From positions 1 through 64,000 of the forward strand of contig JAKBMB010000033.1 in NCBI GenBank assembly GCA_021831785.1: a stretch of DNA of 64,000 bases, given 5' to 3'. This document shows positions 1 through 64,000 of the stretch, piece after piece; position 1 is the first letter of the stretch, and every line of letters starts with the position of its first letter. The position numbers and the translations under genes are program-made. Below the pieces are notes generated by a model. The model was not told the origin of the DNA, ran no database searches, and was given only the letters and a program-made list of their open reading frames with translations. The stretch comes from Deltaproteobacteria bacterium. Its GTDB lineage: Bacteria; Desulfobacterota; Binatia; Binatales; Binataceae.

Positions 1-46
1 GCGCGGCCAATGACCACCCACCGACCGGGCTGGCACCGCGGCCACA

Positions 47-83
47 GGGCGGGCACGGCGGCCCGCCCTACTACTCAAAAATT
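47..83. repeat. Dispersed GC quasi-palindrome with A/T tail, copy 1
   Basis: A 22-base quasi-palindrome (GGGCGGGCACGGCGGCCCGC and on to CCC) is followed by TACTACTCAAAAATT. The same tail follows the exact reverse complement of the core at 4636-4672, and the core plus CCACTA recurs at 46129-46154. No gene overlaps it. It resembles a REP-like dispersed intergenic repeat; function unknown. Confidence 0.6.
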
Positions 84-85
84 CA

Positions 86-218
86 CAAACTCTCAGAATG
101 ACAAGGGGGACGCTCAAAATGGCCAAGGGGGTGCTCAGGATGACCGAGGGGGCACAGGATGACCGAGGCAGACCCGCGCAGGATGACAAAAGAGGGCGCG
201 CAGGATGACCAATGGGGG
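86..218. repeat. Degenerate tandem repeat, about 20-30 bp units
   Basis: About six imperfect units share the core CAGGATGACCGAGGGGG (variants AGAATGACAAGGGGG, AAAATGGCCAAGGGGG, AGGATGACCAATGGGGG). Spacing is irregular and there are no conserved spacers, so it is not a CRISPR. It lies in the gene-free stretch before position 464; the rest of that stretch (219-464) shows nothing recognisable. Confidence 0.55.
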
Positions 219-464
219 GCGTACATTCTTCGCTGCGCACGCAATGGCAGCGGCGGATGCGGCGTGGGGATGTGCGCAAGTTGTTCAAGCTATTTGCGGG
301 ACACCATACTAGAGGTCACCCCATGAATGGGGAGCCGAGAACCCCGGCATCGTGTCACCGCAACAACGCCGCAATCCTGCGCGTTTGTCGGCCGCAGCAG
401 CGCTTCGTCGAGGGTTGACATAAGACCGTGCGCTGAATATCCAGCAGGGCCGTAAGTCGGAGCA

Positions 465-1130
465 CTAGGAGCGCCTGCGCTGCTTCAAGCCGACGTAGGC
501 TTGGTCGATCACCCCCGCTATCTCACGGCTTAGCTCTCCCAGCACCTGGCTCAACGCGCCCGCGCCGGCCGCGGGGCCCGCGGTTGGTGTCTGAGCGGTC
601 AAGTCCGAGGACTGCGAGATGACCGCGCGGCCGCGTGTGTCGCGCACAACCCAGCGGGTGACCAGATGGGCGGCGCCGGCGGTGTCGGTGTCAAAACGAC
701 CGACATCGATTTCGACTTGGTAGTCGATGTGCGTCGAGCTGTACCAGGGAAAGAGCACCACCTGGTCGGTGCCGAGCAGGCGCGCGAGATTCAAGGCCAT
801 TACCTGGCGAAAGCTCGCGTCCAGTGGCTCCGCCCATCGATCGCTCTCGGAGACCCGCACGCTGTTGGGTCCGGTACGCGTTACAACCTGGGTCCGTTTC
901 AAGTAATCGGGAAAGCGGATCGGACCGAGGCCGACGGCAAGCCGCGCCGCGCCCGTTGTCCCGGCGCTTCCGGCTTTGACCGGCGTCAGGATAAAAAAGC
1001 GCGAGGACCCCTGTTGCGGCGCCAGAAGCCCACACGCCCAGACCGTTTGCGCGCAGAGCGCCGCAGCCGCCGCGACCCGCAAAAGGACCGTTCGCCGGGG
1101 CCCCGCGCCGAAGCCGTGAGCGCCCCTCAT
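465..1130 (-). CDS. PqiC/DUF330-type ABC transport auxiliary lipoprotein
   Basis: A 221-residue protein with an Arg-rich N-terminus, a hydrophobic segment (about residues 13-33) and a lipobox-like VWAC site, then a soluble domain typical of ABC_trans_aux/PqiC proteins (RFFILTPV strand, IRFPDYLKR, WAEPLDASF). Family members are outer-membrane lipoproteins working with MCE proteins in lipid transport. The ATG overlaps the stop of the upstream MlaD-like gene by 4 bases, implying translational coupling and a shared role as last gene of the mla-type operon. Identification rests on motifs and context. Confidence 0.8.
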   Translation of the reverse strand: MRGAHGFGAGPRRTVLLRVAAAAALCAQTVWACGLLAPQQGSSRFFILTPVKAGSAGTTGAARLAVGLGPIRFPDYLKRTQVVTRTGPNSVRVSESDRWAEPLDASFRQVMALNLARLLGTDQVVLFPWYSSTHIDYQVEIDVGRFDTDTAGAAHLVTRWVVRDTRGRAVISQSSDLTAQTPTAGPAAGAGALSQVLGELSREIAGVIDQAYVGLKQRRRS

Positions 1131-2086
1131 TGTTCGTCCCGCGCCGCGGCCCGTCCGCGAATCAGAGCCGACGGATTGCGCTGAAGATAGTCGGCCAACT
1201 CCTGGGTGGAACGCGCGGCGGCGGCGAGCTGGTTCATTGCTTCGTTCATGCGGTAAATCAGCGGCGAATCCGGGGCCAGCGTCGTCTGCACGGTTTTGAA
1301 CGCCGCATTGGCGGCGTTAGAGGTTTCGCTCAGGCTTTTTTGCAGCGGCCGAAGCTGGCCGTCGAGCCGGCTGGTCATTACGCGCACGCTGGCCGCGGTT
1401 TCGCTCAAGCTCGCCGCCGCATGCTGCAAGGCAGCGAGGGCGCCTTCGATCTGGCCCGATTTGATCAGGTCATGAACCGAGCTGACCGTCGCCGTCAGCG
1501 AGGCGACCAAGCCCTCCAGGTCTACCTGGTCGAGCCGCTTAATAAGCCGTTCGGCGGCCGACTGCGCCTGCTGCAGTGCCGTCGGCACGGTGGGAATCTC
1601 CGGGTACTGCGGGTTGCGCCGCGCGAAAACGCGGATGCGGCTGCCGGGAAAAAAGTCCAACGCGACGTAGCGCGTGCCGGTAACCAGGCTCTCGGTGGCG
1701 AGCTGAGCTCGCATGCCCGCCGCGATCAGTTGCTTGAGCATCGCCCCGTTGCCCAGGTCGACGGGGCCGCCGAGGCTGACGATCCGGTCCAGGTAGATCT
1801 CGATCACGACCGGCACGCGGATTTCGCCCTGTGAAATCGCGGTTGGCGCGTAACCCGGCGGATTTAACGTGAGCAAAATCTGGGTCACCGCCCCCACATG
1901 CACCCCGTGAAACCGCACCGGCGCCCCGACGCCGAGCCCGGTTACGTCGCTGCTAAAGTAGCACACGAACTGTCGCGTGTGGGAGAAGAAACGCCCGGAG
2001 CTGAAAAGCACTATTGCCAGCAGGGCCAAGCCTGCCGCGCCTAAAACAAACGCTCCGACCAAGGTCGGACTGACTCGCTTTCTCAT
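1127..2086 (-). CDS. mlaD: MlaD-family MCE protein, lipid-transport substrate-binding subunit
   Basis: About 319 residues from the chosen ATG at 2086, which overlaps the ATPase stop as ATGA and has GAGGA upstream; a longer frame start at 2155 lies inside the ATPase gene and is unlikely. It has one N-terminal membrane helix (about residues 8-30, VGAFVLGAAGLALLAIVLF), then an MCE domain (VTGLGVGAPVRFHGVHVG, about 45-65), then a long helical region (about 165-300) with Ala/Ser-rich heptads. MCE proteins form periplasmic hexamers or tubes that carry phospholipid between membranes. It sits between the ATPase and the auxiliary lipoprotein. Confidence 0.9.
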   Translation of the reverse strand: MRKRVSPTLVGAFVLGAAGLALLAIVLFSSGRFFSHTRQFVCYFSSDVTGLGVGAPVRFHGVHVGAVTQILLTLNPPGYAPTAISQGEIRVPVVIEIYLDRIVSLGGPVDLGNGAMLKQLIAAGMRAQLATESLVTGTRYVALDFFPGSRIRVFARRNPQYPEIPTVPTALQQAQSAAERLIKRLDQVDLEGLVASLTATVSSVHDLIKSGQIEGALAALQHAAASLSETAASVRVMTSRLDGQLRPLQKSLSETSNAANAAFKTVQTTLAPDSPLIYRMNEAMNQLAAAARSTQELADYLQRNPSALIRGRAAARDEQ

Positions 2087-2883
2087 ACGTTCCTCGCCTG
2101 GCTGGCCGCCTCCTGGCCGCGGGTCAGGAAGCGATGCACCCTGGGGTCTTCGCATTGTTCGAGCAGCGCTCTAGGATTTCCTTGGGCGATCGCGGTCCCG
2201 CTCTCGGCGTCGAGAAACAAGCTGCCATCGCCGATAGCGAAAATGCTGGCCAGGTCGTGCGACACGACCACCACCGTAGCGCCGAGGCTCGCGCGCAGCT
2301 CGAGTATCAAGTCGTCGAGCAGCCGCGCGCTCAGCGGATCAAGCCCAGAAGACGGTTCGTCGAAAAACAGCACCTCCGGGTCGAGCGCGATCGCTCGCGC
2401 CAACCCGCCGCGCTTGCGCATGCCTCCGCTGAGTTCACTCGGATAAAAATCCTCGAACCCCTTGAGCCCCACCATCGCAAGCTTAAGCGAAACAACCTCC
2501 CGGATTTCGTCCGGTCTCAAGCGGGTGAATTGTGCCAACGGCAGGCCGACGTTCTCCGCCAGGGTCATCGAGCTCCATAACGCGCCGCCTTGGTACAGAA
2601 TGCCAAAGCGCCTCAGCATCGCCTCGCGTTCCCCCGGATCGGCGCGGGTGAAGCTGACGCCGTTGTAGAGGACCTCCCCCGTGGCAGGTTCGATAAGTCC
2701 GACCATATGACGCAACAGCGTGCTCTTGCCCGAACCGCTGCCGCCCATGATGATGAAAATTTCACCGCGCTTGACGGTGAAATTGATCCCGCTTAGCACC
2801 ACGCGGTCGCCGTAGGCCATAGCCAGATCGCGCACCTCGATGTGCCATGGCTGCGCGGCCGGCTGATCAGCGGTCTGTTCCAT
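2083..2883 (-). CDS. mlaF: MlaF-type ABC transporter ATP-binding protein
   Basis: A 266-residue cytoplasmic ABC ATPase. Walker A is GGSGSGKST (residues 47-55), the signature is LSGGMRKR (about 152), Walker B is VLFFDEPSSGLD (about 175) and the switch His lies in VVVVSHD. LSGGMRKR with Met-Arg-Lys-Arg is characteristic of the Mla/Mkl group. It powers lipid movement through the MlaE permease encoded just upstream (45-base gap) and overlaps the mlaD start by 4 bases. Length is normal for the family. Confidence 0.93.
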   Translation of the reverse strand: MEQTADQPAAQPWHIEVRDLAMAYGDRVVLSGINFTVKRGEIFIIMGGSGSGKSTLLRHMVGLIEPATGEVLYNGVSFTRADPGEREAMLRRFGILYQGGALWSSMTLAENVGLPLAQFTRLRPDEIREVVSLKLAMVGLKGFEDFYPSELSGGMRKRGGLARAIALDPEVLFFDEPSSGLDPLSARLLDDLILELRASLGATVVVVSHDLASIFAIGDGSLFLDAESGTAIAQGNPRALLEQCEDPRVHRFLTRGQEAASQARNV

Positions 2884-2928
2884 CGATTCCTAAACCCGGC
2901 GCTCGCCGGCTGGGCAAAGCGCGGCCTC

Positions 2929-4086
2929 TCATAAATGCAGCAGGTTGAAGACAACGGCGAAAAGGCCGCACGCTGTCACGACCCATATGATGGCGTCGAC
3001 CACCGCTGCGGTGGTCACTTCTCCCACGGCGGAGGAACCCGCTTGCGCCTCGAAACCGCGCCAGCATCCCGCGATCGCGACCAGAACACCGTATACCGTG
3101 GCCTTGAACAAGCCGCCGACAAGCGTAGTCAGCGTGACGGCCGCGGCGGTGCGCGTGAAATAGCTGACAAAAGAGATGTGCAGCACTCCGGCGGCCACGG
3201 CTGCTCCTCCCAACATTCCGATAAAGTCGGCGTACAAGCACAAAAGCGGCATCATCATGACCAGCGCGAGCACCCGCGGCAAGACCAGAAACTCCACCGG
3301 CGAGATGCCCATCGTGGCGAGCGCGTCGACCTCGTCCGAGACCTTCATCGAGCCTAGCTCGGCCGCATAGGCCGCCCCGGTGCGGCCGGCCATGATAATC
3401 GCGGTCATCATCGCGCCCATGTCGCGCGCAATGCCGATGCCGACCAGGTCAGCGACGTAAATCGCCGCTCCGAACTGTTGCAACTGCACTGCGCCCATGA
3501 AAGCCAGAATAGTGCCCACTAAGAAACTGATCAGGCTTAGGATTCCCAGCGCCTGCGCGCTGCACCCCTGAACTTGGACTATCAGGTCGGAAAGACGCAT
3601 CCGCGCGCGCCCGCTCAGAAGCCTGGCGAAAGCGATTACCACTAAGCCGGTGAAGTTGAACAGCCCCAGGCTGCTCTGGGCAAATTCTATCGCGGCTTTG
3701 CCGACCCTATACACCACCCTACGGTCGCCTGAACCGCTTTCGGAGACCGCATGTGCGGGTTCATTCTCTGCCAGCTTGAGCAAGTGCTTGAGCCCCTCGG
3801 GCAGGCCGTTGCGGTCAATCTCGATTCCGCGCTCGGCACATGACGCTACTACCCGTGCGACAAAGGCGACGAGGCTCGTGTCCCAGGTGCGGAGGTTGGT
3901 TGCGTCAAACGCGACGCACCGGGGGCGGCCGTCTGATTCCAGTTGGCGTTCGATTTCCCTCGGCGCCGGCAGCTCGTTCCCAAGCCGCCAGGACCCCGTG
4001 AGCTCGATCATCAAGGTCGAGTCCGGCCGGTAATCGAACCGAATTTCGTTGCGCGCGGCTTTGCTCGCTGACGCTTGCATCGACAT
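2929..4086 (-). CDS. mlaE: MlaE-family permease with N-terminal STAS-like domain
   Basis: 385 residues. Residues about 15-110 resemble an STAS/MlaB domain (IRFDYRPDSTLMIELTGSW; VAFDATNLRTWDTSLVAFV); residues about 130-385 are an MlaE permease with five or so hydrophobic segments and the motif GRTGAAYAAELGSMKVSDE. In this variant MlaB is fused to the permease instead of being a separate protein, an arrangement known for many bacteria. It is the first gene of the operon; the upstream region to 5308 holds repeats and no obvious promoter. Confidence 0.92.
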   Translation of the reverse strand: MSMQASASKAARNEIRFDYRPDSTLMIELTGSWRLGNELPAPREIERQLESDGRPRCVAFDATNLRTWDTSLVAFVARVVASCAERGIEIDRNGLPEGLKHLLKLAENEPAHAVSESGSGDRRVVYRVGKAAIEFAQSSLGLFNFTGLVVIAFARLLSGRARMRLSDLIVQVQGCSAQALGILSLISFLVGTILAFMGAVQLQQFGAAIYVADLVGIGIARDMGAMMTAIIMAGRTGAAYAAELGSMKVSDEVDALATMGISPVEFLVLPRVLALVMMMPLLCLYADFIGMLGGAAVAAGVLHISFVSYFTRTAAAVTLTTLVGGLFKATVYGVLVAIAGCWRGFEAQAGSSAVGEVTTAAVVDAIIWVVTACGLFAVVFNLLHL

Positions 4087-4207
4087 CTAGCTGACGCTCG
4101 GTGAGCAAGCATACCACTGAGACGCGCGCAAATCTTTGCTTCGCTGCCCGGCGCGAGACGGTCAAGCCGGCGCAAGAGGCAAGGGCTCGGCCTTTGCGGC
4201 GACCTTT

Positions 4208-4300
4208 TCTACTGAGGACTGCAGAATACAGTGACAGGCCGACTTTCAGCTTGGCCTCCTACCGTGGGGCAGACTTTTAGCCTGCCCTCTCGGGCGGGAA
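4208..4300 (+). repeat. Dispersed ~90 bp repeat, copy A
   Basis: Begins CTACTGAGGAC(T)GCAGAATA and continues CAGTGACAGGC, then TTGGCC, GTGGGGCAG, CTTTTAGCCTG and TCTCGG. The same blocks in the same order occur on the opposite strand at 27241-27333, and the first 20 bases recur near 63465. No ORF is conserved across copies. Confidence 0.65.
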
Positions 4301-4635
4301 GCCCGAGCCCCTCGATCCTCGCCTTCCTCCGCGCTGCGAGACTGCCGATTATCCCGTTCGGCAGTGCGGTCAGTGGTGAGCAGATAGTTAACGCGCTCTC
4401 TCGTTCGGAGACCGTTGCATAACACCCAACAAGCATCGCTGAGACGGCCGCGAAGCGGCCGGCCCGAGCTTGGCGAGGAGCCTCGGCGCAAGCTTGTGCG
4501 TCGCGCCAGCTTGCGGCTCGCAAATCATCGTTGGCTTCCTTCGCTCCGCTGAGATTCCTCGCTGCGCTCGGAGCCTGTGAATTTTTGGCAAGCTGCCGCA
4601 TGCCGCCGCAGGCTGCGCCGGATATGTCTCTAGCG

Positions 4636-4672
4636 GGGCGGGCCGCCGTGCCCGCCCCACTACTCAAAAATT
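4636..4672. repeat. Dispersed GC quasi-palindrome, inverted core, copy 2
   Basis: The core here is the exact reverse complement of the core at 47-68 (GGGCGGGCCGCCGTGCCCGC and on), yet the downstream tail ACTACTCAAAAATT keeps the same orientation. This means the hairpin-forming core has flipped relative to its flank. Confidence 0.6.
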
Positions 4673-4709
4673 CCCCAACGCTCGGCATGACAACGAAACC
4701 AGGGCCCTT

Positions 4710-5064
4710 TTATTCTGCTTCCGGAGCCCTTCGCTCGTCACTCCGACCCCTTCCTCTGTCATTCCGAGCGCAGCGAGGAATCCCAGCGTTGGTGGAGCTT
4801 TTGCTGCATTGAGACCCTTCGAGTTGGGCAAAGATTTCCGACTGAGAGGGGCGACCCACGGGCTGGCGCGCGACGTTGACGGCGATTACCGGCCCGCGCC
4901 GCATCGCCAGCAAAAGGTCGATCGGCATAAGGCGGCGCGCATCGATTTGCGCGTGATGCTCAATCCCCGCCTCGTTGATCGCGAAATCATGAGGGCCGGC
5001 AGCTTCGACGATGCGGCCCCGGCGCGCGATACCCTTGCGCCGTACGCGCCCTGGCGACTACTAT
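4710..5064 (-). pseudogene. Possible patatin-like phospholipase C-terminal remnant
   Basis: Read on the minus strand from after a stop near 5065, the frame gives a stretch ending DARRLMPIDLLLAMRRGPVI followed by AVNVARQP. It resembles the LP(V/I)DxxxxxxRGPVIAVDV end of NTE/patatin-family hydrolases. No lipase Ser motif or upstream portion is visible, so if real it is only a fragment. Weak call. Confidence 0.25.
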
Positions 5065-5308
5065 CGCCGTCAATCGCCAGCCAGGCAGAGCACTCGACAC
5101 GCCGCAAGCCGGCGCCCAACGCGCCAAGCAGGTCTACCCGACTTGCTGCGATACGGACGATCGCACGAATCGGTGTCCTCGGACCTCCATGCTAGCCTAT
5201 CGAGGGTTGACCGAGCCGCGTACCAGCCGCTTACGACTATACGGTTTAGTACGGTATTTTATGAATCTTTTGCCGGCCTGAGTCTGCGCCGGTACATGAG
5301 TGAGAGTT

Positions 5309-6538
5309 CTAGTCGGAACTCTCTTCGCTGTCCGTGGCACCGCCGAAACCGTGCTCTCGAGCGCTCCAAGAGCGGATGAGCATGAGAACAGCCAGATACT
5401 CAATGACTAGCGCGATAAAATAAGCATGCAGATGCCGCACCTGCGTAGAATAGTACGGAATAGCAAAACCCAGCGTAGCACATAGAAACATCAGTAGCGC
5501 GGTTCTGGGAGCGATTTCTCGGTGCTGTGTGAGGTATGCCGCTATAAAGACGTAAAGCGGCAGCGTCAGCGTGAGCTCGTGGTTCCACGCTATGGGCGAG
5601 ACGAGCAGCGCGGCGATTAGCCACAGGCTAAAGCAGATGCCATCGACCTCGACCGTCTCGGCCGAGCGCGCCGTGGCCCAGGCGCCGAGCGCGATTACAC
5701 ATAAAGAGAGAAAGACGTACGTCGCTGCCGCCCAAGTCGCCTGCTGAGCCGCCGTCAACCCCAGCGCTGCGACGGCCGAGTACACCTTAAGCAGCAACGC
5801 CAGCGCCCGTTCGTCGCGCGCCCAATCGGGCGCGCTGAAATAGGGCAGCGCGCCGGAGAATAGCGATTCGCGCCAGAGCGCCGGCCCGGTGGCAACGATC
5901 CCGACAGCGCACCACACCACGCTCCATACAATTACGTCAAAGCGCCGTCGGAATAGGAAATAGCCGCCCGCCACCGCCGGATAGACTTTCAGCAAGATCG
6001 CAACCGCGAGCATGAAGCCTGCCGGAACGGGGCGTCGATGGTTTGCCAGCGCCCACGCGCCAACCAGTAGCAAGAGGAGCATCGCAGTGGGCTCGCTTTC
6101 GTACAAGGTCCCGAAAAGAAGGTAAGGCGAGAGCAGAACGAGCGTCCCCAGCCCGACGGCGATCTTGGCGGCCGCCCCGCGTTGGAACTGGCCGAAGGTG
6201 AGAACGAGGGCCGCCAGCAATGCCGCGAGCTGAGCGCCCTGCCATATCCAATAGGCAAGCTGCTGATCCAGACGCGCCAGCGGCGCGAAGACCACGATAA
6301 AAAACGGCGTATAGTTGCATCCGTGTCGCCAGGTATTGAGCCCGTGGTTGAACTGACTCCACCACTTGAAGTAGTCATTAAAGCCCACCTGCTGGTAGCG
6401 CAGCCGGTTCTCATACAAGACGTGAGCGACAAGCAGGGCGCCGACCGTCGCGAACAACACAATGGCCGCATAGGCGTAGCGCGCCGCCGGGCTGTTCGCG
6501 TCCTCCCGCGAGCAGCCCTGATCCGGGTTTTCGCTCAT
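5309..6538 (-). CDS. GT87-family (DUF2029) polyprenol-phosphate-mannose-type glycosyltransferase
   Basis: About 409 residues with roughly ten hydrophobic segments. The first loop after helix 1 contains VGFNDYFKWWSQFNHGLNTW and NYTPFF, matching GT-C glycosyltransferases of family 87, where an acidic residue in this loop is catalytic (the Asp in FNDY is the candidate). Such enzymes use polyprenyl-phosphate sugars on the outer face of the inner membrane. ATG at 6538 or 6550; neither has a clear ribosome site. It is last in a minus-strand run with an aminotransferase and amidohydrolase, with no evident functional link. Confidence 0.75.
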   Translation of the reverse strand: MSENPDQGCSREDANSPAARYAYAAIVLFATVGALLVAHVLYENRLRYQQVGFNDYFKWWSQFNHGLNTWRHGCNYTPFFIVVFAPLARLDQQLAYWIWQGAQLAALLAALVLTFGQFQRGAAAKIAVGLGTLVLLSPYLLFGTLYESEPTAMLLLLLVGAWALANHRRPVPAGFMLAVAILLKVYPAVAGGYFLFRRRFDVIVWSVVWCAVGIVATGPALWRESLFSGALPYFSAPDWARDERALALLLKVYSAVAALGLTAAQQATWAAATYVFLSLCVIALGAWATARSAETVEVDGICFSLWLIAALLVSPIAWNHELTLTLPLYVFIAAYLTQHREIAPRTALLMFLCATLGFAIPYYSTQVRHLHAYFIALVIEYLAVLMLIRSWSAREHGFGGATDSEESSD

Positions 6539-6785
6539 CGTATAGAGCATGATCGGGGCGCCGCGCGATTAACCGGAGAATGCGTTTGGCTGCGCCGTTA
6601 GTTTGCAAATCATGGTTGACATGCGCTCAACGAGGCGCCGCCTGTAAACCGGTGGAAGCCTGGGGCGTCTGCAATACTTCACGCCGCGCACGGTATCTGC
6701 AGCGCCAACCGCTCCTGCAACGGCGCCCGGAGCCGCACGCTAGCTCACCTGCGGGCCGCGGTTCGGAAACTGCGTTCGAAGATTC

Positions 6786-8102
6786 CTATTTCAAGCCGCG
6801 CAGCACTTGCCCTACGACGTCGAACATCTGGTCGATATGGTTTTTCTCGACGATCAGTGGCGGTGACAACGCGATCGTGTCACCCGTGACGCGAATCAGT
6901 ACGCCGCGCTCGAAGGCGCCGACCAGCGCCTCATAACCGTGCCGCCCCGCGCCGTCGGGCGCCGAGTGGAGCTCGATGCCCGCCATCAAGCCCAGGTTTC
7001 TGATGTCCCGCACAATCGACAAGTCGCGCAGACCGTGCGCCGCGTCCTCAAAGTAGACGCCGATCTCCGCGGCGCGCGAGAAGAGGCTCTCGCGCGCGTA
7101 GATTTCCAGCGCGGCCCGGCCGGCCGCGCACGCCAGCGGATGACCGGAAAAGGTATAGCCATGGGAGAATTCGATCAGATGCTCCGGCCCCTGGGTAATC
7201 GCTTCGTAGACAGCGCCGGTGGCGAACACGGCGCCCATCGGCACCGCGGCGTTGGTAATCGCCTTGGCGCAGGTCATCAGGTCGGGCTTGACGCCGAAGA
7301 AATGGCCGGCAAACGGCGTTCCCAGACGGCCGAAGCCGGTGATCACCTCGTCGAAGATGAGCAGGATGCCGTGGCGATCGCAGATTTCCCTAAGCTTTTT
7401 CAAATAGCCTTTGGGATGGACAATCACGCCCGCTGAGCCGTTTACCGGCTCGACGATCACCGCGGCGATCGTCGACGGATGGTGCAGCGCGAGGATGCCT
7501 TCGAGATTCTGAGCCAGGTGCGCACCCCATCCGGGCTCGCCGCGCGAGAAAGCGTTGTGTTCGTAGTTGATCGTCGTCGGCAGATGGTCGGCGGGCAGCC
7601 AGGCGCCGAACTGGCGCCGATTACCCCCGATACCGCCGACGGAAATGCCGCCGAACCCTACCCCGTGGTACGCTCGCTCCTCGCCGATAAAGCGTGTGCG
7701 TTGGCCCTCGCCGCGCGCCCGGTGATAGGCCAGGACGATTTTCAGCGCTGAATCGACCGCCTCCGAGCCGGAATTGGCGAAAAAGACGCGGTTCAAGCCT
7801 TCCGGCGCGTACCGGGTCAATTCCTGAGCGAACCGAAACGCCCCAGGATGGGACATCTGGAAGCTCGGCGCGTAGTCCAGTTCTGTTGCCTGGCGGCTGA
7901 TGGCCTCGGCAATTTCCTTGCGGCAATGACCGGCGTTGACGCACCACAAACCGGAGGTGGCGTCCAGGATGTCGCGGCCCTCGACGTCTTTGTAAAACAT
8001 GCCCTCGGCCTTAGCCAGAAGACGCGGCGCGCTCTTGAACTGGCGGTTGGCGGTGAAGGGCATCCAATAAGCGCTAAGCGGTGGCGAAGCATCTCCGATC
8101 AC
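6786..8102 (-). CDS. Class III aminotransferase, beta-alanine/omega-amino acid--pyruvate type
   Basis: About 438 residues, a full-length PLP-dependent omega-transaminase. Visible motifs: YWMPFTANRQFK at the start, NSGSEAVDSALK (phosphate cup), AYHGVGFGG, IFDEVITGFGR with the PLP-pyridine Asp, and CAKAITNAAVPMGA with the Schiff-base Lys. The best match is to beta-alanine:pyruvate transaminases. Start: the frame opens with a TTG at 8153, but GTG at 8102 has AGGAGG ten bases upstream (8113-8118 on the complementary strand), so 8102 is preferred. Exact substrate cannot be told from sequence. Confidence 0.9.
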   Translation of the reverse strand: MIGDASPPLSAYWMPFTANRQFKSAPRLLAKAEGMFYKDVEGRDILDATSGLWCVNAGHCRKEIAEAISRQATELDYAPSFQMSHPGAFRFAQELTRYAPEGLNRVFFANSGSEAVDSALKIVLAYHRARGEGQRTRFIGEERAYHGVGFGGISVGGIGGNRRQFGAWLPADHLPTTINYEHNAFSRGEPGWGAHLAQNLEGILALHHPSTIAAVIVEPVNGSAGVIVHPKGYLKKLREICDRHGILLIFDEVITGFGRLGTPFAGHFFGVKPDLMTCAKAITNAAVPMGAVFATGAVYEAITQGPEHLIEFSHGYTFSGHPLACAAGRAALEIYARESLFSRAAEIGVYFEDAAHGLRDLSIVRDIRNLGLMAGIELHSAPDGAGRHGYEALVGAFERGVLIRVTGDTIALSPPLIVEKNHIDQMFDVVGQVLRGLK

Positions 8103-8281
8103 GGGGCGTAATCCTCCTTGGGTTGACAGCGGTTGCGGCCGCGGTCTTGGCAACTGGGAAATCGTGCTCTTCGGGGCGACGACTCATTATTTTTTTTGCC
8201 CGGGCGCCCGTAAAACTCCCGCGCCCGCTCCGGCGCTCAACCGGGCCGTACAGCTTAAGCCTCGGCCGTACGGCGCGCACG

Positions 8282-9934
8282 TCATGCGCTTGTCCACACG
8301 CAGTCGCCGCCGACATAGGTTCGCAGCACTTCGATCGAGCCTAGCGTCGCCGGATTTACCTGCAGCGGGTTGTCCGACAGGACAACGAAATCGGCGAGGA
8401 ACCCCGGCGCAAGACAACCCTTGATATGCTGCTCCCCCGCGGCGTAAGCGGCGTTGGTAGTATACAGGGCCAGCGCCTCAAGCGGCGTCAGACGTTGGTT
8501 CTCGCCGACGAGCGCGCCGTCCCAACCTTGGCGCGTGACGCAACTTTGCAGCGCGAGCAGCGGCTCGTACGGGCCGCACGGGTAATCGGAAGAACCGGCT
8601 ACGGCGACGCCGGCGTCGAGAAACGACCGATGAGCGAACATGCGTTCCACCCGCTTGCGCCCGTACCAATCGATCAACTTGCCGCCGTGGTAGAGGACAT
8701 AGCTGCCGAACGGCACCGCGATCGCGCCGAGCCGCTTCATTCGCGCCAGGATTTGCTCGTTAACGATCGTGCAGTGTTCGATGCGATGGGCGAGGTTCGC
8801 GCGCGGGCGCTCGTTCTCGGCTGCTTCGAGCTGGTCGAGCAACAGCGAAATTGCGCGGTCGCCGTTGGCGTGCGCGCAAAGGCGCGTGCCGTCGCTGTGA
8901 ACCATGCGCGCGATGTCGCGCAGCTCGCCGGTCGACATGGTCTGCATACCGTAGTCGTCGGTCGTCCCCTCAAACGGCTGCTCCATCAAGCAGGTGCGCC
9001 CGCCGATTGCGCCGTCGACAAAGGTCTTGACTCCGCCGAAGCGAAGCCGCTCGCCGCCAAAGCCGCTGCGCAGTCCCAGCCGCCGTATGTGATCGTAGTG
9101 CTCGTGCGTGACCAGCATATTGACGCGCAAGGTCAACAGACCGCGGCGCAAAGCTTCCTGAAATAAAGCGAGTTCCTGAGGTCCGACCAGAGCGTCGCCG
9201 ATCGAGCTAAGCCCCGCCGCATGGAACATTTGCACCGCGCGCGAAAGACCCGCCAACCGCTCCTCGAACGAGCTGGTGGGCGCCACCGTGCGGCCTTGCT
9301 TGGAGGCCGACGGATAAGCGAAGTCGAACAGCGCCTGCTCGTACAGGATGCCGTTGAGCCGCCCGGTCGCGTCGCGTCCGAATTTGCCGCCGAACGGGGG
9401 CTCCGCGCGCTCGTCGATCGCGCCCAGTTCAAGCGCTTTAGAGTTGACCACCCCCCAATGGCCCGCGATATGAATTACCAGAATCGGATGCTCGGTGGAA
9501 ACCTCGTCGAGGTCCCAACGGTCAAGCACGCGCCTTTCGGCCATCTTGGCGTCGTCATAACGGCTGGCACGAATCCAAGTGCCGGGGGCGACGAGCCGTG
9601 CTTGGTCGCGCAGCTTGGCTTTGGCCGCGCTCAACGAGGGCGTAGTCTTGTGCGCCAAGTCGAGATGCAAGAGGTCCTCGGCGGTCATGCCCAGATGCAT
9701 GTGCGCGTCGTTGAACCCGGGGGCGATCACGCAGTCGCCGAAATCGACTTCATCGGCGTCCACAAAGCGCGCGCGCAGGGTCTCCGTTTTGCCGCTCGCG
9801 ACTACCCGCCCGCCGAGCACCACGAAAGCCTGCGGGCTTTCCTGCGTCATGGTGATCACCGAGCGCGCGCGGTAGATCGTCGTCGTATGTTCGCTTTGGC
9901 TCTCGCCGTTGTTCTCCGCCCGCCGATTCATCAA
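8282..9934 (-). CDS. Amidohydrolase family 3 (YtcJ-like) metal-dependent hydrolase
   Basis: 550 residues with the amidohydrolase layout: N-terminal beta-sandwich (GGRVVASGKTETLRA), APGFNDAHMHLG with the HxH metal motif (about residues 72-80), a carboxylase-type barrel core, LAHRIEHCTIV (metal His) and GSSDYPCGPYEPLLA with the catalytic Asp, and C-terminal ADFVVLSDNPL. YtcJ-type members hydrolyse cyclic or N-acyl/formyl substrates; the true substrate is unknown. Upstream of and co-directional with the aminotransferase (179-base gap), which could mean joint breakdown of an amino compound (inference). Confidence 0.85.
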   Translation of the reverse strand: MMNRRAENNGESQSEHTTTIYRARSVITMTQESPQAFVVLGGRVVASGKTETLRARFVDADEVDFGDCVIAPGFNDAHMHLGMTAEDLLHLDLAHKTTPSLSAAKAKLRDQARLVAPGTWIRASRYDDAKMAERRVLDRWDLDEVSTEHPILVIHIAGHWGVVNSKALELGAIDERAEPPFGGKFGRDATGRLNGILYEQALFDFAYPSASKQGRTVAPTSSFEERLAGLSRAVQMFHAAGLSSIGDALVGPQELALFQEALRRGLLTLRVNMLVTHEHYDHIRRLGLRSGFGGERLRFGGVKTFVDGAIGGRTCLMEQPFEGTTDDYGMQTMSTGELRDIARMVHSDGTRLCAHANGDRAISLLLDQLEAAENERPRANLAHRIEHCTIVNEQILARMKRLGAIAVPFGSYVLYHGGKLIDWYGRKRVERMFAHRSFLDAGVAVAGSSDYPCGPYEPLLALQSCVTRQGWDGALVGENQRLTPLEALALYTTNAAYAAGEQHIKGCLAPGFLADFVVLSDNPLQVNPATLGSIEVLRTYVGGDCVWTSA

Positions 9935-10572
9935 ATGAAACCCCGAAATGAAACCCTGCTAAGCCTCCCGGCTTATCAATCCTTCCCGCCGGGCTGCCGG
10001 CCCTGAAAGAGTGCTTGCATCCCGGGCAGCGCTCGCCGGCTGTCGAGACCTACCGCCCTTCGAGAAACGTGCTTGCCCTATATCCCGTGTTGGTCCCCGA
10101 CCCCGGCCCCGGCAAGCGCGCAAATCCCGCCCTCAACAGCTCGCGCGCTGTCCCGTAGAGTTTTGGCTCCGTCTCACCCCGGTACACGAGATTGAGCGAG
10201 ACATAAGGGTAAGGTGTAACAGACTTGCCGGCAGCTTTCATTATGGCCGGATCGGCGCATAATCGCGACATCAGAGGCGGCGGGCAACGGCGGTAGGTCG
10301 TCGGAGCGGGTCTTGGCGGTGAGTGCGCCCCGGCCGACCCCGGCGCCGCTCGGTAAGCAACTCAACAGCGCTCGGAAGAAACTGTCAATCCCCTTTGCCC
10401 GCTCCGTCGATTCGAGCAGGGGCTAGCACAATGCCCGCTGCCGACCCGCGGCGCGCTGCTTAAAGCTTACTGTACCGCGCACGTTGCGATATCAGTTGCC
10501 AACCGTGCCTCAAAATGAAACAGGCCGTGGCCAAGGCCGTTTACCTGGTTCGGTTGCGCGTCGGCATCAGCA
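9935..10572. other. Gene-free spacer
   Basis: About 640 bases. The only suggestive trace is on the minus strand near 10170-10271, where DPAIMKAAGK resembles the C-terminal tail of some short-chain dehydrogenases; too short and unsupported to call. No promoter or RNA recognised. Confidence 0.4.
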
Positions 10573-11247
10573 TTGCTTGATAATGATATGCTGTCGATGG
10601 AACCGGCGCCTCAGAGCTCTTTTGGCAGACGGCGCCTGCCGGCGACGTTGTCCGGCTGTCGCTACGCGGCCGCCAACCTGGCTGTGAGCCTAGTGTTTGT
10701 AGTGGGCGCCTTACCCAGCGCACTCCATTATGGAACCCGGTTCGCGGACTTCATTTTCGCCGGCGGCGCTATCGCGATGAGCATTTTTGCGCTGTTGCGC
10801 TCGCCGCCCTCGGCGAGCAGCTTCAGCTTGGGCGCCGTGTGCGCCTTCCTTGGGATGGCGTTGATGCCCGCGCTGTTGAACACTAGTCTGCCGCGCGCCG
10901 GCGCGGCGTACTCCCTGGCGGCAGCGCTTGAGTTGCTCGGCGTCGGGTTGTCGATGGCCGGGCGCATATGGATGGGCCGCGCATTTGGGATTCTACCGGC
11001 CAACCGCGGCATCGTATCCGATGGTCCTTTTGGTTGGATGCGCCATCCGGTGTATGCCGGCTGGTTAATCCTGATGGCAGGCTACGCGATGTCGTACCAC
11101 GACCCGCGCAATGCGCTCATTGCGGCGGCGGCGGTCCCATTTGCGATATGGCGCATTAGCCTGGAGGAAGGACTCCTGTCGAGAGACCCCCACTATCAGC
11201 GCTACCGCGAGCGCGTCCCGTTCCGACTTCTGCCCGGCCTTTACTAA
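10573..11247 (+). CDS. Isoprenylcysteine carboxyl methyltransferase-like membrane methyltransferase
   Basis: 224 residues, about five hydrophobic helices, ending in the ICMT/PEMT signature: GPFGWMRHPVYAGWLILMAG (about 148-167), EEGLLSRDPHYQRYRERVPF and LLPGLY. RHPxYxG and the C-terminal EE...Y..Y motif bind AdoMet and the lipid substrate in this family. Start uncertain: the frame opens at TTG 10573, with ATG at 10588 and 10597. It is isolated between a spacer and the defence-island edge. Substrate unknown (isoprenoid, phospholipid or small-molecule thiol/amine). Confidence 0.75.
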   Translation: MLDNDMLSMEPAPQSSFGRRRLPATLSGCRYAAANLAVSLVFVVGALPSALHYGTRFADFIFAGGAIAMSIFALLRSPPSASSFSLGAVCAFLGMALMPALLNTSLPRAGAAYSLAAALELLGVGLSMAGRIWMGRAFGILPANRGIVSDGPFGWMRHPVYAGWLILMAGYAMSYHDPRNALIAAAAVPFAIWRISLEEGLLSRDPHYQRYRERVPFRLLPGLY

Positions 11248-11269
11248 GCCGACGCAACCCATTCTCAAG

Positions 11270-11396
11270 GGCGAAGATTGAATGCTTCGGTGCGCTGGAT
11301 GCTGTGCCGACGATAGACATTTCCGGTTTTCAGCCCGGCTTCTGCCTACCGCAGAAGCCGTACGGTCTGTTCCTCGCTGAACCGGCTGCCCTTCAT
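11270..11396 (-). pseudogene. Remnant of IS3-family transposase OrfA (N-terminus)
   Basis: From the ATG at 11396 the minus strand reads MKGSRFSEEQTVRLLR, a TAG stop, then AEAGLKTGNVYRRHSIQ. This matches the N-terminal helix-turn-helix start of IS3-family OrfA proteins (typical form M-K-x-S-R-F-x-E-E-Q-I-I ... A-E-A-G ... C-R-R-H-G). An in-frame stop and loss of the remainder make it a dead fragment. It marks the left edge of the defence island. Confidence 0.7.
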
Positions 11397-11578
11397 CCAT
11401 CCGTCGCCTTTGGGTGATGAACGCTATCTCTCTTCGCGAGCATTTTCAGGGGAAACGCCAGCCACCACCACAGATGAAGAGTCCCAGAGGTCGCCAGGGC
11501 GGAAAGGCTCCTCTCTGCCGCCGCGTTGATGGCCTCCAGCGGCAACGCCACCTCAATCAGCTTCTTCCCCACTTTCAT
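11393..11578 (-). pseudogene. N-terminal stub of DUF1156 DNA-methylase-type defence protein
   Basis: Sixty-one codons reading KKLIEVALPLEAINAAAER ... TLHLWWW. This is the hallmark start of DUF1156 proteins (K-K-x-L-I-E-V-A-L-P-L-E-A-I-N ... H-P-S-T-L-H-L-W-W-A-R-R-P-L), large adenine-specific methylase-like proteins seen with helicases and DUF499 ATPases in defence loci. Here the RHGHP and WARRP parts are scrambled and the frame ends after 61 codons, where the family has many hundreds. The end abuts the IS3 remnant, so the IS probably truncated it. ATG overlaps the upstream membrane ORF stop by 4 bases. Confidence 0.65.
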
Positions 11579-11985
11579 CCAGCCAGTGGCTTAGCCACGA
11601 TTTTCACAACGTTCTCCAGCGCCCAGATGCATCGAACCAAGCGAAGCACCGCGAGCAAAGACGACCACAGACACAGCACCAAAATTATAAACTCCGGCGG
11701 ACCATCACGATTCAGCATGAGACCGGTCAGCGAGATACCGGTTGCCACACCCAGCCACTTCGTAGCCGACGTAAAAATCTTCCAAAGCTGCTGGTTACTC
11801 CTACTCTCTCGAATCACCGCCAGCCGGGGCGAATCACCGAGACTTACGATGATAGACACCGACGTAATAACGAACCCCAGCAGCGATCCGAAAATGGTCG
11901 CCAGCGTGCCGTAAATGCTCCCCTCGGCCCCCGTCAGCACAGGATATACGAAGGTATCTGCCGCCGGCGTTGAACGGGAGCCCAT
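11575..11985 (-). CDS. Small multi-pass membrane protein, unknown function
   Basis: 136 residues with three predicted helices: about 22-48 (YGTLATIFGSLLGFVITSVS), 72-90 (WLGVATGISLTGLMLN) and 96-115 (FIILVLCLWSSLLAVLRLV). Between helix 1 and 2 lies a conserved-looking amphipathic link (LGDSPRLAVIRESRSNQQLW). I do not recognise a named family. It lies downstream of darG on the same strand and overlaps the DUF1156 stub by 4 bases. The first ~10 residues overlap another ORF in a different frame, so the true start may be internal. A membrane effector in the island is conceivable but not shown. Confidence 0.55.
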   Translation of the reverse strand: MGSRSTPAADTFVYPVLTGAEGSIYGTLATIFGSLLGFVITSVSIIVSLGDSPRLAVIRESRSNQQLWKIFTSATKWLGVATGISLTGLMLNRDGPPEFIILVLCLWSSLLAVLRLVRCIWALENVVKIVAKPLAG

Positions 11986-12103
11986 TTATGTGGCCCAGTA
12001 CCCCCGTCAAGTGGAGGGGAGGAGAACCACCGGAACCGTCCGGCTCTACGCGAATTCTGTAAAAGTGAATCTTCCGCACAACCTCTCTTTCGTTTTGCGG
12101 CAT
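11834..12103 (-). CDS. Short unknown ORF downstream of darG, possibly truncated
   Basis: 89 codons from an ATG with GGGGAG nine bases upstream. The first ~50 residues look protein-like (RKIHFYRIRVEPDG, LPFNAGGRYLRIS), reminiscent of small phage or toxin-associated proteins beginning with a similar HFYRIxV strand; the later half overlaps the 136-residue membrane ORF in another frame and looks like shadow. Probably the start of a gene whose remainder was lost or frameshifted. Begins 46 bases after darG, so it may be the fifth member of the operon. Low certainty. Confidence 0.35.
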   Translation of the reverse strand: MPQNEREVVRKIHFYRIRVEPDGSGGSPPLHLTGVLGHINGLPFNAGGRYLRISCADGGRGEHLRHAGDHFRIAAGVRYYVGVYHRKSR

Positions 12104-12148
12104 CGAAAACTGCTCCCCGGTGTAACCACTATGGCCTAGAGTCCCAGC

Positions 12149-13276
12149 TCAGACATCGAGCAGAGCATCCTTTGGCAGGGGCAGGTCCACACTCGGATAA
12201 ACGTCGAGCCAGCCCAGTGCGCTTAGGTTCCGAATGGCCTTCGCAAGATCGTCATCTCTCAGGGGTGGTCGACGGTTCTGCTTCCACCGTTTGACTTCCT
12301 CGAATACGTCTTTTTCTGACGCTCGCCCGCTCCCGCTCGCGCCTAGCGATTTCCACGAAAAGTGCACAGTCGCCGCGATTTCCGCCTTTCGCGTGTCGGC
12401 CCGCAGAAAAAGGTCCGTTACCTTATGAATCACTTCTTCGTATTGCGCCAGGTCCGCAGCAAACCTCTTTGCGGCATCCGCGTAGGTGGATCCCGGTTCG
12501 ACCATCAACATTCTCCCGAGCCGGCGCTCCCGTATCAGGTCGTGGTTCTGCAGTCTCGACTCCAGCGCCTTCAGGCCGCTTGCGAACGGGCCGAAGCTCG
12601 CGCGCTCAAAAACCAGCCCCGTGGGTAACCCGAGCTCCGTGGCGAAATACGCAATCTTCTGAAACATCGTACGACCGACGGGCCAGTGGTACGGCTGACG
12701 ATTTATGCGAGCGAGAATCTCCACCAGCGCTACCCAAGCGGGGTTCAGTCGGTAACTTTCACGGGCTCCATCGATCTCAGCCTCCGTCGGCTGCTTCCCC
12801 TCCAGAAAACCGAACTCCAATTGATGAGCCGGAGTACCGTAAGGAGCGTACAGCTCGACCGCAATATCGAGTTTCTTGATGTACCTGAAGAGGGTCGGTC
12901 CGACCACGCGCCATTCCAACTGTCCTTGGCCGCATCCTAACGGTGGCACCGCCAAAGAAGTGATACCCCACTCTCGGTGATGAGTGTTCAGATACTCCAG
13001 ACCGCGTACGATATCCGACAGCTTCGCCAGCGACCGCCAATCATCTTTCGTTGGAAAATTGAGCACCCACGGCGGCGTCGCCCGCCTGAATAAATAAGGT
13101 TCACCCAGCCGTACTTGACCTCTTCGGCAGCGCGCGACATAGTCTTCATACATGTCAGGAAATCGCCGTTTGAACTCCAAGGCGATGCCCTTACCCATCA
13201 CGCCCACGCAGTTCACCGTGTTCACTAAAGTCTGAGCCTTCGACTCGAAGATGTCGCCGGTAACCACCTTTACCAT
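12149..13276 (-). CDS. darG: DarG-type antitoxin: macrodomain DNA ADP-ribosylglycohydrolase with C-terminal domain
   Basis: About 375 residues from ATG 13276, which has GAGG ten bases upstream and starts 13 bases after the darT stop; a longer frame opening at 13468 lies within darT. Residues 1-160 form a macrodomain: VKVVTGDIFESKAQTLVNTV, NCVGVMGKGIALEFKRRFP and VPPLGCGQGQLEW (ADP-ribose loops). DarG removes thymidine-linked ADP-ribose from DNA and its C-terminal part binds the toxin. The C-terminal half here (about 175-375; MFQKIAYFATELGLPTG, FERASFGPFASGL) fits the known two-domain plan. Paired with darT upstream. Confidence 0.93.
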   Translation of the reverse strand: MVKVVTGDIFESKAQTLVNTVNCVGVMGKGIALEFKRRFPDMYEDYVARCRRGQVRLGEPYLFRRATPPWVLNFPTKDDWRSLAKLSDIVRGLEYLNTHHREWGITSLAVPPLGCGQGQLEWRVVGPTLFRYIKKLDIAVELYAPYGTPAHQLEFGFLEGKQPTEAEIDGARESYRLNPAWVALVEILARINRQPYHWPVGRTMFQKIAYFATELGLPTGLVFERASFGPFASGLKALESRLQNHDLIRERRLGRMLMVEPGSTYADAAKRFAADLAQYEEVIHKVTDLFLRADTRKAEIAATVHFSWKSLGASGSGRASEKDVFEEVKRWKQNRRPPLRDDDLAKAIRNLSALGWLDVYPSVDLPLPKDALLDV

Positions 13277-13289
13277 GACCGTCTTAGCC

Positions 13290-13883
13290 TCATCGAAAGA
13301 ACAAGTGCCCGTTAATCGTAACTGCGAGGTCCGGCGCAACGGCAGCGAGTCGGCCCTTCCCGACATCGCAGGAGACATATGCGCCTCGAATGAATTCCGG
13401 AGGCAGCCCGTCCGGCACCAGAACCTCCGCGCACTTGATCGATTTGTGCTCCCACTCCTCGATAACATTTCCCGGATGCGTCCAGTACTCCGCGAATACC
13501 AAGTCGCGGTTCACGTTGGCCAGCGCCGAGGGAGCCGGACCGAAAAGGCAGTAGTCGCTCGATGCATTGCGGTCCGCAATCACAACGCCGTCGAGGTCCA
13601 GCACCTCAGTGCCTATTTGCAGAACGCACAGCGATTCGTGATGACCGCGCCTCAAATACAGCATCGGGTTTCTGGCGGAAACATAAAGGTTCACGTAGTC
13701 GTGCAGTTCCCGGCCGCCGGGCACAGTCACCTTCGCACGTCTCTCCTGAATCTCTTGCATAGCTACTGATTCGTGTTGGACCTTCGTTACTCGACGATGC
13801 GACAAGATGCCGCGTGACAGCATCGACGGAACGTTGCTGATCGGCGTGATGTAATGAAGCTCATGGAGGTCTTCGCGTCGCAA
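13290..13883 (-). CDS. darT: DarT-type toxin: DNA thymidine ADP-ribosyltransferase
   Basis: 197 residues, usual length for DarT (DUF4433). Motifs: LHYITPISNVPSMLSRGIL (residues 9-27, NAD-pocket His), IQERRAKVTVPGG (Arg contact), HDYVNLYVSARNPMLY (61-76) and CAEVLVPDGLPPEFI, whose Glu153 corresponds to the catalytic Glu near 160 in characterised DarT. DarT attaches ADP-ribose from NAD+ to thymidine in single-stranded DNA, blocking replication; DarTG acts in phage defence. It starts with TTG only three bases after the Argonaute stop, with GGAG nine bases upstream. The weak start may keep toxin below antitoxin. Confidence 0.93.
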   Translation of the reverse strand: MRREDLHELHYITPISNVPSMLSRGILSHRRVTKVQHESVAMQEIQERRAKVTVPGGRELHDYVNLYVSARNPMLYLRRGHHESLCVLQIGTEVLDLDGVVIADRNASSDYCLFGPAPSALANVNRDLVFAEYWTHPGNVIEEWEHKSIKCAEVLVPDGLPPEFIRGAYVSCDVGKGRLAAVAPDLAVTINGHLFFR

Positions 13884-13886
13884 CTG

Positions 13887-15377
13887 TCATGTCTCCGATC
13901 GTAGCGATAACTCCGCTTCCTCAACTCGCCGGTTCGCCCACATATAGAACTTGTATTTAGGTTGCGGTTCCTCCCCCGGCGGAATTTCGCGCATGATGGC
14001 GCCCACGGCTCGCGAAAATTCGAGCGTGATGGGTCGCAGCTTCGAGAAATCAGCCGAGTTCCAGTCCATCTTTGTCAGCACCATGATCTCCCGGAGCAGT
14101 TGTGATTTCGCCGTATCACCAACGTGGTCAACGATCTCAAGAGGCGAGGGTACGTGCCCGTGCGGAAAACCTCCGAGCGCCGGCGTGTATCCGTTCGTGT
14201 ACAGATATGAGGCATCGCCAACCGTGAATGCTGTACCTCGTAACGGAGGATAACGCCCCGCGCGGACCAGCCGAACCGAGCTCGTCGGTGTCACCGTGAC
14301 GAGATCGTAGTAACCGATGGCCTTAAGCGCCCCCTCGAAACCGGCACGCTCCTCAGGCTCGAAGCGCGAGCTTTTGTGGAGAACCACACGCTGCGGCAAT
14401 TGGTGCCGCTCCTCTTTATAACGGTTCAGCACCATGTCAATAAGCTTGTACACCAGTTCATCCGATAGGTGCGGCGTTTTGCCATGATTCTCCTCGTCCC
14501 ATTCGAAGTCGTGCCCCCTCAACACCAAACCCTCGCCGTTCTCATCAAACGCTTGAACGACGCTCGTTCTCAACATCGAGTTCTCTCCCAAGGGTCGAAA
14601 GAAACTCACGCCGACGAAGCAGTTGACCGGCGGGAGCCCCGTAGGTCCCCAGGGGAGGCCGTCGGCCTTGAAATACAGGCCTGTAAATAGATTCCACGCG
14701 ATCTTCGACTTGTGGTCCAGCTCGCGCGCGCTTGGCACGAGGCCGGTGGTCGTTTCCAGAACAATCTGCGTGGCCTTCTGGTACTTCATAGCTCGCGCCT
14801 TCAACGCAAGCCGCAAGTCGCGATGCACGCTCTGTCTGTCGGCGAAGTAGTCCGCAACGCGGCATCTTTCATAAAAGTCCTCAGGCAACACGACCACCAC
14901 ATAATCCAACGGGTGATCTTTCCGCGTGAGCAACTCAACCTTCGCTCGAAGCAGCTCCGCAGCGGCCTCGAACCGCTCGCGCTGGCGGCGGATAGCCCGA
15001 ATCTCCTGGCTCTCGCGGCGCGTGATCAGCTCGGCCAGGCCCGAGTCGACACGTAACTCGGTTCTAAAGCCACGATCCGCTTTGCAGCCGGGAAACGGGA
15101 TATGCCGATCGTCACCCGGCACTCCTTCCGCGCATTCCGCATAAAACTGCCTTGCGTGCTCAACCGATTCACCGGTCCCGATAAACCCGACGTGAACCTC
15201 GGCTTTGTGCCGAGAGATGTCCAGCGATCTCGGGCCATAGAGCGCAATCCCCACCTTCGGATCTGGGTGCTTCCGGTCGTTCGCGAACAGCAGCGGAGGC
15301 TCTTCGAGCCACTCCGCGCCTCGACTCGGCCCCCTTAGAGTCACCGGGGCGAGCCGTTTGTCAGCCTTCGGCATCAT
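13887..15377 (-). CDS. Short prokaryotic Argonaute (MID-PIWI), predicted catalytically inactive
   Basis: About 496 residues. Start at the ATGATG pair (15377/15374), 14-17 bases inside the 3' end of the HNH gene, with GAGG about nine bases before; a frame start at 15491 is implausible. MID region about 150-260: YVVVVLPEDFYERC and MKYQKATQIVLETTTG, with the Lys/Gln expected to hold the guide 5' phosphate. PIWI about 260-496: NCFVGVSFFRP, VVLHKSSRFEPEERAGF, YYDLVTVTP, KMDWNSADFSKLRPITLEFS. The first catalytic Asp position is Ser (GVS for GVD), so slicing is not expected; short pAgos are guide-directed sensors lacking a PAZ domain, which the APAZ partner supplies. Confidence 0.85.
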   Translation of the reverse strand: MMPKADKRLAPVTLRGPSRGAEWLEEPPLLFANDRKHPDPKVGIALYGPRSLDISRHKAEVHVGFIGTGESVEHARQFYAECAEGVPGDDRHIPFPGCKADRGFRTELRVDSGLAELITRRESQEIRAIRRQRERFEAAAELLRAKVELLTRKDHPLDYVVVVLPEDFYERCRVADYFADRQSVHRDLRLALKARAMKYQKATQIVLETTTGLVPSARELDHKSKIAWNLFTGLYFKADGLPWGPTGLPPVNCFVGVSFFRPLGENSMLRTSVVQAFDENGEGLVLRGHDFEWDEENHGKTPHLSDELVYKLIDMVLNRYKEERHQLPQRVVLHKSSRFEPEERAGFEGALKAIGYYDLVTVTPTSSVRLVRAGRYPPLRGTAFTVGDASYLYTNGYTPALGGFPHGHVPSPLEIVDHVGDTAKSQLLREIMVLTKMDWNSADFSKLRPITLEFSRAVGAIMREIPPGEEPQPKYKFYMWANRRVEEAELSLRSET

Positions 15378-16659
15378 CGTCCGGTTCCTCACCCATGCCG
15401 ATGTCGCCGTCGCCGCCGATGGCCGCCTTGAACTCCGCGAACGTAAAGAGGTCTTCCGGGTGCGCTTCGTTCCTGAAAGGCTTCTCATCACCCGGAATTC
15501 CGGGCCAGATCACCTCGATCCCGAGTAGCCGAGTGTCAATTACCGCGGACTGCTTGCCGAGCTTCAAGACTGCCCGCGGCTTACCGGCTGACAGATACTC
15601 CCGCCAAAAATTGACCTCGCTCAGGTAGAGATCGTTGTACATGTGAGCCTTGAGGCTCGTGACCCTTGGACCTATCCGCTCCGCCGCCAACGGCGTTTCT
15701 CCGTCCACGGTCAGATGTCGTTCCGGTCTTACGCTTAGACACCACTGCTTCTCGCCCATCAGATGAAAGCGCAGCCCGGCTGCAAGATGCCACCAAAAGT
15801 TACGCGGTTCTGCCGTGGACCTCCGAATTGGCCGCCAGACGACTTTGCGCGAGACCCGTCGTCCGCTCAGAGAGCGATACGTGACAGACCTTTCCTTGCC
15901 CTTATCTGTGGGTGCGAAATAATAGCGTTTGTGCAGCGGATCGAACCGCACCCCTCGTCGGCCCGTATAGCGCCGCAGAGCGCCATTCAGCAGACTCACA
16001 TACCGACGGCTTCCTTCCGGCTCGCTCCATAATCTCGTTGCGCGAAGCGTCTCCACCTGATCTCGATCCACAACTTCGGAAAAAGGGCCGGCCGTCGATC
16101 TCAAATCGTGAAAGGCGAACAGCTTGCCTTCACGAAGCAGGAAAGGTGTCATCTCATCTCGGTCACTGGGCCATCGTAGCCGCTTGCGCAACTCTTCGTC
16201 CTGTCCGTCCGTGAATAAACTAGGAGCCGCAAAAACAACATCGGGCAAATGCGTTAGTGGCAGGAGCGTGCAGTAGATGTTTTCACGCACGTTCGCCTTT
16301 ACAGGCACCATCACCTGCTCGCCACCCAGCGCGCTTATCCGCCCCTCGTGGTCCGCCTTCATTTGCCGAAGCACTGGGATGCTGTAGGTGTTCGGTTGGC
16401 GGTCGATGATGGTGTGATGCTCCGGGCAGAGCAGGATCAGATTCGTGTGCTTGCTGCGATCTTCGTCCGAGAACGCCGCGTCGCCACGAGGACCGCTTCG
16501 GCTTTCCGCGATGATATGCGCTATTTCACCTATGACAATCGGATCATCGACCGACGAGCCGTCCCTGATCAGTCGCTTCTCACAACCCGGAAAAGCGCAC
16601 AAACCGCCCGAGGAAAGGCAGCGCAGTTTGACCTCCTTATCGGATATTCCCCGGCTCAC
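15361..16659 (-). CDS. HNH endonuclease fused to APAZ-like domain, short-Argonaute effector
   Basis: 432 residues from a GTG with GGGGAG six to seven bases upstream. Residues about 14-90 are an HNH/zinc fold: Cys21, Cys26, His48 (IGEIAHII), Asn73 and Cys78/His81-82 (HTNLILLCPEHHTIID). The remaining ~300 residues carry no other nuclease motif and include HMYNDLYLSEVNFWREYL near 340, which fits the APAZ domain that always pairs with short Argonautes. In such systems guide-bound pAgo recognises invader DNA and unleashes the fused effector, here a DNase. First gene of a four-gene operon; its upstream region is only ~130 bases before an IS630 remnant. Confidence 0.85.
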   Translation of the reverse strand: MSRGISDKEVKLRCLSSGGLCAFPGCEKRLIRDGSSVDDPIVIGEIAHIIAESRSGPRGDAAFSDEDRSKHTNLILLCPEHHTIIDRQPNTYSIPVLRQMKADHEGRISALGGEQVMVPVKANVRENIYCTLLPLTHLPDVVFAAPSLFTDGQDEELRKRLRWPSDRDEMTPFLLREGKLFAFHDLRSTAGPFSEVVDRDQVETLRATRLWSEPEGSRRYVSLLNGALRRYTGRRGVRFDPLHKRYYFAPTDKGKERSVTYRSLSGRRVSRKVVWRPIRRSTAEPRNFWWHLAAGLRFHLMGEKQWCLSVRPERHLTVDGETPLAAERIGPRVTSLKAHMYNDLYLSEVNFWREYLSAGKPRAVLKLGKQSAVIDTRLLGIEVIWPGIPGDEKPFRNEAHPEDLFTFAEFKAAIGGDGDIGMGEEPDDDAEG

Positions 16660-16787
16660 CGATTTCTCCCCGCTTCATAGCCCACAAGGAAAACCACAAC
16701 CCTCCGTCCGCTCCTCGCGCCTCTGGCAAACCTAGCTCGGCTCCGTGGCACGGGCTAGTGTTCAGTAACTGAGTTAAGTATAAGGCA
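16660..16787 (-). promoter_or_regulatory. Presumed promoter region of the Argonaute/DarTG operon
   Basis: This 128-base gap between the HNH start and the divergent IS630 remnant must hold the operon promoter unless transcription enters from the IS. I see no convincing -35/-10 pair; a TAAGTATAAGG stretch near 16770 belongs to the IS end. Placement is inferred from position only. Confidence 0.3.
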
Positions 16788-17607
16788 TTGTCGTCTAAGG
16801 TATGTATGAAGACGGCAGGGTTTGAAGTGGGCGAAGCGGATCGGGCAGAACTGGCGGCGTGGTTGCGGATGTGGCGGCTAGCCAAGGAAGTCGGCGTCAG
16901 CTCCATGACCGTGCATCGCATCTGGCACAAGTACGGGCTGCAACCGCATCGGATCGAGAGCTTTAAGTTCAGCACCGACACCGAGTTCGACGCCAAGCTG
17001 GCCGATATCGTCGGACTCCGTGTGGACCCACCCGAGCGGGCGCTGGTACTGTGCGTGGACGAGAAGAGCCAGACGCAGGGCCTTGTGCGCGCCCAGCCGA
17101 TGCTGGCCGATGTCGCCCGGACTGCCCGCCCGCATGACCCATGATTACAAGCGCCATGGCACCGCCAGCCTGTTCGCCGCGCTGGAGGTGGCCAGCGGCA
17201 AGGTCCACGGCCGCTGCTTCAAGCATCACACCCACGTCGAGTTCATCGCCTTTCTGGAGTCTTTAGCCAAGCGCTATTCCAAGCTGGAGTTGCATTTCAT
17301 CTGCGACAACTACGGCAACCACAAGCATCCCGCCGCGGTCAAACAGTGGCTGACCGCTCATCCGCGCTTCCATCTGCACTTCACCCCGACCAGCGCCTCG
17401 TGGCTCAACCTGGTTGAGCGCTGGTTCGCGCTGATTACCAGCCAGGCCATCCGCTGCGCCAGCTTCAACAGCGTCCGCCGCCTGGGGCAGGCCATCGCCC
17501 GTTTCCTGGCCGACTGGAACGACCATACCCAACCCTTCCGCTGGACCAAACCCGCCCATCAGATCAAACGCAGCATCCGCAATGCTGCACTTATTTACGA
17601 GACATGA
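16788..17607 (+). pseudogene. IS630-family transposase, internally deleted and frameshifted
   Basis: The first part (16788-17105) reads EADRAELAAWLR then jumps straight to AKEVGVSSMTVHRIWHKYG, missing the ~80 residues that normally lie between; then ALVLCVDEKSQTQ with the first DDE Asp. An extra G at 17105-17106 (ATGCTG-G-CCGATG) breaks the frame. The second part (to 17607) reads RMTHDYKRHGTASLFAALEV, FICDNYGNHKHPAAV (second Asp) and PTSASWLNLVERWFALI (Glu). Without the insertion the frame would be continuous. Inactive; it bounds the defence island on the right. Confidence 0.88.
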
Positions 17608-17832
17608 CATTAGATAGGACTCAGCTTTTGGTCGCCTTTGAGCGGCGGGTCATGAGCACCGCTTGGGCGCGGCGCCGGACGGACGAGGCGCGCCGGCGGG
17701 CGCGCCGCCGGATGTGCCAACGCAAGGTTCGTGAAGTTGCGTTGCGATACGCAGCAGCTTGGAGCTATCGTCAGCATAGTTGTACGTTCGATACGCTAAT
17801 CGCGGACAGCAGCGAGCGGAGGAGGGTTTACC

Positions 17833-18363
17833 ATGGCTCAGTTCGCTTCGGACATCAAGAAACTCAGAGAGCGCGCGCGCCGGCACATGGAGCAAGGCGC
17901 GGTGACCGAGAGTTATAAAGCGGATCGCCAACAAGTGGTCAAAGTTCTCAACGAAGTGCTCGCCACGGAGATCGTTTGCGTCCTGCGCTACAAGCGCCAC
18001 TATTTCATGGCCAGCGGAATGAATTCGGAAAGCGTAAAGGACGAATTCCTGCAGCATGCGAACGAGGAGCAGCAGCACGCGGATTGGATCGCCCAGCGCA
18101 TCGTTCAACTCAACGGCGAGCCCAACTTCAATCCCGAAGGTCTAGCGAGCAGAAGCCACGCCGAGTACGTCGAGGGCTCCGACCTGGCGTCGATGATCAA
18201 GGAGGATCTGGTTGCCGAGCGAATCGCGATCGAGTCTTACTCCGAGATCGTGCGCTGGCTGGGCAGCGACGACCCGACTACCCGCAGGCTTATCGAGGAC
18301 ATCCTAAAGATGGAGGAAGAGCACGCTGAAGACCTGTCTTCCTTGCTCCAGCGCTTGACATAG
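17833..18363 (+). CDS. Ferritin-like / bacterioferritin-type diiron protein
   Basis: 176 residues, a four-helix ferritin-like fold. Candidate metal ligands: Glu in LATEIVCVLRYKRHY (about 45), EEQQHADW (E/H, about 78-82), EDLVAERIAIESYSEIV (about 122-130) and KMEEEHAEDL (about 157-162). Such proteins oxidise and store iron or protect DNA from peroxide. ATG preceded by GGAGGAGGG about ten bases upstream, a strong ribosome site. Stand-alone gene on the plus strand; its neighbours are the IS630 remnant and a permease. Confidence 0.85.
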   Translation: MAQFASDIKKLRERARRHMEQGAVTESYKADRQQVVKVLNEVLATEIVCVLRYKRHYFMASGMNSESVKDEFLQHANEEQQHADWIAQRIVQLNGEPNFNPEGLASRSHAEYVEGSDLASMIKEDLVAERIAIESYSEIVRWLGSDDPTTRRLIEDILKMEEEHAEDLSSLLQRLT

Positions 18364-18410
18364 GCGCAAAATTTCTCTGGGCAAGATGCACGGCCGCGGG
18401 CTTGGCGAAG

Positions 18411-19862
18411 TCAGGGCTGAGGGCGAGGTGGCGGCGGGCCGCCGTAGACGCGCCGACAAAGCCAATAGATCGGCGCCGCAGCCCCCGCCAGGACGAGAGC
18501 GAGGATGAATTCTCTCCCGTTCGCGCCGGCAGTCAGGGCAAGGCCGAGGGTGAGCAGCCAGACCAGCAGCGGGGCTGCCGCGGTTAAATAAAGCACGCCC
18601 CGGCCTCCACCGATGTGAAACAGCCCGCCGCGCGCCGGCTGCAGCGTGCGCAGCCGGATCAGCGCACCCATCTCAAGCGCGAGCGCCGTCATGTAGAACA
18701 GAACGTCGAGCAACACCAGGCTCACAAAGCCGAGCGGCACCAGACACGAAAAGACCGCGCAGCACACGATGATCGCCTTGCTCGGCGTTTGCGCCGGCGC
18801 CCATAGCCGCGCGAGAGACCGCGGCAAATAGCCCTCGAACGCAAGCACAAAAGGCAGGCGCGAGACCCAGAGCAAAGAAGCCGCGAAGACCGCAAAGGAG
18901 CTCACCGCGCCGCCCGCAGCGATCGCCTTGCCCAGCCACCAGCCGCCGACCTGATAGCCCAGCTCGGCGAACGAACCGGTGGCCCATCGCGAGTAATCAC
19001 TGTGCGTGGCGGCGGTGATCACCAGCGGTATCAGGTAGCCGGCCCATACCAGCGGAATGACGATCAGCACGGCGCGCAGATAGTTGCGGCGCGGCTGTTC
19101 AAGCTCCGCAGCCGCCACGCTAAGGTTTTCCCAGCCGCAAAAGTTCCAGATCACGACGCTGAGGGCGGCGCTCAGCGCGGACAGATGATCTCCAAGACCA
19201 CCCTGTGCCCAGATGGGGGTTGAGCCGGACAGCGAGAGCATCGCGCGCAGCGAGGTAGGATGCCACGGGCCGACTACCGCGAGAGCCAGAAAAGGCGCCA
19301 TAACCGCGAGCGCGAGCGCGAGCGAGGCGCGCCCGGCCGGCCGAACTCCCGCGATGTTGAGTAACCCGGCGAGCCAAATCACCCCAAGCTCGACGAGCAA
19401 CTTGAGCGGCGCGCCGAGCGGAATAAGAAACGAAAGATACGCCGCGAACAAGGTGGGGTAGATCGCCATATCGACCGCGGTATAGAGTATTGTAAGGTAA
19501 GCTTCCGTAAAACCGAGGAAGGGACCAAAGGCCTCTTTGACCCAAAAGTAGAAACCGCCCTCGACCGGGATTAAGGCGGTCAACTCAGCCGCCATCAGGG
19601 CGACCGGCGCGCTGAGCAGAAACGGCGCCAATAGGCATAGCACAAGGGTAATTCGTAAACCGGCGCTGGCGAGCGCGGCTTCAAGTCCGTAGGGCCCTCC
19701 GCTGACGATTAAGTACATCACCGCCACGGTTGCGGGCAGGCCTAAAAGCGGGCGTTTTTTGGCGGATGGAACCGGACAATAGAAGGGCGCCGGACGCAAC
19801 CGCGGATACTTTGCGTCGGGTCCGGTTTTATAATTCATTGCAAGCTTACGCGGCAACAACAC
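18411..19862 (-). CDS. APC-superfamily amino-acid permease
   Basis: 483 residues with about twelve hydrophobic helices. The first helix region has VMYLIVSGGPYGLEAALA (the unwound G-P-Y-G substrate segment) and later AELTALIPVEGGFYFWVKEAFG and VIWNFCGWENLSV, all characteristic of amino acid-polyamine-organocation transporters. Frame opens at GTG 19862; ATG 19838 is an alternative. Transcribed divergently from the TPR lipoprotein gene across ~155 bases. Substrate not predictable. Confidence 0.85.
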   Translation of the reverse strand: MLLPRKLAMNYKTGPDAKYPRLRPAPFYCPVPSAKKRPLLGLPATVAVMYLIVSGGPYGLEAALASAGLRITLVLCLLAPFLLSAPVALMAAELTALIPVEGGFYFWVKEAFGPFLGFTEAYLTILYTAVDMAIYPTLFAAYLSFLIPLGAPLKLLVELGVIWLAGLLNIAGVRPAGRASLALALAVMAPFLALAVVGPWHPTSLRAMLSLSGSTPIWAQGGLGDHLSALSAALSVVIWNFCGWENLSVAAAELEQPRRNYLRAVLIVIPLVWAGYLIPLVITAATHSDYSRWATGSFAELGYQVGGWWLGKAIAAGGAVSSFAVFAASLLWVSRLPFVLAFEGYLPRSLARLWAPAQTPSKAIIVCCAVFSCLVPLGFVSLVLLDVLFYMTALALEMGALIRLRTLQPARGGLFHIGGGRGVLYLTAAAPLLVWLLTLGLALTAGANGREFILALVLAGAAAPIYWLCRRVYGGPPPPRPQP

Positions 19863-20017
19863 ATAAATCTGCGCCGCCCGCCCTGACCGTTGCGGCTCTG
19901 TCGCAAGCGGTTTGCCGCGCGCTTGCCACGGGCGCCGGGGCGGCGACGTTGACGGTCAGGAAAGGCAAGGCTATGGTATCGGATAAATCCCTCTGGTCGA
20001 GGCCTGTCAGCCCATAA

Positions 20018-21796
20018 ATGAGAGTGTGGAGTCAGCGCGGTGTCAAGCTGCTGGCGACCGCGTCACTGTTGTTAGCCGCTTGCGCCACTGCGACGCGCAA
20101 GCCACCGGGTCAACCCGCGCAGGGGTCCAGCGCTCACGCCAAGGCCGAACCGGCCTTTGGCGGTCTGCCGAAGGTCAAGATACCGGAGCGAGCCGCGGCT
20201 ATAGGCGCGTTTTTGCAAGCCCAGGTCGCCACCGACGAAGGCCATCGCGAGCGCGCCTTGGGCTACTACGCGGCGGCGGTCAAGGCCGACCCGTACAACG
20301 CGATGCTGCGGTCGCGCCTGGCGACGCTGTACGTGCGCGACGGCCAGCTCAAGGCCGCTCTGGAGCAGGCCAACAAGGCGCTGGAGCTCGATCCATACCA
20401 GGTCGAGACGCGGCTTTTAGCGGCCGGCATCTCCTCGGCGCTGGGCGATGACAAACAGGCCGAGCAGCAGTACCACGCGGTGCTCCGCCAAGAGCCGGAT
20501 AACCAAGAGGCCCACCTCTACCTAGGCACGATCTACGCCAAGCAAGGCGACTACGCCAAAGCGCTCAAGGTTTTTCGCCAGCTTATCGAGGCGGACCCGC
20601 ATTCGTTTTTAGGCTACTATTATTGCGGGCGCGTGATGACGGCGGCCAAGGATTACCCGGCTGCCGAACGCTACTATCGCCACGCGCTTGACCTCAATCC
20701 GCAGTCCGAACTGGTGTTGCTGGACCTGGCCGTTCTCGAAGAGCTGCAGAACAAGCCGCGGGAGGCGATCCGGCATTACGAGAAGATTCTTCGCGTAAAC
20801 CCGAACAACGACTTCGTGCACAAGCGGCTGGGAGAGCTCTTTGCCGGGCAAAAGGAGTTCGACCAGGCGTTGCGCGAGTTCGAGCGCTCCGAACAGCTCG
20901 AGACCAACCCCGAGGATACGCGAACCAAGATCGGCCTGCTCTACTTCGAACGCGGCGACCTGGGACGCGCCGCCACCGAGTTCAACCTCGTGCTCGGCGC
21001 CTCGCCGAGCAATTATCGGGTCCATTATTACCTCGGCACCGCCTATAGCGAGCTCAACGAGTTCGACAAGGCAATCAAGCAATTCGATGCGATTCCTCCC
21101 GGCGCCGATTCCTACGTCGATTCGCGCGTGCAGCTCGCCTATCTGTACGACAAGAAGAACCAGTACGACCAGGCGATCACGGTGCTTAAGCAGGCGCTCA
21201 GTAAAAAACCCAAGAACACGGAACTAATGGGGTTTTTGGCCGGAGTTTATCGCGAGAAAAAGGAATATCCGCAGGCGATCTCGACGCTTAAGGAGATGAT
21301 CGCGCTCGAGCCCAACAACGACAAGTTCCACTTCACCCTGGGCGCGATCTATGACGAGGCCAAGGAAAAGCCGCAAAGCGTCGATGAGATGCGCCGCGCG
21401 ATCGCGCTCAACCCAAACAATGCCCAGGCGTTGAACTACCTGGGTTACACCTACGCCGAAATGGGGACCAATCTTGACGAAGCGGAAACCCTCATTCGCC
21501 GCGCGCTCAGGATTGAGCCTCACGACGGCTTCTATATCGACAGTCTCGGCTGGGTGTACTACCAAAAAGGCCAGTATCAGAAGGCCCTCAAAGAGCTTCA
21601 GCAGGCGGTCGACCTTACCGACGACGACCCGACCATCACCGAGCATCTGGCCGACGCTTATCGCAAGGTCGGCGAGTTCGACAAGGCCCAGGCGCTGTAT
21701 CGCAAGGCGCTGCGCAAGGCGACCGAGAGCGACCAGGTACGCCGGCTAAAGGAAAAGCTCGACACCTTTCGCAACGCCGGCCGCGCGGCCCAATAG
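20018..21796 (+). CDS. TPR-repeat lipoprotein
   Basis: 592 residues. N-terminal signal with lipobox LLLAACAT (Cys about residue 22), then more than a dozen tetratricopeptide repeats from about residue 60 to 585 (for example ALGYYAAAVKADPYNAMLRS, AEQQYHAVLRQEPDNQEAHL, AETLIRRALRIEPHDGFYID). Likely an outer-membrane-anchored scaffold for protein complexes, of the kind found with LolA/DUF4292-like lipoproteins in deltaproteobacterial-type genomes. Followed after 6 bases by a second lipoprotein gene, so the pair forms an operon. Confidence 0.88.
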   Translation: MRVWSQRGVKLLATASLLLAACATATRKPPGQPAQGSSAHAKAEPAFGGLPKVKIPERAAAIGAFLQAQVATDEGHRERALGYYAAAVKADPYNAMLRSRLATLYVRDGQLKAALEQANKALELDPYQVETRLLAAGISSALGDDKQAEQQYHAVLRQEPDNQEAHLYLGTIYAKQGDYAKALKVFRQLIEADPHSFLGYYYCGRVMTAAKDYPAAERYYRHALDLNPQSELVLLDLAVLEELQNKPREAIRHYEKILRVNPNNDFVHKRLGELFAGQKEFDQALREFERSEQLETNPEDTRTKIGLLYFERGDLGRAATEFNLVLGASPSNYRVHYYLGTAYSELNEFDKAIKQFDAIPPGADSYVDSRVQLAYLYDKKNQYDQAITVLKQALSKKPKNTELMGFLAGVYREKKEYPQAISTLKEMIALEPNNDKFHFTLGAIYDEAKEKPQSVDEMRRAIALNPNNAQALNYLGYTYAEMGTNLDEAETLIRRALRIEPHDGFYIDSLGWVYYQKGQYQKALKELQQAVDLTDDDPTITEHLADAYRKVGEFDKAQALYRKALRKATESDQVRRLKEKLDTFRNAGRAAQ

Positions 21797-21802
21797 AGCG
21801 AA

Positions 21803-22633
21803 ATGACGGCTTTACGCCGGTGGACGGGTTTGTCGCCGCTGCTGCTGGCCATGGCGCTTATCGGATGTGCGGCGCAAAAGCCGGCGCCGCCCTCCCAAGC
21901 CGCCGGCGGCGAAGCGCAGCTCGCGCAGACCTCCGAGGCGCAGGCGCTCACGGCCCGGCTCGCGCAAAAAGCGCAAGCTCTGAGCTCCTTTCAGACCGAC
22001 GCCGTGATGGAGTATACCCAGGGCGCCAAGCGTCTTAAGGCGCGCGAGCAGCTCACGATTCGCCGCCCGCAAAGTCTGCGGATCGACGCCTACTACGCGT
22101 TCGGCGTCGGGCTGGTCGTGGTCAGCGACGGCGCCCAAATTCAGGTTTTCGAGCCGTCTAAGAATGTTCTGTTCTATGGGCGGCCGAGCGCAGCGACGCT
22201 CGATCGTTTCGCCCACGTGCCGCTCGGACCGCGCAAGGCGATTAACCTGCTGATGGGATTGGCGCCGGACAGCGACTGCGCCACCCCGCCGGCGCTGAGT
22301 TACGTCAGACGCGAGGGAACGCTGCTGATAGCCGGCCGGCGATGGCCCGACGGCTCCGTTACCGAGCTTGGCTTTGCGGGCTCCGAGCTTGCCGTAACGC
22401 GGGAACGGGAGCCCGACGGCGCGCTTCGCTACGAGGTCGGCTACGGCGACTACCGGAACGTGGGAGGAGTCAACTTCGCCCACCGCATCGAGGCCAACTT
22501 CCCGTTGAGCGGCTCCGCGGTCAAATTCAGCTACAAGCAAGCCGTCTTCAACCGGGTCTTCGACAACTCGCTCTTCGTACTTTTGCCCAGTCCCGCAACG
22601 CGCACGATCGATCTCGACTATCAGGCAGGATAG
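21803..22633 (+). CDS. DUF4292/LolA-like lipoprotein
   Basis: 276 residues with signal peptide and lipobox ALIGCAA (Cys about 22). Mature part resembles LolA/LolB-like folds: SFQTDAVMEYTQGAKRLKAR, QLTIRRPQSLRIDAYYAFG and VSDGAQIQVFEPSKNVLFYG. Such proteins bind lipid or act in outer-membrane assembly. Six bases separate it from the TPR lipoprotein, suggesting joint function. A GCGGCG-TTTTG-CGCCGC hairpin lies just after the stop but has no T-run. Confidence 0.8.
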   Translation: MTALRRWTGLSPLLLAMALIGCAAQKPAPPSQAAGGEAQLAQTSEAQALTARLAQKAQALSSFQTDAVMEYTQGAKRLKAREQLTIRRPQSLRIDAYYAFGVGLVVVSDGAQIQVFEPSKNVLFYGRPSAATLDRFAHVPLGPRKAINLLMGLAPDSDCATPPALSYVRREGTLLIAGRRWPDGSVTELGFAGSELAVTREREPDGALRYEVGYGDYRNVGGVNFAHRIEANFPLSGSAVKFSYKQAVFNRVFDNSLFVLLPSPATRTIDLDYQAG

Positions 22634-22840
22634 CCGTGCGGCGTTTTGCGCCGCTAGGTTATGCTGGACGCTGTCTCGTCTGCGTCCCACCGCGCGCAAC
22701 GCATCGGGGGAGAAATCGCGGGAATTCGAACATCTGATGGAAAGGCGCCGCGCCGGCCGTGCTTTCGGGCCGTTACCGCCGACACTTACCGGAGAATCGG
22801 CAATCGGCGCTTGCAGTGAGCGAGATCGGGAGTAATTGGA

Positions 22841-23461
22841 ATGAGCGGTGTTTACGCGAGGACCATTTTTCCCTGGTTGCTGGAGCTCAGCGTTGGGGGA
22901 GAGCGCTTCGCTCGAGAGCGGGCCAAGGCACTGCGGTCCGCATATGGAGAGGTGCTCGAAGTGGGCTTCGGCACCGGCCTCAATCTGCCTCACTACCCGC
23001 GCGGCGTAACGCGCCTGGTTGCGCTCGATCCCGAGCAGATGCTTCCTGCCAAGGTTTCAAAGCGCATCTCGGCCGTCAGCTTTCCCGTTGAGCGCGTGCG
23101 GCAGACCGGGGAGCGTTTGCCCTTTGCCGCGAACCGGTTTGACTGTGTGGTGACCACGCTAACGCTTTGCACGGTCGCCGATCCGGTCCGCGTTCTGCGC
23201 GAGATACGCCGGGTTCTTCGGCCTGGGGGAACGTATCTTTTTCTCGAGCACGGGCGCGGCACCAAACCACGGGTAGCCCGGCTCCAAGACTGGCTGAACT
23301 TGCCGTGGAAGTACAGCGGCGTTGCTCGCGGCTGCAACATAAACCGTCCCATTGATTCCCTTATCGTCCAGTCCGGGCTTCGGATCGCGTCGCTGGAGCG
23401 CTACGTACTCGGAAGGCCGCGTATTCTGACCGAAATGTATCGAGGGTTCGCGACTTCGTAA
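22841..23461 (+). CDS. Class I SAM-dependent methyltransferase
   Basis: 206 residues, complete Rossmann methyltransferase: motif I VLEVGFGTGLNLPHYP (about 31-46), acidic loop VALDPEQ (about 55-61), DCVVTTLTLCTVADPVRVL (motif IV-like) and EIRRVLRPGGTYLFLEHGRG. Similar to METTL7/UbiE-like small methyltransferases; substrate unknown. GGGAG lies eight bases before the ATG. Plus-strand, about 200 bases after the lipoprotein pair. Confidence 0.88.
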   Translation: MSGVYARTIFPWLLELSVGGERFARERAKALRSAYGEVLEVGFGTGLNLPHYPRGVTRLVALDPEQMLPAKVSKRISAVSFPVERVRQTGERLPFAANRFDCVVTTLTLCTVADPVRVLREIRRVLRPGGTYLFLEHGRGTKPRVARLQDWLNLPWKYSGVARGCNINRPIDSLIVQSGLRIASLERYVLGRPRILTEMYRGFATS

Positions 23462-23629
23462 CGGCGAGTCCGGATGGCGGGGCATTGAAATGGTCTCGTG
23501 CCGCGCAGGCGCGTTCGAGGCCCTTCGAACTTAACGCTCCGCCGCAAGCGCGCAGCCAAGAGCTTGCCGACAAACCGTCTTCGTTGCGCTTGTCGCCGCA
23601 TGATACGAGCGGGGCGCTAAGGGACAGTA

Positions 23630-24603
23630 TTTACGGACGGCCGCGAGCGCGCCAACTCGGCGAAATTCGTAAGCGTAACGCCGGATTGGGCGATCGCGGC
23701 GCGCACCGCGGGGCTGGTCAGAATCTCCGTTTCGGCCTTGGCCGAGCGGGCGCGCCGGCGCCGCCTCGAAGAATCGCGCGCGGGCATTGTGCGCTGCGAG
23801 AAACCGGTTCTGTTCGCCGTCGCCGCCGAGCGCTGGCTCGCCGGCAAGACCGCGTGCGCGCCCTCAAAGAAAACAGGAACGTCGGCAGGGCGCTAAGCCG
23901 CCAGGATGAGCAGCGGCTTATCGGGGCTATCGGGGCATGCCGCGCGCCGGCGCTCTATCCGCTCTTTGTGCTCGCGCTCGATGCGGGCTTGCGGGCATCC
24001 GAGCTACGTTTCCTTTGCCACCAAGACCTTAGGCTCACTTGGCGAGACGGCTTTATCGCTCAGGGCGTGCTCACGGTCGCCAAGTCCAAGACCGAGGCGG
24101 GAACCGGGCGAACCATCCCGTTGACCTCGCGCGCGTGCGCCGCGCTCTCGCTTTGGCTTAGCCGCTTCCCCAACGCCCAGCCCGAGCACTACATCTTTCC
24201 TCGCCACGCGGTCGGCTTCGCCGGCAACGGGCGCACGCCCTTCATTTACAATGTTGACCTCGACCGGCCAATGAACCGCTGGAAACGCGCGTGGGAGCTT
24301 ACACGTCGTCGGGCGGGGCTCAGGTATCGTTGGCATGACTTGCGCCATAGCTTCGTTACGCGGCTGGCCGAGAACCCGGGGGTGTCGGAGCAGACCATCC
24401 GTGCGCTGGCCGGCCATGTCAGCCAGGCTATGTTCGAGCACTACTCGCATATCCGCGCCGATGCCAAGCTGGCGGCCATGGCGGCGCTCGAAAGGGGCAC
24501 AAAAACAGCCTCAGCGGATCGGCAGGGGGCACAATTTGGGGCACAGTCGCCGGACGAAATGTCCGAACAGCGTTCTGCGATTCCCGAAAAAGCCTTGAAT
24601 TAG
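23630..24603 (+). pseudogene. Tyrosine recombinase/integrase with deleted core-binding domain
   Basis: The catalytic half is intact: LDAGLRASELRFL (Arg), KSKTEAGTGRTIPLT (beta-hairpin Lys), WHDLRHSFVTRLAENPGVSE (HxxR), LAGHVSQAMFEHYSHIR (H and nucleophile Tyr). The N-terminal part is in another frame (FAVAAERWLAGKTA near 23810) and joins the catalytic part at 23850 with the SAM-like DNA-binding domain missing. So this is a deletion remnant, although the catalytic domain could still be translated from within. It ends 17 bases before the tRNA-Arg gene, a usual attachment site class. Confidence 0.8.
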
Positions 24604-24619
24604 CTAGGGTTTTTGGGGG

Positions 24620-24693
24620 CGCGCCAGGCGGGACTCGAACCCACGACCCGCGGCTTAGAAGGCCGCTGCTCTGTCCGACTGAGCTACTGGCGC
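24620..24693 (-). tRNA. tRNA-Arg (anticodon TCT)
   Basis: Read on the minus strand: acceptor GCGCCAG/CTGGCGC, D-arm GCTC...GAGC, anticodon stem GCGGC/GCCGC with loop CTTCTAA, T-arm GTGGG-TTCGAGT-CCCGC, discriminator G. CCA is not encoded. The 3' end faces the integrase remnant. Confidence 0.95.
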
Positions 24694-24696
24694 GAA

Positions 24697-24770
24697 TCGG
24701 GGCGAGCGGATTTGAACCGCCGACCCCCTGCTCCCAAGGCAGGTGCGCTACCAGGCTGCGCTACGCCCCG
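24697..24770 (-). tRNA. tRNA-Pro (anticodon TGG)
   Basis: Acceptor CGGGGCG/CGCCCCG (the unusual first C pairs with G as in Pro tRNAs), anticodon stem CCTGC/GCAGG with loop CTTGGGA, T-arm GGCGG-TTCAAAT-CCGCT (one mismatch), discriminator A. Three bases separate it from tRNA-Arg; the two are likely co-transcribed. Confidence 0.95.
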
Positions 24771-25039
24771 TCTGTCACGTTCTCGACAATGATGCGCCGT
24801 TATGGCTGTGCGGGTCGCCGGTCGCGCTGAGCGCGTCATGCGCGGTCAGTGGAAAAGCGGGCGCCTGCCGTGATGCTCATCGTCAATACTCGTCTACCAG
24901 CGGCCGAAGGCTGTTGCAACTGGTCCTCTCTCCCGAGCTAAGGCGCAGGACCGCCGTCGGGTTGCCGAAAGCAGGAGCAGGAGGTTATGATTCCAACCAC
25001 GACCTCAAGGAAATTCGACCGGCAAAGGAGCGATGCCGG

Positions 25040-25594
25040 ATGCGCCATCGAGGCTTGCTATTTATCGGGCTGGCCGCGCTGACGGCGCGGACCGCGACTG
25101 CGTTGCTACGGCCAGGGCATCAGGCACGCGCCGCCCATCCGAGGCCGGCATATTCGAAGCCGGATCCTGCCGGCGAACTGAGCGCACAACTTAAGGCCGC
25201 CGTCGCCGACGAGCTTGTGCCGTTCGCGCGCGACGAAGAGGCCAAAAAACGTCGGGGCGAGCCGTACGTAAACTTAGGCTCGCGCTTCGAGTATCTGCCA
25301 GCCTACGGTCCGGGCCGAAAAGTGGCGATCAGCGTCCTGGTCGGCGGGCCCGTTCTAGCCACCCCGGCGGCATCGGCCAACGCCGCGCGAAGCTTCAACT
25401 CCGAGCAGAGCCGGCATCTGATCTTCACGTATGCCCTGGTCGATGGCCACTGGATTGAGATTTCCAAACCAAGATGGGAGACCCGCGAGCGCGGCACGCC
25501 GGTACAAGCCTATGCGCGGCGCGCGCCAGGCGCTTATGGTGAGGGTTCATCCTCGGCGCTGAGCCGGCTGTGGCTGCGTCCGTACGAAAGGTAG
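25040..25594 (+). CDS. Hypothetical secreted protein
   Basis: 184 residues from ATG 25040, chosen because AAAGGAG ends nine bases upstream; a longer frame from 24743 would run through the tRNA-Pro gene. A hydrophobic N-terminus (LLFIGLAALTARTATALL) suggests export. The soluble part (about 50-160; EYLPAYGPGRKVAISVLVGG, LIFTYALVDGHWIEISKP) is not from a family I recognise. Its 3' end overlaps the convergent permease gene by 61 bases. Confidence 0.55.
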   Translation: MRHRGLLFIGLAALTARTATALLRPGHQARAAHPRPAYSKPDPAGELSAQLKAAVADELVPFARDEEAKKRRGEPYVNLGSRFEYLPAYGPGRKVAISVLVGGPVLATPAASANAARSFNSEQSRHLIFTYALVDGHWIEISKPRWETRERGTPVQAYARRAPGAYGEGSSSALSRLWLRPYER

Positions 25595-26982
25595 ATCACC
25601 ATCCCGACGGCGAGCCAGATCACAAAGCGCAGCCAGGTGATCGGCTTAAGGCTCACCATGAGCGTGGCGCAAAAACCTACGCCTAAGAGCGGCACCAGCG
25701 GCACCAGTGGAGTGACAAACGGACGATGGGCGTCGGGCGCGGCCACGCGCAGCGCCCAGACACCGAGGCATACCAAAACGAAGGCAAATAGCGTCCCGAT
25801 GTTGGTCAGTTCCGCCACCAGGTCGATGGGGAGCATCCCGGCCATCACCGCCACCGCCGCGCCGGTGACAAGGGTCGGCAAAGTGGGGGTGCGAAAGCGC
25901 GGATGAACGTGGGAAAACGCGCCGGGCAACAAGCCGTCACGCGACATCGCAAAGAAGATTCTACTTTGCCCCAAAAGCAGCACCAACTGCACGGAAGTCA
26001 GCCCGGCCACGGCCCCCAGGGAAATCACGCTCGAGAGAAAGCTCATGCCGTGGTTGAAAAAGGCCGAGGCCAGCGGAGCGTTGAGGTCGAGCGAGTGGTA
26101 GGGCGTCATCCCGGTCACGACCAGAGCGACCAAGATGTAGAGCACGGTGCAAAGCGAAAGCGATCCGAAGATGCCGATCGGCAAGTCGCGTTTGGGATCG
26201 ACCACCTCCTCAGCCATCGTCGACAGCGCGTCGAAACCGATGAAGGCAAAGAACATGTATCCGGCGCCCCGGGTAATGCCGATCCAGCCGTACGGCGCGA
26301 AGGGCACCCAGTTATGCCGCTCGACGAAAAACGCCCCGGCCGCGATAACGATCGCGACCGCGACCAGCTTAACCCCCACCACTAGCGAATTGACGCGCGC
26401 GCTGCCCGAGATGCCCACGTACAGGAGCGCCGACATCGCCAACACGACCAGGAAGGCCGGCAAATTGATGATCGCCCCCGGAACGGTGAAGGGCGCGTGC
26501 GTGAGCGCGTCCGGCAGTCCAATGCCAAGACCTTTAAGAATGAGCGTGAAATAGCCGGACCACCCCACGGCGACGGTGGCTGCGCCGACCGCGTACTCGA
26601 GCATCAAATCCCAGCCGATGATCCACGCCACCATTTCCCCCATGGTTGCGTAGCAGTATGTGTAAGCGCTGCCCGCGACCGGCACCATCGTGGCCAACTC
26701 GGCGTAACACAGCGCCGCCATCGCGCAGGCAAACCCATCAATTATCAGCGACAGTACGATGCCCGGTCCGGCGATTTCGGAGGCCGCAACGCCGGTCAGC
26801 ACGAAGATTCCCGCGCCGATAATCGCGCCCACGCCTAGAGCGGTCAGGTCGAGCGGCCCCAACACCCGCCTTAGCGCGGTGCGGGTCTGGCCGGCGTCCG
26901 CGATGAGCCTCGCGGGCGATTTGCGCCGCAGCATTTGAGCCGCGAGACCGGTCCTCGCCTTAGGTGTGCGCATGTCGTGCAA
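25534..26982 (-). CDS. APC-family cationic amino-acid/polyamine transporter (YfnA/CAT-like)
   Basis: 482 residues, twelve or more helices. N-terminal RVLGPLDLTALGVGAIIGAG followed by IFVLTG is the CAT/YfnA signature; also YAELATMVPVAGSAYTYCYA, FFAFIGFDALSTMAEEV and SRDGLLPG. These carry basic amino acids or exchange amino acids. Upstream of the start (26983-27052) no clear promoter. Convergent with the hypothetical secreted protein gene. Confidence 0.9.
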   Translation of the reverse strand: MHDMRTPKARTGLAAQMLRRKSPARLIADAGQTRTALRRVLGPLDLTALGVGAIIGAGIFVLTGVAASEIAGPGIVLSLIIDGFACAMAALCYAELATMVPVAGSAYTYCYATMGEMVAWIIGWDLMLEYAVGAATVAVGWSGYFTLILKGLGIGLPDALTHAPFTVPGAIINLPAFLVVLAMSALLYVGISGSARVNSLVVGVKLVAVAIVIAAGAFFVERHNWVPFAPYGWIGITRGAGYMFFAFIGFDALSTMAEEVVDPKRDLPIGIFGSLSLCTVLYILVALVVTGMTPYHSLDLNAPLASAFFNHGMSFLSSVISLGAVAGLTSVQLVLLLGQSRIFFAMSRDGLLPGAFSHVHPRFRTPTLPTLVTGAAVAVMAGMLPIDLVAELTNIGTLFAFVLVCLGVWALRVAAPDAHRPFVTPLVPLVPLLGVGFCATLMVSLKPITWLRFVIWLAVGMVIYLSYGRSHSRLSAEDEPSP

Positions 26983-27403
26983 TATATATTGACGGGGCCG
27001 GCCGACCGCAACTCAACGCTGACCGGGCCGTACTATTGAGGGTTGCAAAATATTGATACGGCGCGCAGCCGTAGGGTGGCTTGGTGCTCGCTGCGCGGGC
27101 AAGGCCCGCGCCCCCATCCTAACCTTCTCCCGCGCGGCGGGGGAAGGAACCGAAGATAGGGCCTTCGCCGCGTTGCGGGGCAAGGTAAGCATGGGGGGTG
27201 GCTCAGGCTTCCAGCCTGAGATGACAGTGGCTCGGGTTTTTAGTCCGAGATGACAGGCTAAAAGCCTGTCCCACGGCCAACCTCAGAGTCCGCCTGTCAC
27301 TGTATTCTGCGGTCCTCAGTAGACCGCACTCGCCGCGCCGGCGTGCCCGGAAAAGTGCCGCGCCTAAAAAAGCGCGACCAAGCCGCGCGCTCCCAAGGCA
27401 GCT
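26983..27403. other. Repeat-containing intergenic region
   Basis: Contains CATCCTAACCTTCTCCCGCG and a GC hairpin near 27120, then the inverted copy of the dispersed ~90 bp repeat (27241-27333). A related CCTAACCTTTCCCCTGCCGC stretch occurs near 63660. No gene seen. Confidence 0.55.
27241..27333 (-). repeat. Dispersed ~90 bp repeat, copy B (inverted)
   Basis: Reverse complement of this segment matches 4208-4300 in block order: CTACTGAGGACCGCAGAATA, CAGTGACAGGC, TTGGCC, GTGGGACAGG, CTTTTAGCCTG, TCTCGG. Confidence 0.65.
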
Positions 27404-28186
27404 CTACCAGGCCAGATAGCCGCCGTCGACGTGCACCACCGAGCCGTTGACGTAGCTCGCGGCGTCGCTGGCCAAGAAGATCAGCGCTCCGCGCAGCTCG
27501 TCGGGCCTCCCCAGACGGCCCATCGGGGTGAAGGCCTCGATCCGCGCCAGATTGTCGGACTTCGCAAAGCCTTCAACATTCATTTCCGTGGGAAACCAGC
27601 CGGGAGCGATCGCATTGACAGTGATTCCATAGCGCCCCCATTCGATCCCAAGTTGGCGCGTCAAGTTGGCCAAGGCGGCCTTGCTGGCCGCATAGCATGC
27701 CATCGGGTAGATTGCGCTGCCGGCGTATGCGTAGATTGAAGTGATATTGATAATCCGCCCGGGCTTCTTATTTTCGATCAACACGCGCGCAACTCGCTGA
27801 GCAAGCATCATCGGCGCCGTCGTGTTCACGCCGAGAGTGTTGTCCCAGGTCTCGCGCTTGATTCTTTCCGCGCGCCCGGTCGGAGCGATGCCGGCGTTGT
27901 TCACCAACACATCGATCATTCCGAGCTTTGCGCGAGCTTGCTCCAGCACTCGGTCGAGCTCGGTGTCAATCGTTATATCGGCCGCCAGCGCGGCGGTCTT
28001 CACGCCGTAGCGCCCGCGCAGTTCGGACGCTACTTGCTCCAGGCGCTCACCACGCCGGGCCACCAGCGCCACGTCGGCGCCGGCCAGCGCTAGCGCGCGC
28101 GCGAATTCAACGCCCAAACCCGAGGACGCGCCGGTTACCAGGGCAACGCGCCCTTTCAGCGAAAACAGAGCGGCAAGCGAATCCAT
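27404..28186 (-). CDS. Short-chain dehydrogenase/reductase (SDR)
   Basis: About 260 residues from ATG 28186 (AAGGA seven bases upstream; a frame start at 28213 is nine codons longer). Classical SDR: VALVTGASSGLGVEFARAL (NAD(P) binding, about 14-32), DVLVNNAGIAP, INITSIYAYAGSAIYPMACY with catalytic Ser and Tyr, then AASKAALA with Lys, and IAPGWFPTEM. Close to gluconate 5-dehydrogenase/3-oxoacyl-ACP reductase-like members. VARRGER after strand 2 suggests NADP preference (inference). Confidence 0.9.
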   Translation of the reverse strand: MDSLAALFSLKGRVALVTGASSGLGVEFARALALAGADVALVARRGERLEQVASELRGRYGVKTAALAADITIDTELDRVLEQARAKLGMIDVLVNNAGIAPTGRAERIKRETWDNTLGVNTTAPMMLAQRVARVLIENKKPGRIINITSIYAYAGSAIYPMACYAASKAALANLTRQLGIEWGRYGITVNAIAPGWFPTEMNVEGFAKSDNLARIEAFTPMGRLGRPDELRGALIFLASDAASYVNGSVVHVDGGYLAW

Positions 28187-28556
28187 CGCTGTGTCCTTAG
28201 CCTCACACCTCATGATGTCCGCGGCCCGCCCAAGCGCGGGCAGGCGAGCGGCAGGGCCGAAACCGCTCCCTGGCCGTGTCCGGCGCGCGATCGACCGTCA
28301 ATTAGCGCGCAGAGCACGCCGCCCGGGAACAGTCTCTCCTCATTTGCGCGCCGGCACACTTTACGGAAAACCCTAGCACGAGCGGCTTTCGAACGTTAGA
28401 GCGGCTGCGCAGCCGTCAAGGGCCGCCGCGTTTTCACTCTTGCGTCCGTCTCACGCGCGGTGGCATGCGAGTCCGTGGCGCTTCGGATGGTCGACAGCAT
28501 CGTACAGAGCCTGCCCGCGGTCGTGGCGGCGTGTCAGGCGCGCGTCGGTTCCCGTC

Positions 28557-28794
28557 CTAGTGCTTCGACCCATACGTAACGCCTTTAGCGCTGCACCCCC
28601 TCACCCGGAGCGCGAATTACTTCGTGATTCGCGCTCCGGCCTCTCCAGGCTTGCGCGCGCGGCCTTCCGCCGCACGCGCGGGAGAGGTGATAGGAGGGGC
28701 GCCATTTGTGTCCCCTCGCCCGCATTATTTTGCGGGAGAGGGTCAGGGTGAGGGTGCAGGATTCCGCATCCATACGCATGGGTCGAAGTACTAG
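28557..28794. mobile_element. MITE-like element with 22 bp terminal inverted repeats
   Basis: Left end CTAGTGCTTCGACCCATACG plus TA (28557-28578) and right end, read in reverse complement, CTAGTACTTCGACCCATGCG plus TA (28773-28794): 20 of 22 match. Inside each end a second inverted block (TGCACCC..CTCACCC) repeats. The 238-base interior has further hairpins (GGAGCGCGAATTAC/GTGATTCGCGCTCC) and no ORF. It looks like a non-autonomous transposon or paralogous repeat. Confidence 0.6.
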
Positions 28795-28957
28795 TTTCAA
28801 CGCGGAGCAATGGCGGCCGGATGCAACGCTGCGGTCGGCGGAACTCGAATTCTGCCGCACGCCGGCGCCGCCTGGTGCGCAATGTTCGCTATGTTGCTAA
28901 GGGACGGGATTTAAATGTGGGCCGCCTGGGATGGGTCCCACGAAGCTACAGGACAGG

Positions 28958-29125
28958 TCAGACCGTGTGCTCGGGCTGCGGTTCCGGAAGCGGTACGTTG
29001 AGGTCGGCATCTTTGTCGACGTTGAGGTCGCGATCCGCGCGCTTCTGAGCGGCGCGCTGAACGCGGCGTTGCTGCTTGTCCAGTTGCTTCTGTCTACGCA
29101 ATTGCTCTCTGCGGCGTTTTTCCAT
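28958..29125 (-). CDS. Small highly basic protein, 55 residues
   Basis: Starts MEKRRREQLRRQKQLDKQQR, continues in a coiled-coil/charged pattern and ends with an acidic-proline tail (LNVPLPEPQPEHTV). The charge run, absence of rare codons and clean start/stop support a real gene; the ribosome site is weak (GGGA). Lies just downstream of the RRM gene on the same strand, so an RNA- or ribosome-associated role is possible (inference). Shorter than usual ORF cut-offs. Confidence 0.55.
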   Translation of the reverse strand: MEKRRREQLRRQKQLDKQQRRVQRAAQKRADRDLNVDKDADLNVPLPEPQPEHTV

Positions 29126-29267
29126 CGGATTTCCCTTTGCGCCCGTCTACGTTGTAGATGGGGTTTTCGGCGAGCCATCGACGGCCGGATTGCGATCCGC
29201 GCTTGCAGCACCTTCCCATTTGCTCAGAGAGATAGGCAAAGGGCGGCCGCGTGGCCGCCCATGCGTT

Positions 29268-29606
29268 CTACCAGCGGTTGCGGCCGCGGTTGGCGCCTCC
29301 GCCTCCGCCGCCTCCTCCTCCGGCCCCGCCTCTGCGATTACCGGCCCCGAAGCTCGATTCGCGCGGTTTCGCCTCGTTCACCTTGATGTTTCTGCCCTTA
29401 AGCTCGGTGTCGTTGAACTGCTGTATCGCCTTAGCGGCGTCCTCCGCAGTTGCCATCTCGACAAAGCCGAAGCCCTTGGATTGGCCCGAAAACTTGTCGG
29501 TGATTACGTTAGCGCTTTCGACCTGGCCTGCTTGTGAAAACAGCTCTTCCAGATCGCGATTGGATACCGAGTAGGACAGATTGCCTACGTACAATTTGCT
29601 GGGCAT
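29268..29606 (-). CDS. RRM-type RNA-binding protein with glycine-rich tail
   Basis: 112 residues. One RNA recognition motif: RNP2 LYVGNL (residues 5-10) and RNP1 KGFGFVEM (about 44-51), then a Gly/Arg-rich tail (about 88-112). Bacterial Rbp proteins of this type bind RNA and are often cold- or stress-induced. GGGAGG lies about six bases before the ATG. Followed by the 55-residue basic protein. Confidence 0.93.
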   Translation of the reverse strand: MPSKLYVGNLSYSVSNRDLEELFSQAGQVESANVITDKFSGQSKGFGFVEMATAEDAAKAIQQFNDTELKGRNIKVNEAKPRESSFGAGNRRGGAGGGGGGGGGANRGRNRW

Positions 29607-30246
29607 GAATTGCCCTCCCAGAGTTCTGTCGGGACAACTCCTACCAGAGAGAACCGAGACTTATTCCCCGGCTAAAGGAAAGGAACGACCCGAACGTTTC
29701 TAGATTCATCCTATACCTTTCGAGCACGCAATGATATAGGCGGCGCCGTCCTACCCGGCATCCAAAGGCAGACCGTGGCCCCGCGGCGATATACTTCTGT
29801 CTTCGCGAAGGGTAAAATGTACTGCGCTCGCCTTGTGATCGAAGCCCAAGCTAGGACACCGCTAGTTGGCTGCCGGAACGCTCCGGGCCGCGGGGAATCG
29901 ACGGGAGGCGAGCGGATTGCAAAGGCATCGTTGCCAATCTCGCCATCCCGGCTACCGGCCGTAACCGTCGGCGCATTTCCTGCGCGCAGGCAGAGCCCAA
30001 GGCGTACTGGTAGTGAGCGATAGAGTTCCAGGGCAACGTCCGGGATTTGAGTTTACGCAAGCGCCGGAGTCGTGTGGAGTTGCCATGCATGTTGATTTGC
30101 CTGGCAACGCGGAGCTGAACGGATGGCGAATTACCGTTGCGCCCAGCCCAGCGCCGAAAAATGGCAAAGCGCAGAAGAAGGCCGTCGAACGACAGCTTCG
30201 CGCGCCTGCGTGGAGCACAAACCCATCTCGGCTGGAGAGAATTTTG
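29607..30246. other. Gene-free spacer upstream of small zinc protein
   Basis: About 640 bases between divergent genes. A longer in-frame extension of the next gene (from 30013) crosses part of it but looks non-coding. I see no RNA or clear promoter. Confidence 0.35.
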
Positions 30247-30531
30247 ATGCGAGGCATACAAAAGTCTCCTTGGGAGACGCATGACTTCAAGGTCAAGATG
30301 TTGGACTGGTCCGTGGCTCGGGGTTCACGGCTAGCCTATACATGCCGCCTGTGCGGCCGCAGGTTCTGCCGTTTTACCGTTTCGACCCAAGGAACATGGG
30401 CCGTAGATGGCGAGGCCCGCGCGCTCGACGACGCCGTGACCCATCGCTGGTTATCGGAAAACTGTCCGCGTCTCTACCAAGCAAGCGATGACAAGGACCG
30501 CGAGTGTCTACGCGAGGCTGCCGCGCAATAG
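30247..30531 (+). CDS. Small putative zinc-binding protein, unknown function
   Basis: 94 residues from ATG 30247 (GGAGAG seven bases upstream); the frame is open back to 30013. Contains YTCRLCGRRFCRF, a Cys-x2-Cys-x4-Cys knuckle, and a later NCPR Cys; these could ligate zinc. The rest (WSVARGSRLAYTC, TWAVDGEARALDDAV) is not recognised. Plus strand, ahead of the RhlE-type helicase gene. Confidence 0.5.
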   Translation: MRGIQKSPWETHDFKVKMLDWSVARGSRLAYTCRLCGRRFCRFTVSTQGTWAVDGEARALDDAVTHRWLSENCPRLYQASDDKDRECLREAAAQ

Positions 30532-30800
30532 CTGCGCTGCGACTCCTCGCGACCGCCTGCATCGATAATCTCCACCCGCGAAATGGTTGGCGGGCGCGCA
30601 GCCGCCGGAGAACGATAATTGCTCAGCGGCGCCATGCAACCCCTTGACCAGGTCGATCGTTAACCATACACTCCCTCGCTAGCCAATGGCGGCTAAGCGC
30701 GCGTCGGATTCCGCGACGCCATAACCTAACCTAACCAGAACCATTCGTTCGGGCCTTACCGCCCAACCTGAATCCGCTGGCTCTGAAAAATGGAGTTCGT

Positions 30801-32006
30801 TTGTCTTTTTCTGCACTTGCTCTATCAACTGAGGCCCTTCGCTCGGTCCGCAACCGCGGACATCATCGACCAACCCCGATTCAAGTGAGCGCGATCCCGC
30901 TGGCTGTGTCCGGACGCGATCTCGTCGCCACAGCCGAAACCGGGAGCGGCAAGACCGTGGCGTTCCTATTGCCGCTGCTCGACCGTCTACTCTGCAGCCG
31001 GGTCAACGGGGTTAGCGCCCTGGTCCTCGCGCCGACCCGCGAGCTAGCGGCCCAGATCGGCAATGAGTTTCATCTGCTGTCTCGCAACACGGGCCTGCGT
31101 GCGGCGGTCATCGTAGGCGGCGAGTCGATGAGCCGGCAGGTGGATGAATTGCGCGCCGGCGCCCAATTATTAGTGGCGTGCCCCGGCCGCCTCATCGACC
31201 ATCTCGAGCGCCACACTGTCGCGCTCGACCGAATCGATCTGCTGGTCATCGACGAGGCTGATCGAATGCTGGATATGGGCTTCCTACCGCAGTTGCGTCG
31301 AATCTTGCGGACGATCAAGAAACCGCACCAGACCCTGATGTTCTCGGCAACCATGGACGAGAGCGTGGAGCAGATTGCACGCGAGTTCCTCCGCAATCCG
31401 GCGCGCGTCAGCATCGGGGAGACCTCTACTCCGCCCAGTAGCATCCACCAGACAATCTATCCGGTGACGGTGGAGAGCAAGGGCCCAATGTTGCTTGAGC
31501 TTCTCAATCGCGGCGCGATCGACAACGCCATCGTATTCACGCGCACCAAAAGCCGCGCCGATCGCGTGGCCAAAATGCTGGTACGCAACGGAATCAGGGC
31601 AGTGGCGATTCACGGCGATCGCTCTCAGAGCCAGCGCACTGCTGCGCTCGGGGGCTTCCGCAAGGGTGCTTACCACGTGCTTGTCGCCACGGATATCGCC
31701 GCGCGCGGGCTCGATATTCCCGACGTTTCACATGTCATCAACTTCGACCTGCCGAATGGATCGGATGCTTACATCCATCGCGTCGGTCGAACGGCCCGGA
31801 TGGGCAAGCCCGGAGAAGCACTCAGTTTGGTGACCCTGGAGGAGCGCCCTGTACTCGGAGAGATCGAGCGGACGCTGGGCCGGAAGCTGGAGCGCCGCAT
31901 GGTCGCGGGAGTTGACGCGCCGGAGATCGCCGGGCCCGAGACGGTGGCCCGCTTTCGCCCGTCGGTCAAGCGCCGCTCCTTTCGCAAACAACGGCGCGCC
32001 CTCTGA
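30801..32006 (+). CDS. rhlE: DEAD-box RNA helicase, RhlE type
   Basis: 401 residues. Q motif GHHRPTPIQVSAIP (about 22-35), motif I AETGSGKT (about 49-56), Ia PTRELAAQIG, II VIDEADRMLDMGF (about 149-161), III SAT, then IV-VI IVFTRTKSRAD, ATDIAARGLD and HRVGRTARMG. Unwinds RNA duplexes in ribosome assembly or mRNA decay. Starts with TTG at 30801, five bases after GGAG; an ATG at 30790 is out of frame. Located near an RRM protein gene, which fits a shared cold/RNA-stress theme. Confidence 0.93.
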   Translation: MSFSALALSTEALRSVRNRGHHRPTPIQVSAIPLAVSGRDLVATAETGSGKTVAFLLPLLDRLLCSRVNGVSALVLAPTRELAAQIGNEFHLLSRNTGLRAAVIVGGESMSRQVDELRAGAQLLVACPGRLIDHLERHTVALDRIDLLVIDEADRMLDMGFLPQLRRILRTIKKPHQTLMFSATMDESVEQIAREFLRNPARVSIGETSTPPSSIHQTIYPVTVESKGPMLLELLNRGAIDNAIVFTRTKSRADRVAKMLVRNGIRAVAIHGDRSQSQRTAALGGFRKGAYHVLVATDIAARGLDIPDVSHVINFDLPNGSDAYIHRVGRTARMGKPGEALSLVTLEERPVLGEIERTLGRKLERRMVAGVDAPEIAGPETVARFRPSVKRRSFRKQRRAL

Positions 32007-32101
32007 ATCTTCCGTCTCACAGAAATAATAATCGCTGTGCGCGAAAGGTGAATCGTTTGGCCGGCAAACAAACAGCAGTAAGAGTCTTGGAGTTGCCAAC
32101 T

Positions 32102-32932
32102 ATGCCCGGGTCGCAATGGCCGTGGTGGCGCACGACCGAGCATGACCGCATGGTGCTCCCGTGGTTTATTCTCATCCACTTGACCGCCGTGGTGGGGTTG
32201 GTTCTTTTTCCTTTGCCCGGTTGGCCTATCTTCTTGGGCGCCTTGGGCCTGAGCTGGCTTGGCGGCCTCGGCACCACGGTCTGCTATCACCGCGCGCTCG
32301 CTCACCGGGCGCTGCGTCTTCAACCCTGGGTATGCGCGATACTTACGTTTTTCGCGGTATTCAACGGCTCGGGGGTCCCCGTCAACTGGGTGGCCAATCA
32401 TCGCACGCATCATGCGCTGGCAGATACCGCCGAGGATGTTTCGAGCCCGGTCTGGCACGGGTTCTGGTGGGCCCACCTCAGATGGTTGTGGCAGGCGGAG
32501 GCGCCTTCGGTAGCGAAGTATTGTCCCGAGCTTGACCGGCCTTGGTACCGCGTCTGGGGGCCGCTGCAGGTGCCGATTCTGGCGCTGTCGTTCCTTGTTG
32601 GATTGTCCTTCGGCTTTTGCGCCTTCTTCTGGCTGGGCGCAATTCGGCTGGTGTTCTCGCTCCACGCCCAGTGTTTCGTCAACAGCGTGTGTCATAGCGA
32701 AGCCGGCGTTCCGATGGGTGAGGACTCCAGCCGCAATGTGCGCTGGCTTGCTTTGATGCACCTCTTCCAGGGGGAAAACTGGCATCGCAACCATCACGCG
32801 CGCCCGGGCCTGGCGCGGTTGGGACGGACCTGGCGGCAGCCGGACCTCGGCTATGCGGCGATCTGCGTCCTCGAAAAAATCGGACTCGCCGGTGACGTGC
32901 GGCGCGCGAGAGCGCCCGATTCCGCTTCGTGA
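32102..32932 (+). CDS. Acyl-CoA/acyl-lipid fatty acid desaturase, membrane type
   Basis: About 276 residues from ATG 32102 (GGAG nine bases upstream; the frame opens at GTG 32048). Four or so membrane helices and three histidine boxes: HRALAH (about 72), HRTHH (about 109) and HRNHH (about 245), plus a further conserved NSVCH. Delta-9-type membrane desaturases use di-iron, O2 and an electron donor to insert a double bond. Followed ~190 bases later by a soluble acyl-ACP desaturase. Confidence 0.9.
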   Translation: MPGSQWPWWRTTEHDRMVLPWFILIHLTAVVGLVLFPLPGWPIFLGALGLSWLGGLGTTVCYHRALAHRALRLQPWVCAILTFFAVFNGSGVPVNWVANHRTHHALADTAEDVSSPVWHGFWWAHLRWLWQAEAPSVAKYCPELDRPWYRVWGPLQVPILALSFLVGLSFGFCAFFWLGAIRLVFSLHAQCFVNSVCHSEAGVPMGEDSSRNVRWLALMHLFQGENWHRNHHARPGLARLGRTWRQPDLGYAAICVLEKIGLAGDVRRARAPDSAS

Positions 32933-33124
32933 TTGGGCCGTGCCTCCCGCGAGTCCCCACGCCCGTAGCTTTCGGCGTGGCGAGGCAGCGGGCATTTGGG
33001 CCGCCGCTTGCTCTTCTCGGCGTGTTGGATGACGCTGATACTGAAAGCCCGTACGATTTGCGCAAGGAGAAACCGGCCCGTTCGAGAGCAACGGGCCGCT
33101 TCGAGCGAGAAGGCTTGGTGAAGC

Positions 33125-33976
33125 ATGCCTGCAATTACTCGGGACAACGTCTATCGACTCTACCTCGATTTCCTCGAGACCGCGGAAAACAAGCGGGGCT
33201 GGAGCATTTTCAACGACATTCCGTGGAACGAGCTCGATGCTGCAAGGGCGACACAAACCACCGGGCAGGCCCTTGAGCTCTTTTGCTCCGAGGAGATGTA
33301 CGTCCCGGATTACAGTTCTAACGGCCTTCAGCTCGTGCGTTCGATGTTCGGGATGGCCTGGTTCCAAACGCGTTGGGCCTTTGAAGAATCCAGGCACGGT
33401 TTAGTCTTCCGCGAATACCTGACCCGTTCAGGGCTGCGATCCGAAGCCGAGTTCGCGGCCCTAGAGTCGTGCGTTTTCGCGAATCTGTGGACGCTCCCCT
33501 TTGCAACAGCGCGCCAAATGGCGTGTTACGGAGCGCTCCAGGAGGGCGCGACCTACGCTGCTTATAAGGCGCAAAGGGAAAAGGCCCGTGAGGCCGGCGA
33601 TAAGGTGCTGGAGGCGATATTCTTTTACGTAGGCCGCGACGAGGCGGCGCATGGCGGTTTTTATCGAGCGCTGATCCAGTTGGAGCTCGCTCAGGACCGC
33701 GAGGGAACTATTGCTGACTTGGCTTACGTTTTTTCGAAGTTCAAAATGCCCGGCGACGGGCTGATTCCGAATTATAAGGAGCGGCTCGTGAGTTCGGGCG
33801 CGGGAGTGACGCCGCGCGTCTTTCTCGAACACGTGGTCTGGCCCGTTTTGACGACGCTAAAGATCGGCCGCGAAGAACTGAAACTCGCGCTGAAGAAGCT
33901 GGCTGCAAGCACTCCATCGAATTTGTCGCCAATCTGCGGCCGGTCGGCGGCGCGTCAGCCGCGGTTGACTTCTTGA
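33125..33976 (+). CDS. Acyl-ACP desaturase (soluble diiron, FA_desaturase_2)
   Basis: 283 residues, ferritin-like diiron fold. Ligand motifs WAFEESRHG (EExxH, about 79-87) and GRDEAAHGGFYRA (D-E-x-x-H, about 161-170). Family members introduce a double bond into acyl chains bound to acyl carrier protein; common in plants and actinobacteria. Starts at ATG 33125, after a long leader. Lies directly after a membrane-type desaturase, so the two may tune membrane unsaturation at different steps. Confidence 0.88.
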   Translation: MPAITRDNVYRLYLDFLETAENKRGWSIFNDIPWNELDAARATQTTGQALELFCSEEMYVPDYSSNGLQLVRSMFGMAWFQTRWAFEESRHGLVFREYLTRSGLRSEAEFAALESCVFANLWTLPFATARQMACYGALQEGATYAAYKAQREKAREAGDKVLEAIFFYVGRDEAAHGGFYRALIQLELAQDREGTIADLAYVFSKFKMPGDGLIPNYKERLVSSGAGVTPRVFLEHVVWPVLTTLKIGREELKLALKKLAASTPSNLSPICGRSAARQPRLTS

Positions 33977-34754
33977 ACGCGAGAACGGGTGCGGGGAAGA
34001 GCGGCCGATGAGGACTCCCGCGGAGCATGAGCATCCGCTGGTAAGCGCGCCGGCACCGCTACGCGAATCCGGCATGGCGTCCGACGCACCGCCGCGCGCG
34101 GTCTGTCGACGGCTTTGCAGCAGCCTCCGGCGAAATCTCGACCGTTAAGGACGAGGCGTAGCCGAGTCCCAGCGCACATTTCGGCGACCGGCCCACACGT
34201 GTCCGGGGTTCCTTGCGCGGCTGCGGCTAGAGCGTTTGGACGCGTGCCCTTCCCGACTCATACAGCGATTTCCCGGCCAACCCGCCCACATATCTCGCGC
34301 GGCCGTCCTATCTCCCCCGGTCGTCCTATAAGGTATGGCTCTTGCGCCAAATCTGCGCGAGTAGTTCTGTCGACGGACCGGCTGATCTTTTCGGGACGGA
34401 CCAAGCAACGGCAGAGAGCCAAGGCCTCGGCTATAATACGTGCCTTGAAAGCCGATGTCCTCGGGGGCCGAGTTGAGCGCTTGACGCTGCCAAATCGGAG
34501 GCTTGTCTTGTGTCGGCGAGCAGGATTCGACAACTCGGGCTTAATGGACCGGCAGCGCTCGCGTGAGTGAGTGACTCACGCGTAAACGTCTTCTATTAGG
34601 CTTTGGGCAGGCTTTTGGCGAAAGCGTTTGATTACTGAGTTTCGCCGACAAGCGGCGAGCAGCGCGCCGGGGATCGGACGGACCGCGCAATGGCTTTGGC
34701 CGCGGCCGGCAGGCGCGTAGGTTTGTAAAATCAAGGTCGTGCGGAGGAATAGGC
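33977..34754. other. Gene-free spacer with one hairpin
   Basis: About 780 bases. At 34560-34582 CGCGTGAGT-gagtg-ACTCACGCG forms a 9 bp perfect stem; no T-run follows. Open frames in both strands look like compositional artefacts. Confidence 0.4.
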
Positions 34755-35054
34755 ATGGCTACTTTCGTGATGCTGACGAAGCTTTCCACGGACGCGCTCA
34801 AGCGCCCCGCAGCGGTTACAGAACTCAACAAGCACGTCGAGGATCGCATCCGCCAGGAATGTCCAACGGTCAAGTGGATAGCTAACTACGCCGTGCTGGG
34901 TCCTTGCGATTATCTAGACATCTTCGAGGCCCCCGACACCGACGCCGCAACCAAAGTGGCCCTGTTGGTGCGTTCTTTCGGCCATGCTACGACCGAAACC
35001 TGGGTTGCCACTGCGTGGGACAGGTTCGCCGAACTGGCCAAAAACCTCAAATGA
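34755..35054 (+). CDS. GYD domain protein
   Basis: 99 residues, a complete ferredoxin-like GYD domain (FVMLTKLSTDALKRPAAV ... YAVLGPCDYLDIFEAPDTDA ... VRSFGHATTETW). Function of the family is not established. GGAGG seven bases before the ATG. Stand-alone. Confidence 0.88.
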   Translation: MATFVMLTKLSTDALKRPAAVTELNKHVEDRIRQECPTVKWIANYAVLGPCDYLDIFEAPDTDAATKVALLVRSFGHATTETWVATAWDRFAELAKNLK

Positions 35055-35315
35055 GGCCTTTGGGCGGTTGGAGAACGGCTGGAAAAGCGAACCGGCGGCC
35101 GTAGGAAGAATGGAACAGCTTCTCTTGGGTCCTACGCCGCTGGCCACTTGAGCGTAGCCCGCCGCCTGGGTGGGGCCGGGCGAGGGAAAGAACCTTAGCG
35201 GCGACTGACGCACTCTACCGGGCGAGCGGTATGCGGCAGTTTGCCGCGATGATGACGGAGCGTGAAGATTGAGACTTAATTCTTCCGTGTAGCCTCACAG
35301 CAGGCTTGTCGCAAT

Positions 35316-35888
35316 TCAAGGGCCTTGACGTGCCGCCCTCCCTTTGGGTGTTTGATAGTCCCAGGTCGCGAACAGAGTTCCGTCGTCGCTCCATGTGTAC
35401 GTGACTCGTCCGCCGAAGGCCTTTTTGAGCTCATGGGCGAGCCGATGCGCCAATTTCTGCGAGGTAGTCAACACCTCGAGTCCGCTGTCGCGCGCGTCCA
35501 GGGAGACCAGTTGCCGTTCGGGTTGGGTCTTAGTTGCTCGCGCGACGACGTTGTGAATTCGTTTTTCTATTGCATCCCGGTTGCGCCCAGCGGCCGCGCC
35601 CCGGATTAGCAGCCGACCCTGGCCTTCGCGCCGCGACACCTGCTGGCAAGCGGGGCAGAAGCCCCACTCGGCGCCCTCGATTTGGGCCTCGCTCAAGGCG
35701 TGGTTGTGTCGCCAGGTCTTGCGCAGGAACACCGCACCGCAGCGCGCGCACACCGTGGGTTCATGAAGAGGCGGGGTTTTGCGCGCGACCGGCGGACTCT
35801 TGTCATCCTGTACGGCACTGCGGTTGAGGCTACGAATGAGCCCTCTTGATTGTTTGGACTGTAATCCGATTTGACGCTTGGCGCTCAC
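35316..35888 (-). CDS. Zinc-ribbon protein (BCAM0308/NMD3-like)
   Basis: 190 residues. Zinc ribbon VCARCGAVFLRKTW ... WGFCPACQQ (two CxxC pairs, about 47-82) followed by a domain with IEKRIHNVVARA, TSQKLAHRLAHELKKAFGG and VTYTWSDDGTLFATWDY. The end resembles the NMD3-like domain of BCAM0308-type proteins, often seen with CBS or universal-stress proteins. Start overlaps the CBS gene stop by 4 bases (ATGA), so the two are translationally coupled. Confidence 0.7.
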   Translation of the reverse strand: MSAKRQIGLQSKQSRGLIRSLNRSAVQDDKSPPVARKTPPLHEPTVCARCGAVFLRKTWRHNHALSEAQIEGAEWGFCPACQQVSRREGQGRLLIRGAAAGRNRDAIEKRIHNVVARATKTQPERQLVSLDARDSGLEVLTTSQKLAHRLAHELKKAFGGRVTYTWSDDGTLFATWDYQTPKGRAARQGP

Positions 35889-36445
35889 CGGGAAATCTCC
35901 GTGTTTTGGTCCTTGCGCTTCAACGTCGCCGCACGGTCGGCGCGCTCGCTCCGACCGTTTTCGCGCGCCACGAAGGCCTCGAGGATGTCGCTGCGCGTGA
36001 CTATACCGACCAGCGTTTGGCCATCGACAATCGGCACTGAGCCGATTCTCTCGCGCCGCATCACCTCGGCAGCGGCGACCAGCGAGCTATGGCGATTCAG
36101 CATAATGACATTGCTGGTCATCACAGCTTCGACTCGAATCTCGTCAGGCGTCTGGGGCGCCGTCTTGCCCATGCCGGCTATCCTAGCCGAAGTTGTGACG
36201 GCGCTAACCGCATCCCGCAGATCTCGATCGGTAACGATACCCACGAGGACACCCCCTTTAACCACCGGTAGCTGACTGATGCGGTGCTCTTCGAGAAGCG
36301 CGCGGGCATGGGCAACGGAGTCAAGAGGTTTGATTGTATACACCTCAAGTGTCATCCAACGCTCGCAGGTCAGGGGTTGCTCGTCTGACCATTCGGGTCG
36401 GCTAGCCTTCGCTTTTCTGCTCTTCTTCGCATCGAGTAGGGGCAT
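35885..36445 (-). CDS. CBS domain pair protein
   Basis: 186 residues with two CBS motifs: about 33-80 (EVYTIKPLDSVAHARALLEE, GILVGIVTDRDLR-type end) and about 105-160 (MTSNVIMLNRHSSLVAAAEV, LVGIVTRSDILEAF). CBS pairs bind adenosine nucleotides and act as energy or stress sensors. The N-terminus is basic and the C-terminus charged. First gene of a two-gene operon with the zinc-ribbon protein. Confidence 0.9.
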   Translation of the reverse strand: MPLLDAKKSRKAKASRPEWSDEQPLTCERWMTLEVYTIKPLDSVAHARALLEEHRISQLPVVKGGVLVGIVTDRDLRDAVSAVTTSARIAGMGKTAPQTPDEIRVEAVMTSNVIMLNRHSSLVAAAEVMRRERIGSVPIVDGQTLVGIVTRSDILEAFVARENGRSERADRAATLKRKDQNTEISR

Positions 36446-37235
36446 GTTTCGGTCTCCTTTGCATGCAGCCGCGTGAGGTCAGGCAGCGTCCACCGGCAGG
36501 CCGGTCGTATTCATCACCTCCGCGAGGCCGCCACCCTCATTCACAAGGAAGCAGCCAATGGTTGCGAGGAGCACCAGGCTTGCCGCCTCGTCAACCGTGG
36601 TACGGCCGAGAGCGTTGCCGGATCGGCACTAATCACACGCTCCACGATTTACCCCGGTGCACGGCGTGCCACCCCGAGTCGCGGCCCGCGAACCTTTCCA
36701 GTATCCTCTTTCTTTCGACTACAGGTAAATGCTGGGACCTCTCGGTCTGTCACCCGCGCTGCGGCAAGCAAATCACCCGACCGCGCGAAGTTGTGATCCA
36801 GGCTCATCCTCATCCGCGGCTCGCATACCAGACTTTCTTTTGCCGTACATCAGCAATTCGTTTGCCGCAAGAACGAGAACCACGAGACGAGACTTGCTGA
36901 GGCTTTTTCACTGTCTCTGACTCCGTTAGGGTCAATTAAGCGAGGATGTTTTGTTCCCCTTAGAAGCATCTCGCAGAACGCTTCTTTCCGGTTTGTAAAT
37001 CCCGCCCTAAGCGGCAAGTCGGCCCTGGCACGCTAATCGCTTAGCTTCAGCAAGCTCGCCCGCAGGGTGGGTTGGGTATTTTCTTATGAGGCGCACTTTT
37101 TACCCGATTGACTTCGATGATTTAGCCACCGATACGCTGGTCTTGATCGCTCGGATAGCCGTCAAAACCACGTTACCATACCGATTGCGCATGTCATGAT
37201 TCGGAGCCACTCGGATCAGAGTTGAGTGGAGAGGA
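36446..37235. other. Gene-free spacer
   Basis: About 790 bases between divergent genes. No coding frame looks genuine and I recognise no RNA. Promoters for both flanking genes should lie here. Confidence 0.4.
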
Positions 37236-38303
37236 ATGTTGGCGAAGAGCGTCCCAGAGCCGGCACAGGAGCCTCGGCTAATTCAGGCCATGATGCGGGA
37301 GGATTTTTACCCGCATCCGTGCGGGAAAGTCGAGCTCTCCCATACGATGACCTCATGGCTGCTCTTCGCCGGCGACCTCGTTTATAAGGTCAGGAAGCCG
37401 GTGCGGTTTAGTTTTGTGGATGCCGGCACGCCGGCCAAGCGCTTTCAGCTCTGCCAGGCCGAAGTACTCCTAAATGGACGGCTCGCGCCTCAGGTTTATG
37501 TCGGCGTGAGGGGAATCTCCGAAAGGCTCGGAGTCCATCCTCCGGTTGCGGAACTCAAGGTTGCGCAGCAAGATGCGCGGGAATTCGCCGTCGTGATGCA
37601 TCGGCTCCCGCGCGACCGCATGCTGGACAAGATGGTGGCTAGCGCCACGGTAAGCTTCGAAGCCGTGCGGGAGCTCGCGAAGAGGCTTGCCGCTTTTCAC
37701 CGGGATGCATCGATTGCGAAGTCCAAGGTTTGGGGCTCCGCCCAAGCCATCTCGGGTCTGGTCATGAGCAACTTGGCCGAGGCCGAGCAACTCGCCGCCG
37801 ATAGCGTGACGCGAGGCCGGCTGGCGGCAGTCGGGAGATACCTGTGCCGCTATCTCCGTTCTCATCGGCAGTCGCTGGACAACCGTGGGAGAGACGGACA
37901 TGTGCGCGACGGGCACGGCGATCTGCGATGCGATTCAGTTTGCTTCTCTCCGCTAGGACTCGCGATTATTGACTGCGTCGAGTACAGCGAGAAATTGCGT
38001 TACGGAGACACCGCATCGGAGGTGGCTTCGCTAGCGCTTGACCTGGAGTTCGCTGAGAGACCCGACTTGGCCGACGAGCTGGTGCGCGCCTACGTGGCGG
38101 AAACCAACGACGCCCGACTTGCGGAGCTGCTCCCTTTTTACAAATGTTATCGGGCCATACTTCGAGGCAGGCTCGAAATGTTGCTGAGTCTGCAGAGCGA
38201 ACTCCACATGGAACGGCGGATCCTCGCCCGCAGCGCTGCCGGCAAGTTCTTTGCGCTCGCGGAGAACCACGTCACTACCTCCCGCGCGGCCTTGCTTTCG
38301 TAA
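37236..38303 (+). CDS. COG2187-type aminoglycoside-phosphotransferase-like protein
   Basis: 355 residues: LSHTMTSWLLFAGDLVYKVR (Lys near 50, ATP site), RFQLCQAEVLLNGRLAPQVY, RLAAFHRD, and DGHGDLRCDSVCF with IIDCVEYSEKLRYGD as the catalytic and metal motifs. This is the N-terminal APH-like half of proteins that normally continue into a P-loop kinase; here the C-terminal half is absent and the following 200 bases do not encode it. ATG at 37236 touches GAGAGGA very closely; TTG 37239 is an alternative. Substrate unknown. Confidence 0.75.
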   Translation: MLAKSVPEPAQEPRLIQAMMREDFYPHPCGKVELSHTMTSWLLFAGDLVYKVRKPVRFSFVDAGTPAKRFQLCQAEVLLNGRLAPQVYVGVRGISERLGVHPPVAELKVAQQDAREFAVVMHRLPRDRMLDKMVASATVSFEAVRELAKRLAAFHRDASIAKSKVWGSAQAISGLVMSNLAEAEQLAADSVTRGRLAAVGRYLCRYLRSHRQSLDNRGRDGHVRDGHGDLRCDSVCFSPLGLAIIDCVEYSEKLRYGDTASEVASLALDLEFAERPDLADELVRAYVAETNDARLAELLPFYKCYRAILRGRLEMLLSLQSELHMERRILARSAAGKFFALAENHVTTSRAALLS

Positions 38304-38514
38304 ATTGCGCCGGGACCGGCTGCAGAACGATCGGCAGCGAGCATCTCGGCTTGCGCGCCTGATCGGCCGCGCCGGAGCTAAACCCGGGCGTCTCGCGACG
38401 CGGCCGGGCACGCTCTAAAGATTGCTGGCGGCGCTCTTCTCCTTACCACCAACGCCGAACCCGTGCTAGCCTTTGATGCGTTGGGTCGGATCGAGAGCCT
38501 GGCGGTGTTCCAAG

Positions 38515-40065
38515 ATGTCGAGTAGCGAGCTTACAAAAGTTCCTTTGAACAGTGCCGGCGACGCAGTACACCTACGCCCCGGCCTGCCGCGCCATTTCCA
38601 TCTCCTTTGGGACGAAGATCTCGACGAAATGAGGGAAATCTTCGAGGCGATTCGTGATCGCCGTGCGGAAGTCGTCGCCGATTGGTACCAGCTCTATGCG
38701 CTGCACTTTGGCGACGCGCGCATCCTGTCCGAAGGGGAATTTTCCCGCATCTTCGAACCGGCGCTGCTGCGCAATAAGAACGATCTCCTCGCCAAGGACA
38801 TGGACCGCTACGCTGAGGACGTTAGAAGCCTCGGCGAGTTGCTGGCTGAACGCGGCGTGCCGCTGCAGGAGATAATCGCCTCGCTCCAGCTTTTTGAACA
38901 GGCCGCGCAGCGGGTCTTCCCCGACGAGTCGTTGTCCGTCGACATGTTCGTGAAATTCGATTCGCTCAGCCACATCCGGATAATCCTGCTGGTCGACGCC
39001 TACTTCCGCGCCTTGACGGCGGCTACCGGCACCAGAATCAAGGAACTTGAACGCGAGGCCGCCCGCCTGCCACACGACGAGCGCAGCCGCTTTCACGGGA
39101 TCGTCGGCGCTTCACCCCCGATGCGTCAGCTCTATAAGAGAATCGAAGCGGCCGGCAAGACTCGGGGGACGGTCCTGGTCGTCGGCGAAAGTGGAACCGG
39201 AAAGGAGCTCGTAGCCCGGGCCCTTCATGAGGCCGGACCAAAGAATGGCGGGTCTTTCATCGCTTTCAACTGCGCGGCGATTCCGAAAGACCTAATCGAA
39301 AGCGAGCTTTTCGGCTACAGACGGGGCGCTTTCAGCGGAGCGAATACGGAGTATCCGGGCCTTTTCCGCGCGGCTGAAAGCGGTACTCTGTTTCTCGACG
39401 AAATCACCGAGATGGGAGCGGAAACGCAGGTCAAGCTTCTACGCGCGATTCAGGAACGCGCCGTGCGTCCGCTCGGTTCGACCCATGAAATCCCGGTTGA
39501 CGTGCGGCTGATCGCCTCGACCAACCGCGATCCTGAAGAAGCGGTGCGCTCCCATGTCCTGAGAGAGGACCTGTACTACCGCTTCCAGGTTAGTGTTTTG
39601 CACGTGCCGCCGCTGCGCAACCGACTCGAGGATGTGCCGCTGCTGGTCGAGTACTTCATTGCTCTGTTCAACGACCGCCTGGGAAGAAACATCGTTACCA
39701 CCGGGATTGACAGGCAAGCGCTCAGCGCGATGTCTCAACACCGGTGGCCGGGCAATGTTCGCGAGCTTGCCAACGCGATCGAGAGCGCGATGACTTTCGG
39801 CACGGAGCCGCTCATTAGATTGGAGGACCTCCCGCGGTCCATCAGCCGGATCGAATCGTCGAGGCCCCCGCAGCCGGCGCCGCCTTATGGCCCCGGCACG
39901 TTTGCCGAGGTTGAGCGCAACCTGATCTTGCGCGCGCTCGAAGCCTGCGAGTGGAATAAGGTGCACACCGCCGCGATGCTCAAGATTTCTCGCAAGAAGT
40001 TGTACGCGAAGATAAACAAATACCAACTCGAACAACCGGACGGCAGAAGCGAAGAGGACGACTGA
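38515..40065 (+). CDS. Sigma-54-dependent transcriptional activator
   Basis: About 516 residues from ATG 38515 (frame open from 38473). N-terminal alpha-helical sensor (about 30-170; DWYQLYALHFGDARILSEGE, ELLAERGVPLQEIIASLQLF), RsbRD-like. Central AAA+ domain (about 205-430): VGESGTGKE (Walker A), loop GAFSGA where the usual sequence is GAFTGA, TLFLDEITEM (Walker B), sensor RLIASTNRD. C-terminal Fis helix-turn-helix (CEWNKVHTAAMLKISRKKLY). It activates RNA polymerase with sigma-54; target genes unknown. Confidence 0.92.
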   Translation: MSSSELTKVPLNSAGDAVHLRPGLPRHFHLLWDEDLDEMREIFEAIRDRRAEVVADWYQLYALHFGDARILSEGEFSRIFEPALLRNKNDLLAKDMDRYAEDVRSLGELLAERGVPLQEIIASLQLFEQAAQRVFPDESLSVDMFVKFDSLSHIRIILLVDAYFRALTAATGTRIKELEREAARLPHDERSRFHGIVGASPPMRQLYKRIEAAGKTRGTVLVVGESGTGKELVARALHEAGPKNGGSFIAFNCAAIPKDLIESELFGYRRGAFSGANTEYPGLFRAAESGTLFLDEITEMGAETQVKLLRAIQERAVRPLGSTHEIPVDVRLIASTNRDPEEAVRSHVLREDLYYRFQVSVLHVPPLRNRLEDVPLLVEYFIALFNDRLGRNIVTTGIDRQALSAMSQHRWPGNVRELANAIESAMTFGTEPLIRLEDLPRSISRIESSRPPQPAPPYGPGTFAEVERNLILRALEACEWNKVHTAAMLKISRKKLYAKINKYQLEQPDGRSEEDD

Positions 40066-40445
40066 GCCCGCCGTAAGCCTTGCTCTTCTATCTCACCTCC
40101 GCCAACTGCCTTACCTTTCATTGACACAAAGGGCTCAGCGTCAGGATACGCCCTTTGAGGGCGGGGTAGTTGACGCTCAAGACTGGAAGGACCGGAAGAA
40201 CCAATCTCCCTGACGCGCGCCCTAACCCAGCCCCTCGCGCCCTTCAACCCAGAGTGTTAGCATACCTCTACTATATCCCGTGATAGATCAGATGCAGACA
40301 GGTATGTTTACGATTCGCGCAAAAGGGTAAATTTCCGAAAGCGGCCTTTTTCCATGATGGCAACCTGAGGTCAGTTGAAACCGGGAATTAACCGTGGCTT
40401 CCATTGCCCAGCGCACAGTCATGCGCATTATTTTGTGTGCTCAAC
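40066..40445. other. Gene-free spacer
   Basis: About 380 bases. An inverted repeat CAAAGGGC ... GCCCTTTG spans about 40126-40160; no T-run follows, so I do not call a terminator. Nothing else recognised. Confidence 0.35.
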
Positions 40446-42041
40446 TTAGCCTCGCGGCAAATCCGCGGCAGCGCACAGTTTTTCCATCCACTCCAGCTGA
40501 TACCGCTCCGCATCAACATCGAGCGCGCCAGAATTGAGGGACATAAAGTGGAAGTATTCGAGCAGCACCGTCAGGTTTGCGTAAGCTGTGCTGTCAACCT
40601 GCTTAAGCTCGTCGAGAAGTTCACGCCGTAGCTCAGCCAGCGAAGGGCGAGCTTTCGGGTCCGTCCGAAGCGCCTTTGCGACTGCATCACGGAGACCACC
40701 GCTCTCATCCGCCGCTGCTCCGTTGAATTTCTCATCCTTTCGGGCCCAATGCTTCCATACTTTTTCGTGCGTCCATTTGTTACTCCTGTGCGCCGCTTTG
40801 GGTTTGGGCCAGACTTCAGAGGTCACTTTGCCAACGGGATGTCTGCCGGTCAACAGCTCGTGAAGGATTACGCCGCAAGCAAATATGTCGACTTTCGAAA
40901 GGTCCGCCTCGGGCTCGTATTGCTCCGGAGCCATATACGGACGGCTCCCCCATCGGATCTTCAGTTCTCGGTATGCATCCGCCAATCCGAAGTCAGCCAA
41001 CTTTGCTTGCCAACAGAACGGATAGTCGTCGGGCAGCCCAAACCTCCGAGGGAGATTTAAGAGGAGGATATTCTCCGGCTTCAGGTCTTGGTGGGCCGAC
41101 AGCCCGTGTTGTCCAGCAAATTCCAAAGCCGCGATACATTGAACCATCAGCGCAATCGCCTCGGCTGGACCTCGCCGCGGCACCTTCCCGTCAATGTAGT
41201 CTCGCAACGTGCAATCACAGTAGGGCATCACAATGTACGGCCAGCCGCACACGAGTTCGGTAAAAAAGGGACTCAAAATGAGGGGGCTATGCCGGTATTT
41301 TATCCACTGATGGACCTCGTGGGACAATCGGACGACAGCGCGTGGCGAAGCCGCGCGCTTCTTATTAACGCGTTCAGGAAGCACCGTCTTTACAGCTATT
41401 CGTTCCGGGTTGGTATTCGAAGGATGGCGGAAGACGAGGATCGCACCAAGGGTTCCATCGATCTCCCGCTCGAGCGAGCCCCGGAGTATGTTCTCCAATT
41501 TTAGCCGCACCAGTCTTTTGCCAACAGGGTCAGGAGGGGGGAACACTTGGGCTGTCACGAGGGCTGGCCTCGAGGTGACGGGCTTGGCGGACCGCTGCGT
41601 AGTCGAGCCTCCCAGGTTACATCGAGAACAAGCGGTTTCAATACAGTCCAACCCCTTTTCAAGTTCACCGATGACCGAAGCGGTAACGGACTCGGGAGAA
41701 AGGTTTCTGGCATACTCAATAAGCTTGAGGACAAGCGCTTTTTCATCCGCGCTCAGGATGCGAGTCTGCATAGCCCGGTCCAACACGTAGTTCGAAATCA
41801 GCCCCGCCGAATAATAACCATGAGGCTTTGCTCCCTTTACTATCTCAGCTACCATGCTCTCCACAGAGCGCGGGTCCGCTCGGTCGAGGATCTGTTCCAG
41901 GCAAGCCAGGGCCGTGCGGAGGTTACTCCGAATTAACGGCAGGGCCACGAAAACGATCTGTGCATACGGGATATCGGAACTCGTTCGCTTCGGTATTTCC
42001 CTAAGCAGAGTGCGGGTAGCCTTGATGTATGCAAGGGCCAA
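40446..42041 (-). CDS. Soluble Ser/Thr protein kinase with novel N-terminal region
   Basis: 531 residues, no membrane helix. The kinase domain covers about 185-500: IAVKTV (ATP Lys), HQDLKPENILLL (catalytic loop; HQD where HRD is usual), KLADFGLAD (DFG), SRPYMAPEQYEPEADLSKVD (APE) and DIFACGVILHELLTGRHP. Residues 1-180 are helical and not recognised (IKATRTLLREIPKRTSSD; CIETACSRCNLGG). No sensor tail. It sits next to a CopG/PIN pair in a probably acquired region; a role in defence or stress is only conjecture. Confidence 0.85.
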   Translation of the reverse strand: MALAYIKATRTLLREIPKRTSSDIPYAQIVFVALPLIRSNLRTALACLEQILDRADPRSVESMVAEIVKGAKPHGYYSAGLISNYVLDRAMQTRILSADEKALVLKLIEYARNLSPESVTASVIGELEKGLDCIETACSRCNLGGSTTQRSAKPVTSRPALVTAQVFPPPDPVGKRLVRLKLENILRGSLEREIDGTLGAILVFRHPSNTNPERIAVKTVLPERVNKKRAASPRAVVRLSHEVHQWIKYRHSPLILSPFFTELVCGWPYIVMPYCDCTLRDYIDGKVPRRGPAEAIALMVQCIAALEFAGQHGLSAHQDLKPENILLLNLPRRFGLPDDYPFCWQAKLADFGLADAYRELKIRWGSRPYMAPEQYEPEADLSKVDIFACGVILHELLTGRHPVGKVTSEVWPKPKAAHRSNKWTHEKVWKHWARKDEKFNGAAADESGGLRDAVAKALRTDPKARPSLAELRRELLDELKQVDSTAYANLTVLLEYFHFMSLNSGALDVDAERYQLEWMEKLCAAADLPRG

Positions 42042-42085
42042 TAGTCAGTGATGCTCCCTGTGAGTTCCCGGCGAGTTTGGAGCCC

Positions 42086-42505
42086 TTATTTCTTTTTCTT
42101 CCCTTGGACCGCCGCCAGGTTCCAGAACTCTCGCGGATTTACTATTCGCAAGGCTTTGGGCTTTTCCTCAAGTTCGAGTATCTCCTGGTCCCCGGTAACC
42201 AGGACATCCGCTCCCGCCTTAAGCGCCGAGCCTACCACCAGCAGGTCGTTACGGTCAGCGAGTTTCAGGCCGGGTAGTTCGCCGGGCTTTGGTTCCACAT
42301 GATAACCGCGCAGGAAGCCGTCAATCTGCCCGATCGTAGCGGCAGAAACCTCGAACTTCTTTTTCAACACGGCACGCAGTTCCTCGATTACCACCTCGGC
42401 CGTTACGAGTTCGTGTTCTGCCAGGATGAGCCGCAGCACGTCGGCACAAAGCCCGCGCGTGCCGAACGCGCTCGCCAGCACGTTGGTGTCGGGAAAGACC
42501 TTCAC
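42086..42505 (-). CDS. PIN-domain toxin of a type II toxin-antitoxin pair
   Basis: 139 residues, PIN ribonuclease fold: MKVFPDTNVLASAF (first Asp), EVVIEELRAVLKKKF (Glu), KLADRNDLLVVGSALKAGAD (Asp) and LVTGDQEILEL (Asp). Such toxins cleave RNA. The ATG overlaps the CopG antitoxin stop by 4 bases, the standard arrangement. C-terminal KKKK tail. Confidence 0.9.
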   Translation of the reverse strand: MKVFPDTNVLASAFGTRGLCADVLRLILAEHELVTAEVVIEELRAVLKKKFEVSAATIGQIDGFLRGYHVEPKPGELPGLKLADRNDLLVVGSALKAGADVLVTGDQEILELEEKPKALRIVNPREFWNLAAVQGKKKK

Positions 42506-42732
42506 GACACCTGCTTGAAGACATCCTCATCGGTCAGATAGCCGCGGGCCTCGGCGAATGGCATCACCCGACGGCGCAGTTGCTCAAAGCGAAGCTGCGC
42601 TAGATGGCGCCTTAGCGCCTCGCGCATCACCTCGCTGCGGGTTCGTCCCGAACGCCGGCATACTTCGTCGAGCAGCGGAGTCAGGTCATCGTCGAGCCGG
42701 ACCGTTATGGTGCCGCTCTTCATGTGCGACAT
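42502..42732 (-). CDS. CopG/ribbon-helix-helix antitoxin
   Basis: About 76 residues (ATG 42732; alternatives 42723 and 42759). N-terminal ribbon-helix-helix GTITVRLDDDLTPLLDEVCR then SGRTRSEVMREALRRHL; C-terminal tail (EARGYLTDEDVFKQVS) would block the PIN toxin. Likely represses its own promoter just upstream. Coupled by ATGA overlap to the PIN gene. Confidence 0.88.
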   Translation of the reverse strand: MSHMKSGTITVRLDDDLTPLLDEVCRRSGRTRSEVMREALRRHLAQLRFEQLRRRVMPFAEARGYLTDEDVFKQVS

Positions 42733-42759
42733 AGTAACACGGCGAGGTCGTTTTCTCAA

Positions 42760-43306
42760 TTCGCAATCTCTATTTTTCGCTCACCAGTGGCGGCCGCGCG
42801 GTAAACCCCCGCCTTGCGCTGCTTCCGCTTAACCCCGCCGCGCCAGTCCTTTGGGGCTGCTGCGCTCCCCGGGGCTCCTTTCCCCGCCGGGCTGCCTTGC
42901 CCTTTTCGTCCCGGCGGCGCGCAGCGGCTCTTCCTGCGCTGCGCGCCGTATCGGACCTATCGTTTTGTTCGTGGGGCTTGACCTCGCCGCCGATCGTCGC
43001 TCGCCTCGTATTCTCGGCAACTGCTATTCCGGCCGTCCGCGACTCGCGGGAGTCGGCCGCTTGCCGGATTAGTGATAGGACGTGATGGCCCCGAAGGGGA
43101 CACCACGTATGTGGCTGATGGTGACATCGTTCCCGCCACGAGTGCTCGCTTTACCTGAGCGCCGGCTGGCCAGGCCAGCAAGTACAATCGCCCGGCTAAC
43201 CTTGTCTAAAACCCTCGCAGTACCTTTCAATGCTGCCCGGCCCTGGCACGCCTGATGCTTGTGACAAGTGGGCGGTTGAACGCTGCCTCTCCAAGGAGAA
43301 AATTCT
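42760..43306. other. Palindrome-rich GC spacer
   Basis: About 550 bases without a believable gene. Contains CTCCCCGGGG near 42868 and a perfect 12 bp stem at 42915-42926/42937-42948 (CGGCGCGCAGCG / CGCTGCGCGCCG, 10-base loop). The composition is unlike neighbouring spacers. Possible origin, transfer or attachment region of an integrated element; unproven. Confidence 0.4.
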
Positions 43307-43720
43307 ATGAACGAGCGGTCTTTTGTGCGACAGGTTGCCGAACGGCTCGAGTGTGATGAGCGCCCCGCGGAAGCCCTGATTTTTTCCGTCTTCCAAGAGC
43401 TTCGCGATCGCCTTACGAGCAAAGAAGCTGCGGACGTTGCGGCCCAACTTCCGGCCTCACTCAAAATGCTGTGGATGTCATTCGACAGGCCCGATCGCAA
43501 GGTAAAGCGCGTGCATGAAGGGCAATTTCTCCGCGATGTTGCGCGGATGGTCGGGCTTCGTGACGAACGCGAAGCGGAGCAAGCAGTGGCCGCGGTCTTC
43601 GCCGCGCTTCAGGGGGCCTTGGGTAGTCCGACGGGGACAGAAGGCGAAGCTTGGCACGTGTTGAGCCAACTTCCTACGGACCTGAAACGGCTATGGCTCA
43701 GCGCCAGCGGTGGGCTATGA
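43307..43720 (+). CDS. DUF2267 protein
   Basis: 137 residues made of two repeats of the DUF2267 pattern: FVRQVAERLECDERPAEALI ... AAQLPASLKMLWM and FLRDVARMVGLRDEREAEQA ... LSQLPTDLKRLWL. Helical, cytoplasmic, function unknown; commonly near stress proteins. AAGGAG lies eight bases before the ATG. Confidence 0.88.
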   Translation: MNERSFVRQVAERLECDERPAEALIFSVFQELRDRLTSKEAADVAAQLPASLKMLWMSFDRPDRKVKRVHEGQFLRDVARMVGLRDEREAEQAVAAVFAALQGALGSPTGTEGEAWHVLSQLPTDLKRLWLSASGGL

Positions 43721-43975
43721 CAGAAAGCGCGGATGTGAGCCCCACGGAACGCGTGTGAACTTGACCTGGCCTCTGTCTTTGGACCGGATAATTTGCGCCC
43801 GGTTGAGTACAATTCGCGGTAAGCGACTTCTCGCCCGCCCGCCTTACCCAATTTGAGTGCTGGGCGAAAAGCTCCGTTACAAGCCTCCCTTAGGAGTTAG
43901 CGGCCCCGGCGGACCAGAAGTAGACCATCGAACAACCGGAAAAAGTGTGCCCAAATTGGACGCAGAGGTAGTTTG

Positions 43976-45835
43976 ATGCCGACAGAGGAAAAACCGCCGG
44001 CAGAACATCCATCCGAGTCGAAGAGGCTGAGCCACCTTATCGCCAGGCTAGACGAAATTCAGGTCAGTTTGGCGGTCTCGGAAGCGACGCTGGCGACCAA
44101 GCTCGAGCAGGCCGATCCTAGCTATCGCGCGAGCGCGCGTAATCTCGCGCATTACCTGGCCCTGCGTCGGCAAGACATTCGCGAGCTACAGGACGAACTG
44201 GCGAGGCTTGGCCTATCGTCCCTTGGGCGCGCCGAAGCCCATGTGATGGCTACGATCGATTCGGTGCGCGGAGCATTGTACGGTCTGGCCGGCCACGGCT
44301 GGAAGCTTTCGCCTTCCTCGCCGAATTTCCTTGAAGGCCGGGCGTTGCTGGAGGAACATACGCGCGCTCTTCTCGGTCCTCGTCCCCAAAGGCGTTCGGT
44401 GCGGATCATGGTCACAATGCCTACCGAGGCGGCCTCTGACTACCGCTTGGTCCGGGAGTTGGTGGCGGGCGGGATGGATTGCATGCGCATCAACTGCGCC
44501 TACGACGACGAGCGCGCCTGGGCGCGTATGATCGAACATCTTACTCGCGCCAAAGTCGAGCTTGGGCGAGACTGCCGCGTGGTTATGGACTTGGCCGGAC
44601 CCAAGCTGCGAGTGGGACCTATCGAGCCCGGACCAGAGGTGATCAGGTTCCGCCAGGGGCGCGACGCTTTAGGACGAGTTACGCGACCGGCGCGAATATG
44701 GCTGGTGCCTGCCGGACAGGAAGGGCTTAAGCCTCCAACGGACGTTGACGGTGTGTTGCCGGTCACCAAGGGCGCGGTCGGCTCGTTGCAGGTGAGTCAA
44801 GTTCTCGCCTTTACCGACGCGCGCGGCGCCCGTCGCAAGCTCACGGTGTCATCGGTGGTCGGCGAGTTGGCGGTTGTCGAGTGCGACCAAAGTTCGTACG
44901 TGACTTCGGGGACGGAGTTGAGGCGCAAGAACGAAGCCGGAACGACCGAAATTCTTAAGATAGGTGTTCTGCCGGCGTTGCGGATGCCAATCCTGCTTAA
45001 GCCGGGTGACACGTTGATCCTGTCGCGGGAACCGTGCCTTGGCAGAAGCACCAGGCAAGACGGTGACCGGACGGCCGCAGAGGCCACGGTAAGCTGCAAC
45101 ATGCCCGAAGTTCTCGACGACGTTCGCAGCGGCGAACGGGTCTGGTTCGACGACGGAAAGATCGGCGGCGTTATCAAGGGGGTCGATGCCGGACGCGCAC
45201 GGATAGAGATCACGCAGGCAGCGCCTGCGGGCAGCAAGCTTGCCGAGAACAAGGGCATCAATCTGCCGGACAGCAATCTCCGTATACCATGCTTTACCCG
45301 CAAAGACCTCGAAGATTTGCCGTTCGTGGCCGCGCACGCCGACTTGATAGAGATGTCCTTCGTGCGCGAGCCCCGGGACATCGAACAGCTTGAAGCACAG
45401 CTCGCCCGATTTGCCGGCCGTACTTTGGGGATCGTGCTCAAGATCGAGACCCGCCGGGCGTTCGAGAATCTTCCCGAGCTGGTTTTCGCCGCGATGCGAC
45501 ATCCCGCGGCCGGCGTTATGATCGCGCGCGGCGACCTGGCGGTCGAATGCGGCTGGGAACGGCTAGCGGAGGTGCAGGAGGAGATTCTCTGGATCTGCGA
45601 AGCCGCTCATCTGCCGGTGATTTGGGCGACCCAGGTGCTCGAGAGCCTCGCCAAGAAGGGGCAACCCTCGCGAGCCGAGATCACGGATGCCGCCATGGCG
45701 GAGCGGGCCGAGTGCGTGATGCTGAACAAGGGGCCGTATATTCTCGAAGCGCTTAAGGCCCTCGACGACATCCTTCGCCGAATGCAGGCGCATCAGGTGA
45801 AGAAGACCGCGATGCTGCGACGGTTGCGCTGGTAG
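43976..45835 (+). CDS. Pyruvate-kinase-like protein with N-terminal extension
   Basis: About 619 residues (ATG 43976, GAGG seven bases upstream). Residues 1-140 are a charged helical extension of unknown role. The barrel follows: RIMVTMPTEAASDYRLVREL, GMDCMRINCAYDD, VVMDLAGPKLRVG, a B-domain-like insert (about 240-400), ENKGINLPDSNL, EMSFVREPRDIEQL, VLKIETRRAFENL (Glu for substrate/Mg) and MIARGDLAVECGWERLAEVQ, IWATQVLESLAKKG, AEITDAAMAERAECVMLNKG. The usual C-terminal allosteric domain is absent. The initial T-I-G-P motif is VTMPTEA, so catalysis should not be taken for granted. Confidence 0.85.
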   Translation: MPTEEKPPAEHPSESKRLSHLIARLDEIQVSLAVSEATLATKLEQADPSYRASARNLAHYLALRRQDIRELQDELARLGLSSLGRAEAHVMATIDSVRGALYGLAGHGWKLSPSSPNFLEGRALLEEHTRALLGPRPQRRSVRIMVTMPTEAASDYRLVRELVAGGMDCMRINCAYDDERAWARMIEHLTRAKVELGRDCRVVMDLAGPKLRVGPIEPGPEVIRFRQGRDALGRVTRPARIWLVPAGQEGLKPPTDVDGVLPVTKGAVGSLQVSQVLAFTDARGARRKLTVSSVVGELAVVECDQSSYVTSGTELRRKNEAGTTEILKIGVLPALRMPILLKPGDTLILSREPCLGRSTRQDGDRTAAEATVSCNMPEVLDDVRSGERVWFDDGKIGGVIKGVDAGRARIEITQAAPAGSKLAENKGINLPDSNLRIPCFTRKDLEDLPFVAAHADLIEMSFVREPRDIEQLEAQLARFAGRTLGIVLKIETRRAFENLPELVFAAMRHPAAGVMIARGDLAVECGWERLAEVQEEILWICEAAHLPVIWATQVLESLAKKGQPSRAEITDAAMAERAECVMLNKGPYILEALKALDDILRRMQAHQVKKTAMLRRLRW

Positions 45836-45959
45836 CATACGGCCTCGGGCGACGAGGGAGATGCCGCGCCGCCCCGGCGCCGCGCGCCCAGGACCGTCGG
45901 AACTCCAAGATCATACCCGCGAAATTCGGTGCCGCATCCAGCGCCGCTGGAATTAAAGA

Positions 45960-46180
45960 GCTAACCCTGAAGCGAAAATAACTTTATCGCTGAAGACTCG
46001 GAAGTCCGCGCCCTATGCCTGCGGCATACTCCAAGGGTAGCGGACCGGCTTGCGGGTTTTTGGTGCGTTGGACGTTGCCCGCTCCGCGGGTCTCGGTGGC
46101 GCGGGCGGCCCTGCCCGCGCTGGGCACGGACGGGCACGGCGGCCCGCCCCACTAAGATTTATTTTCGCTTCAGAGCTAGC
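45960..46180. mobile_element. MITE-like element with 26 bp terminal inverted repeats
   Basis: Left end GCTAACCCTGAAGCGAAAAT onward (45960-45985) and right end in reverse complement GCTAGCTCTGAAGCGAAAAT onward (46155-46180) match at about 22 of 26 positions. The 221-base interior includes the GC quasi-palindrome core with CCACTA (46129-46154) shared with 47-83. No real ORF. The right end abuts the stop of the XRE gene. Confidence 0.6.
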
Positions 46181-46410
46181 TACGAACCGGGTCTCGATCG
46201 CGGCCTTGCGAAAAAATCGGCAACCGTAATTTCAAGGGCTCTTGCCAATTTCACGATCGTGGCGAGCGATGGGCTGCGCTTGCCGTGCAGGATTTGCGAC
46301 AGGTGTCCTTTCGAGAAATCGGTTTCGAGGTGAAACCTGTCCAGAGACCCGTATTTTGCCACGACGAAATTGCGCAGTCTCCGGCGGAAAAGAGCTTCTT
46401 CGTCCAGCAT
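46180..46410 (-). CDS. XRE-family helix-turn-helix regulator
   Basis: 76 residues, single Cro/CI-type HTH: LRNFVVAKYGSLDRFHLETD, FSKGHLSQILHGKRSPSLAT (recognition helix) and IVKLARALEITVADFFA. Small DNA-binding repressor. Its stop touches a MITE-like element; its promoter region contains a candidate operator at 46445-46462. Confidence 0.85.
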   Translation of the reverse strand: MLDEEALFRRRLRNFVVAKYGSLDRFHLETDFSKGHLSQILHGKRSPSLATIVKLARALEITVADFFARPRSRPGS

Positions 46411-46444
46411 CTACTGCGCAGTTAGCACGAAAGTTGAGCCCGTG

Positions 46445-46462
46445 CGTTTGCAATCGCAAACG
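46445..46462. promoter_or_regulatory. Candidate operator, inverted repeat CGTTTGC-N4-GCAAACG
   Basis: A perfect 7 bp inverted repeat 35 bases upstream of the XRE start; a further half-site (GCGTTTGA) lies near 46479. Position and symmetry suit autoregulation by the XRE protein, but this is inference. Confidence 0.35.
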
Positions 46463-46783
46463 CCCATGAATTAAGCTCGCGTTTGATATAAGGAGCTGAT
46501 CCGTGCTAAACCGTGTAAGCAGTCGCTCCCAGTGACCGTTTAAGCGCAGACGCTCTTCGCGGCTCATACAATCAACCACCGCTTGTTGCCTTGTTCGGCC
46601 GACCAGTGCTTCAGACCGGCCGACGAGCAATGGGGATCGGAAAAGCGTTAGCTCGTTGTTTACGAAGGCGCGTTGCAGTCGGGCGGGTGCTTGGCGCCCC
46701 AGACGCAAAGCCGCAACCTCTAACGTTTTCCGGCCCGCTTTCGGACCGGGTGAGGACGAAGCCGCAAAGCTGTTAACGGCGCG

Positions 46784-48700
46784 ATGAAGCAAACCGAGAA
46801 TCCACGTCGTCCCCGGACCAAAGACGGAGGTCAAGTCAAGTCCCGCAACGAGGAACTGGTCACGCTCAACGAGCAGTTACAAAACCGCAATGCCGAGTTG
46901 AGCCAACTCGCTGACGATCTGACCAACGTTCTCGACGGAGTTGGCATTCCTATCTTGATCCTGGACAGCGCTCATCGAATCCGGCGTTTTACGCTGCCGG
47001 CGCAAAAGCTGCTGGGTCTGCTCCCGGGCGATATCAGTCGGCCGATAGGAGACCTCCGGGTGGGTGTCGGCCCTTCGGACCTGAAGCAGTTGATCTCGGC
47101 CGTAACGAAAAGGGCTAGCGCAGCGCAGCGCGAAATCCAAACCAAAGACGGCCGTTGGTACTCGCTCCGTATACGTTCGTTTCGGACCAGCCAACAAGAA
47201 ATCTGGCGCGTGCTGATAGCGTTCGTGGATATCCACGAGCTGAAGCAGAAAGAGGAATCGCTGCAAAAAGAGCGGAACCTCATCTCGGCCATCCTCGACG
47301 CGGCGACGGACTTGCTGGTCGTGGTGCTCGATCCCGAAGGAAGGATTGTTCGCTTCAACCGCGCGTGCCAACGACTCACCGGTTATTCCCTGGCGGAAGT
47401 GAAAGGGCGGCGGGTATGGGACCTCCTACTGGTTCCGGAAGAGATTGCGGCAGTGAAGGGAACGTTCAAAGAAGTCCTCGGCGGAAAGCCGAACCAAGCC
47501 GAAAATCACTGGGTCACCAAGGACGGCCGGCGGTTGCTGATCGGCTGGTCCAATAACGCGGCGATGAGCAGCGCCGGCTCTGTGGAGTACGTAATCGGGA
47601 CCGGCTGCGACCACACCGAGCGGGTGACAGCGCAAGAGAGAGCGCGGGACAGCGACGCCACCATCGGAGCACTGCTGGAGACGGCGGCGCAAGCAATTGT
47701 GGCCGTCGATCAGGAAGGCCGGATCGTGCTGGCAAATCGAACCACGGAACAAATGTTCGGTCATAGCCGCCAGGAACTGCTCGGTCAACCTATCGAGAAA
47801 CTCGTTCCGCAACGTTTACGCCAACGACACGTCACGTATCGCGCGAGCTGGTTCGCGCAGCCGCGCAATCGTCCCATGGGCAGCGGGCTGGAGCTGCGCG
47901 GCTTGCGCAAGGACGGAACGGAGTTCCCGATCGAGGTCAGTTTGAGCTATCTGCGCGAAAGCCGCGAGGTGCTCGGAGTGAGCTTTATTTCAGATATCAC
48001 CGAACGCAAGAAAAACGAGGAGACCTTGCTTCAGTATCAGGGCCAACTGCGAAGACTGACCGCCAGCCTTATCGCCTCCCAGGAGGCGGAGAACCGGGAG
48101 TTGGCCGGCGAGCTGCATGATGTTTTCAGCCAGGAGTTGGCGGCCTTAGGTATGGAGATCTCGACGTTGTTGAAAGCCGCGGAAGTCCCGGCCCCGTTGG
48201 GTGCGAGCCTCGCCGACCTCGGAAAGAAGATCTCGCGCCTGGCGGACGAGATTCATCACACCTCCCGCCAGCTTCATCCCGCGATTCTGGCGGAGCTCGG
48301 CCTGGCGGCGGCGCTGCGCGAAGAATGTGAAACCTTCGCGCAGCATTCCGGCATCCCGGTGCGATTCATTTCAGAGAACACGCCGTCTTCTTCGCCGCAC
48401 GATGTCGCTCTGAGTCTTTACCGGATCGCGCAGGAAAGCCTGCGAAACATCCGTAAACACAGCGGGGCAACGGAGGTTCGCATCCGGCTCACGAGAGAAA
48501 AGGATGGTGTTACCCTGCAGGTAGAGGATATCGGCGACGGTTTTGACATCAACGAGGCTCGGAAGAGCGGCGGGTTAGGTTTGATCAGCATGGAGGAACG
48601 GGCGCGGTCAGTGAACGGTAGATTTACGGTCCGTTCGCAACTCGGGGGCGGCACGACGATGGAAGTGTTTGTGCCGCTGCGCGACAAGGCAGCAACGTGA
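46784..48700 (+). CDS. PAS-domain sensor histidine kinase (HisKA_3 type)
   Basis: 638 residues, cytoplasmic. An N-terminal coiled coil (ELVTLNEQLQNRNAELSQLA) and CheR-type PAS (ILDSAHRIRRFTLPAQKLLG), then two more PAS domains (about 165-280 VVVLDPEGRIVRFNRACQRL; about 300-410 IVAVDQEGRIVLANRTTEQM), a dimerisation/phosphorylation helix (ELAGELHDVFSQELAALGME; His acceptor) and a HATPase (YRIAQESLRNIRKHSGATEV, GDGFD, GGLGLISMEERA). Overlaps the response regulator by GTGA. Signal unknown. Confidence 0.92.
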   Translation: MKQTENPRRPRTKDGGQVKSRNEELVTLNEQLQNRNAELSQLADDLTNVLDGVGIPILILDSAHRIRRFTLPAQKLLGLLPGDISRPIGDLRVGVGPSDLKQLISAVTKRASAAQREIQTKDGRWYSLRIRSFRTSQQEIWRVLIAFVDIHELKQKEESLQKERNLISAILDAATDLLVVVLDPEGRIVRFNRACQRLTGYSLAEVKGRRVWDLLLVPEEIAAVKGTFKEVLGGKPNQAENHWVTKDGRRLLIGWSNNAAMSSAGSVEYVIGTGCDHTERVTAQERARDSDATIGALLETAAQAIVAVDQEGRIVLANRTTEQMFGHSRQELLGQPIEKLVPQRLRQRHVTYRASWFAQPRNRPMGSGLELRGLRKDGTEFPIEVSLSYLRESREVLGVSFISDITERKKNEETLLQYQGQLRRLTASLIASQEAENRELAGELHDVFSQELAALGMEISTLLKAAEVPAPLGASLADLGKKISRLADEIHHTSRQLHPAILAELGLAAALREECETFAQHSGIPVRFISENTPSSSPHDVALSLYRIAQESLRNIRKHSGATEVRIRLTREKDGVTLQVEDIGDGFDINEARKSGGLGLISMEERARSVNGRFTVRSQLGGGTTMEVFVPLRDKAAT

Positions 48701-49338
48701 AACCTATCCGGATTTTGCTCGCCGACGATCACACGGTCGTAATCGAAGGGTTGCGGCGCATTCTGGATTCCCCGGAGTTCGAGATTATCGGCACTGTCAG
48801 CGACGGCCGTGCCTTGTCGCAAGCCGCCGCCGATCTGCAACCCGACGTCATTATCACCGATGTCGCCATGCCCTCGCTTAACGGCATCGAAGCCGCGCGC
48901 CGGATTCGCAAGCAGAACCGGCAGTCGAAAATCGTCTTTCTGACCATGCATACGGAACCGACCTACGCGGTGGAAGCGTTGACCGCCGGAGGATCAGGCT
49001 ACGTGTTGAAGAGCTCGGCCGGCGCAGAACTGGTCACGGCCATCCGCGAGGCTTTCAACGGGAGCGTCTACGTAGCGAAATCCATTGCGGAACCCGTAAA
49101 GTGTGCTCTTAATGCTCGACCCGCCGAAGCTAGGGTCCCCGCCGACAGGCTGACGTCTCGGCAGCGCGAGGTGCTGCAATTGCTCGCCGAGGGACGCCAG
49201 GCGAAGGAGATCGCCGCCGCGTTAAGCGTGTCCCCCAGGACCGTTGAGTTCCACAAGTATAGAATTATGGAGACGCTTGGGATTCGCACGGTCGCCGAAC
49301 TGGCGCGTTATGCACTCAGGCGCGGAATCGTCGCGTAA
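48697..49338 (+). CDS. NarL/FixJ-family response regulator
   Basis: 213 residues from GTG overlapping the kinase stop. Receiver domain with DDH near residue 10-12, phospho-acceptor Asp55 (VIITDVAMPS), Thr and Lys (YVLKSSAGAE); C-terminal LuxR helix-turn-helix LTSRQREVLQLLAEGRQAKE then VSPRTVEFHKYRIMETLGI. Partner of the upstream kinase; targets unknown. Confidence 0.95.
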   Translation: MKPIRILLADDHTVVIEGLRRILDSPEFEIIGTVSDGRALSQAAADLQPDVIITDVAMPSLNGIEAARRIRKQNRQSKIVFLTMHTEPTYAVEALTAGGSGYVLKSSAGAELVTAIREAFNGSVYVAKSIAEPVKCALNARPAEARVPADRLTSRQREVLQLLAEGRQAKEIAAALSVSPRTVEFHKYRIMETLGIRTVAELARYALRRGIVA

Positions 49339-50079
49339 CCCGGCCCTAACCCTACTGCTTAACTCTACCGCGGCCTCGAAGCGAAACCTAGAAATTTTCC
49401 GAGCTATTCTAGGCGCCCTTTGCAAGCCTAATATCGAACTGGCGGTCTCGAGTTGCTGATGACGTGCCTGGCTGCTCGGGGAGACCTCGCAGCCTTGCTT
49501 TGCCGTCGGTTGAACAGTGGACGCTGCATGGATTGTTTCGGTTGAAGTAATTCTTCAGTGGCGCTGGCGCTGCCTTGAGGAGAATGTCTTGCTCCCGGGC
49601 CCCGATCTCCATGTTGCCGCCAACGGCACCGGGCTAGCTCCTCTGCCGGACGGTGAAGCGGATGCAGTGTTGCGCGACGACCTGCGTCACGGATGCGGCG
49701 GCCGCGTGGTCCCGGTGACACCGATGGAGCCGGAGTGGCAGGGGGCCATGCGACATAGATTCGAGCGGCGTCCAAGGGCCCGTGCAACTCCATCGGGCCG
49801 GACGGCCCCAGCTTCGGGCGAAGGCTCGCAGAGCAATCGCACGGCCATTCATCCGGTTAGCGCGTTCGGGAGACACGATGCTCGATCAAGCGGCTGATGA
49901 TTGCCCGGAAAGCCCGATTAACGGCGCGATGTTGCTCTCCGCAGCGCCTTGCGCGGGTCGCGAGAGAGACGGAAGGCGAGTACCGTCTGCTGCCTGCCCG
50001 GTCGGAAAACCCAACAGGCGCACCACATCACCTTTAATTCAACCAACGTTCGACCTTCGGAGCGAGAAGGGAGTCTATC
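49339..50079. other. Gene-free spacer
   Basis: About 740 bases. Frames on both strands are open for up to ~125 codons but lack family features or ribosome sites. Nothing else recognised. Confidence 0.35.
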
Positions 50080-51006
50080 GTGGAACAGAGCTCAAGCTGC
50101 GGACGGCAGGCGCGGGCGGCGGTGATTCTGGCGGGCGGCGAAGGAACGAGATTACGGTCGCTGACCAGGCGGATCATGGGCTGCGACGTACCCAAGCAAT
50201 TCTGTCCGCTGCTCGGGAAAGACACGCTGCTTGAGCAGACTTTGCGGCGGGTCTCGCTAAGCGTCGGGGCGCCTCTGACCTCGGTGGTGGTTACGCGCAG
50301 CCACGAGCGTTTCTACGCTTCGCTCACGCGCGATATTGCGGCCTCCAATCTCGTGGCCCAGCCGCAAAACCGCGGGACCGCGCCCGCCATCCTTTACTCC
50401 CTGCTGCGGCTCGCCGAGCAGGCGCCGCAGGCCCGGGTGGCGATTTTTCCCTCCGACCACTTCGTCGGTGATGACCGGGCATTTATGCGCCACGTGGATA
50501 TAGCGTTCGCCGCGGTTGAGTCGCGCCCGGAGTTGACCGTGCTTTTGGGCATTCAACCGGGATGGCCTGAGACCGGATACGGCTGGATCGAACCCGCGCT
50601 CGCGGTGCGGGAGACCCCGGCATTTATGGTACGCCGTTTTTGGGAGAAGCCGCAGCCTGAGGTGGCCAACGAGCTTCTGGGCCGCGGCTGCCTGTGGAAC
50701 AGCTTCGTGATGGTGGGGCAGCTGTCGGTCCTCCTCGGCCTTTTCATGATCGCATTGCCTAGTCTGTATGTCTCGTTCAAGAAAATTCAGCCGATATTCG
50801 GGACCGTATTCGAGGCCGAGACAGTCGAGCGGCTGTACCGCGGCCTGCGCAGCGCGAGCTTTCCGGACGAGGTGCTGGCGCGTCATCCGGTGAACCTGGC
50901 GGTGCTTCCGGTGCAAGGCGTGGAGTGGAGCGACCTCGGAGAACCGCGCCGCGTGATGGAGGTGTGCGCGCGCCTCGGAGCTCGCCCGCGATGGGCCGCC
51001 GCATAG
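50080..51006 (+). CDS. Mannose-1-phosphate guanylyltransferase-like nucleotidyltransferase
   Basis: 308 residues from GTG with AAGGGAG seven bases upstream. Nucleotidyltransferase motifs: VILAGGEGTRLRSLTRRIMG (about 15-34), PKQFCPLLG, AQPQNRGTAPAILYSLLRLA, VAIFPSDHFVGDD, ETGYGWIEP, RRFWEKPQPEVANELL and LWNSFVMVG. Length fits a single-domain GMP enzyme without the isomerase cupin. It would make GDP-mannose for surface polysaccharide; a GT87 enzyme is encoded at 5.3 kb but not linked. Confidence 0.85.
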   Translation: MEQSSSCGRQARAAVILAGGEGTRLRSLTRRIMGCDVPKQFCPLLGKDTLLEQTLRRVSLSVGAPLTSVVVTRSHERFYASLTRDIAASNLVAQPQNRGTAPAILYSLLRLAEQAPQARVAIFPSDHFVGDDRAFMRHVDIAFAAVESRPELTVLLGIQPGWPETGYGWIEPALAVRETPAFMVRRFWEKPQPEVANELLGRGCLWNSFVMVGQLSVLLGLFMIALPSLYVSFKKIQPIFGTVFEAETVERLYRGLRSASFPDEVLARHPVNLAVLPVQGVEWSDLGEPRRVMEVCARLGARPRWAAA

Positions 51007-51390
51007 CGATGAGCGAAGCGCGGGCGGGTCTTCGGTCGCTGCCTAATTTTTGCGCAACGGAGGAGTTCAACAATTGGAACGATGCTGCCGTGGAGGCCGA
51101 TGCGCGAGATGGAGCGCATGAGCCGCGGGCTTCGCCTCCTGCGCGCGCCACAGATGACGCTTCCGCCGCGCTGATTTGACGGCCGGCCGACCCGGCACGC
51201 CTCGCAGCGGGCGATGCCCGAGCGCGCCGCGAGCGTATGGGACAAGCGAACGGGCGCCGTCATGCGGCTGCAACTACGCGGCGGTAACCAGCCGGGGGGC
51301 GTGAGGTGAGCCGTGCCGGCCTCACGCCCCCATAGGGTGGGAGCGATACCTTTGCGGAGTCGATCGGCAACGAGAAGGGCAGAGACAGCA
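51007..51390. other. Gene-free spacer
   Basis: About 380 bases between the nucleotidyltransferase and the next small ORF. No feature recognised; the longer frame of the next ORF starts at 51313 but the better start is 51391. Confidence 0.35.
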
Positions 51391-51831
51391 ATGTTCAACG
51401 ATCAATTGCCGCCGGAAGATTTCGACGGCCCTATTCTGCCCGTCCAGTATTTCGAGTCCATGAAGCGGCCAAAGCTCTTGGTGGGCGAATACCGCCTATT
51501 GCTGGCCGTGCTGGAGGACGCGGTGCGCTGTTATCTGACCGATATCAACGGCCGGAGCAAGGAGCAGCGGACGCGATTCGCCGAGGTCCGGAGCTGGTTT
51601 TATTCGTCGGGCGATACCGAGCAACAGGCGCTCTTTGCTTTCGAGTCGATTTGTGACCTGCTCGGAATCAATGCCGGCGTTGTTCGCAAGCGACTCGCTT
51701 CGATCAGTCTTGGTGAGCTACCGTGGCGCCGTTTGCGTTGGGAGCGTCCGGTTGCTCGTCAACGGAATCACTCTCAGCGTAGACAACACGCCGACCGGGG
51801 GCGGGGTTTTGGCACGGTTGCCGGCATGTGA
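51391..51831 (+). CDS. Hypothetical protein, conserved-looking N-terminal 100 residues
   Basis: 146 residues. The first ~110 (YFESMKRPKLLVGEYRLLLA, VLEDAVRCYLTDINGRSKEQ, ALFAFESICDLLGINAGVVR) look like a small helical family found in deltaproteobacterial-type genomes, containing a possible helix-turn-helix at FESICDLLGINAGVVRKRL. The final ~35 residues are Arg-rich and probably read-through of non-coding DNA, suggesting a late frameshift or short true protein. Function unknown. Confidence 0.5.
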   Translation: MFNDQLPPEDFDGPILPVQYFESMKRPKLLVGEYRLLLAVLEDAVRCYLTDINGRSKEQRTRFAEVRSWFYSSGDTEQQALFAFESICDLLGINAGVVRKRLASISLGELPWRRLRWERPVARQRNHSQRRQHADRGRGFGTVAGM

Positions 51832-52123
51832 GGGGCCTCAAATCGTCATGCGCTCAGCCACTCCAGGATGGCAGCCCAAAGAGACGGGGTGTTTCCCGGG
51901 ATTTGAACAACGTGATGCAACTACGCGGTGGCGCCTGCGCGACTATTCAAGCCCGGTGGTGCGTCGACCGCTTTCGCTCGTCATTCGCGACGACATTCTG
52001 GATTACTACGGCTGGGTGTTCTGCCAGGGCGGATTCGGCAGCCTTCACATGACCTTTGAGCAGTTCCTCATGGTTATCGCTGAGTTGTGGCCCTCGCGGC
52101 TGCATCCAGGGCGTGAGGACTGA
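51635..52123 (+). CDS. Uncertain ORF overlapping the previous gene
   Basis: 162 codons in another frame. The C-terminal third (LVIRDDILDYYGWVFCQGGF, LHMTFEQFLMVIAELW) looks like genuine protein, the N-terminal third is shadow of the preceding gene. May be the remnant of a truncated gene whose real start is near 51760. No family recognised. Confidence 0.3.
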   Translation: MLSSRFVTCSESMPALFASDSLRSVLVSYRGAVCVGSVRLLVNGITLSVDNTPTGGGVLARLPACEGPQIVMRSATPGWQPKETGCFPGFEQRDATTRWRLRDYSSPVVRRPLSLVIRDDILDYYGWVFCQGGFGSLHMTFEQFLMVIAELWPSRLHPGRED

Positions 52124-52541
52124 GCCTTCATTCCTCTCTCTTGAGCCCGTACGCGCGCGACAACTTCTCCCCCCGGGCCGTCACCTATGGCTACGGCAGC
52201 GATACGACGCGCTTTGCGTTGTTCAACCAGGCCGCGTTGGAATTCACGCTCGAGACCGGCAGGCGCCGTGACACGATTCGGCGCCGCGAGACGAACCGGT
52301 CAAGGCTGCGATCGTTTACTCTAACTTCGTTACGGCCGTATTGGCCCATCACGCCCGCGAGTCGCCCAACAGCGTACGGAACTTCCGGTCCCGCCGCGGG
52401 CTTCGGATCCACCGTCGCGAGTTCGGCGGCGTCGGCCATGACGTGATGCACGTGGGCGAGCGCCCATTGCGCGATTGCGCGTGCAGGCCGGACCGTACTT
52501 CAATTCACCTGCCGCGACCGCCGGTCAGCGCTGTACATGAG

Positions 52542-53378
52542 ATGGTGCTACGGTCTCCGCCAGCCGTGACACGAGCTTTGGCGGCCCTCGAGGGCCGCGT
52601 CGGCATACGCCTCGTCACGCGGACCACGCGCCGTGTCTCCCCTACTGAGGTTGGCCGCTGCCTCGCCGAGCGGGCTCGTGTGCTGTTGAGCGAATACGAT
52701 GCAGCGGTGACAGGCCTGTCGGACTCTTCGGTTCGCGGCCTACTACGTATCACGGCTCCGCTGCAATTCGGCTGCCGTCATGTCACTCCGCTTGTAACCA
52801 ACTTCCTTGACACCTTTCCCGAGATGCAGCTCGAACTGATACTCAACGACCGCAACCTGGATTTGGTCGAGGAAAGCATCGACGTAGCGGTTCGAATTGG
52901 GCCTCTTTCGGACTCCGCCCTCCTCGTTAGGCGTGTGGGAGAGGTTCGAAGGGTTGTCGTGGCCAGCCCCGGCTATCTGGCCAAGCGCGGCGTTCCGAAG
53001 AAACCGGCAGATCTGCTCGCTCATGACACAATTTTTGGCACGGCGAGATCGGAGCCGTTGGAATGGCGGTTTGGATCAGCGAAGCGGGCCACCATAGTCC
53101 GGCTTTCGCCGCGGCTGCTCGTCAACGAGGTTGAAGCTCAGCTCATGGCGGCCAAGGCCGGCCGCGGGATCGCGCGAGTCTTGTCCTATCAGGTTGCCGA
53201 AGAGCTTTCGGCGGGATCGCTCGTCCCTCTGCTGCGTCCTTTCGAGCCGCCTCCCCTGCCGGTTCAACTCGTCGTCCCCGGCGGCAGCCACATGCCACCG
53301 AAAGTCAGAGTCTTCCTTGATTACGCGGCAGAGGCATTGCGCAAATTGCGCGTTATCCGCCGCTTGGATGACGCGTGA
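52542..53378 (+). pseudogene. LysR-type regulator lacking the start of its DNA-binding domain
   Basis: From about 52550 the frame gives SPPAVTRALAALEGRVGIRL and VTRTTRRVSPTEVG, the second half of a LysR helix-turn-helix, then a complete effector domain (LLRITAPLQFGCRHVTPLVT, FPEMQLELILND, VAVRIGPLSDSALLVRRVGE). The first ~25 residues of the family (the initial helix) are missing and upstream codons do not supply them. Either a truncated gene or a sequence error. A C-terminal portion could still be expressed. Confidence 0.6.
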
Positions 53379-53518
53379 GGATGTTGGCGAGAGGATGTGC
53401 CCTTGCGGTTTGGGCGTGTTGAAATTGGACTCTGGAATAGCGCGGCGCGCCGGCGCAACCTCGCCAGCCGAACCGGCGCCCAGCGGCGCGGTCTCGGCCC
53501 GACGACGCTACGCTCCCG

Positions 53519-54157
53519 CTATCGCTGAGCGGAGCCGGCGTTGGCCGGTTGACCCGCGCGCGAGGCCGGCTGCCCTTCGCGGCCCGGCTCCGGCGAGGCG
53601 GAAGACGGCGCGGCGGCCTGCGCGGCTGAAGCTTCGACCGCCTCCCACTGGCGGCCGAGATGAAGCGGCGTCAGGTAGAGCTTATCGCGCCCAACGACGC
53701 GCACGTACTGGGACGTCTTCGACGGATTTAGGCTGCCGAAGTCGATCGTACATGCGGCCTTGCCGTCGACAAACAGGGTGACGCGATAGCGCTCCGGCGC
53801 AAGTCCGAACTGCGCGAGCGCAGCCGTACCGTATTGCGCCTTGTCAATCACGCGCGAGGGAGCGGTAACCTCAAGGAAGCGGAGCGCCGCTGCGACGCGC
53901 CGGTTTAAGACCTCCTGCCCGGAGGCATCGGGCCGATCAGCGTCTACCCAGTGCTTGGAGGCGGTGCGTGTCAACCGAAAAATCGCCCCGTGCGCGCGAA
54001 GTTCAATTTGGTTGGCGCGACTTGGGAGTTTTTCTATGATGCCGGCGGGCGTGAAGCGCACAAGGCCCCCTTCGCCGGGCACATGGCCGGACAGCGCCAG
54101 TGCGGCAATCAAGGCGGTTCCGAGAAGCACGCCCGCGATGGCTAGAAGCGCTCGCAC
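53519..54157 (-). CDS. DUF4340-type protein of Gld-like ABC cluster
   Basis: 212 residues from GTG. One N-terminal helix (LLAIAGVLLGTALIAALAL) and an exported domain (ANQIELRAHGAIFRLTRTAS, HWVDADRPDASGQEVLNRRV, QFGLAPERYRVTLFVDGKAA), then an Ala/Ser/Pro-rich tail. DUF4340 proteins follow GldA-F-G-type ABC genes and are thought to be periplasmic accessory parts. About 140 bases downstream of the GldG-like gene on the same strand. Confidence 0.75.
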   Translation of the reverse strand: MRALLAIAGVLLGTALIAALALSGHVPGEGGLVRFTPAGIIEKLPSRANQIELRAHGAIFRLTRTASKHWVDADRPDASGQEVLNRRVAAALRFLEVTAPSRVIDKAQYGTAALAQFGLAPERYRVTLFVDGKAACTIDFGSLNPSKTSQYVRVVGRDKLYLTPLHLGRQWEAVEASAAQAAAPSSASPEPGREGQPASRAGQPANAGSAQR

Positions 54158-54297
54158 AAATCCGCCAAAGACTCGGCTTCAGGCGCATTCTGGGGTGGAA
54201 CGCAAATCGTTGTCGGCCTCTTTTCGCGCCAGCTTGCGCAAGGTTTAATCCGTCGCCCTTCTATCCGAACTGCTGAAAACTTTAATCGTCGCCGGCC

Positions 54298-55959
54298 TTA
54301 TCGGCGACGCCACCAAACCAAGGTTCCGACCAACGCTACGCTCAGGGGCAAGAGAATGTCGACCACAGTGAATATCGCCTTCATCTGGTAATTGGTCAGC
54401 ACGACCTGGGGCTCGGCATAGGTTTCGGGCTTGACCGATGGCGCAGACTCGTCGCCCGCCAGCCAGCGTATGATCGCAACCGCGAGCGCCCCGTTTGACA
54501 CCGAGGCAAAGTATGCGTTGGTCGCGAAAGCGCTATCGCCTACGACGACCAGCCTGAACGGCGAGGCGCCGGCGGGCGCACCCGGCCATCGACCGCTCGC
54601 GGCAACCGCAAGGACGCGCGGGCCGGTTCTTTGCGCGCTCTGCGCGTCCGGTGCAGCGGCGTCAGAGCCGCCCGGCATAGCGGCAGTGGCGCCGGTAGCC
54701 TTTTCGGCGGGCAACGCGCCGGGCTCCAGGCGCAGGTAGCTGTCCTTGGTGCTGGAGAAAAGCGGCATGAGCTTAACCCCGGGCGGCGGCTCCAGAAGGA
54801 CAATCGGACGAGCGCCAGGGAAAAACGTAAGCGCCAGATGCTCGGTGATCGGATGGGGAGGATAGTAGGGAATCGCCACCTTCTCGGGATCGGTCGCGTA
54901 ATGATCGGTCGGGTCGAGGACCGTAGCCGCTAAAAGCTTGATACCGACGCGCTCAAGGACGGCTTCGAAGCTCGGCCCGATCGGCGAATATGGGTCGTAC
55001 ATGAGCAAAAGGCGGCCGCCCGCGGCCAAATAATTGGTCAGCACGCGGCCCTCTTCCGGCGCGTACGCGACGCGCGGTCCGCTGTCGACGACTGCCGCGC
55101 ACTGGGGACTGATCGCGGACGCCTTGGTCAGATCTATCTGCTCAGGTTTGTAGCCCAAATTGGTCAAAGAAAGGTACAGGCGGTCGAAGCCGCTGTCTTT
55201 GCCTTCAAGGATATCGCCCCCGCCCTGTATGTCGTGCGCACGCAGGGTCTCCGTGTGGGTGTAATAGAATTGAATGCCGCCGGGCTCGAAGAACTCGCCG
55301 TGTCCGACGACGAAACAGACGGTCTTCATTTTTTGCCTTAGCGCGCGCAAAACGGCGAACGCCATTTGCGTCAGGTCGGTGGTGTTCTCAACGGTTGCCC
55401 GCCGCCCATCGGCCTCGACGATGACCGTATTGTAGAACCTTATTTGGTAGCGGCGGGCGAGCGCGGGCTCGGTGTCGGGATCGATCACGCGCAGGTGAAA
55501 ACGTTCATTGGAGCGTGCCAGCGTCTGGAGCAGATCCTTGGAGCGCAAAGCCTCGGGATCGTCGTCGTGATAGAAGTAAATGAAGTTGACATCACGGCTA
55601 AGGCCGCGCACCACGGCCTGCGCCTGTTCGGGCGGGGTGTAGGTTCCTTCGCGCGTTAGGTCGAAATGCACGTCATGGACGTAGAGCGCCATGTTGGCGA
55701 GCAGCGTGAGCGCCGCGGCGAAGACGACGATGACGCTGTTCAGAGCAAAGCCGGGCCATCGACTCAGCCGCATCTGAACCGGCATGCGCAACCCAAAGAT
55801 AAACAGGAATGTCAGCGCCGCCGCCCAGGCCCCGAACAGGAGCACGTTGGCACCGTCGCGGGTCACGGCAAAGAACCTTGCGGCTAGACTTAAGCTCAGC
55901 GCAACCGCCAGCAGCGCGGCGCCGAACCAGACCAAACGTCCGCTCCCGTGAGTTCTCAT
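54298..55959 (-). CDS. GldG-like ABC transporter accessory protein
   Basis: 553 residues. Three N-terminal helices, then a periplasmic ABC_transp_aux domain (about 110-430; DLTREGTYTPPEQAQAVVRG, FYHDDDPEALRSKDLLQTLA, TVCFVVGHGEFFEPGG, LLLMYDPYSPIGP) and a C-terminal helix (IFTVVDILLPLSVALVGTLV). A Gly/Ala/Pro-rich linker lies about 430-460. GldG-type proteins pair with GldA/GldF ABC subunits in gliding or export systems; here no gliding genes are seen nearby. Confidence 0.85.
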   Translation of the reverse strand: MRTHGSGRLVWFGAALLAVALSLSLAARFFAVTRDGANVLLFGAWAAALTFLFIFGLRMPVQMRLSRWPGFALNSVIVVFAAALTLLANMALYVHDVHFDLTREGTYTPPEQAQAVVRGLSRDVNFIYFYHDDDPEALRSKDLLQTLARSNERFHLRVIDPDTEPALARRYQIRFYNTVIVEADGRRATVENTTDLTQMAFAVLRALRQKMKTVCFVVGHGEFFEPGGIQFYYTHTETLRAHDIQGGGDILEGKDSGFDRLYLSLTNLGYKPEQIDLTKASAISPQCAAVVDSGPRVAYAPEEGRVLTNYLAAGGRLLLMYDPYSPIGPSFEAVLERVGIKLLAATVLDPTDHYATDPEKVAIPYYPPHPITEHLALTFFPGARPIVLLEPPPGVKLMPLFSSTKDSYLRLEPGALPAEKATGATAAMPGGSDAAAPDAQSAQRTGPRVLAVAASGRWPGAPAGASPFRLVVVGDSAFATNAYFASVSNGALAVAIIRWLAGDESAPSVKPETYAEPQVVLTNYQMKAIFTVVDILLPLSVALVGTLVWWRRR

Positions 55960-55971
55960 CGCGGCGTCCGC

Positions 55972-56673
55972 CTAGCGGCGGCCGAGCGCCCGCACGCTGA
56001 GAAATACCCCGAGCAGCGTCGCGCTCATAAAGTATCCGGCGTCGGACAGGTATAGAGAACCGGTGGCAAACGGAACGAAGTGGGCCGCGAGCGAAAGGTT
56101 CGTCACCAACGCGTCGTAGGGATCGGGCAGCAGGAAGCCGAAGTCGTCGATCGACCACAACAGCAAAAAGACCCCCAGCGAGGCAAGCGCCGCGACGATC
56201 TGGTTAGACGTAAGGCTTGAAGCCAGCAGCCCAATTGCGCTGAGCGCGGCGCCAAGCAGGAACAGGCCCAGATATCCACTATAAATCGGACCCCAATCCG
56301 GCTCGCCAAAAATCGCCAGCACCACCGCGTAGCTGCCCGACAACCCTAGCATCACCAGGATCAGGGTCATAGCCGCGCAAAACTTAGCCAGGACGATCTG
56401 CACCTCGCTGACCGGGGAGGTCAGCAAAAGCTCGATCGTCCCCAGCCGGCGCTCTTCGGCCACAAGCCGCATCGTGATTATCGGCACGGTTAGCAAGAAC
56501 AGGACGTACATCTGGAAGAACAGATGGACCAGGCTCGCTGTTTTGTTAAGGAAAAGCGCCACGCTGAAGGTGTAGCCCATGACCAAGAGGAACATCGCCG
56601 CCAGCACGTAGACAATCTCCGACGAAAACAGCGCCCTTTCCTCTTTGAGCAGCAAGAGTCTGAAGCCCCTCAT
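55972..56673 (-). CDS. GldF-like ABC-2 permease
   Basis: 233 residues with six helices. Starts LLLLKEERALFSSEIVYVLA and contains MRLVAEERRLGTIELLLTSP, the cytoplasmic EERxxGTxE motif of ABC-2/NosY/GldF permeases. 12-base gap to the GldG-like gene and a 4-base overlap with the ATPase gene upstream show a single operon. Confidence 0.9.
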   Translation of the reverse strand: MRGFRLLLLKEERALFSSEIVYVLAAMFLLVMGYTFSVALFLNKTASLVHLFFQMYVLFLLTVPIITMRLVAEERRLGTIELLLTSPVSEVQIVLAKFCAAMTLILVMLGLSGSYAVVLAIFGEPDWGPIYSGYLGLFLLGAALSAIGLLASSLTSNQIVAALASLGVFLLLWSIDDFGFLLPDPYDALVTNLSLAAHFVPFATGSLYLSDAGYFMSATLLGVFLSVRALGRR

Positions 56674-57662
56674 AGCGGCGCCTCCGGCTGCCGTCTGGTC
56701 AAGCTCAGAAAAATTTGCTCGAGGTCGGTCGATACGTCGGCGAGCTCCGCCAGCGCAAACCCATGGCCGACTACGGCGCCGGCCAGGCGCGCGGCGAGCT
56801 CCTCCGCTCGCGGTTCGGCTTCAACCACATACGTCGCGGCACCGTCCTGGCCGCCCGCCTCGCATTCGACGCTGCGCACGCCGGCAACGCGCGCAAGCAG
56901 CGCCTGCACCTGCTCCGGGACGCCCGCGACGCTTAGACGAATGCGCCTGGTCGGCCCGCCTTGCGTCAGCGCGTGATCGGCCAAAAGCTTGCCCTCGAGC
57001 AGAATCATCACCCGGTCCGCCATCTTCTGCATCTCGGCCAGAATATGAGTCGCTATCAGCACGGTCTTGACGCCGGCGAGCGAGCGCACCAACTCACGGG
57101 TCGAGATGATCTGCTGCGGATCGAGCCCGTTGGTAGGCTCGTCCATCACCAGCACGCGCGGATCGCTGACCAGCGCCTGCGCCAGCGCCACGCGCTGGCG
57201 GTAGCCGCGCGAGAGCTTGCCAATGAGAACCTTTAGAAAGGAGCCCAGCTCGAGCCGCTCGGAAACTTCGTCCACGGCGCGCGCGGCAGCGGCCGGCGCA
57301 AGTCCCTTAAGCTGCGCCATAAAACTCAAAAACTCGGCCACCCGCATATTATTGTAAAGTGGGATATCCTCGGGAACGTAGCCTATCTGCGCGCGCAGCC
57401 CGGCGGGGTCTTCGAGCGCATCAACGCCGCCGACCAACGCTTTGCCGCTCGTCGGCCTCAGATAGCCGGTAAGGATGCGCAGGGTGGTCGTCTTGCCCGA
57501 ACCGTTGGGGCCAAGCAGCCCCACCACTTCGCCCGGCGCAATCGAGAAGGAAAGGCCCTTGAGCGCTTGGCGCGGGCCGTACCACTTCGTTAGGTTCTCG
57601 ACGAAGATCGCAGAAGGGGCGTGTCCTGGTCTGTCGAATTCCTCGGCGCTCGGGGCGTCCAT
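56670..57662 (-). CDS. GldA-like ABC ATP-binding protein
   Basis: About 330 residues from ATG 57662 (the frame is open from 57755 but the extension is across a hairpin region). Walker A GPNGSGKTTT, the Q-loop in IGYVPEDIPLYNNM, signature LSRGYRQR, Walker B VLVMDEPTNGLDP and switch His ATHIL. C-terminal ~90 residues are a regulatory DUF4162-like part. Drives the GldF/GldG-type transporter encoded downstream. Confidence 0.9.
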   Translation of the reverse strand: MDAPSAEEFDRPGHAPSAIFVENLTKWYGPRQALKGLSFSIAPGEVVGLLGPNGSGKTTTLRILTGYLRPTSGKALVGGVDALEDPAGLRAQIGYVPEDIPLYNNMRVAEFLSFMAQLKGLAPAAAARAVDEVSERLELGSFLKVLIGKLSRGYRQRVALAQALVSDPRVLVMDEPTNGLDPQQIISTRELVRSLAGVKTVLIATHILAEMQKMADRVMILLEGKLLADHALTQGGPTRRIRLSVAGVPEQVQALLARVAGVRSVECEAGGQDGAATYVVEAEPRAEELAARLAGAVVGHGFALAELADVSTDLEQIFLSLTRRQPEAPL

Positions 57663-57738
57663 TGTTGCAGCCGTCCTGTGGCCAGCGACATCCGCCCTTG
57701 CGCTCTCGCGGGGGAAGAAGCGAGCACCAGATTCGCAC

Positions 57739-57824
57739 ACGCGGTCTCGCCGCAAACCGGCGAGACCGCGTGCTTCAAGCTCACTGCGCGGCCCGCCCGC
57801 GGCGCGCTTGAGCGCGCCGCGGGC
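57739..57824. repeat. Two tandem perfect hairpins
   Basis: ACGCGGTCTCGCCG-caaac-CGGCGAGACCGCGT (57739-57771) and GCCCGCGGCGCGCT-tg-AGCGCGCCGCGGGC (57795-57824), both 14 bp perfect stems. Between two minus-strand genes. There is no T-run in the minus-strand direction, so not classic terminators; a T-run follows on the plus strand at 57840. They may act as transcription or mRNA boundaries. Confidence 0.5.
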
Positions 57825-57845
57825 CTAAGGCCTTAGCAGCTTTTT

Positions 57846-58751
57846 TTAGTCGTAATACTCCGGCGCGTGCTTGTGGGCCTTGAAGGTCTCAGGATCGTGC
57901 GCGAAGATCACGTCGCCGTTTTCCGTATCGCGCACCCGCTTAATCCACTGGTATCCCTCGAGCGTACCGCTGGGGCTGTAAACCAGACCGATGCTGGGAA
58001 GGATGTCCTTGTCCAGATTTTCCTTAAGATAACAAGCGTCGCTGGTCAGTACGACGGTACCCGTGCGCGGAAGGCGCACGACCATAACCTCGCTTCCCGG
58101 CGTATGGCCGACCGACCGATGAATGTAAATACTGCCGTCGCCAAAGAGATCGAGATCGCCGTTTAGCTGAATGACCTTCTGTGCGTTCGGAAGCGGATTG
58201 CCGATACCCGAGCGCAGCATATTGAAGTCAGTCGCGATATAGTTCGCCGCGGCCCCTGGAGGCGCCCAAAAGGCGGCTTGCATCTCATCGGTCTGAAAAA
58301 CGACCGTCGCCTTAGGAAACAGGCCCACGTTGCCCGCGTGGTCGAGGTGCATGTGGCCGAGGACAACGTAATTGATGTCCCCTGGGGTCATGCCGATCTT
58401 TTGCAACTGGGCTACCACCGCCAGGTTCGGGCTGCGATCAGGATTGTAGATGTGGGTTAGCGGACCCCAATAATTCGGATCTTTGATGATTATGTCGTTG
58501 ACCCCGGTGTCAAACATGATGTTGCCCTTGGGATGCTTGATCACGAAAAAGGCCACCGGGATTGTAAAGGTAGTGTTGGGCGCCCCGTTTTGAAGCGCCG
58601 CCTTGGGGAACGGCCCGAGGTAATGCGAGGTAAAGACATAAAGCCGCATCCCCTCGGGCGAAGCTGCCAGCGCCATCGAGCTTAGCGCCGCGGCCAACAA
58701 CACGCCGACCGCCCCACCTAACAGCCATCGTCGAAAACCTGTCCCACCCAT
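57846..58751 (-). CDS. Secreted metallo-beta-lactamase-fold hydrolase, N-acyl-homoserine-lactonase-like
   Basis: About 301 residues from ATG 58751 (GGGGGA about ten bases upstream). A signal peptide (WLLGGAVGVLLAAALSSMAL) precedes the hydrolase domain. Metal motif HxHxDH in VVLGHMHLDHAGN (about 128-140), another His in YIHRSVGHTPGSEVMVV, a later Asp (VVLTSDACYLK), and HDPETF. This layout is typical of AHL lactonase-like and related lactonases, acting in the periplasm. Quorum quenching is possible; substrate not proved. Confidence 0.85.
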   Translation of the reverse strand: MGGTGFRRWLLGGAVGVLLAAALSSMALAASPEGMRLYVFTSHYLGPFPKAALQNGAPNTTFTIPVAFFVIKHPKGNIMFDTGVNDIIIKDPNYWGPLTHIYNPDRSPNLAVVAQLQKIGMTPGDINYVVLGHMHLDHAGNVGLFPKATVVFQTDEMQAAFWAPPGAAANYIATDFNMLRSGIGNPLPNAQKVIQLNGDLDLFGDGSIYIHRSVGHTPGSEVMVVRLPRTGTVVLTSDACYLKENLDKDILPSIGLVYSPSGTLEGYQWIKRVRDTENGDVIFAHDPETFKAHKHAPEYYD

Positions 58752-58995
58752 AACTCTATTTTCCCCCTTTGCTCTTGAGCTAGCCGCGGAGCGAGCAAGC
58801 TTCAGACAGAGACCGCTGCCCCACCCGGTCCGCAGACCCTCCCTGCGAAGAGTCGTCCGGGCTTTCCGGTACAGAAGATGTGTAGCGAAATCCTCTGACC
58901 TTTGCAAGCTCTTACACGCTGCCCTCGATACGAATTGCGCCACCCATGCCCCTGCCGGCGCAAACGTCCTCAGAGCGTGTAACCGCTCGCAAATA

Positions 58996-59009
58996 TATAA
59001 TGGACAATT
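58996..59009 (+). promoter_or_regulatory. Candidate -10 box for leaderless yjbQ mRNA
   Basis: TATAAT (58996-59001) ends eight bases before the YjbQ ATG, the distance expected for a transcription start at or next to the start codon. No Shine-Dalgarno is present. No good -35 was found. Confidence 0.4.
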
Positions 59010-59411
59010 ATGCGGCTGAAGATTCGCACGACAAAGAGTAAGGAAGTTCTGGACATTACCGAGCGGTTGAACGAGCTTGTGCGAGGCGAAAATCTTCGCC
59101 AAGGGTTATGCCATCTGTTCATCTTGCATACCACGGCGGCGCTGACGACGGCCGACCTGGACCCGGGCACCGATCTCGACATGCTCGACGCGTTCACCGC
59201 GATGGTTCCCCAGCGCCGCTATCGCCACCCGCACGACCCTACGCACGTAAGCGACCATATTCTCTCGTCGCTGATCGGCGCCTTGCTGACGGTGCCGGTC
59301 GAAGCCGGCGGCTTGTTGCTCGGCACCTGGCAGCGCGTAGTGCTGATTGAATTCGCCGGACCGCGCGCACGCGAAATAGAGGTTCGGCTCAGCTCGCCCT
59401 GCGTCGATTAG
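59010..59411 (+). CDS. yjbQ: YjbQ/UPF0047 family protein
   Basis: 133 residues, full-length: LKIRTTKSKEVLDITERLNE, GLCHLFILHTTAALTTADLD, HDPTHVSDHILSSLIGALLT, and TWQRVVLIEFAGPRAREIEV. The family has conserved His residues and was linked to thiamin-phosphate synthase activity, though its role is unclear. Starts without a ribosome site, six to eight bases after a TATAAT box. Confidence 0.93.
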   Translation: MRLKIRTTKSKEVLDITERLNELVRGENLRQGLCHLFILHTTAALTTADLDPGTDLDMLDAFTAMVPQRRYRHPHDPTHVSDHILSSLIGALLTVPVEAGGLLLGTWQRVVLIEFAGPRAREIEVRLSSPCVD

Positions 59412-59504
59412 GACCGCGCCGCACGCGGTTAGCCGAGGGCTTGACATGCGGCCTCTAAAGCCGACGGCGACCGCGGCAGTGAACGCTCCGCGCCGATGCC
59501 GATC

Positions 59505-60722
59505 TCACAACAGAACTTGCGTCCGCCTGAGCTCCTCTATTTCGTCGGGCGCAAACCCGAGCATACCGCCCAAGATCTCGTCGGTATGCTCTCCCAAGAG
59601 CGGCGCGGGTCTCCTGAGCTCGCCCGGCGTGCGGCTCAGGCGATGTTGGAAGCCTTCATAAGGCGACGAACCCATTTCTTTATGGTCCAGCCAGTGCCAA
59701 AAGCCGAAGGCCGCCAAATTGGGGTCGCCGTGCAGATCGGTGCAACTTTGCACCCGATAAGCCGGCACGCCGTTGGCCTGAAGCTGCTCGACCAACTCCT
59801 CCGCATGCCGTCCGCGCACAAGGCCGCCGATAAAATGATCGAGCTCGTCGAAGGCTTCCAACCGGCCGCGCATGGTCGCGAAGCGCGGTTCATAGTCGGC
59901 CCCGCCTAGTACCCGCATTAGGGCACGCCACTGCGCGTCGTCGGCAACCGCCAGGGCGACCCACCGTTCATGGCCGGACTCGTCGGCGCACCGATACGCC
60001 TCATGCGGGGCATAGCGCTGCGAACGGTTAGCTTGGGCCTTCAAAACGCGGCCGGTCGCGAAGTAATCAACCAGCGCCGGCGCGAGGTTTTGCAGCGACG
60101 CTTCATACTGGGCCAAATCGACATATTGGCCGCAGCCGGTGCGCCGGCGATAGGCAAGCGCCGAAAGCAGGGCGATCGCGACAAAGCGCGTGGAGACGAA
60201 ATCCGTATACGCGCCGTACGGCGGACACGGAGAGCCCTCGGGATAACCGCTGATGTAATAGAAGCCGGAGAGTCCGCTCATAAGCTGGCCGAAGCCGGGG
60301 AACTCGGCGCGCGGACCGCTTTGCCCCTGAAGGCAGGTCGAGAGCATCACGAGTTCCGGTTTCAACTTGCGCAAAGAATCGTAGTCAAGGCCATACTGCC
60401 GCAGCACGCGCGGAGTGAAGCTCTCGACCACCACCTCCGCCCAACTGACGAGCTTAAGCGCTATCTCTCTCGCTTTGGGCCGGCTCAAGTCCAGCGCAAG
60501 GCTCCTCTTCGAGGTGTTGTAGCTGGCAAAGAACTGGCTCCTATTGACTCCCGGCGACCCATCCTTCCACGGCGGCGCCATGCGCAAGGTGTCGGGACGT
60601 ACTGCCGACTCGATTCGGATTACGTCGGCGCCGTTATCGGCCAGATATTTGGTCGCCACCGGACCGACGCCGACCCAGCTAAAATCAAGCACCCGCAAGC
60701 CTTCCAGCGCGTAACGTGTCAT
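59505..60722 (-). CDS. CaiB/BaiF-type CoA-transferase (class III)
   Basis: About 405 residues (ATG 60722; frame from 60734). Opening YALEGLRVLDFSWVGVGPVA, then VIRIESAVRPDTLR, YNTSKRSLALDLSRPKAREI and ADVVVESFTP-type text, PEGSPCPPYGAYTDFVSTRF (loop) and the C-terminal CoA-transferase end. The Asp in VLDFSW is at an expected position for this fold but the catalytic Asp of the family (about residue 170, after GGP/GAY) is in AYTDFVS. Class III enzymes move CoA between acids. Tandem with a second member. Confidence 0.88.
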   Translation of the reverse strand: MTRYALEGLRVLDFSWVGVGPVATKYLADNGADVIRIESAVRPDTLRMAPPWKDGSPGVNRSQFFASYNTSKRSLALDLSRPKAREIALKLVSWAEVVVESFTPRVLRQYGLDYDSLRKLKPELVMLSTCLQGQSGPRAEFPGFGQLMSGLSGFYYISGYPEGSPCPPYGAYTDFVSTRFVAIALLSALAYRRRTGCGQYVDLAQYEASLQNLAPALVDYFATGRVLKAQANRSQRYAPHEAYRCADESGHERWVALAVADDAQWRALMRVLGGADYEPRFATMRGRLEAFDELDHFIGGLVRGRHAEELVEQLQANGVPAYRVQSCTDLHGDPNLAAFGFWHWLDHKEMGSSPYEGFQHRLSRTPGELRRPAPLLGEHTDEILGGMLGFAPDEIEELRRTQVLL

Positions 60723-60864
60723 CGGCCATCCCACCCTTGGTCTTGCTTCTCGCAGATGCCGGCCGCGCCAACGCCAGGGGCGATGCCTGCGCGACGCGTC
60801 ATCCTTTTGTCCTCATTATCCTCACTTTATCCTGATTGTTCCGGGCGCATCTTGCGCCGCTGGG

Positions 60865-62124
60865 CTAGATGGCGCCGCAGGCCCTAAGCCGCGAGATTTC
60901 CACCGGGCTCAGCCGCAACAGGTCGCCGTACACTTGCATGTTGTGCTCGCCCAGCATAGGCGGCCTTCGTGGGGCCTTGAGCGGAGTCAGCGAAAAGCGC
61001 GCGAACGGCCCGGGCAGAACCAAGGTTCGATCCAGTACGTCATTCGCGACCCAAGCGAAAAAATCGCGCGCTCGAAGCTGCTCGTCCTCGGCGATTTCGG
61101 CGACGTTGTAGACCGGGGCGATCAAGATACGCCGCTTGATAGCCTCGGCGTAAATCTCTTGCTTATTCATGGTCATGAAGAAGCGCTCAATAGCGTCTTC
61201 GAGTTCCGCCACCTCCTTGAGGTCGCGCTCGGTGGCCTGCATGAAAAAGCCGGGCACCCATGAGACCCAGTCCATCACCAGCATCCAATCGCTGGCAAAA
61301 CCCTTCTCCGCCATCCACTGAACCAGGGCGCGCGTCGACGGCGCTCCGTTCGGTCCGCCGATTACCAGCGCCGACACGTAGCCGTCAGCGCAGCGAAACA
61401 GGAGCCTTCGGCTGATGAAGCCGAAATTGAAGCGGCGGCCCGAGCGCTCTAGGTGCGCACCGTGGAAGACCGGCATCGCCTGCTCATTCATGAGCATCCA
61501 GACCACGCAGGCCTGCATGTCAATCACCACGTGCTGACCCAAGTCGTCGGCGAGCCGCGCATGATAGGCAAGCAGGGCGGCCACCGCCGCCTCGGCGCCG
61601 GCCAGCAGCCCGGCTTGGGGAAGGCTCATCTGCAACGGCGCACGCTCCGGCTCACCCATCAGGTACATCACTCCGCCGGCGGCCCAAACCACGATGTCCG
61701 CGGCGCGGTAATTGCGCCCCGGTCCCCGGTCGCCGAACGGAGTTATCGAGACGTAAACCAGGCGCTGATTCAACGCGGCCAGATGTTCGAACCCAAGCCC
61801 CAGCGTATCCATATAGCCCGGCTGGAACGACTCGATTAAAAAATCGGCCTTCACCGCCAGCGCGCGCAGAAGCTCGCGTGCGTCGGCCCGCTCGAGGTTA
61901 AGCGTCGCCGAGCGCTTGCCGGCCTCGTAGGCGATGAAGTAAAGGCTTGAATCGAGACCGGGCGAGTCGTCAAGAAATGGCGGGATGCGCCTGGTCGGCG
62001 ACCCCTCAAGCGGCTCGACTTTGATTACGTCCGCGCCTAGGTCAGCAAATATCTTGCCACAGAGCGCGCCCTTGTCGTCGCTCAGGTCGAGCACCCTAAT
62101 ATGGCCGAGAGGCGCGTCGGACAT
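60865..62124 (-). CDS. CaiB/BaiF-type CoA-transferase (class III), second copy
   Basis: About 419 residues from ATG 62124 (AAGGAG nine bases upstream; frame opens 62196). HIRVLDLSDDKGALCGKIFA, LGADVIKVEPLEGSPTRRIP, YFIAYEAGKRSATLNLERAD, FLIESFQPGYMDTLGLG, LVYVSITPFGDRGPGRNYRA and VNDVLDRTLVLPGPFARFSL. It differs considerably from the first copy, so the two probably have distinct substrates or form a heteromer. 130-base gap. Confidence 0.9.
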   Translation of the reverse strand: MSDAPLGHIRVLDLSDDKGALCGKIFADLGADVIKVEPLEGSPTRRIPPFLDDSPGLDSSLYFIAYEAGKRSATLNLERADARELLRALAVKADFLIESFQPGYMDTLGLGFEHLAALNQRLVYVSITPFGDRGPGRNYRAADIVVWAAGGVMYLMGEPERAPLQMSLPQAGLLAGAEAAVAALLAYHARLADDLGQHVVIDMQACVVWMLMNEQAMPVFHGAHLERSGRRFNFGFISRRLLFRCADGYVSALVIGGPNGAPSTRALVQWMAEKGFASDWMLVMDWVSWVPGFFMQATERDLKEVAELEDAIERFFMTMNKQEIYAEAIKRRILIAPVYNVAEIAEDEQLRARDFFAWVANDVLDRTLVLPGPFARFSLTPLKAPRRPPMLGEHNMQVYGDLLRLSPVEISRLRACGAI

Positions 62125-62553
62125 GGGATCGTGCTCCTTATGAGAAGGCGTGATTCGGCGCGGTCGACGGAGCGGCAACGCATGGCTTCCTGACACACCG
62201 CGACAGCGCCCCCAAGCAAATGCGTGATTAAGGCTAACACGCCCTTTTTCCGATGATCAATTGTCAGCGTCGGAGGGGCGCGCCCGCACCCAACTAAAAA
62301 AGCTGGGCCATGAAGAAGCGTGGCACAAAAGGTTGCGCGCAGCGCAGGTGGCCAGGGTTTAGAACTGCTAGACTGTCCCTGCGCTAAACGCAGCGGCATG
62401 CGGGGACCATGCGAGCGCCGGTCGCCCCCGGGGCGGCCCAGAGGCAGTACGCAGGACGGGCAAAGCGGCCGAGACCGACTTATGTTCGGAGCAGCGATGC
62501 CTCACCGTGTACGCCCCAATTTGGTTTCGGGAGAGCTGCGGAGGGTTAGCTTC
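62125..62553. other. Divergent promoter region
   Basis: About 430 bases between the divergent CoA-transferase and CitE-like genes. No coding frame is supported; promoters of both should lie here. No specific site recognised. Confidence 0.35.
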
Positions 62554-63456
62554 GTGAGTACGCGCGCGCGGCCGATACGTTCGGCCCTGTTCGTGCCGGG
62601 CAACCGCGAAGACCGGATGCTCAAGGCTCCCAAGTATGGCGCCGACGCGCTCATCTTCGACCTCGAAGACGCCGTCGCGCAGAGCGACAAGCAAACGGCG
62701 CGTCATAGCGTGCGCGGGGCGCTCGAGCAGTTGGGCGACAGCGGGCCGGCGCTTTTCGTGCGCATCAATGCGCTCGAGTCGGGCCTCGCCGACGAAGACC
62801 TCGAGGCGATCGTGGTCCGCGGCCTGTACGCGGTGATGGTGCCGAAGGTCAGCGGGCCTGAAGAGGTGCGCGAAGTCGAGGTCCTACTCAAATTTTTCGA
62901 AAAAAGACGTCATCTTGAGCATGGCAGGGTTCTGATCGACCCGCTGCTCGAAACCGCGCAAGGCCTGCGGCAAGCCTACGAAGTCGCGATAGCGTCAGCG
63001 CGCATCGCGCACATGGGCGCGATTACGGGCAAGGACGGCGACATCGCGCGGGCTGTCGGCTTCGGCTGGACCGCCGAGGGCCAAGAGGTCCTCCATGTCC
63101 TGTCCAAGGTGCTGCTCGACGCGCGCGCCGCCGGCGTCCCATTCCCGCTTGGCGGGCGCGGATGGTGGGAGATCGGCAGCCTGGAGGGACTGCGCGCCGA
63201 AGCACAGCGCACCAAGCAGCTCGGGTACACCGGGATGCTGCTCATCCATCCGTCCCACATCCCGGTCGTCAACCAGGTCTTTTCGCCCACCATCGAGGAG
63301 ATCGAGCGCTGGAAGGGGCTCTTGGCCGCCGTGGAGCAAAGCCTGCGCACCGGCAGCGCGGTCGCGATTTACCAGGGCGCGATGGTCGACACAGCGCACG
63401 CCAAGCTCGCGCAGCAGATGCTGGAATGGGCGCGCCATCTCGGCGTCGCGCAGTAA
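62554..63456 (+). CDS. CitE/HpcH-HpaI-type lyase (citrate lyase beta-like)
   Basis: About 300 residues from GTG 62554, chosen because GGAGGG ends eight bases upstream; the frame is open from 62320. CitE motifs: IRSALFVPGNREDRMLKAP, ADALIFDLEDAVAQSDK (metal Asp/Glu region), ALFVRINALESG, VMVPKVSGPEEV, IDPLLETAQGLRQAYE (Glu), GAITGKDGDIARAVGFGW and MLLIHPSHIPVVNQVF. Family members cleave or make malyl-/citramalyl-CoA. Next to two CoA-transferases, which would suit CoA-thioester metabolism (inference). Confidence 0.9.
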   Translation: MSTRARPIRSALFVPGNREDRMLKAPKYGADALIFDLEDAVAQSDKQTARHSVRGALEQLGDSGPALFVRINALESGLADEDLEAIVVRGLYAVMVPKVSGPEEVREVEVLLKFFEKRRHLEHGRVLIDPLLETAQGLRQAYEVAIASARIAHMGAITGKDGDIARAVGFGWTAEGQEVLHVLSKVLLDARAAGVPFPLGGRGWWEIGSLEGLRAEAQRTKQLGYTGMLLIHPSHIPVVNQVFSPTIEEIERWKGLLAAVEQSLRTGSAVAIYQGAMVDTAHAKLAQQMLEWARHLGVAQ

Positions 63457-63755
63457 CGCGGCCGCTACTGAGGACGGCAGAATTAACCGGTGTGCTCTCA
63501 GCCTACCCCTCTATTGTACCCCCCCTATGCCGACCTTCCTCCGCCGCGCGAGACGGTCGATAAAAGGGGGAAGGAGTCTGTTTTTTTCCTGGCCCCGCGG
63601 GGCCGGGGAAGGTCGAGCTTCTGATTCCTTCCCCAGCGACGCGGAGAACGTTCCCCTTCCTAACCTTTCCCCTGCCGCGCGGGAGAAGGCTAGGAAGAGG
63701 ACGCGGCGCACGCTAAGGGCGGCTGGCTGAGCGTCACGCCGGAGGTAGGCGAGTT
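63457..63755. other. Repeat-bearing spacer
   Basis: Begins with a fragment of the dispersed repeat (TACTGAGGACGGCAG at 63466-63480) and contains GC hairpins (GGCCCCGCGGGGCC at about 63592) and CCTAACCTTTCCCCTGCCGC with a CGCGGGAGAAGGCTAGGAAG partner, similar to 27100-27150. Confidence 0.5.
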
Positions 63756-64000
63756 GTGAGCGGCTCAATAGCATTTCACATATCCACTCCGCTCATCTTC
63801 GCGGCGGTCGTCTTGGACTGGTTCTTGGGCGATCCCGCATGGCTGCCCCATCCGGTGCGGCTTATCGGCGCCGCGACCGCCGCCGGCGAGCGCAGGCTTT
63901 GGCGGGGCGAACCGGCGCGCGATTTGCGCAACGGAGCGCTGCTAACCGCGGCGGTCGTGTTGGGAGCGGGCGCGGCCGTGTACCTTGCCCTGGCGATAAG
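63756..64000 (+). CDS. cbiB: Cobalamin biosynthesis protein CbiB/CobD, N-terminal part (runs off window)
   Basis: About 81 codons before the window ends. The reading begins from GTG 63756 with GGAGG ten bases upstream and gives VVLDWFLGDPAWLPHPVRLI, the hallmark start of adenosylcobinamide-phosphate synthase (L-D-x-x-x-G-D-P-x-x-x-P-H-P-V-R), a membrane protein of the late B12 pathway, followed by a second hydrophobic stretch (LLTAAVVLGAGAAVYLALAI). The rest is outside. Confidence 0.9.
   Translation, partial: MSGSIAFHISTPLIFAAVVLDWFLGDPAWLPHPVRLIGAATAAGERRLWRGEPARDLRNGALLTAAVVLGAGAAVYLALAI

Follow-up and report, generated by a model that had tools for sequence, protein, structure and literature searches.

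The closest described counterparts of the repeat analyzed here are the GTAG REP families, whose short, GC-rich hairpins bear a GTRG-like tag at the base and reach high copy number, and which form head-to-head dimers around conserved spacers with a possible stem-loop, some of them within longer palindromes (parts of PMC3733652). The REPINs of Pseudomonas fluorescens are likewise inverted REP pairs that fold as one hairpin, and single REPs are regarded there as remnants of doublets (PMC3116915, mainly section 10). In RAYT/TnpAREP REPtrons, an HUH transposase gene is accompanied by REP pairs on both sides (parts of PMC8266576), bacterial MITEs are short, with inverted ends, 5-base duplications, and no recognized coding sequence (definition in PMC3733652), and in chloroplasts small hairpin loops invert between inverted-repeat arms (parts of PMC9887819).

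Each of these traits recurs in the genome described below, including a transposase whose best PDB match is TnpArep, and there are differences from what the consulted parts of these sources describe. Unlike in the GTAG REP families, many dimers lie between conserved ends bearing target duplications, and singles vary in the orientation of the loop relative to the tag, a comparison of arrangement rather than of consensus sequences (PMC3733652). MITE-like ends and duplications also set the copies apart from P. fluorescens REPINs (PMC3116915). In contrast to REPtrons (PMC8266576), the REP pairs beside the transposase gene are tail-to-tail and carry a CGCGGGC stem or a GGCCCT loop, which is not the commonest form in the genome. 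The MITE-like element E1 differs from bacterial MITEs (PMC3733652) in having a REP dimer at its center, and no parent IS was seen for it among the 100 of its 113 ends that were listed, while the loop inversions differ from those of chloroplasts (PMC9887819) in being bacterial, in involving a 6-base loop and in affecting a multi-copy repeat.

REP Hairpins in the Window

The window, meaning the whole stretch analyzed, comprises 64,000 nucleotides from the start of a contig (here C12) of a Deltaproteobacteria bacterium of the Binataceae (GCA_021831785.1). The 22-base core GGGCGGGCACGGCGGCCCGCCC reads on the plus strand at 47–68 and is present as its exact reverse complement at 4636–4657, and the tail ACTACTCAAAAATT follows both cores in the same direction, at 70–83 and 4659–4672. 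An earlier note had described this arrangement, and it is confirmed; since each of the core arms, GGGCGGGC and GCCCGCCC, is the reverse complement of the other, however, reverse-complementing the core alters only the 6-base loop (ACGGCG versus CGCCGT), and what flips is the loop. The third core listed in that note exists, with one mismatch and a tail other than ACTACTCAAAAATT, and occupies 46128–46149, starting one base before the position given. The features, in window coordinates, are as follows.

1–46, minus strand: part of the B-side dimer spacer beside copy 1, as read from the sequence; the same spacer adjoins other copies
47–68, minus strand: REP hairpin copy 1, with GTAGTAG at the foot on the minus strand and loop CGCCGT in register with T1 (gap 2); C12:48-74
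70–91, plus strand: T1 end of the MITE-like element E1, the tail of the earlier note, followed by CTCAG at 92–96
4567–4571, no strand: putative target duplication CTCGG, left copy
4572–4680, no strand: putatively collapsed E1, consisting of T2, one REP hairpin and T1, and measuring 99 bases from the GTG... mark at 4577 to the ...CCC mark at 4675
4577–4629, minus strand: T2 end of E1, reading outward
4636–4657, plus strand: REP hairpin copy 2, whose loop matches the register of T2 (gap 34) and is flipped relative to T1 (gap 5)
4659–4680, plus strand: T1 end of E1, reading outward
4681–4685, no strand: putative target duplication CTCGG, right copy
45965–46175, no strand: E3, of a second MITE-like family, with ends CCCTGAAGCGAAAATAA and TTATTTTCGCTTCAGAG and with CTAA and CTAG outside them; ends set by eye
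46099–46120, plus strand: second hairpin of E3, with loop GGCCCT, which is also present beside the RAYT gene on contig C10
46128–46149, minus strand: REP hairpin copy 3, one mismatch, within E3

Because base 1 of the window is base 1 of contig C12, the contig start truncates the element to which copy 1 belongs, and its second hairpin and partner core are not visible. The inverted end GAGTTTGTGAATTTTTG lies within T1 beside this copy (C12:76-92, minus strand), and copy 2 (C12:4637) has loop ACGGCG beside its GTAG. With copy 1 at the contig end, copies 2 and 3 are the ones in the window that lie between open reading frames, which are long or have Pfam matches: copy 2 is flanked by an MlaE permease gene (2929–4086, minus) and a GT87 gene (5309–6550, minus), and copy 3 has on one side a gene encoding a pyruvate kinase domain (43973–45835) and on the other an open reading frame without a Pfam match. 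In folding, two short hairpins reach −12 to −13 kcal/mol (z of −2.8 and −4.4 against shuffles), and the whole stretch at 4571–4681 does little better than its shuffles (z of −1.6). Beside the E1 element at 4572, 4209–4444 and 4737–4788 are further dispersed repeats with matches on several other contigs, and 4208–4256 has an inverted partner at 27275–27323 (90%).

A GTAG-Type REP Family

Across the 3.68-Mb genome (34 contigs), the 17-mer GGGCACGGCGGCCCGCC has 112 exact copies, divided 57/55 between the strands, so that the core, as a genome-wide count bears out, is far from peculiar to the window; the same 17-mer written backwards has no copy, and 0.01 copies are expected from the base composition of the window. 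Flanks were surveyed first for 97 distinct copies and later for 104 of the 112 exact places. A GTRG tag stands on the expected side in 97 of these 104 cores (on both sides in nine of the 97), on the wrong side only in three, and on neither side in four; copy 2 at 4636 is one of the three. The family is thus built of a GGCGGGC/GCCCGCC stem with a 6-base loop and, at the base of the stem, a GTRG tag, and the pattern GTAGTRGGGCGGGC-6N-GCCCGCC is found at 52 places, six of which have the opposite loop (a hairpin on contig C15, tagged on both sides, enters this count twice). The core is a GTAG-type REP hairpin with more than 100 copies in the genome.

Head-to-tail arrays of cores with a period of 39–41 bases occur at two loci, L086 (C4:21-160) and L044 (C13:69318-69412). 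Exact cores lie within 160 bases of 20 of the 68 contig ends of the 34 contigs (104 of the 112 cores examined), and the repeat probably broke the assembly there.

The fullest form of the REP is a REPIN-like, head-to-head dimer around a spacer that carries a hairpin of its own (GCGGGC-GTGGC-GCCCGC). All 22 core pairs that enclose this spacer hairpin are minus/plus, i.e., head-to-head; tail-to-tail core pairs are also present in the genome. One dimer folds to a long DNA hairpin at −67 kcal/mol, a value without a shuffle control. The partner of the core (C) may be a long-loop variant, X, giving a C-X heterodimer. In the heterodimers at L150, L020, L023, L025, L035, and L075 the long loop of the second hairpin starts with ATTC(T/C)TCGGCTTCGCTCAG and resembles a dispersed repeat.

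MITE-Like Elements Carrying the REP

The REP hairpins belong to at least two MITE-like families. In the first, E1, both T1 and T2 finish in CAAAAATTCAC plus a few bases, which form the inverted ends; the inverted end GAGNNNGTGAATTTTTG is found at 113 places in the genome at up to one mismatch (control, 0). Elements with two ends span 62–284 bases between the ends, with no coding sequence recognized. An identical 5-mer lies outside both ends in 18 of 30 such elements (a 31st, on contig C7, was too near the contig start and was left out), mostly CTGAG, CTCAG, or CTCGG, with CTNAG as the general pattern of the duplications. Shuffled partners gave a mean of 6.4 identical 5-mers and a maximum of 14 in 20,000 trials, and the 5-mers further out than the duplication were identical in none of the 30 elements. 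Among the remainder, the outside 5-mers differ at one base in six and at more in six. An earlier, looser pairing, in which some places were counted twice, gave 22 of 38. Beyond the ends of many E1 copies, L141 and L147 among them, the flanking sequence frequently runs on into CTGAGCGCAGCGAAGAATC, a further repeat and perhaps a preferred target.

Core and tail keep company throughout the genome and not in the window alone. The exact 17-base tail ACTACTCAAAAATTCAC has 31 copies, among which the tail at 4659 is not counted as it ends in CCC; 28 of them adjoin a core with up to two mismatches. The neighbor of each remaining tail (C2:45697, C11:8226, C25:154597) is, judged by eye, a core remnant. 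The spacing is restricted: among 46 T1 junctions the gap is 2 in 31, 5 in 10, −1 in four, and 2 with the loop flipped in one.

The second family, E3, is represented by at least 25 stretches of 120 bases or more with 77–95% identity to a related copy, among the matches listed.

Loop Register and a Probable Collapse of Dimers

Core-tail junctions with up to two core mismatches were typed as in register or flipped according to the orientation of the loop; there were 112, a number equal to that of the exact cores by coincidence. All 39 junctions of C-C dimers and all 15 of half dimers that keep the spacer hairpin are in register. Among 51 cores without the spacer hairpin, 35 are in register and 16 flipped, and the seven C-X dimer junctions divide into five and two. 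The excess of flips where the spacer hairpin is absent (16/51 versus 0/54) gives p = 2e-6 in a Fisher test. Two flips are doubtful, C14:262970 because of a small deletion and C14:293768 because T2 is truncated and part of the spacer kept, and dropping them gives 1e-5; both p-values serve as a guide only since the copies are related.

The best explanation, which we hold to be likely though well short of certain, is that GTAG-type REP dimers inside MITE-like elements collapse to singles, and that a few copies have in addition undergone a loop inversion in place. As a dimer the REP, first spread perhaps by a RAYT, forms the center of MITE-like elements, chiefly E1, each loop being in register with the end that it adjoins. 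A slip between the identical arms of the two hairpins would then delete the spacer and leave one hairpin between two ends, and this hairpin would retain the loop of either the left or the right partner and so appear flipped against one end. A single loop lying between two ends cannot agree with both, so a flip relative to one of them is unavoidable. On this account the copy at 47, which is in register with T1, is half of a dimer, and the copy at 4636 a collapsed E1 that kept the loop of the T2 partner. Nine aligned 99-base E1 elements carry the loop of the T2 partner in six cases and that of the T1 partner in three, at equal length, as a slip in either hairpin arm predicts. The direction of change, from dimer to single, is what we infer from these forms, in keeping with the reading of singles as remnants in other REPINs. 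Counting against the explanation are the 12 of 30 elements without an identical outside 5-mer, the failure to find an E1 transposase among the ends inspected, and a related genome (G040) with 28 exact cores but without a Y1_Tnp match; nor is there a locus observed as a dimer in one strain and as a single in another. Furthermore, two C-X dimers are flipped though their spacer is intact, so that collapse alone is insufficient for these, and in a few copies the 6-base loop has inverted in place as an additional step, probably by way of the hairpin or of a template switch.

Inversion in Place and Other Explanations

The chief alternative for the copy at 4636 is that its 6-base loop inverted in place, through cruciform resolution or replication template switching, instead of being left by collapse. 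Inversion by cruciform or hairpin had been proposed in the earlier note for the pair at 47 and 4636, which does not require it, dimer collapse being equivalent; the proposal is supported by two heterodimers elsewhere. Two of the seven C-X heterodimers differ from similar 192-base elements by exactly this change: C10:28489 shows an exact inversion of the 6-base loop, amid scattered substitutions, relative to C4:174471, C4:313154, and C5:9062, and so does C4:197749 relative to C26:144799, a pair with the other spacer orientation. As the 192-base heterodimers keep the spacer intact, their flips go beyond a single collapse; a two-step deletion may also produce them but is more complicated. Judged from these comparisons, flipping of the loop, probably driven by the hairpin, also occurs, in two of the seven heterodimers.

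The spacer, too, is found both ways between T1 and T2, 14 and 5 times among 19 elements by script. Of these 19, two have a spacer hairpin that fits either orientation almost as well as the other, and three are shortened; when the shortened ones were left out and the ends defined more loosely, counting by hand gave 10 and 7. These may be read as inversions between palindromic arms, though separate origins are possible. Chloroplast hairpin loops behave likewise in the account given in part of PMC9887819. In a limited search, neither loop inversion in REPs nor the occurrence of REPs in Binatota/Binatia turned up as the subject of a paper, which is weak evidence of absence.

Against inversion in place stand the 39 C-C dimer junctions and 15 half-dimer junctions without a single flip, and the consideration that singles between two outer ends look flipped in any case. 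A broader proposal, that REP loops recurrently invert in place between their palindromic arms, with singles and heterodimers free to flip and C-C dimers locked by loop-loop pairing, could accommodate those dimer counts, if each loop of a C-C dimer were held in register by pairing with its partner in the long hairpin; we entertain it tentatively, as somewhat improbable. That the particular copy at 4636 arose in this manner is rather unlikely. Since collapse and in-place inversion yield the same single-core sequence, the history of this copy is not proven by the sequence that it now has.

It is improbable that a RAYT inserted single REPs beside a pre-existing tail in either orientation. The genome does have a RAYT gene with REP pairs on both sides, and REP dimers within palindromes are known in other bacteria (PMC3733652, in its section 7). 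However, the core-T1 spacing is fixed, at gap 2 in 31 of 46 junctions and gap 5 in 10, exact tails that lack a full core still adjoin a core remnant, and what the duplications enclose is the element from end to end, REP included. Solo landing beside a tail was set aside on account of the fixed spacing and of duplications that flank the whole element.

An assembly artefact at the repeats is very improbable. Cores do crowd at contig ends, where the copy at 47 itself lies; against this, the copy at 4636 and most flipped copies are internal to their contigs, random mis-joins would not keep 39 of 39 dimer junctions in register, and the elements are shorter than an ordinary sequencing read. Least credible of all is a site-specific recombinase that flips the core as a switch, which was set aside, though not disproved, because beyond the occurrence of cores in both orientations there is neither within-locus evidence nor any recognized gene or promoter cargo, all that could invert is a 6-base loop or a short spacer, and the observation does not need it. 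The collapse of REP dimers within MITE-like elements, supplemented by occasional inversion of the loop, accordingly remains the explanation that we prefer.

RAYT Transposase

A search for a Y1/RAYT transposase, which the earlier note had suggested, returned three Y1_Tnp matches in the genome, on contigs C10, C9, and C24. The gene on C10 (C10:24341-24919, minus) has REP pairs of the core family on both sides, with loops CGCCGT and GGCCCT, which are variants of the core REP. Its protein scores 85.5 bits against the NCBIfam model REP_Tyr_transpos (cut-off 80; the C9 copy, 96.4), and no PDB entry other than E. coli TnpArep (4er8, E 4e-5) matches it with an E value of 0.01 or less; the HUH stretch and the tyrosine align with those of TnpArep and are invariant in the three genome copies. 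The 3-kb loci around the C9 and C24 copies showed no core-like repeat. At L033 (C24:403-2358, minus) the RAYT-like domain is part of an open reading frame of 652 aa, an arrangement suggestive of an in-frame landing of the gene within another.

The REP-type spread by a RAYT-like transposase raised in the earlier note therefore survives in part: the REP repeat and the RAYT-like gene are both present, but the tailed copies are MITE-like elements with inverted ends and duplications. Inverted ends and target duplications are not known as products of RAYT enzymes; thus the RAYT is probably not what spread the tailed copies, and the duplications probably point to a different enzyme for E1. A transposase of E1 was not found, in that none of the 100 listed of the 113 ends, inspected by eye, had a facing end 500–3000 bases away. 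An origin of the REP from the RAYT is plausible, but movement of the present copies by this enzyme is not proven.

Related Genomes

A Y1_Tnp match is present in four of the 41 genomes of the family, this one included, and outside this genome the C10 protein has its best relative at 49% identity. Eight of 96 relatives, again counting this genome, contain the untagged 17-mer. In a genome from another genus of the family (G040), 28 exact cores were found, together with dimers that have a similar spacer hairpin, which suggests that the REP dimer may be old; this genome, 85% complete, has no Y1_Tnp match. A genome of the same genus (G001) has no exact core and retains both flanks of the element at 4636 (83% and 75% identity), between which its sequence does not align to the repeat region; a precise empty-site junction could not be placed.

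In a named genome collection, from which records near this genome were perhaps left out, the tagged hairpin was found exactly on four contigs of two MAGs of Deltaproteobacteria bacterium. One of these contigs, from YP4.bin102, has the same repeat modules as the present genome; with 40 of 291 first-look candidates scored, the two share no orthologous stretch among the 83 matches listed, all under 200 bases, but only repeats.

Implications

The presence in one genome of REP dimers, half dimers, collapsed singles, and loop inversions allows the decay from dimer to single to be read directly, and the lodging of REP hairpins within two MITE-like families offers a possible way for REPs to spread without their own transposase acting. 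Between palindromic arms the loop alone has an orientation, so that a hairpin that appears flipped beside a fixed flank need not be a switch. If loops do invert recurrently in place, their orientation relative to the tag would report on how active cruciforms or template switches are in a bacterial genome, and on whether a REP dimer has kept its mobile form.
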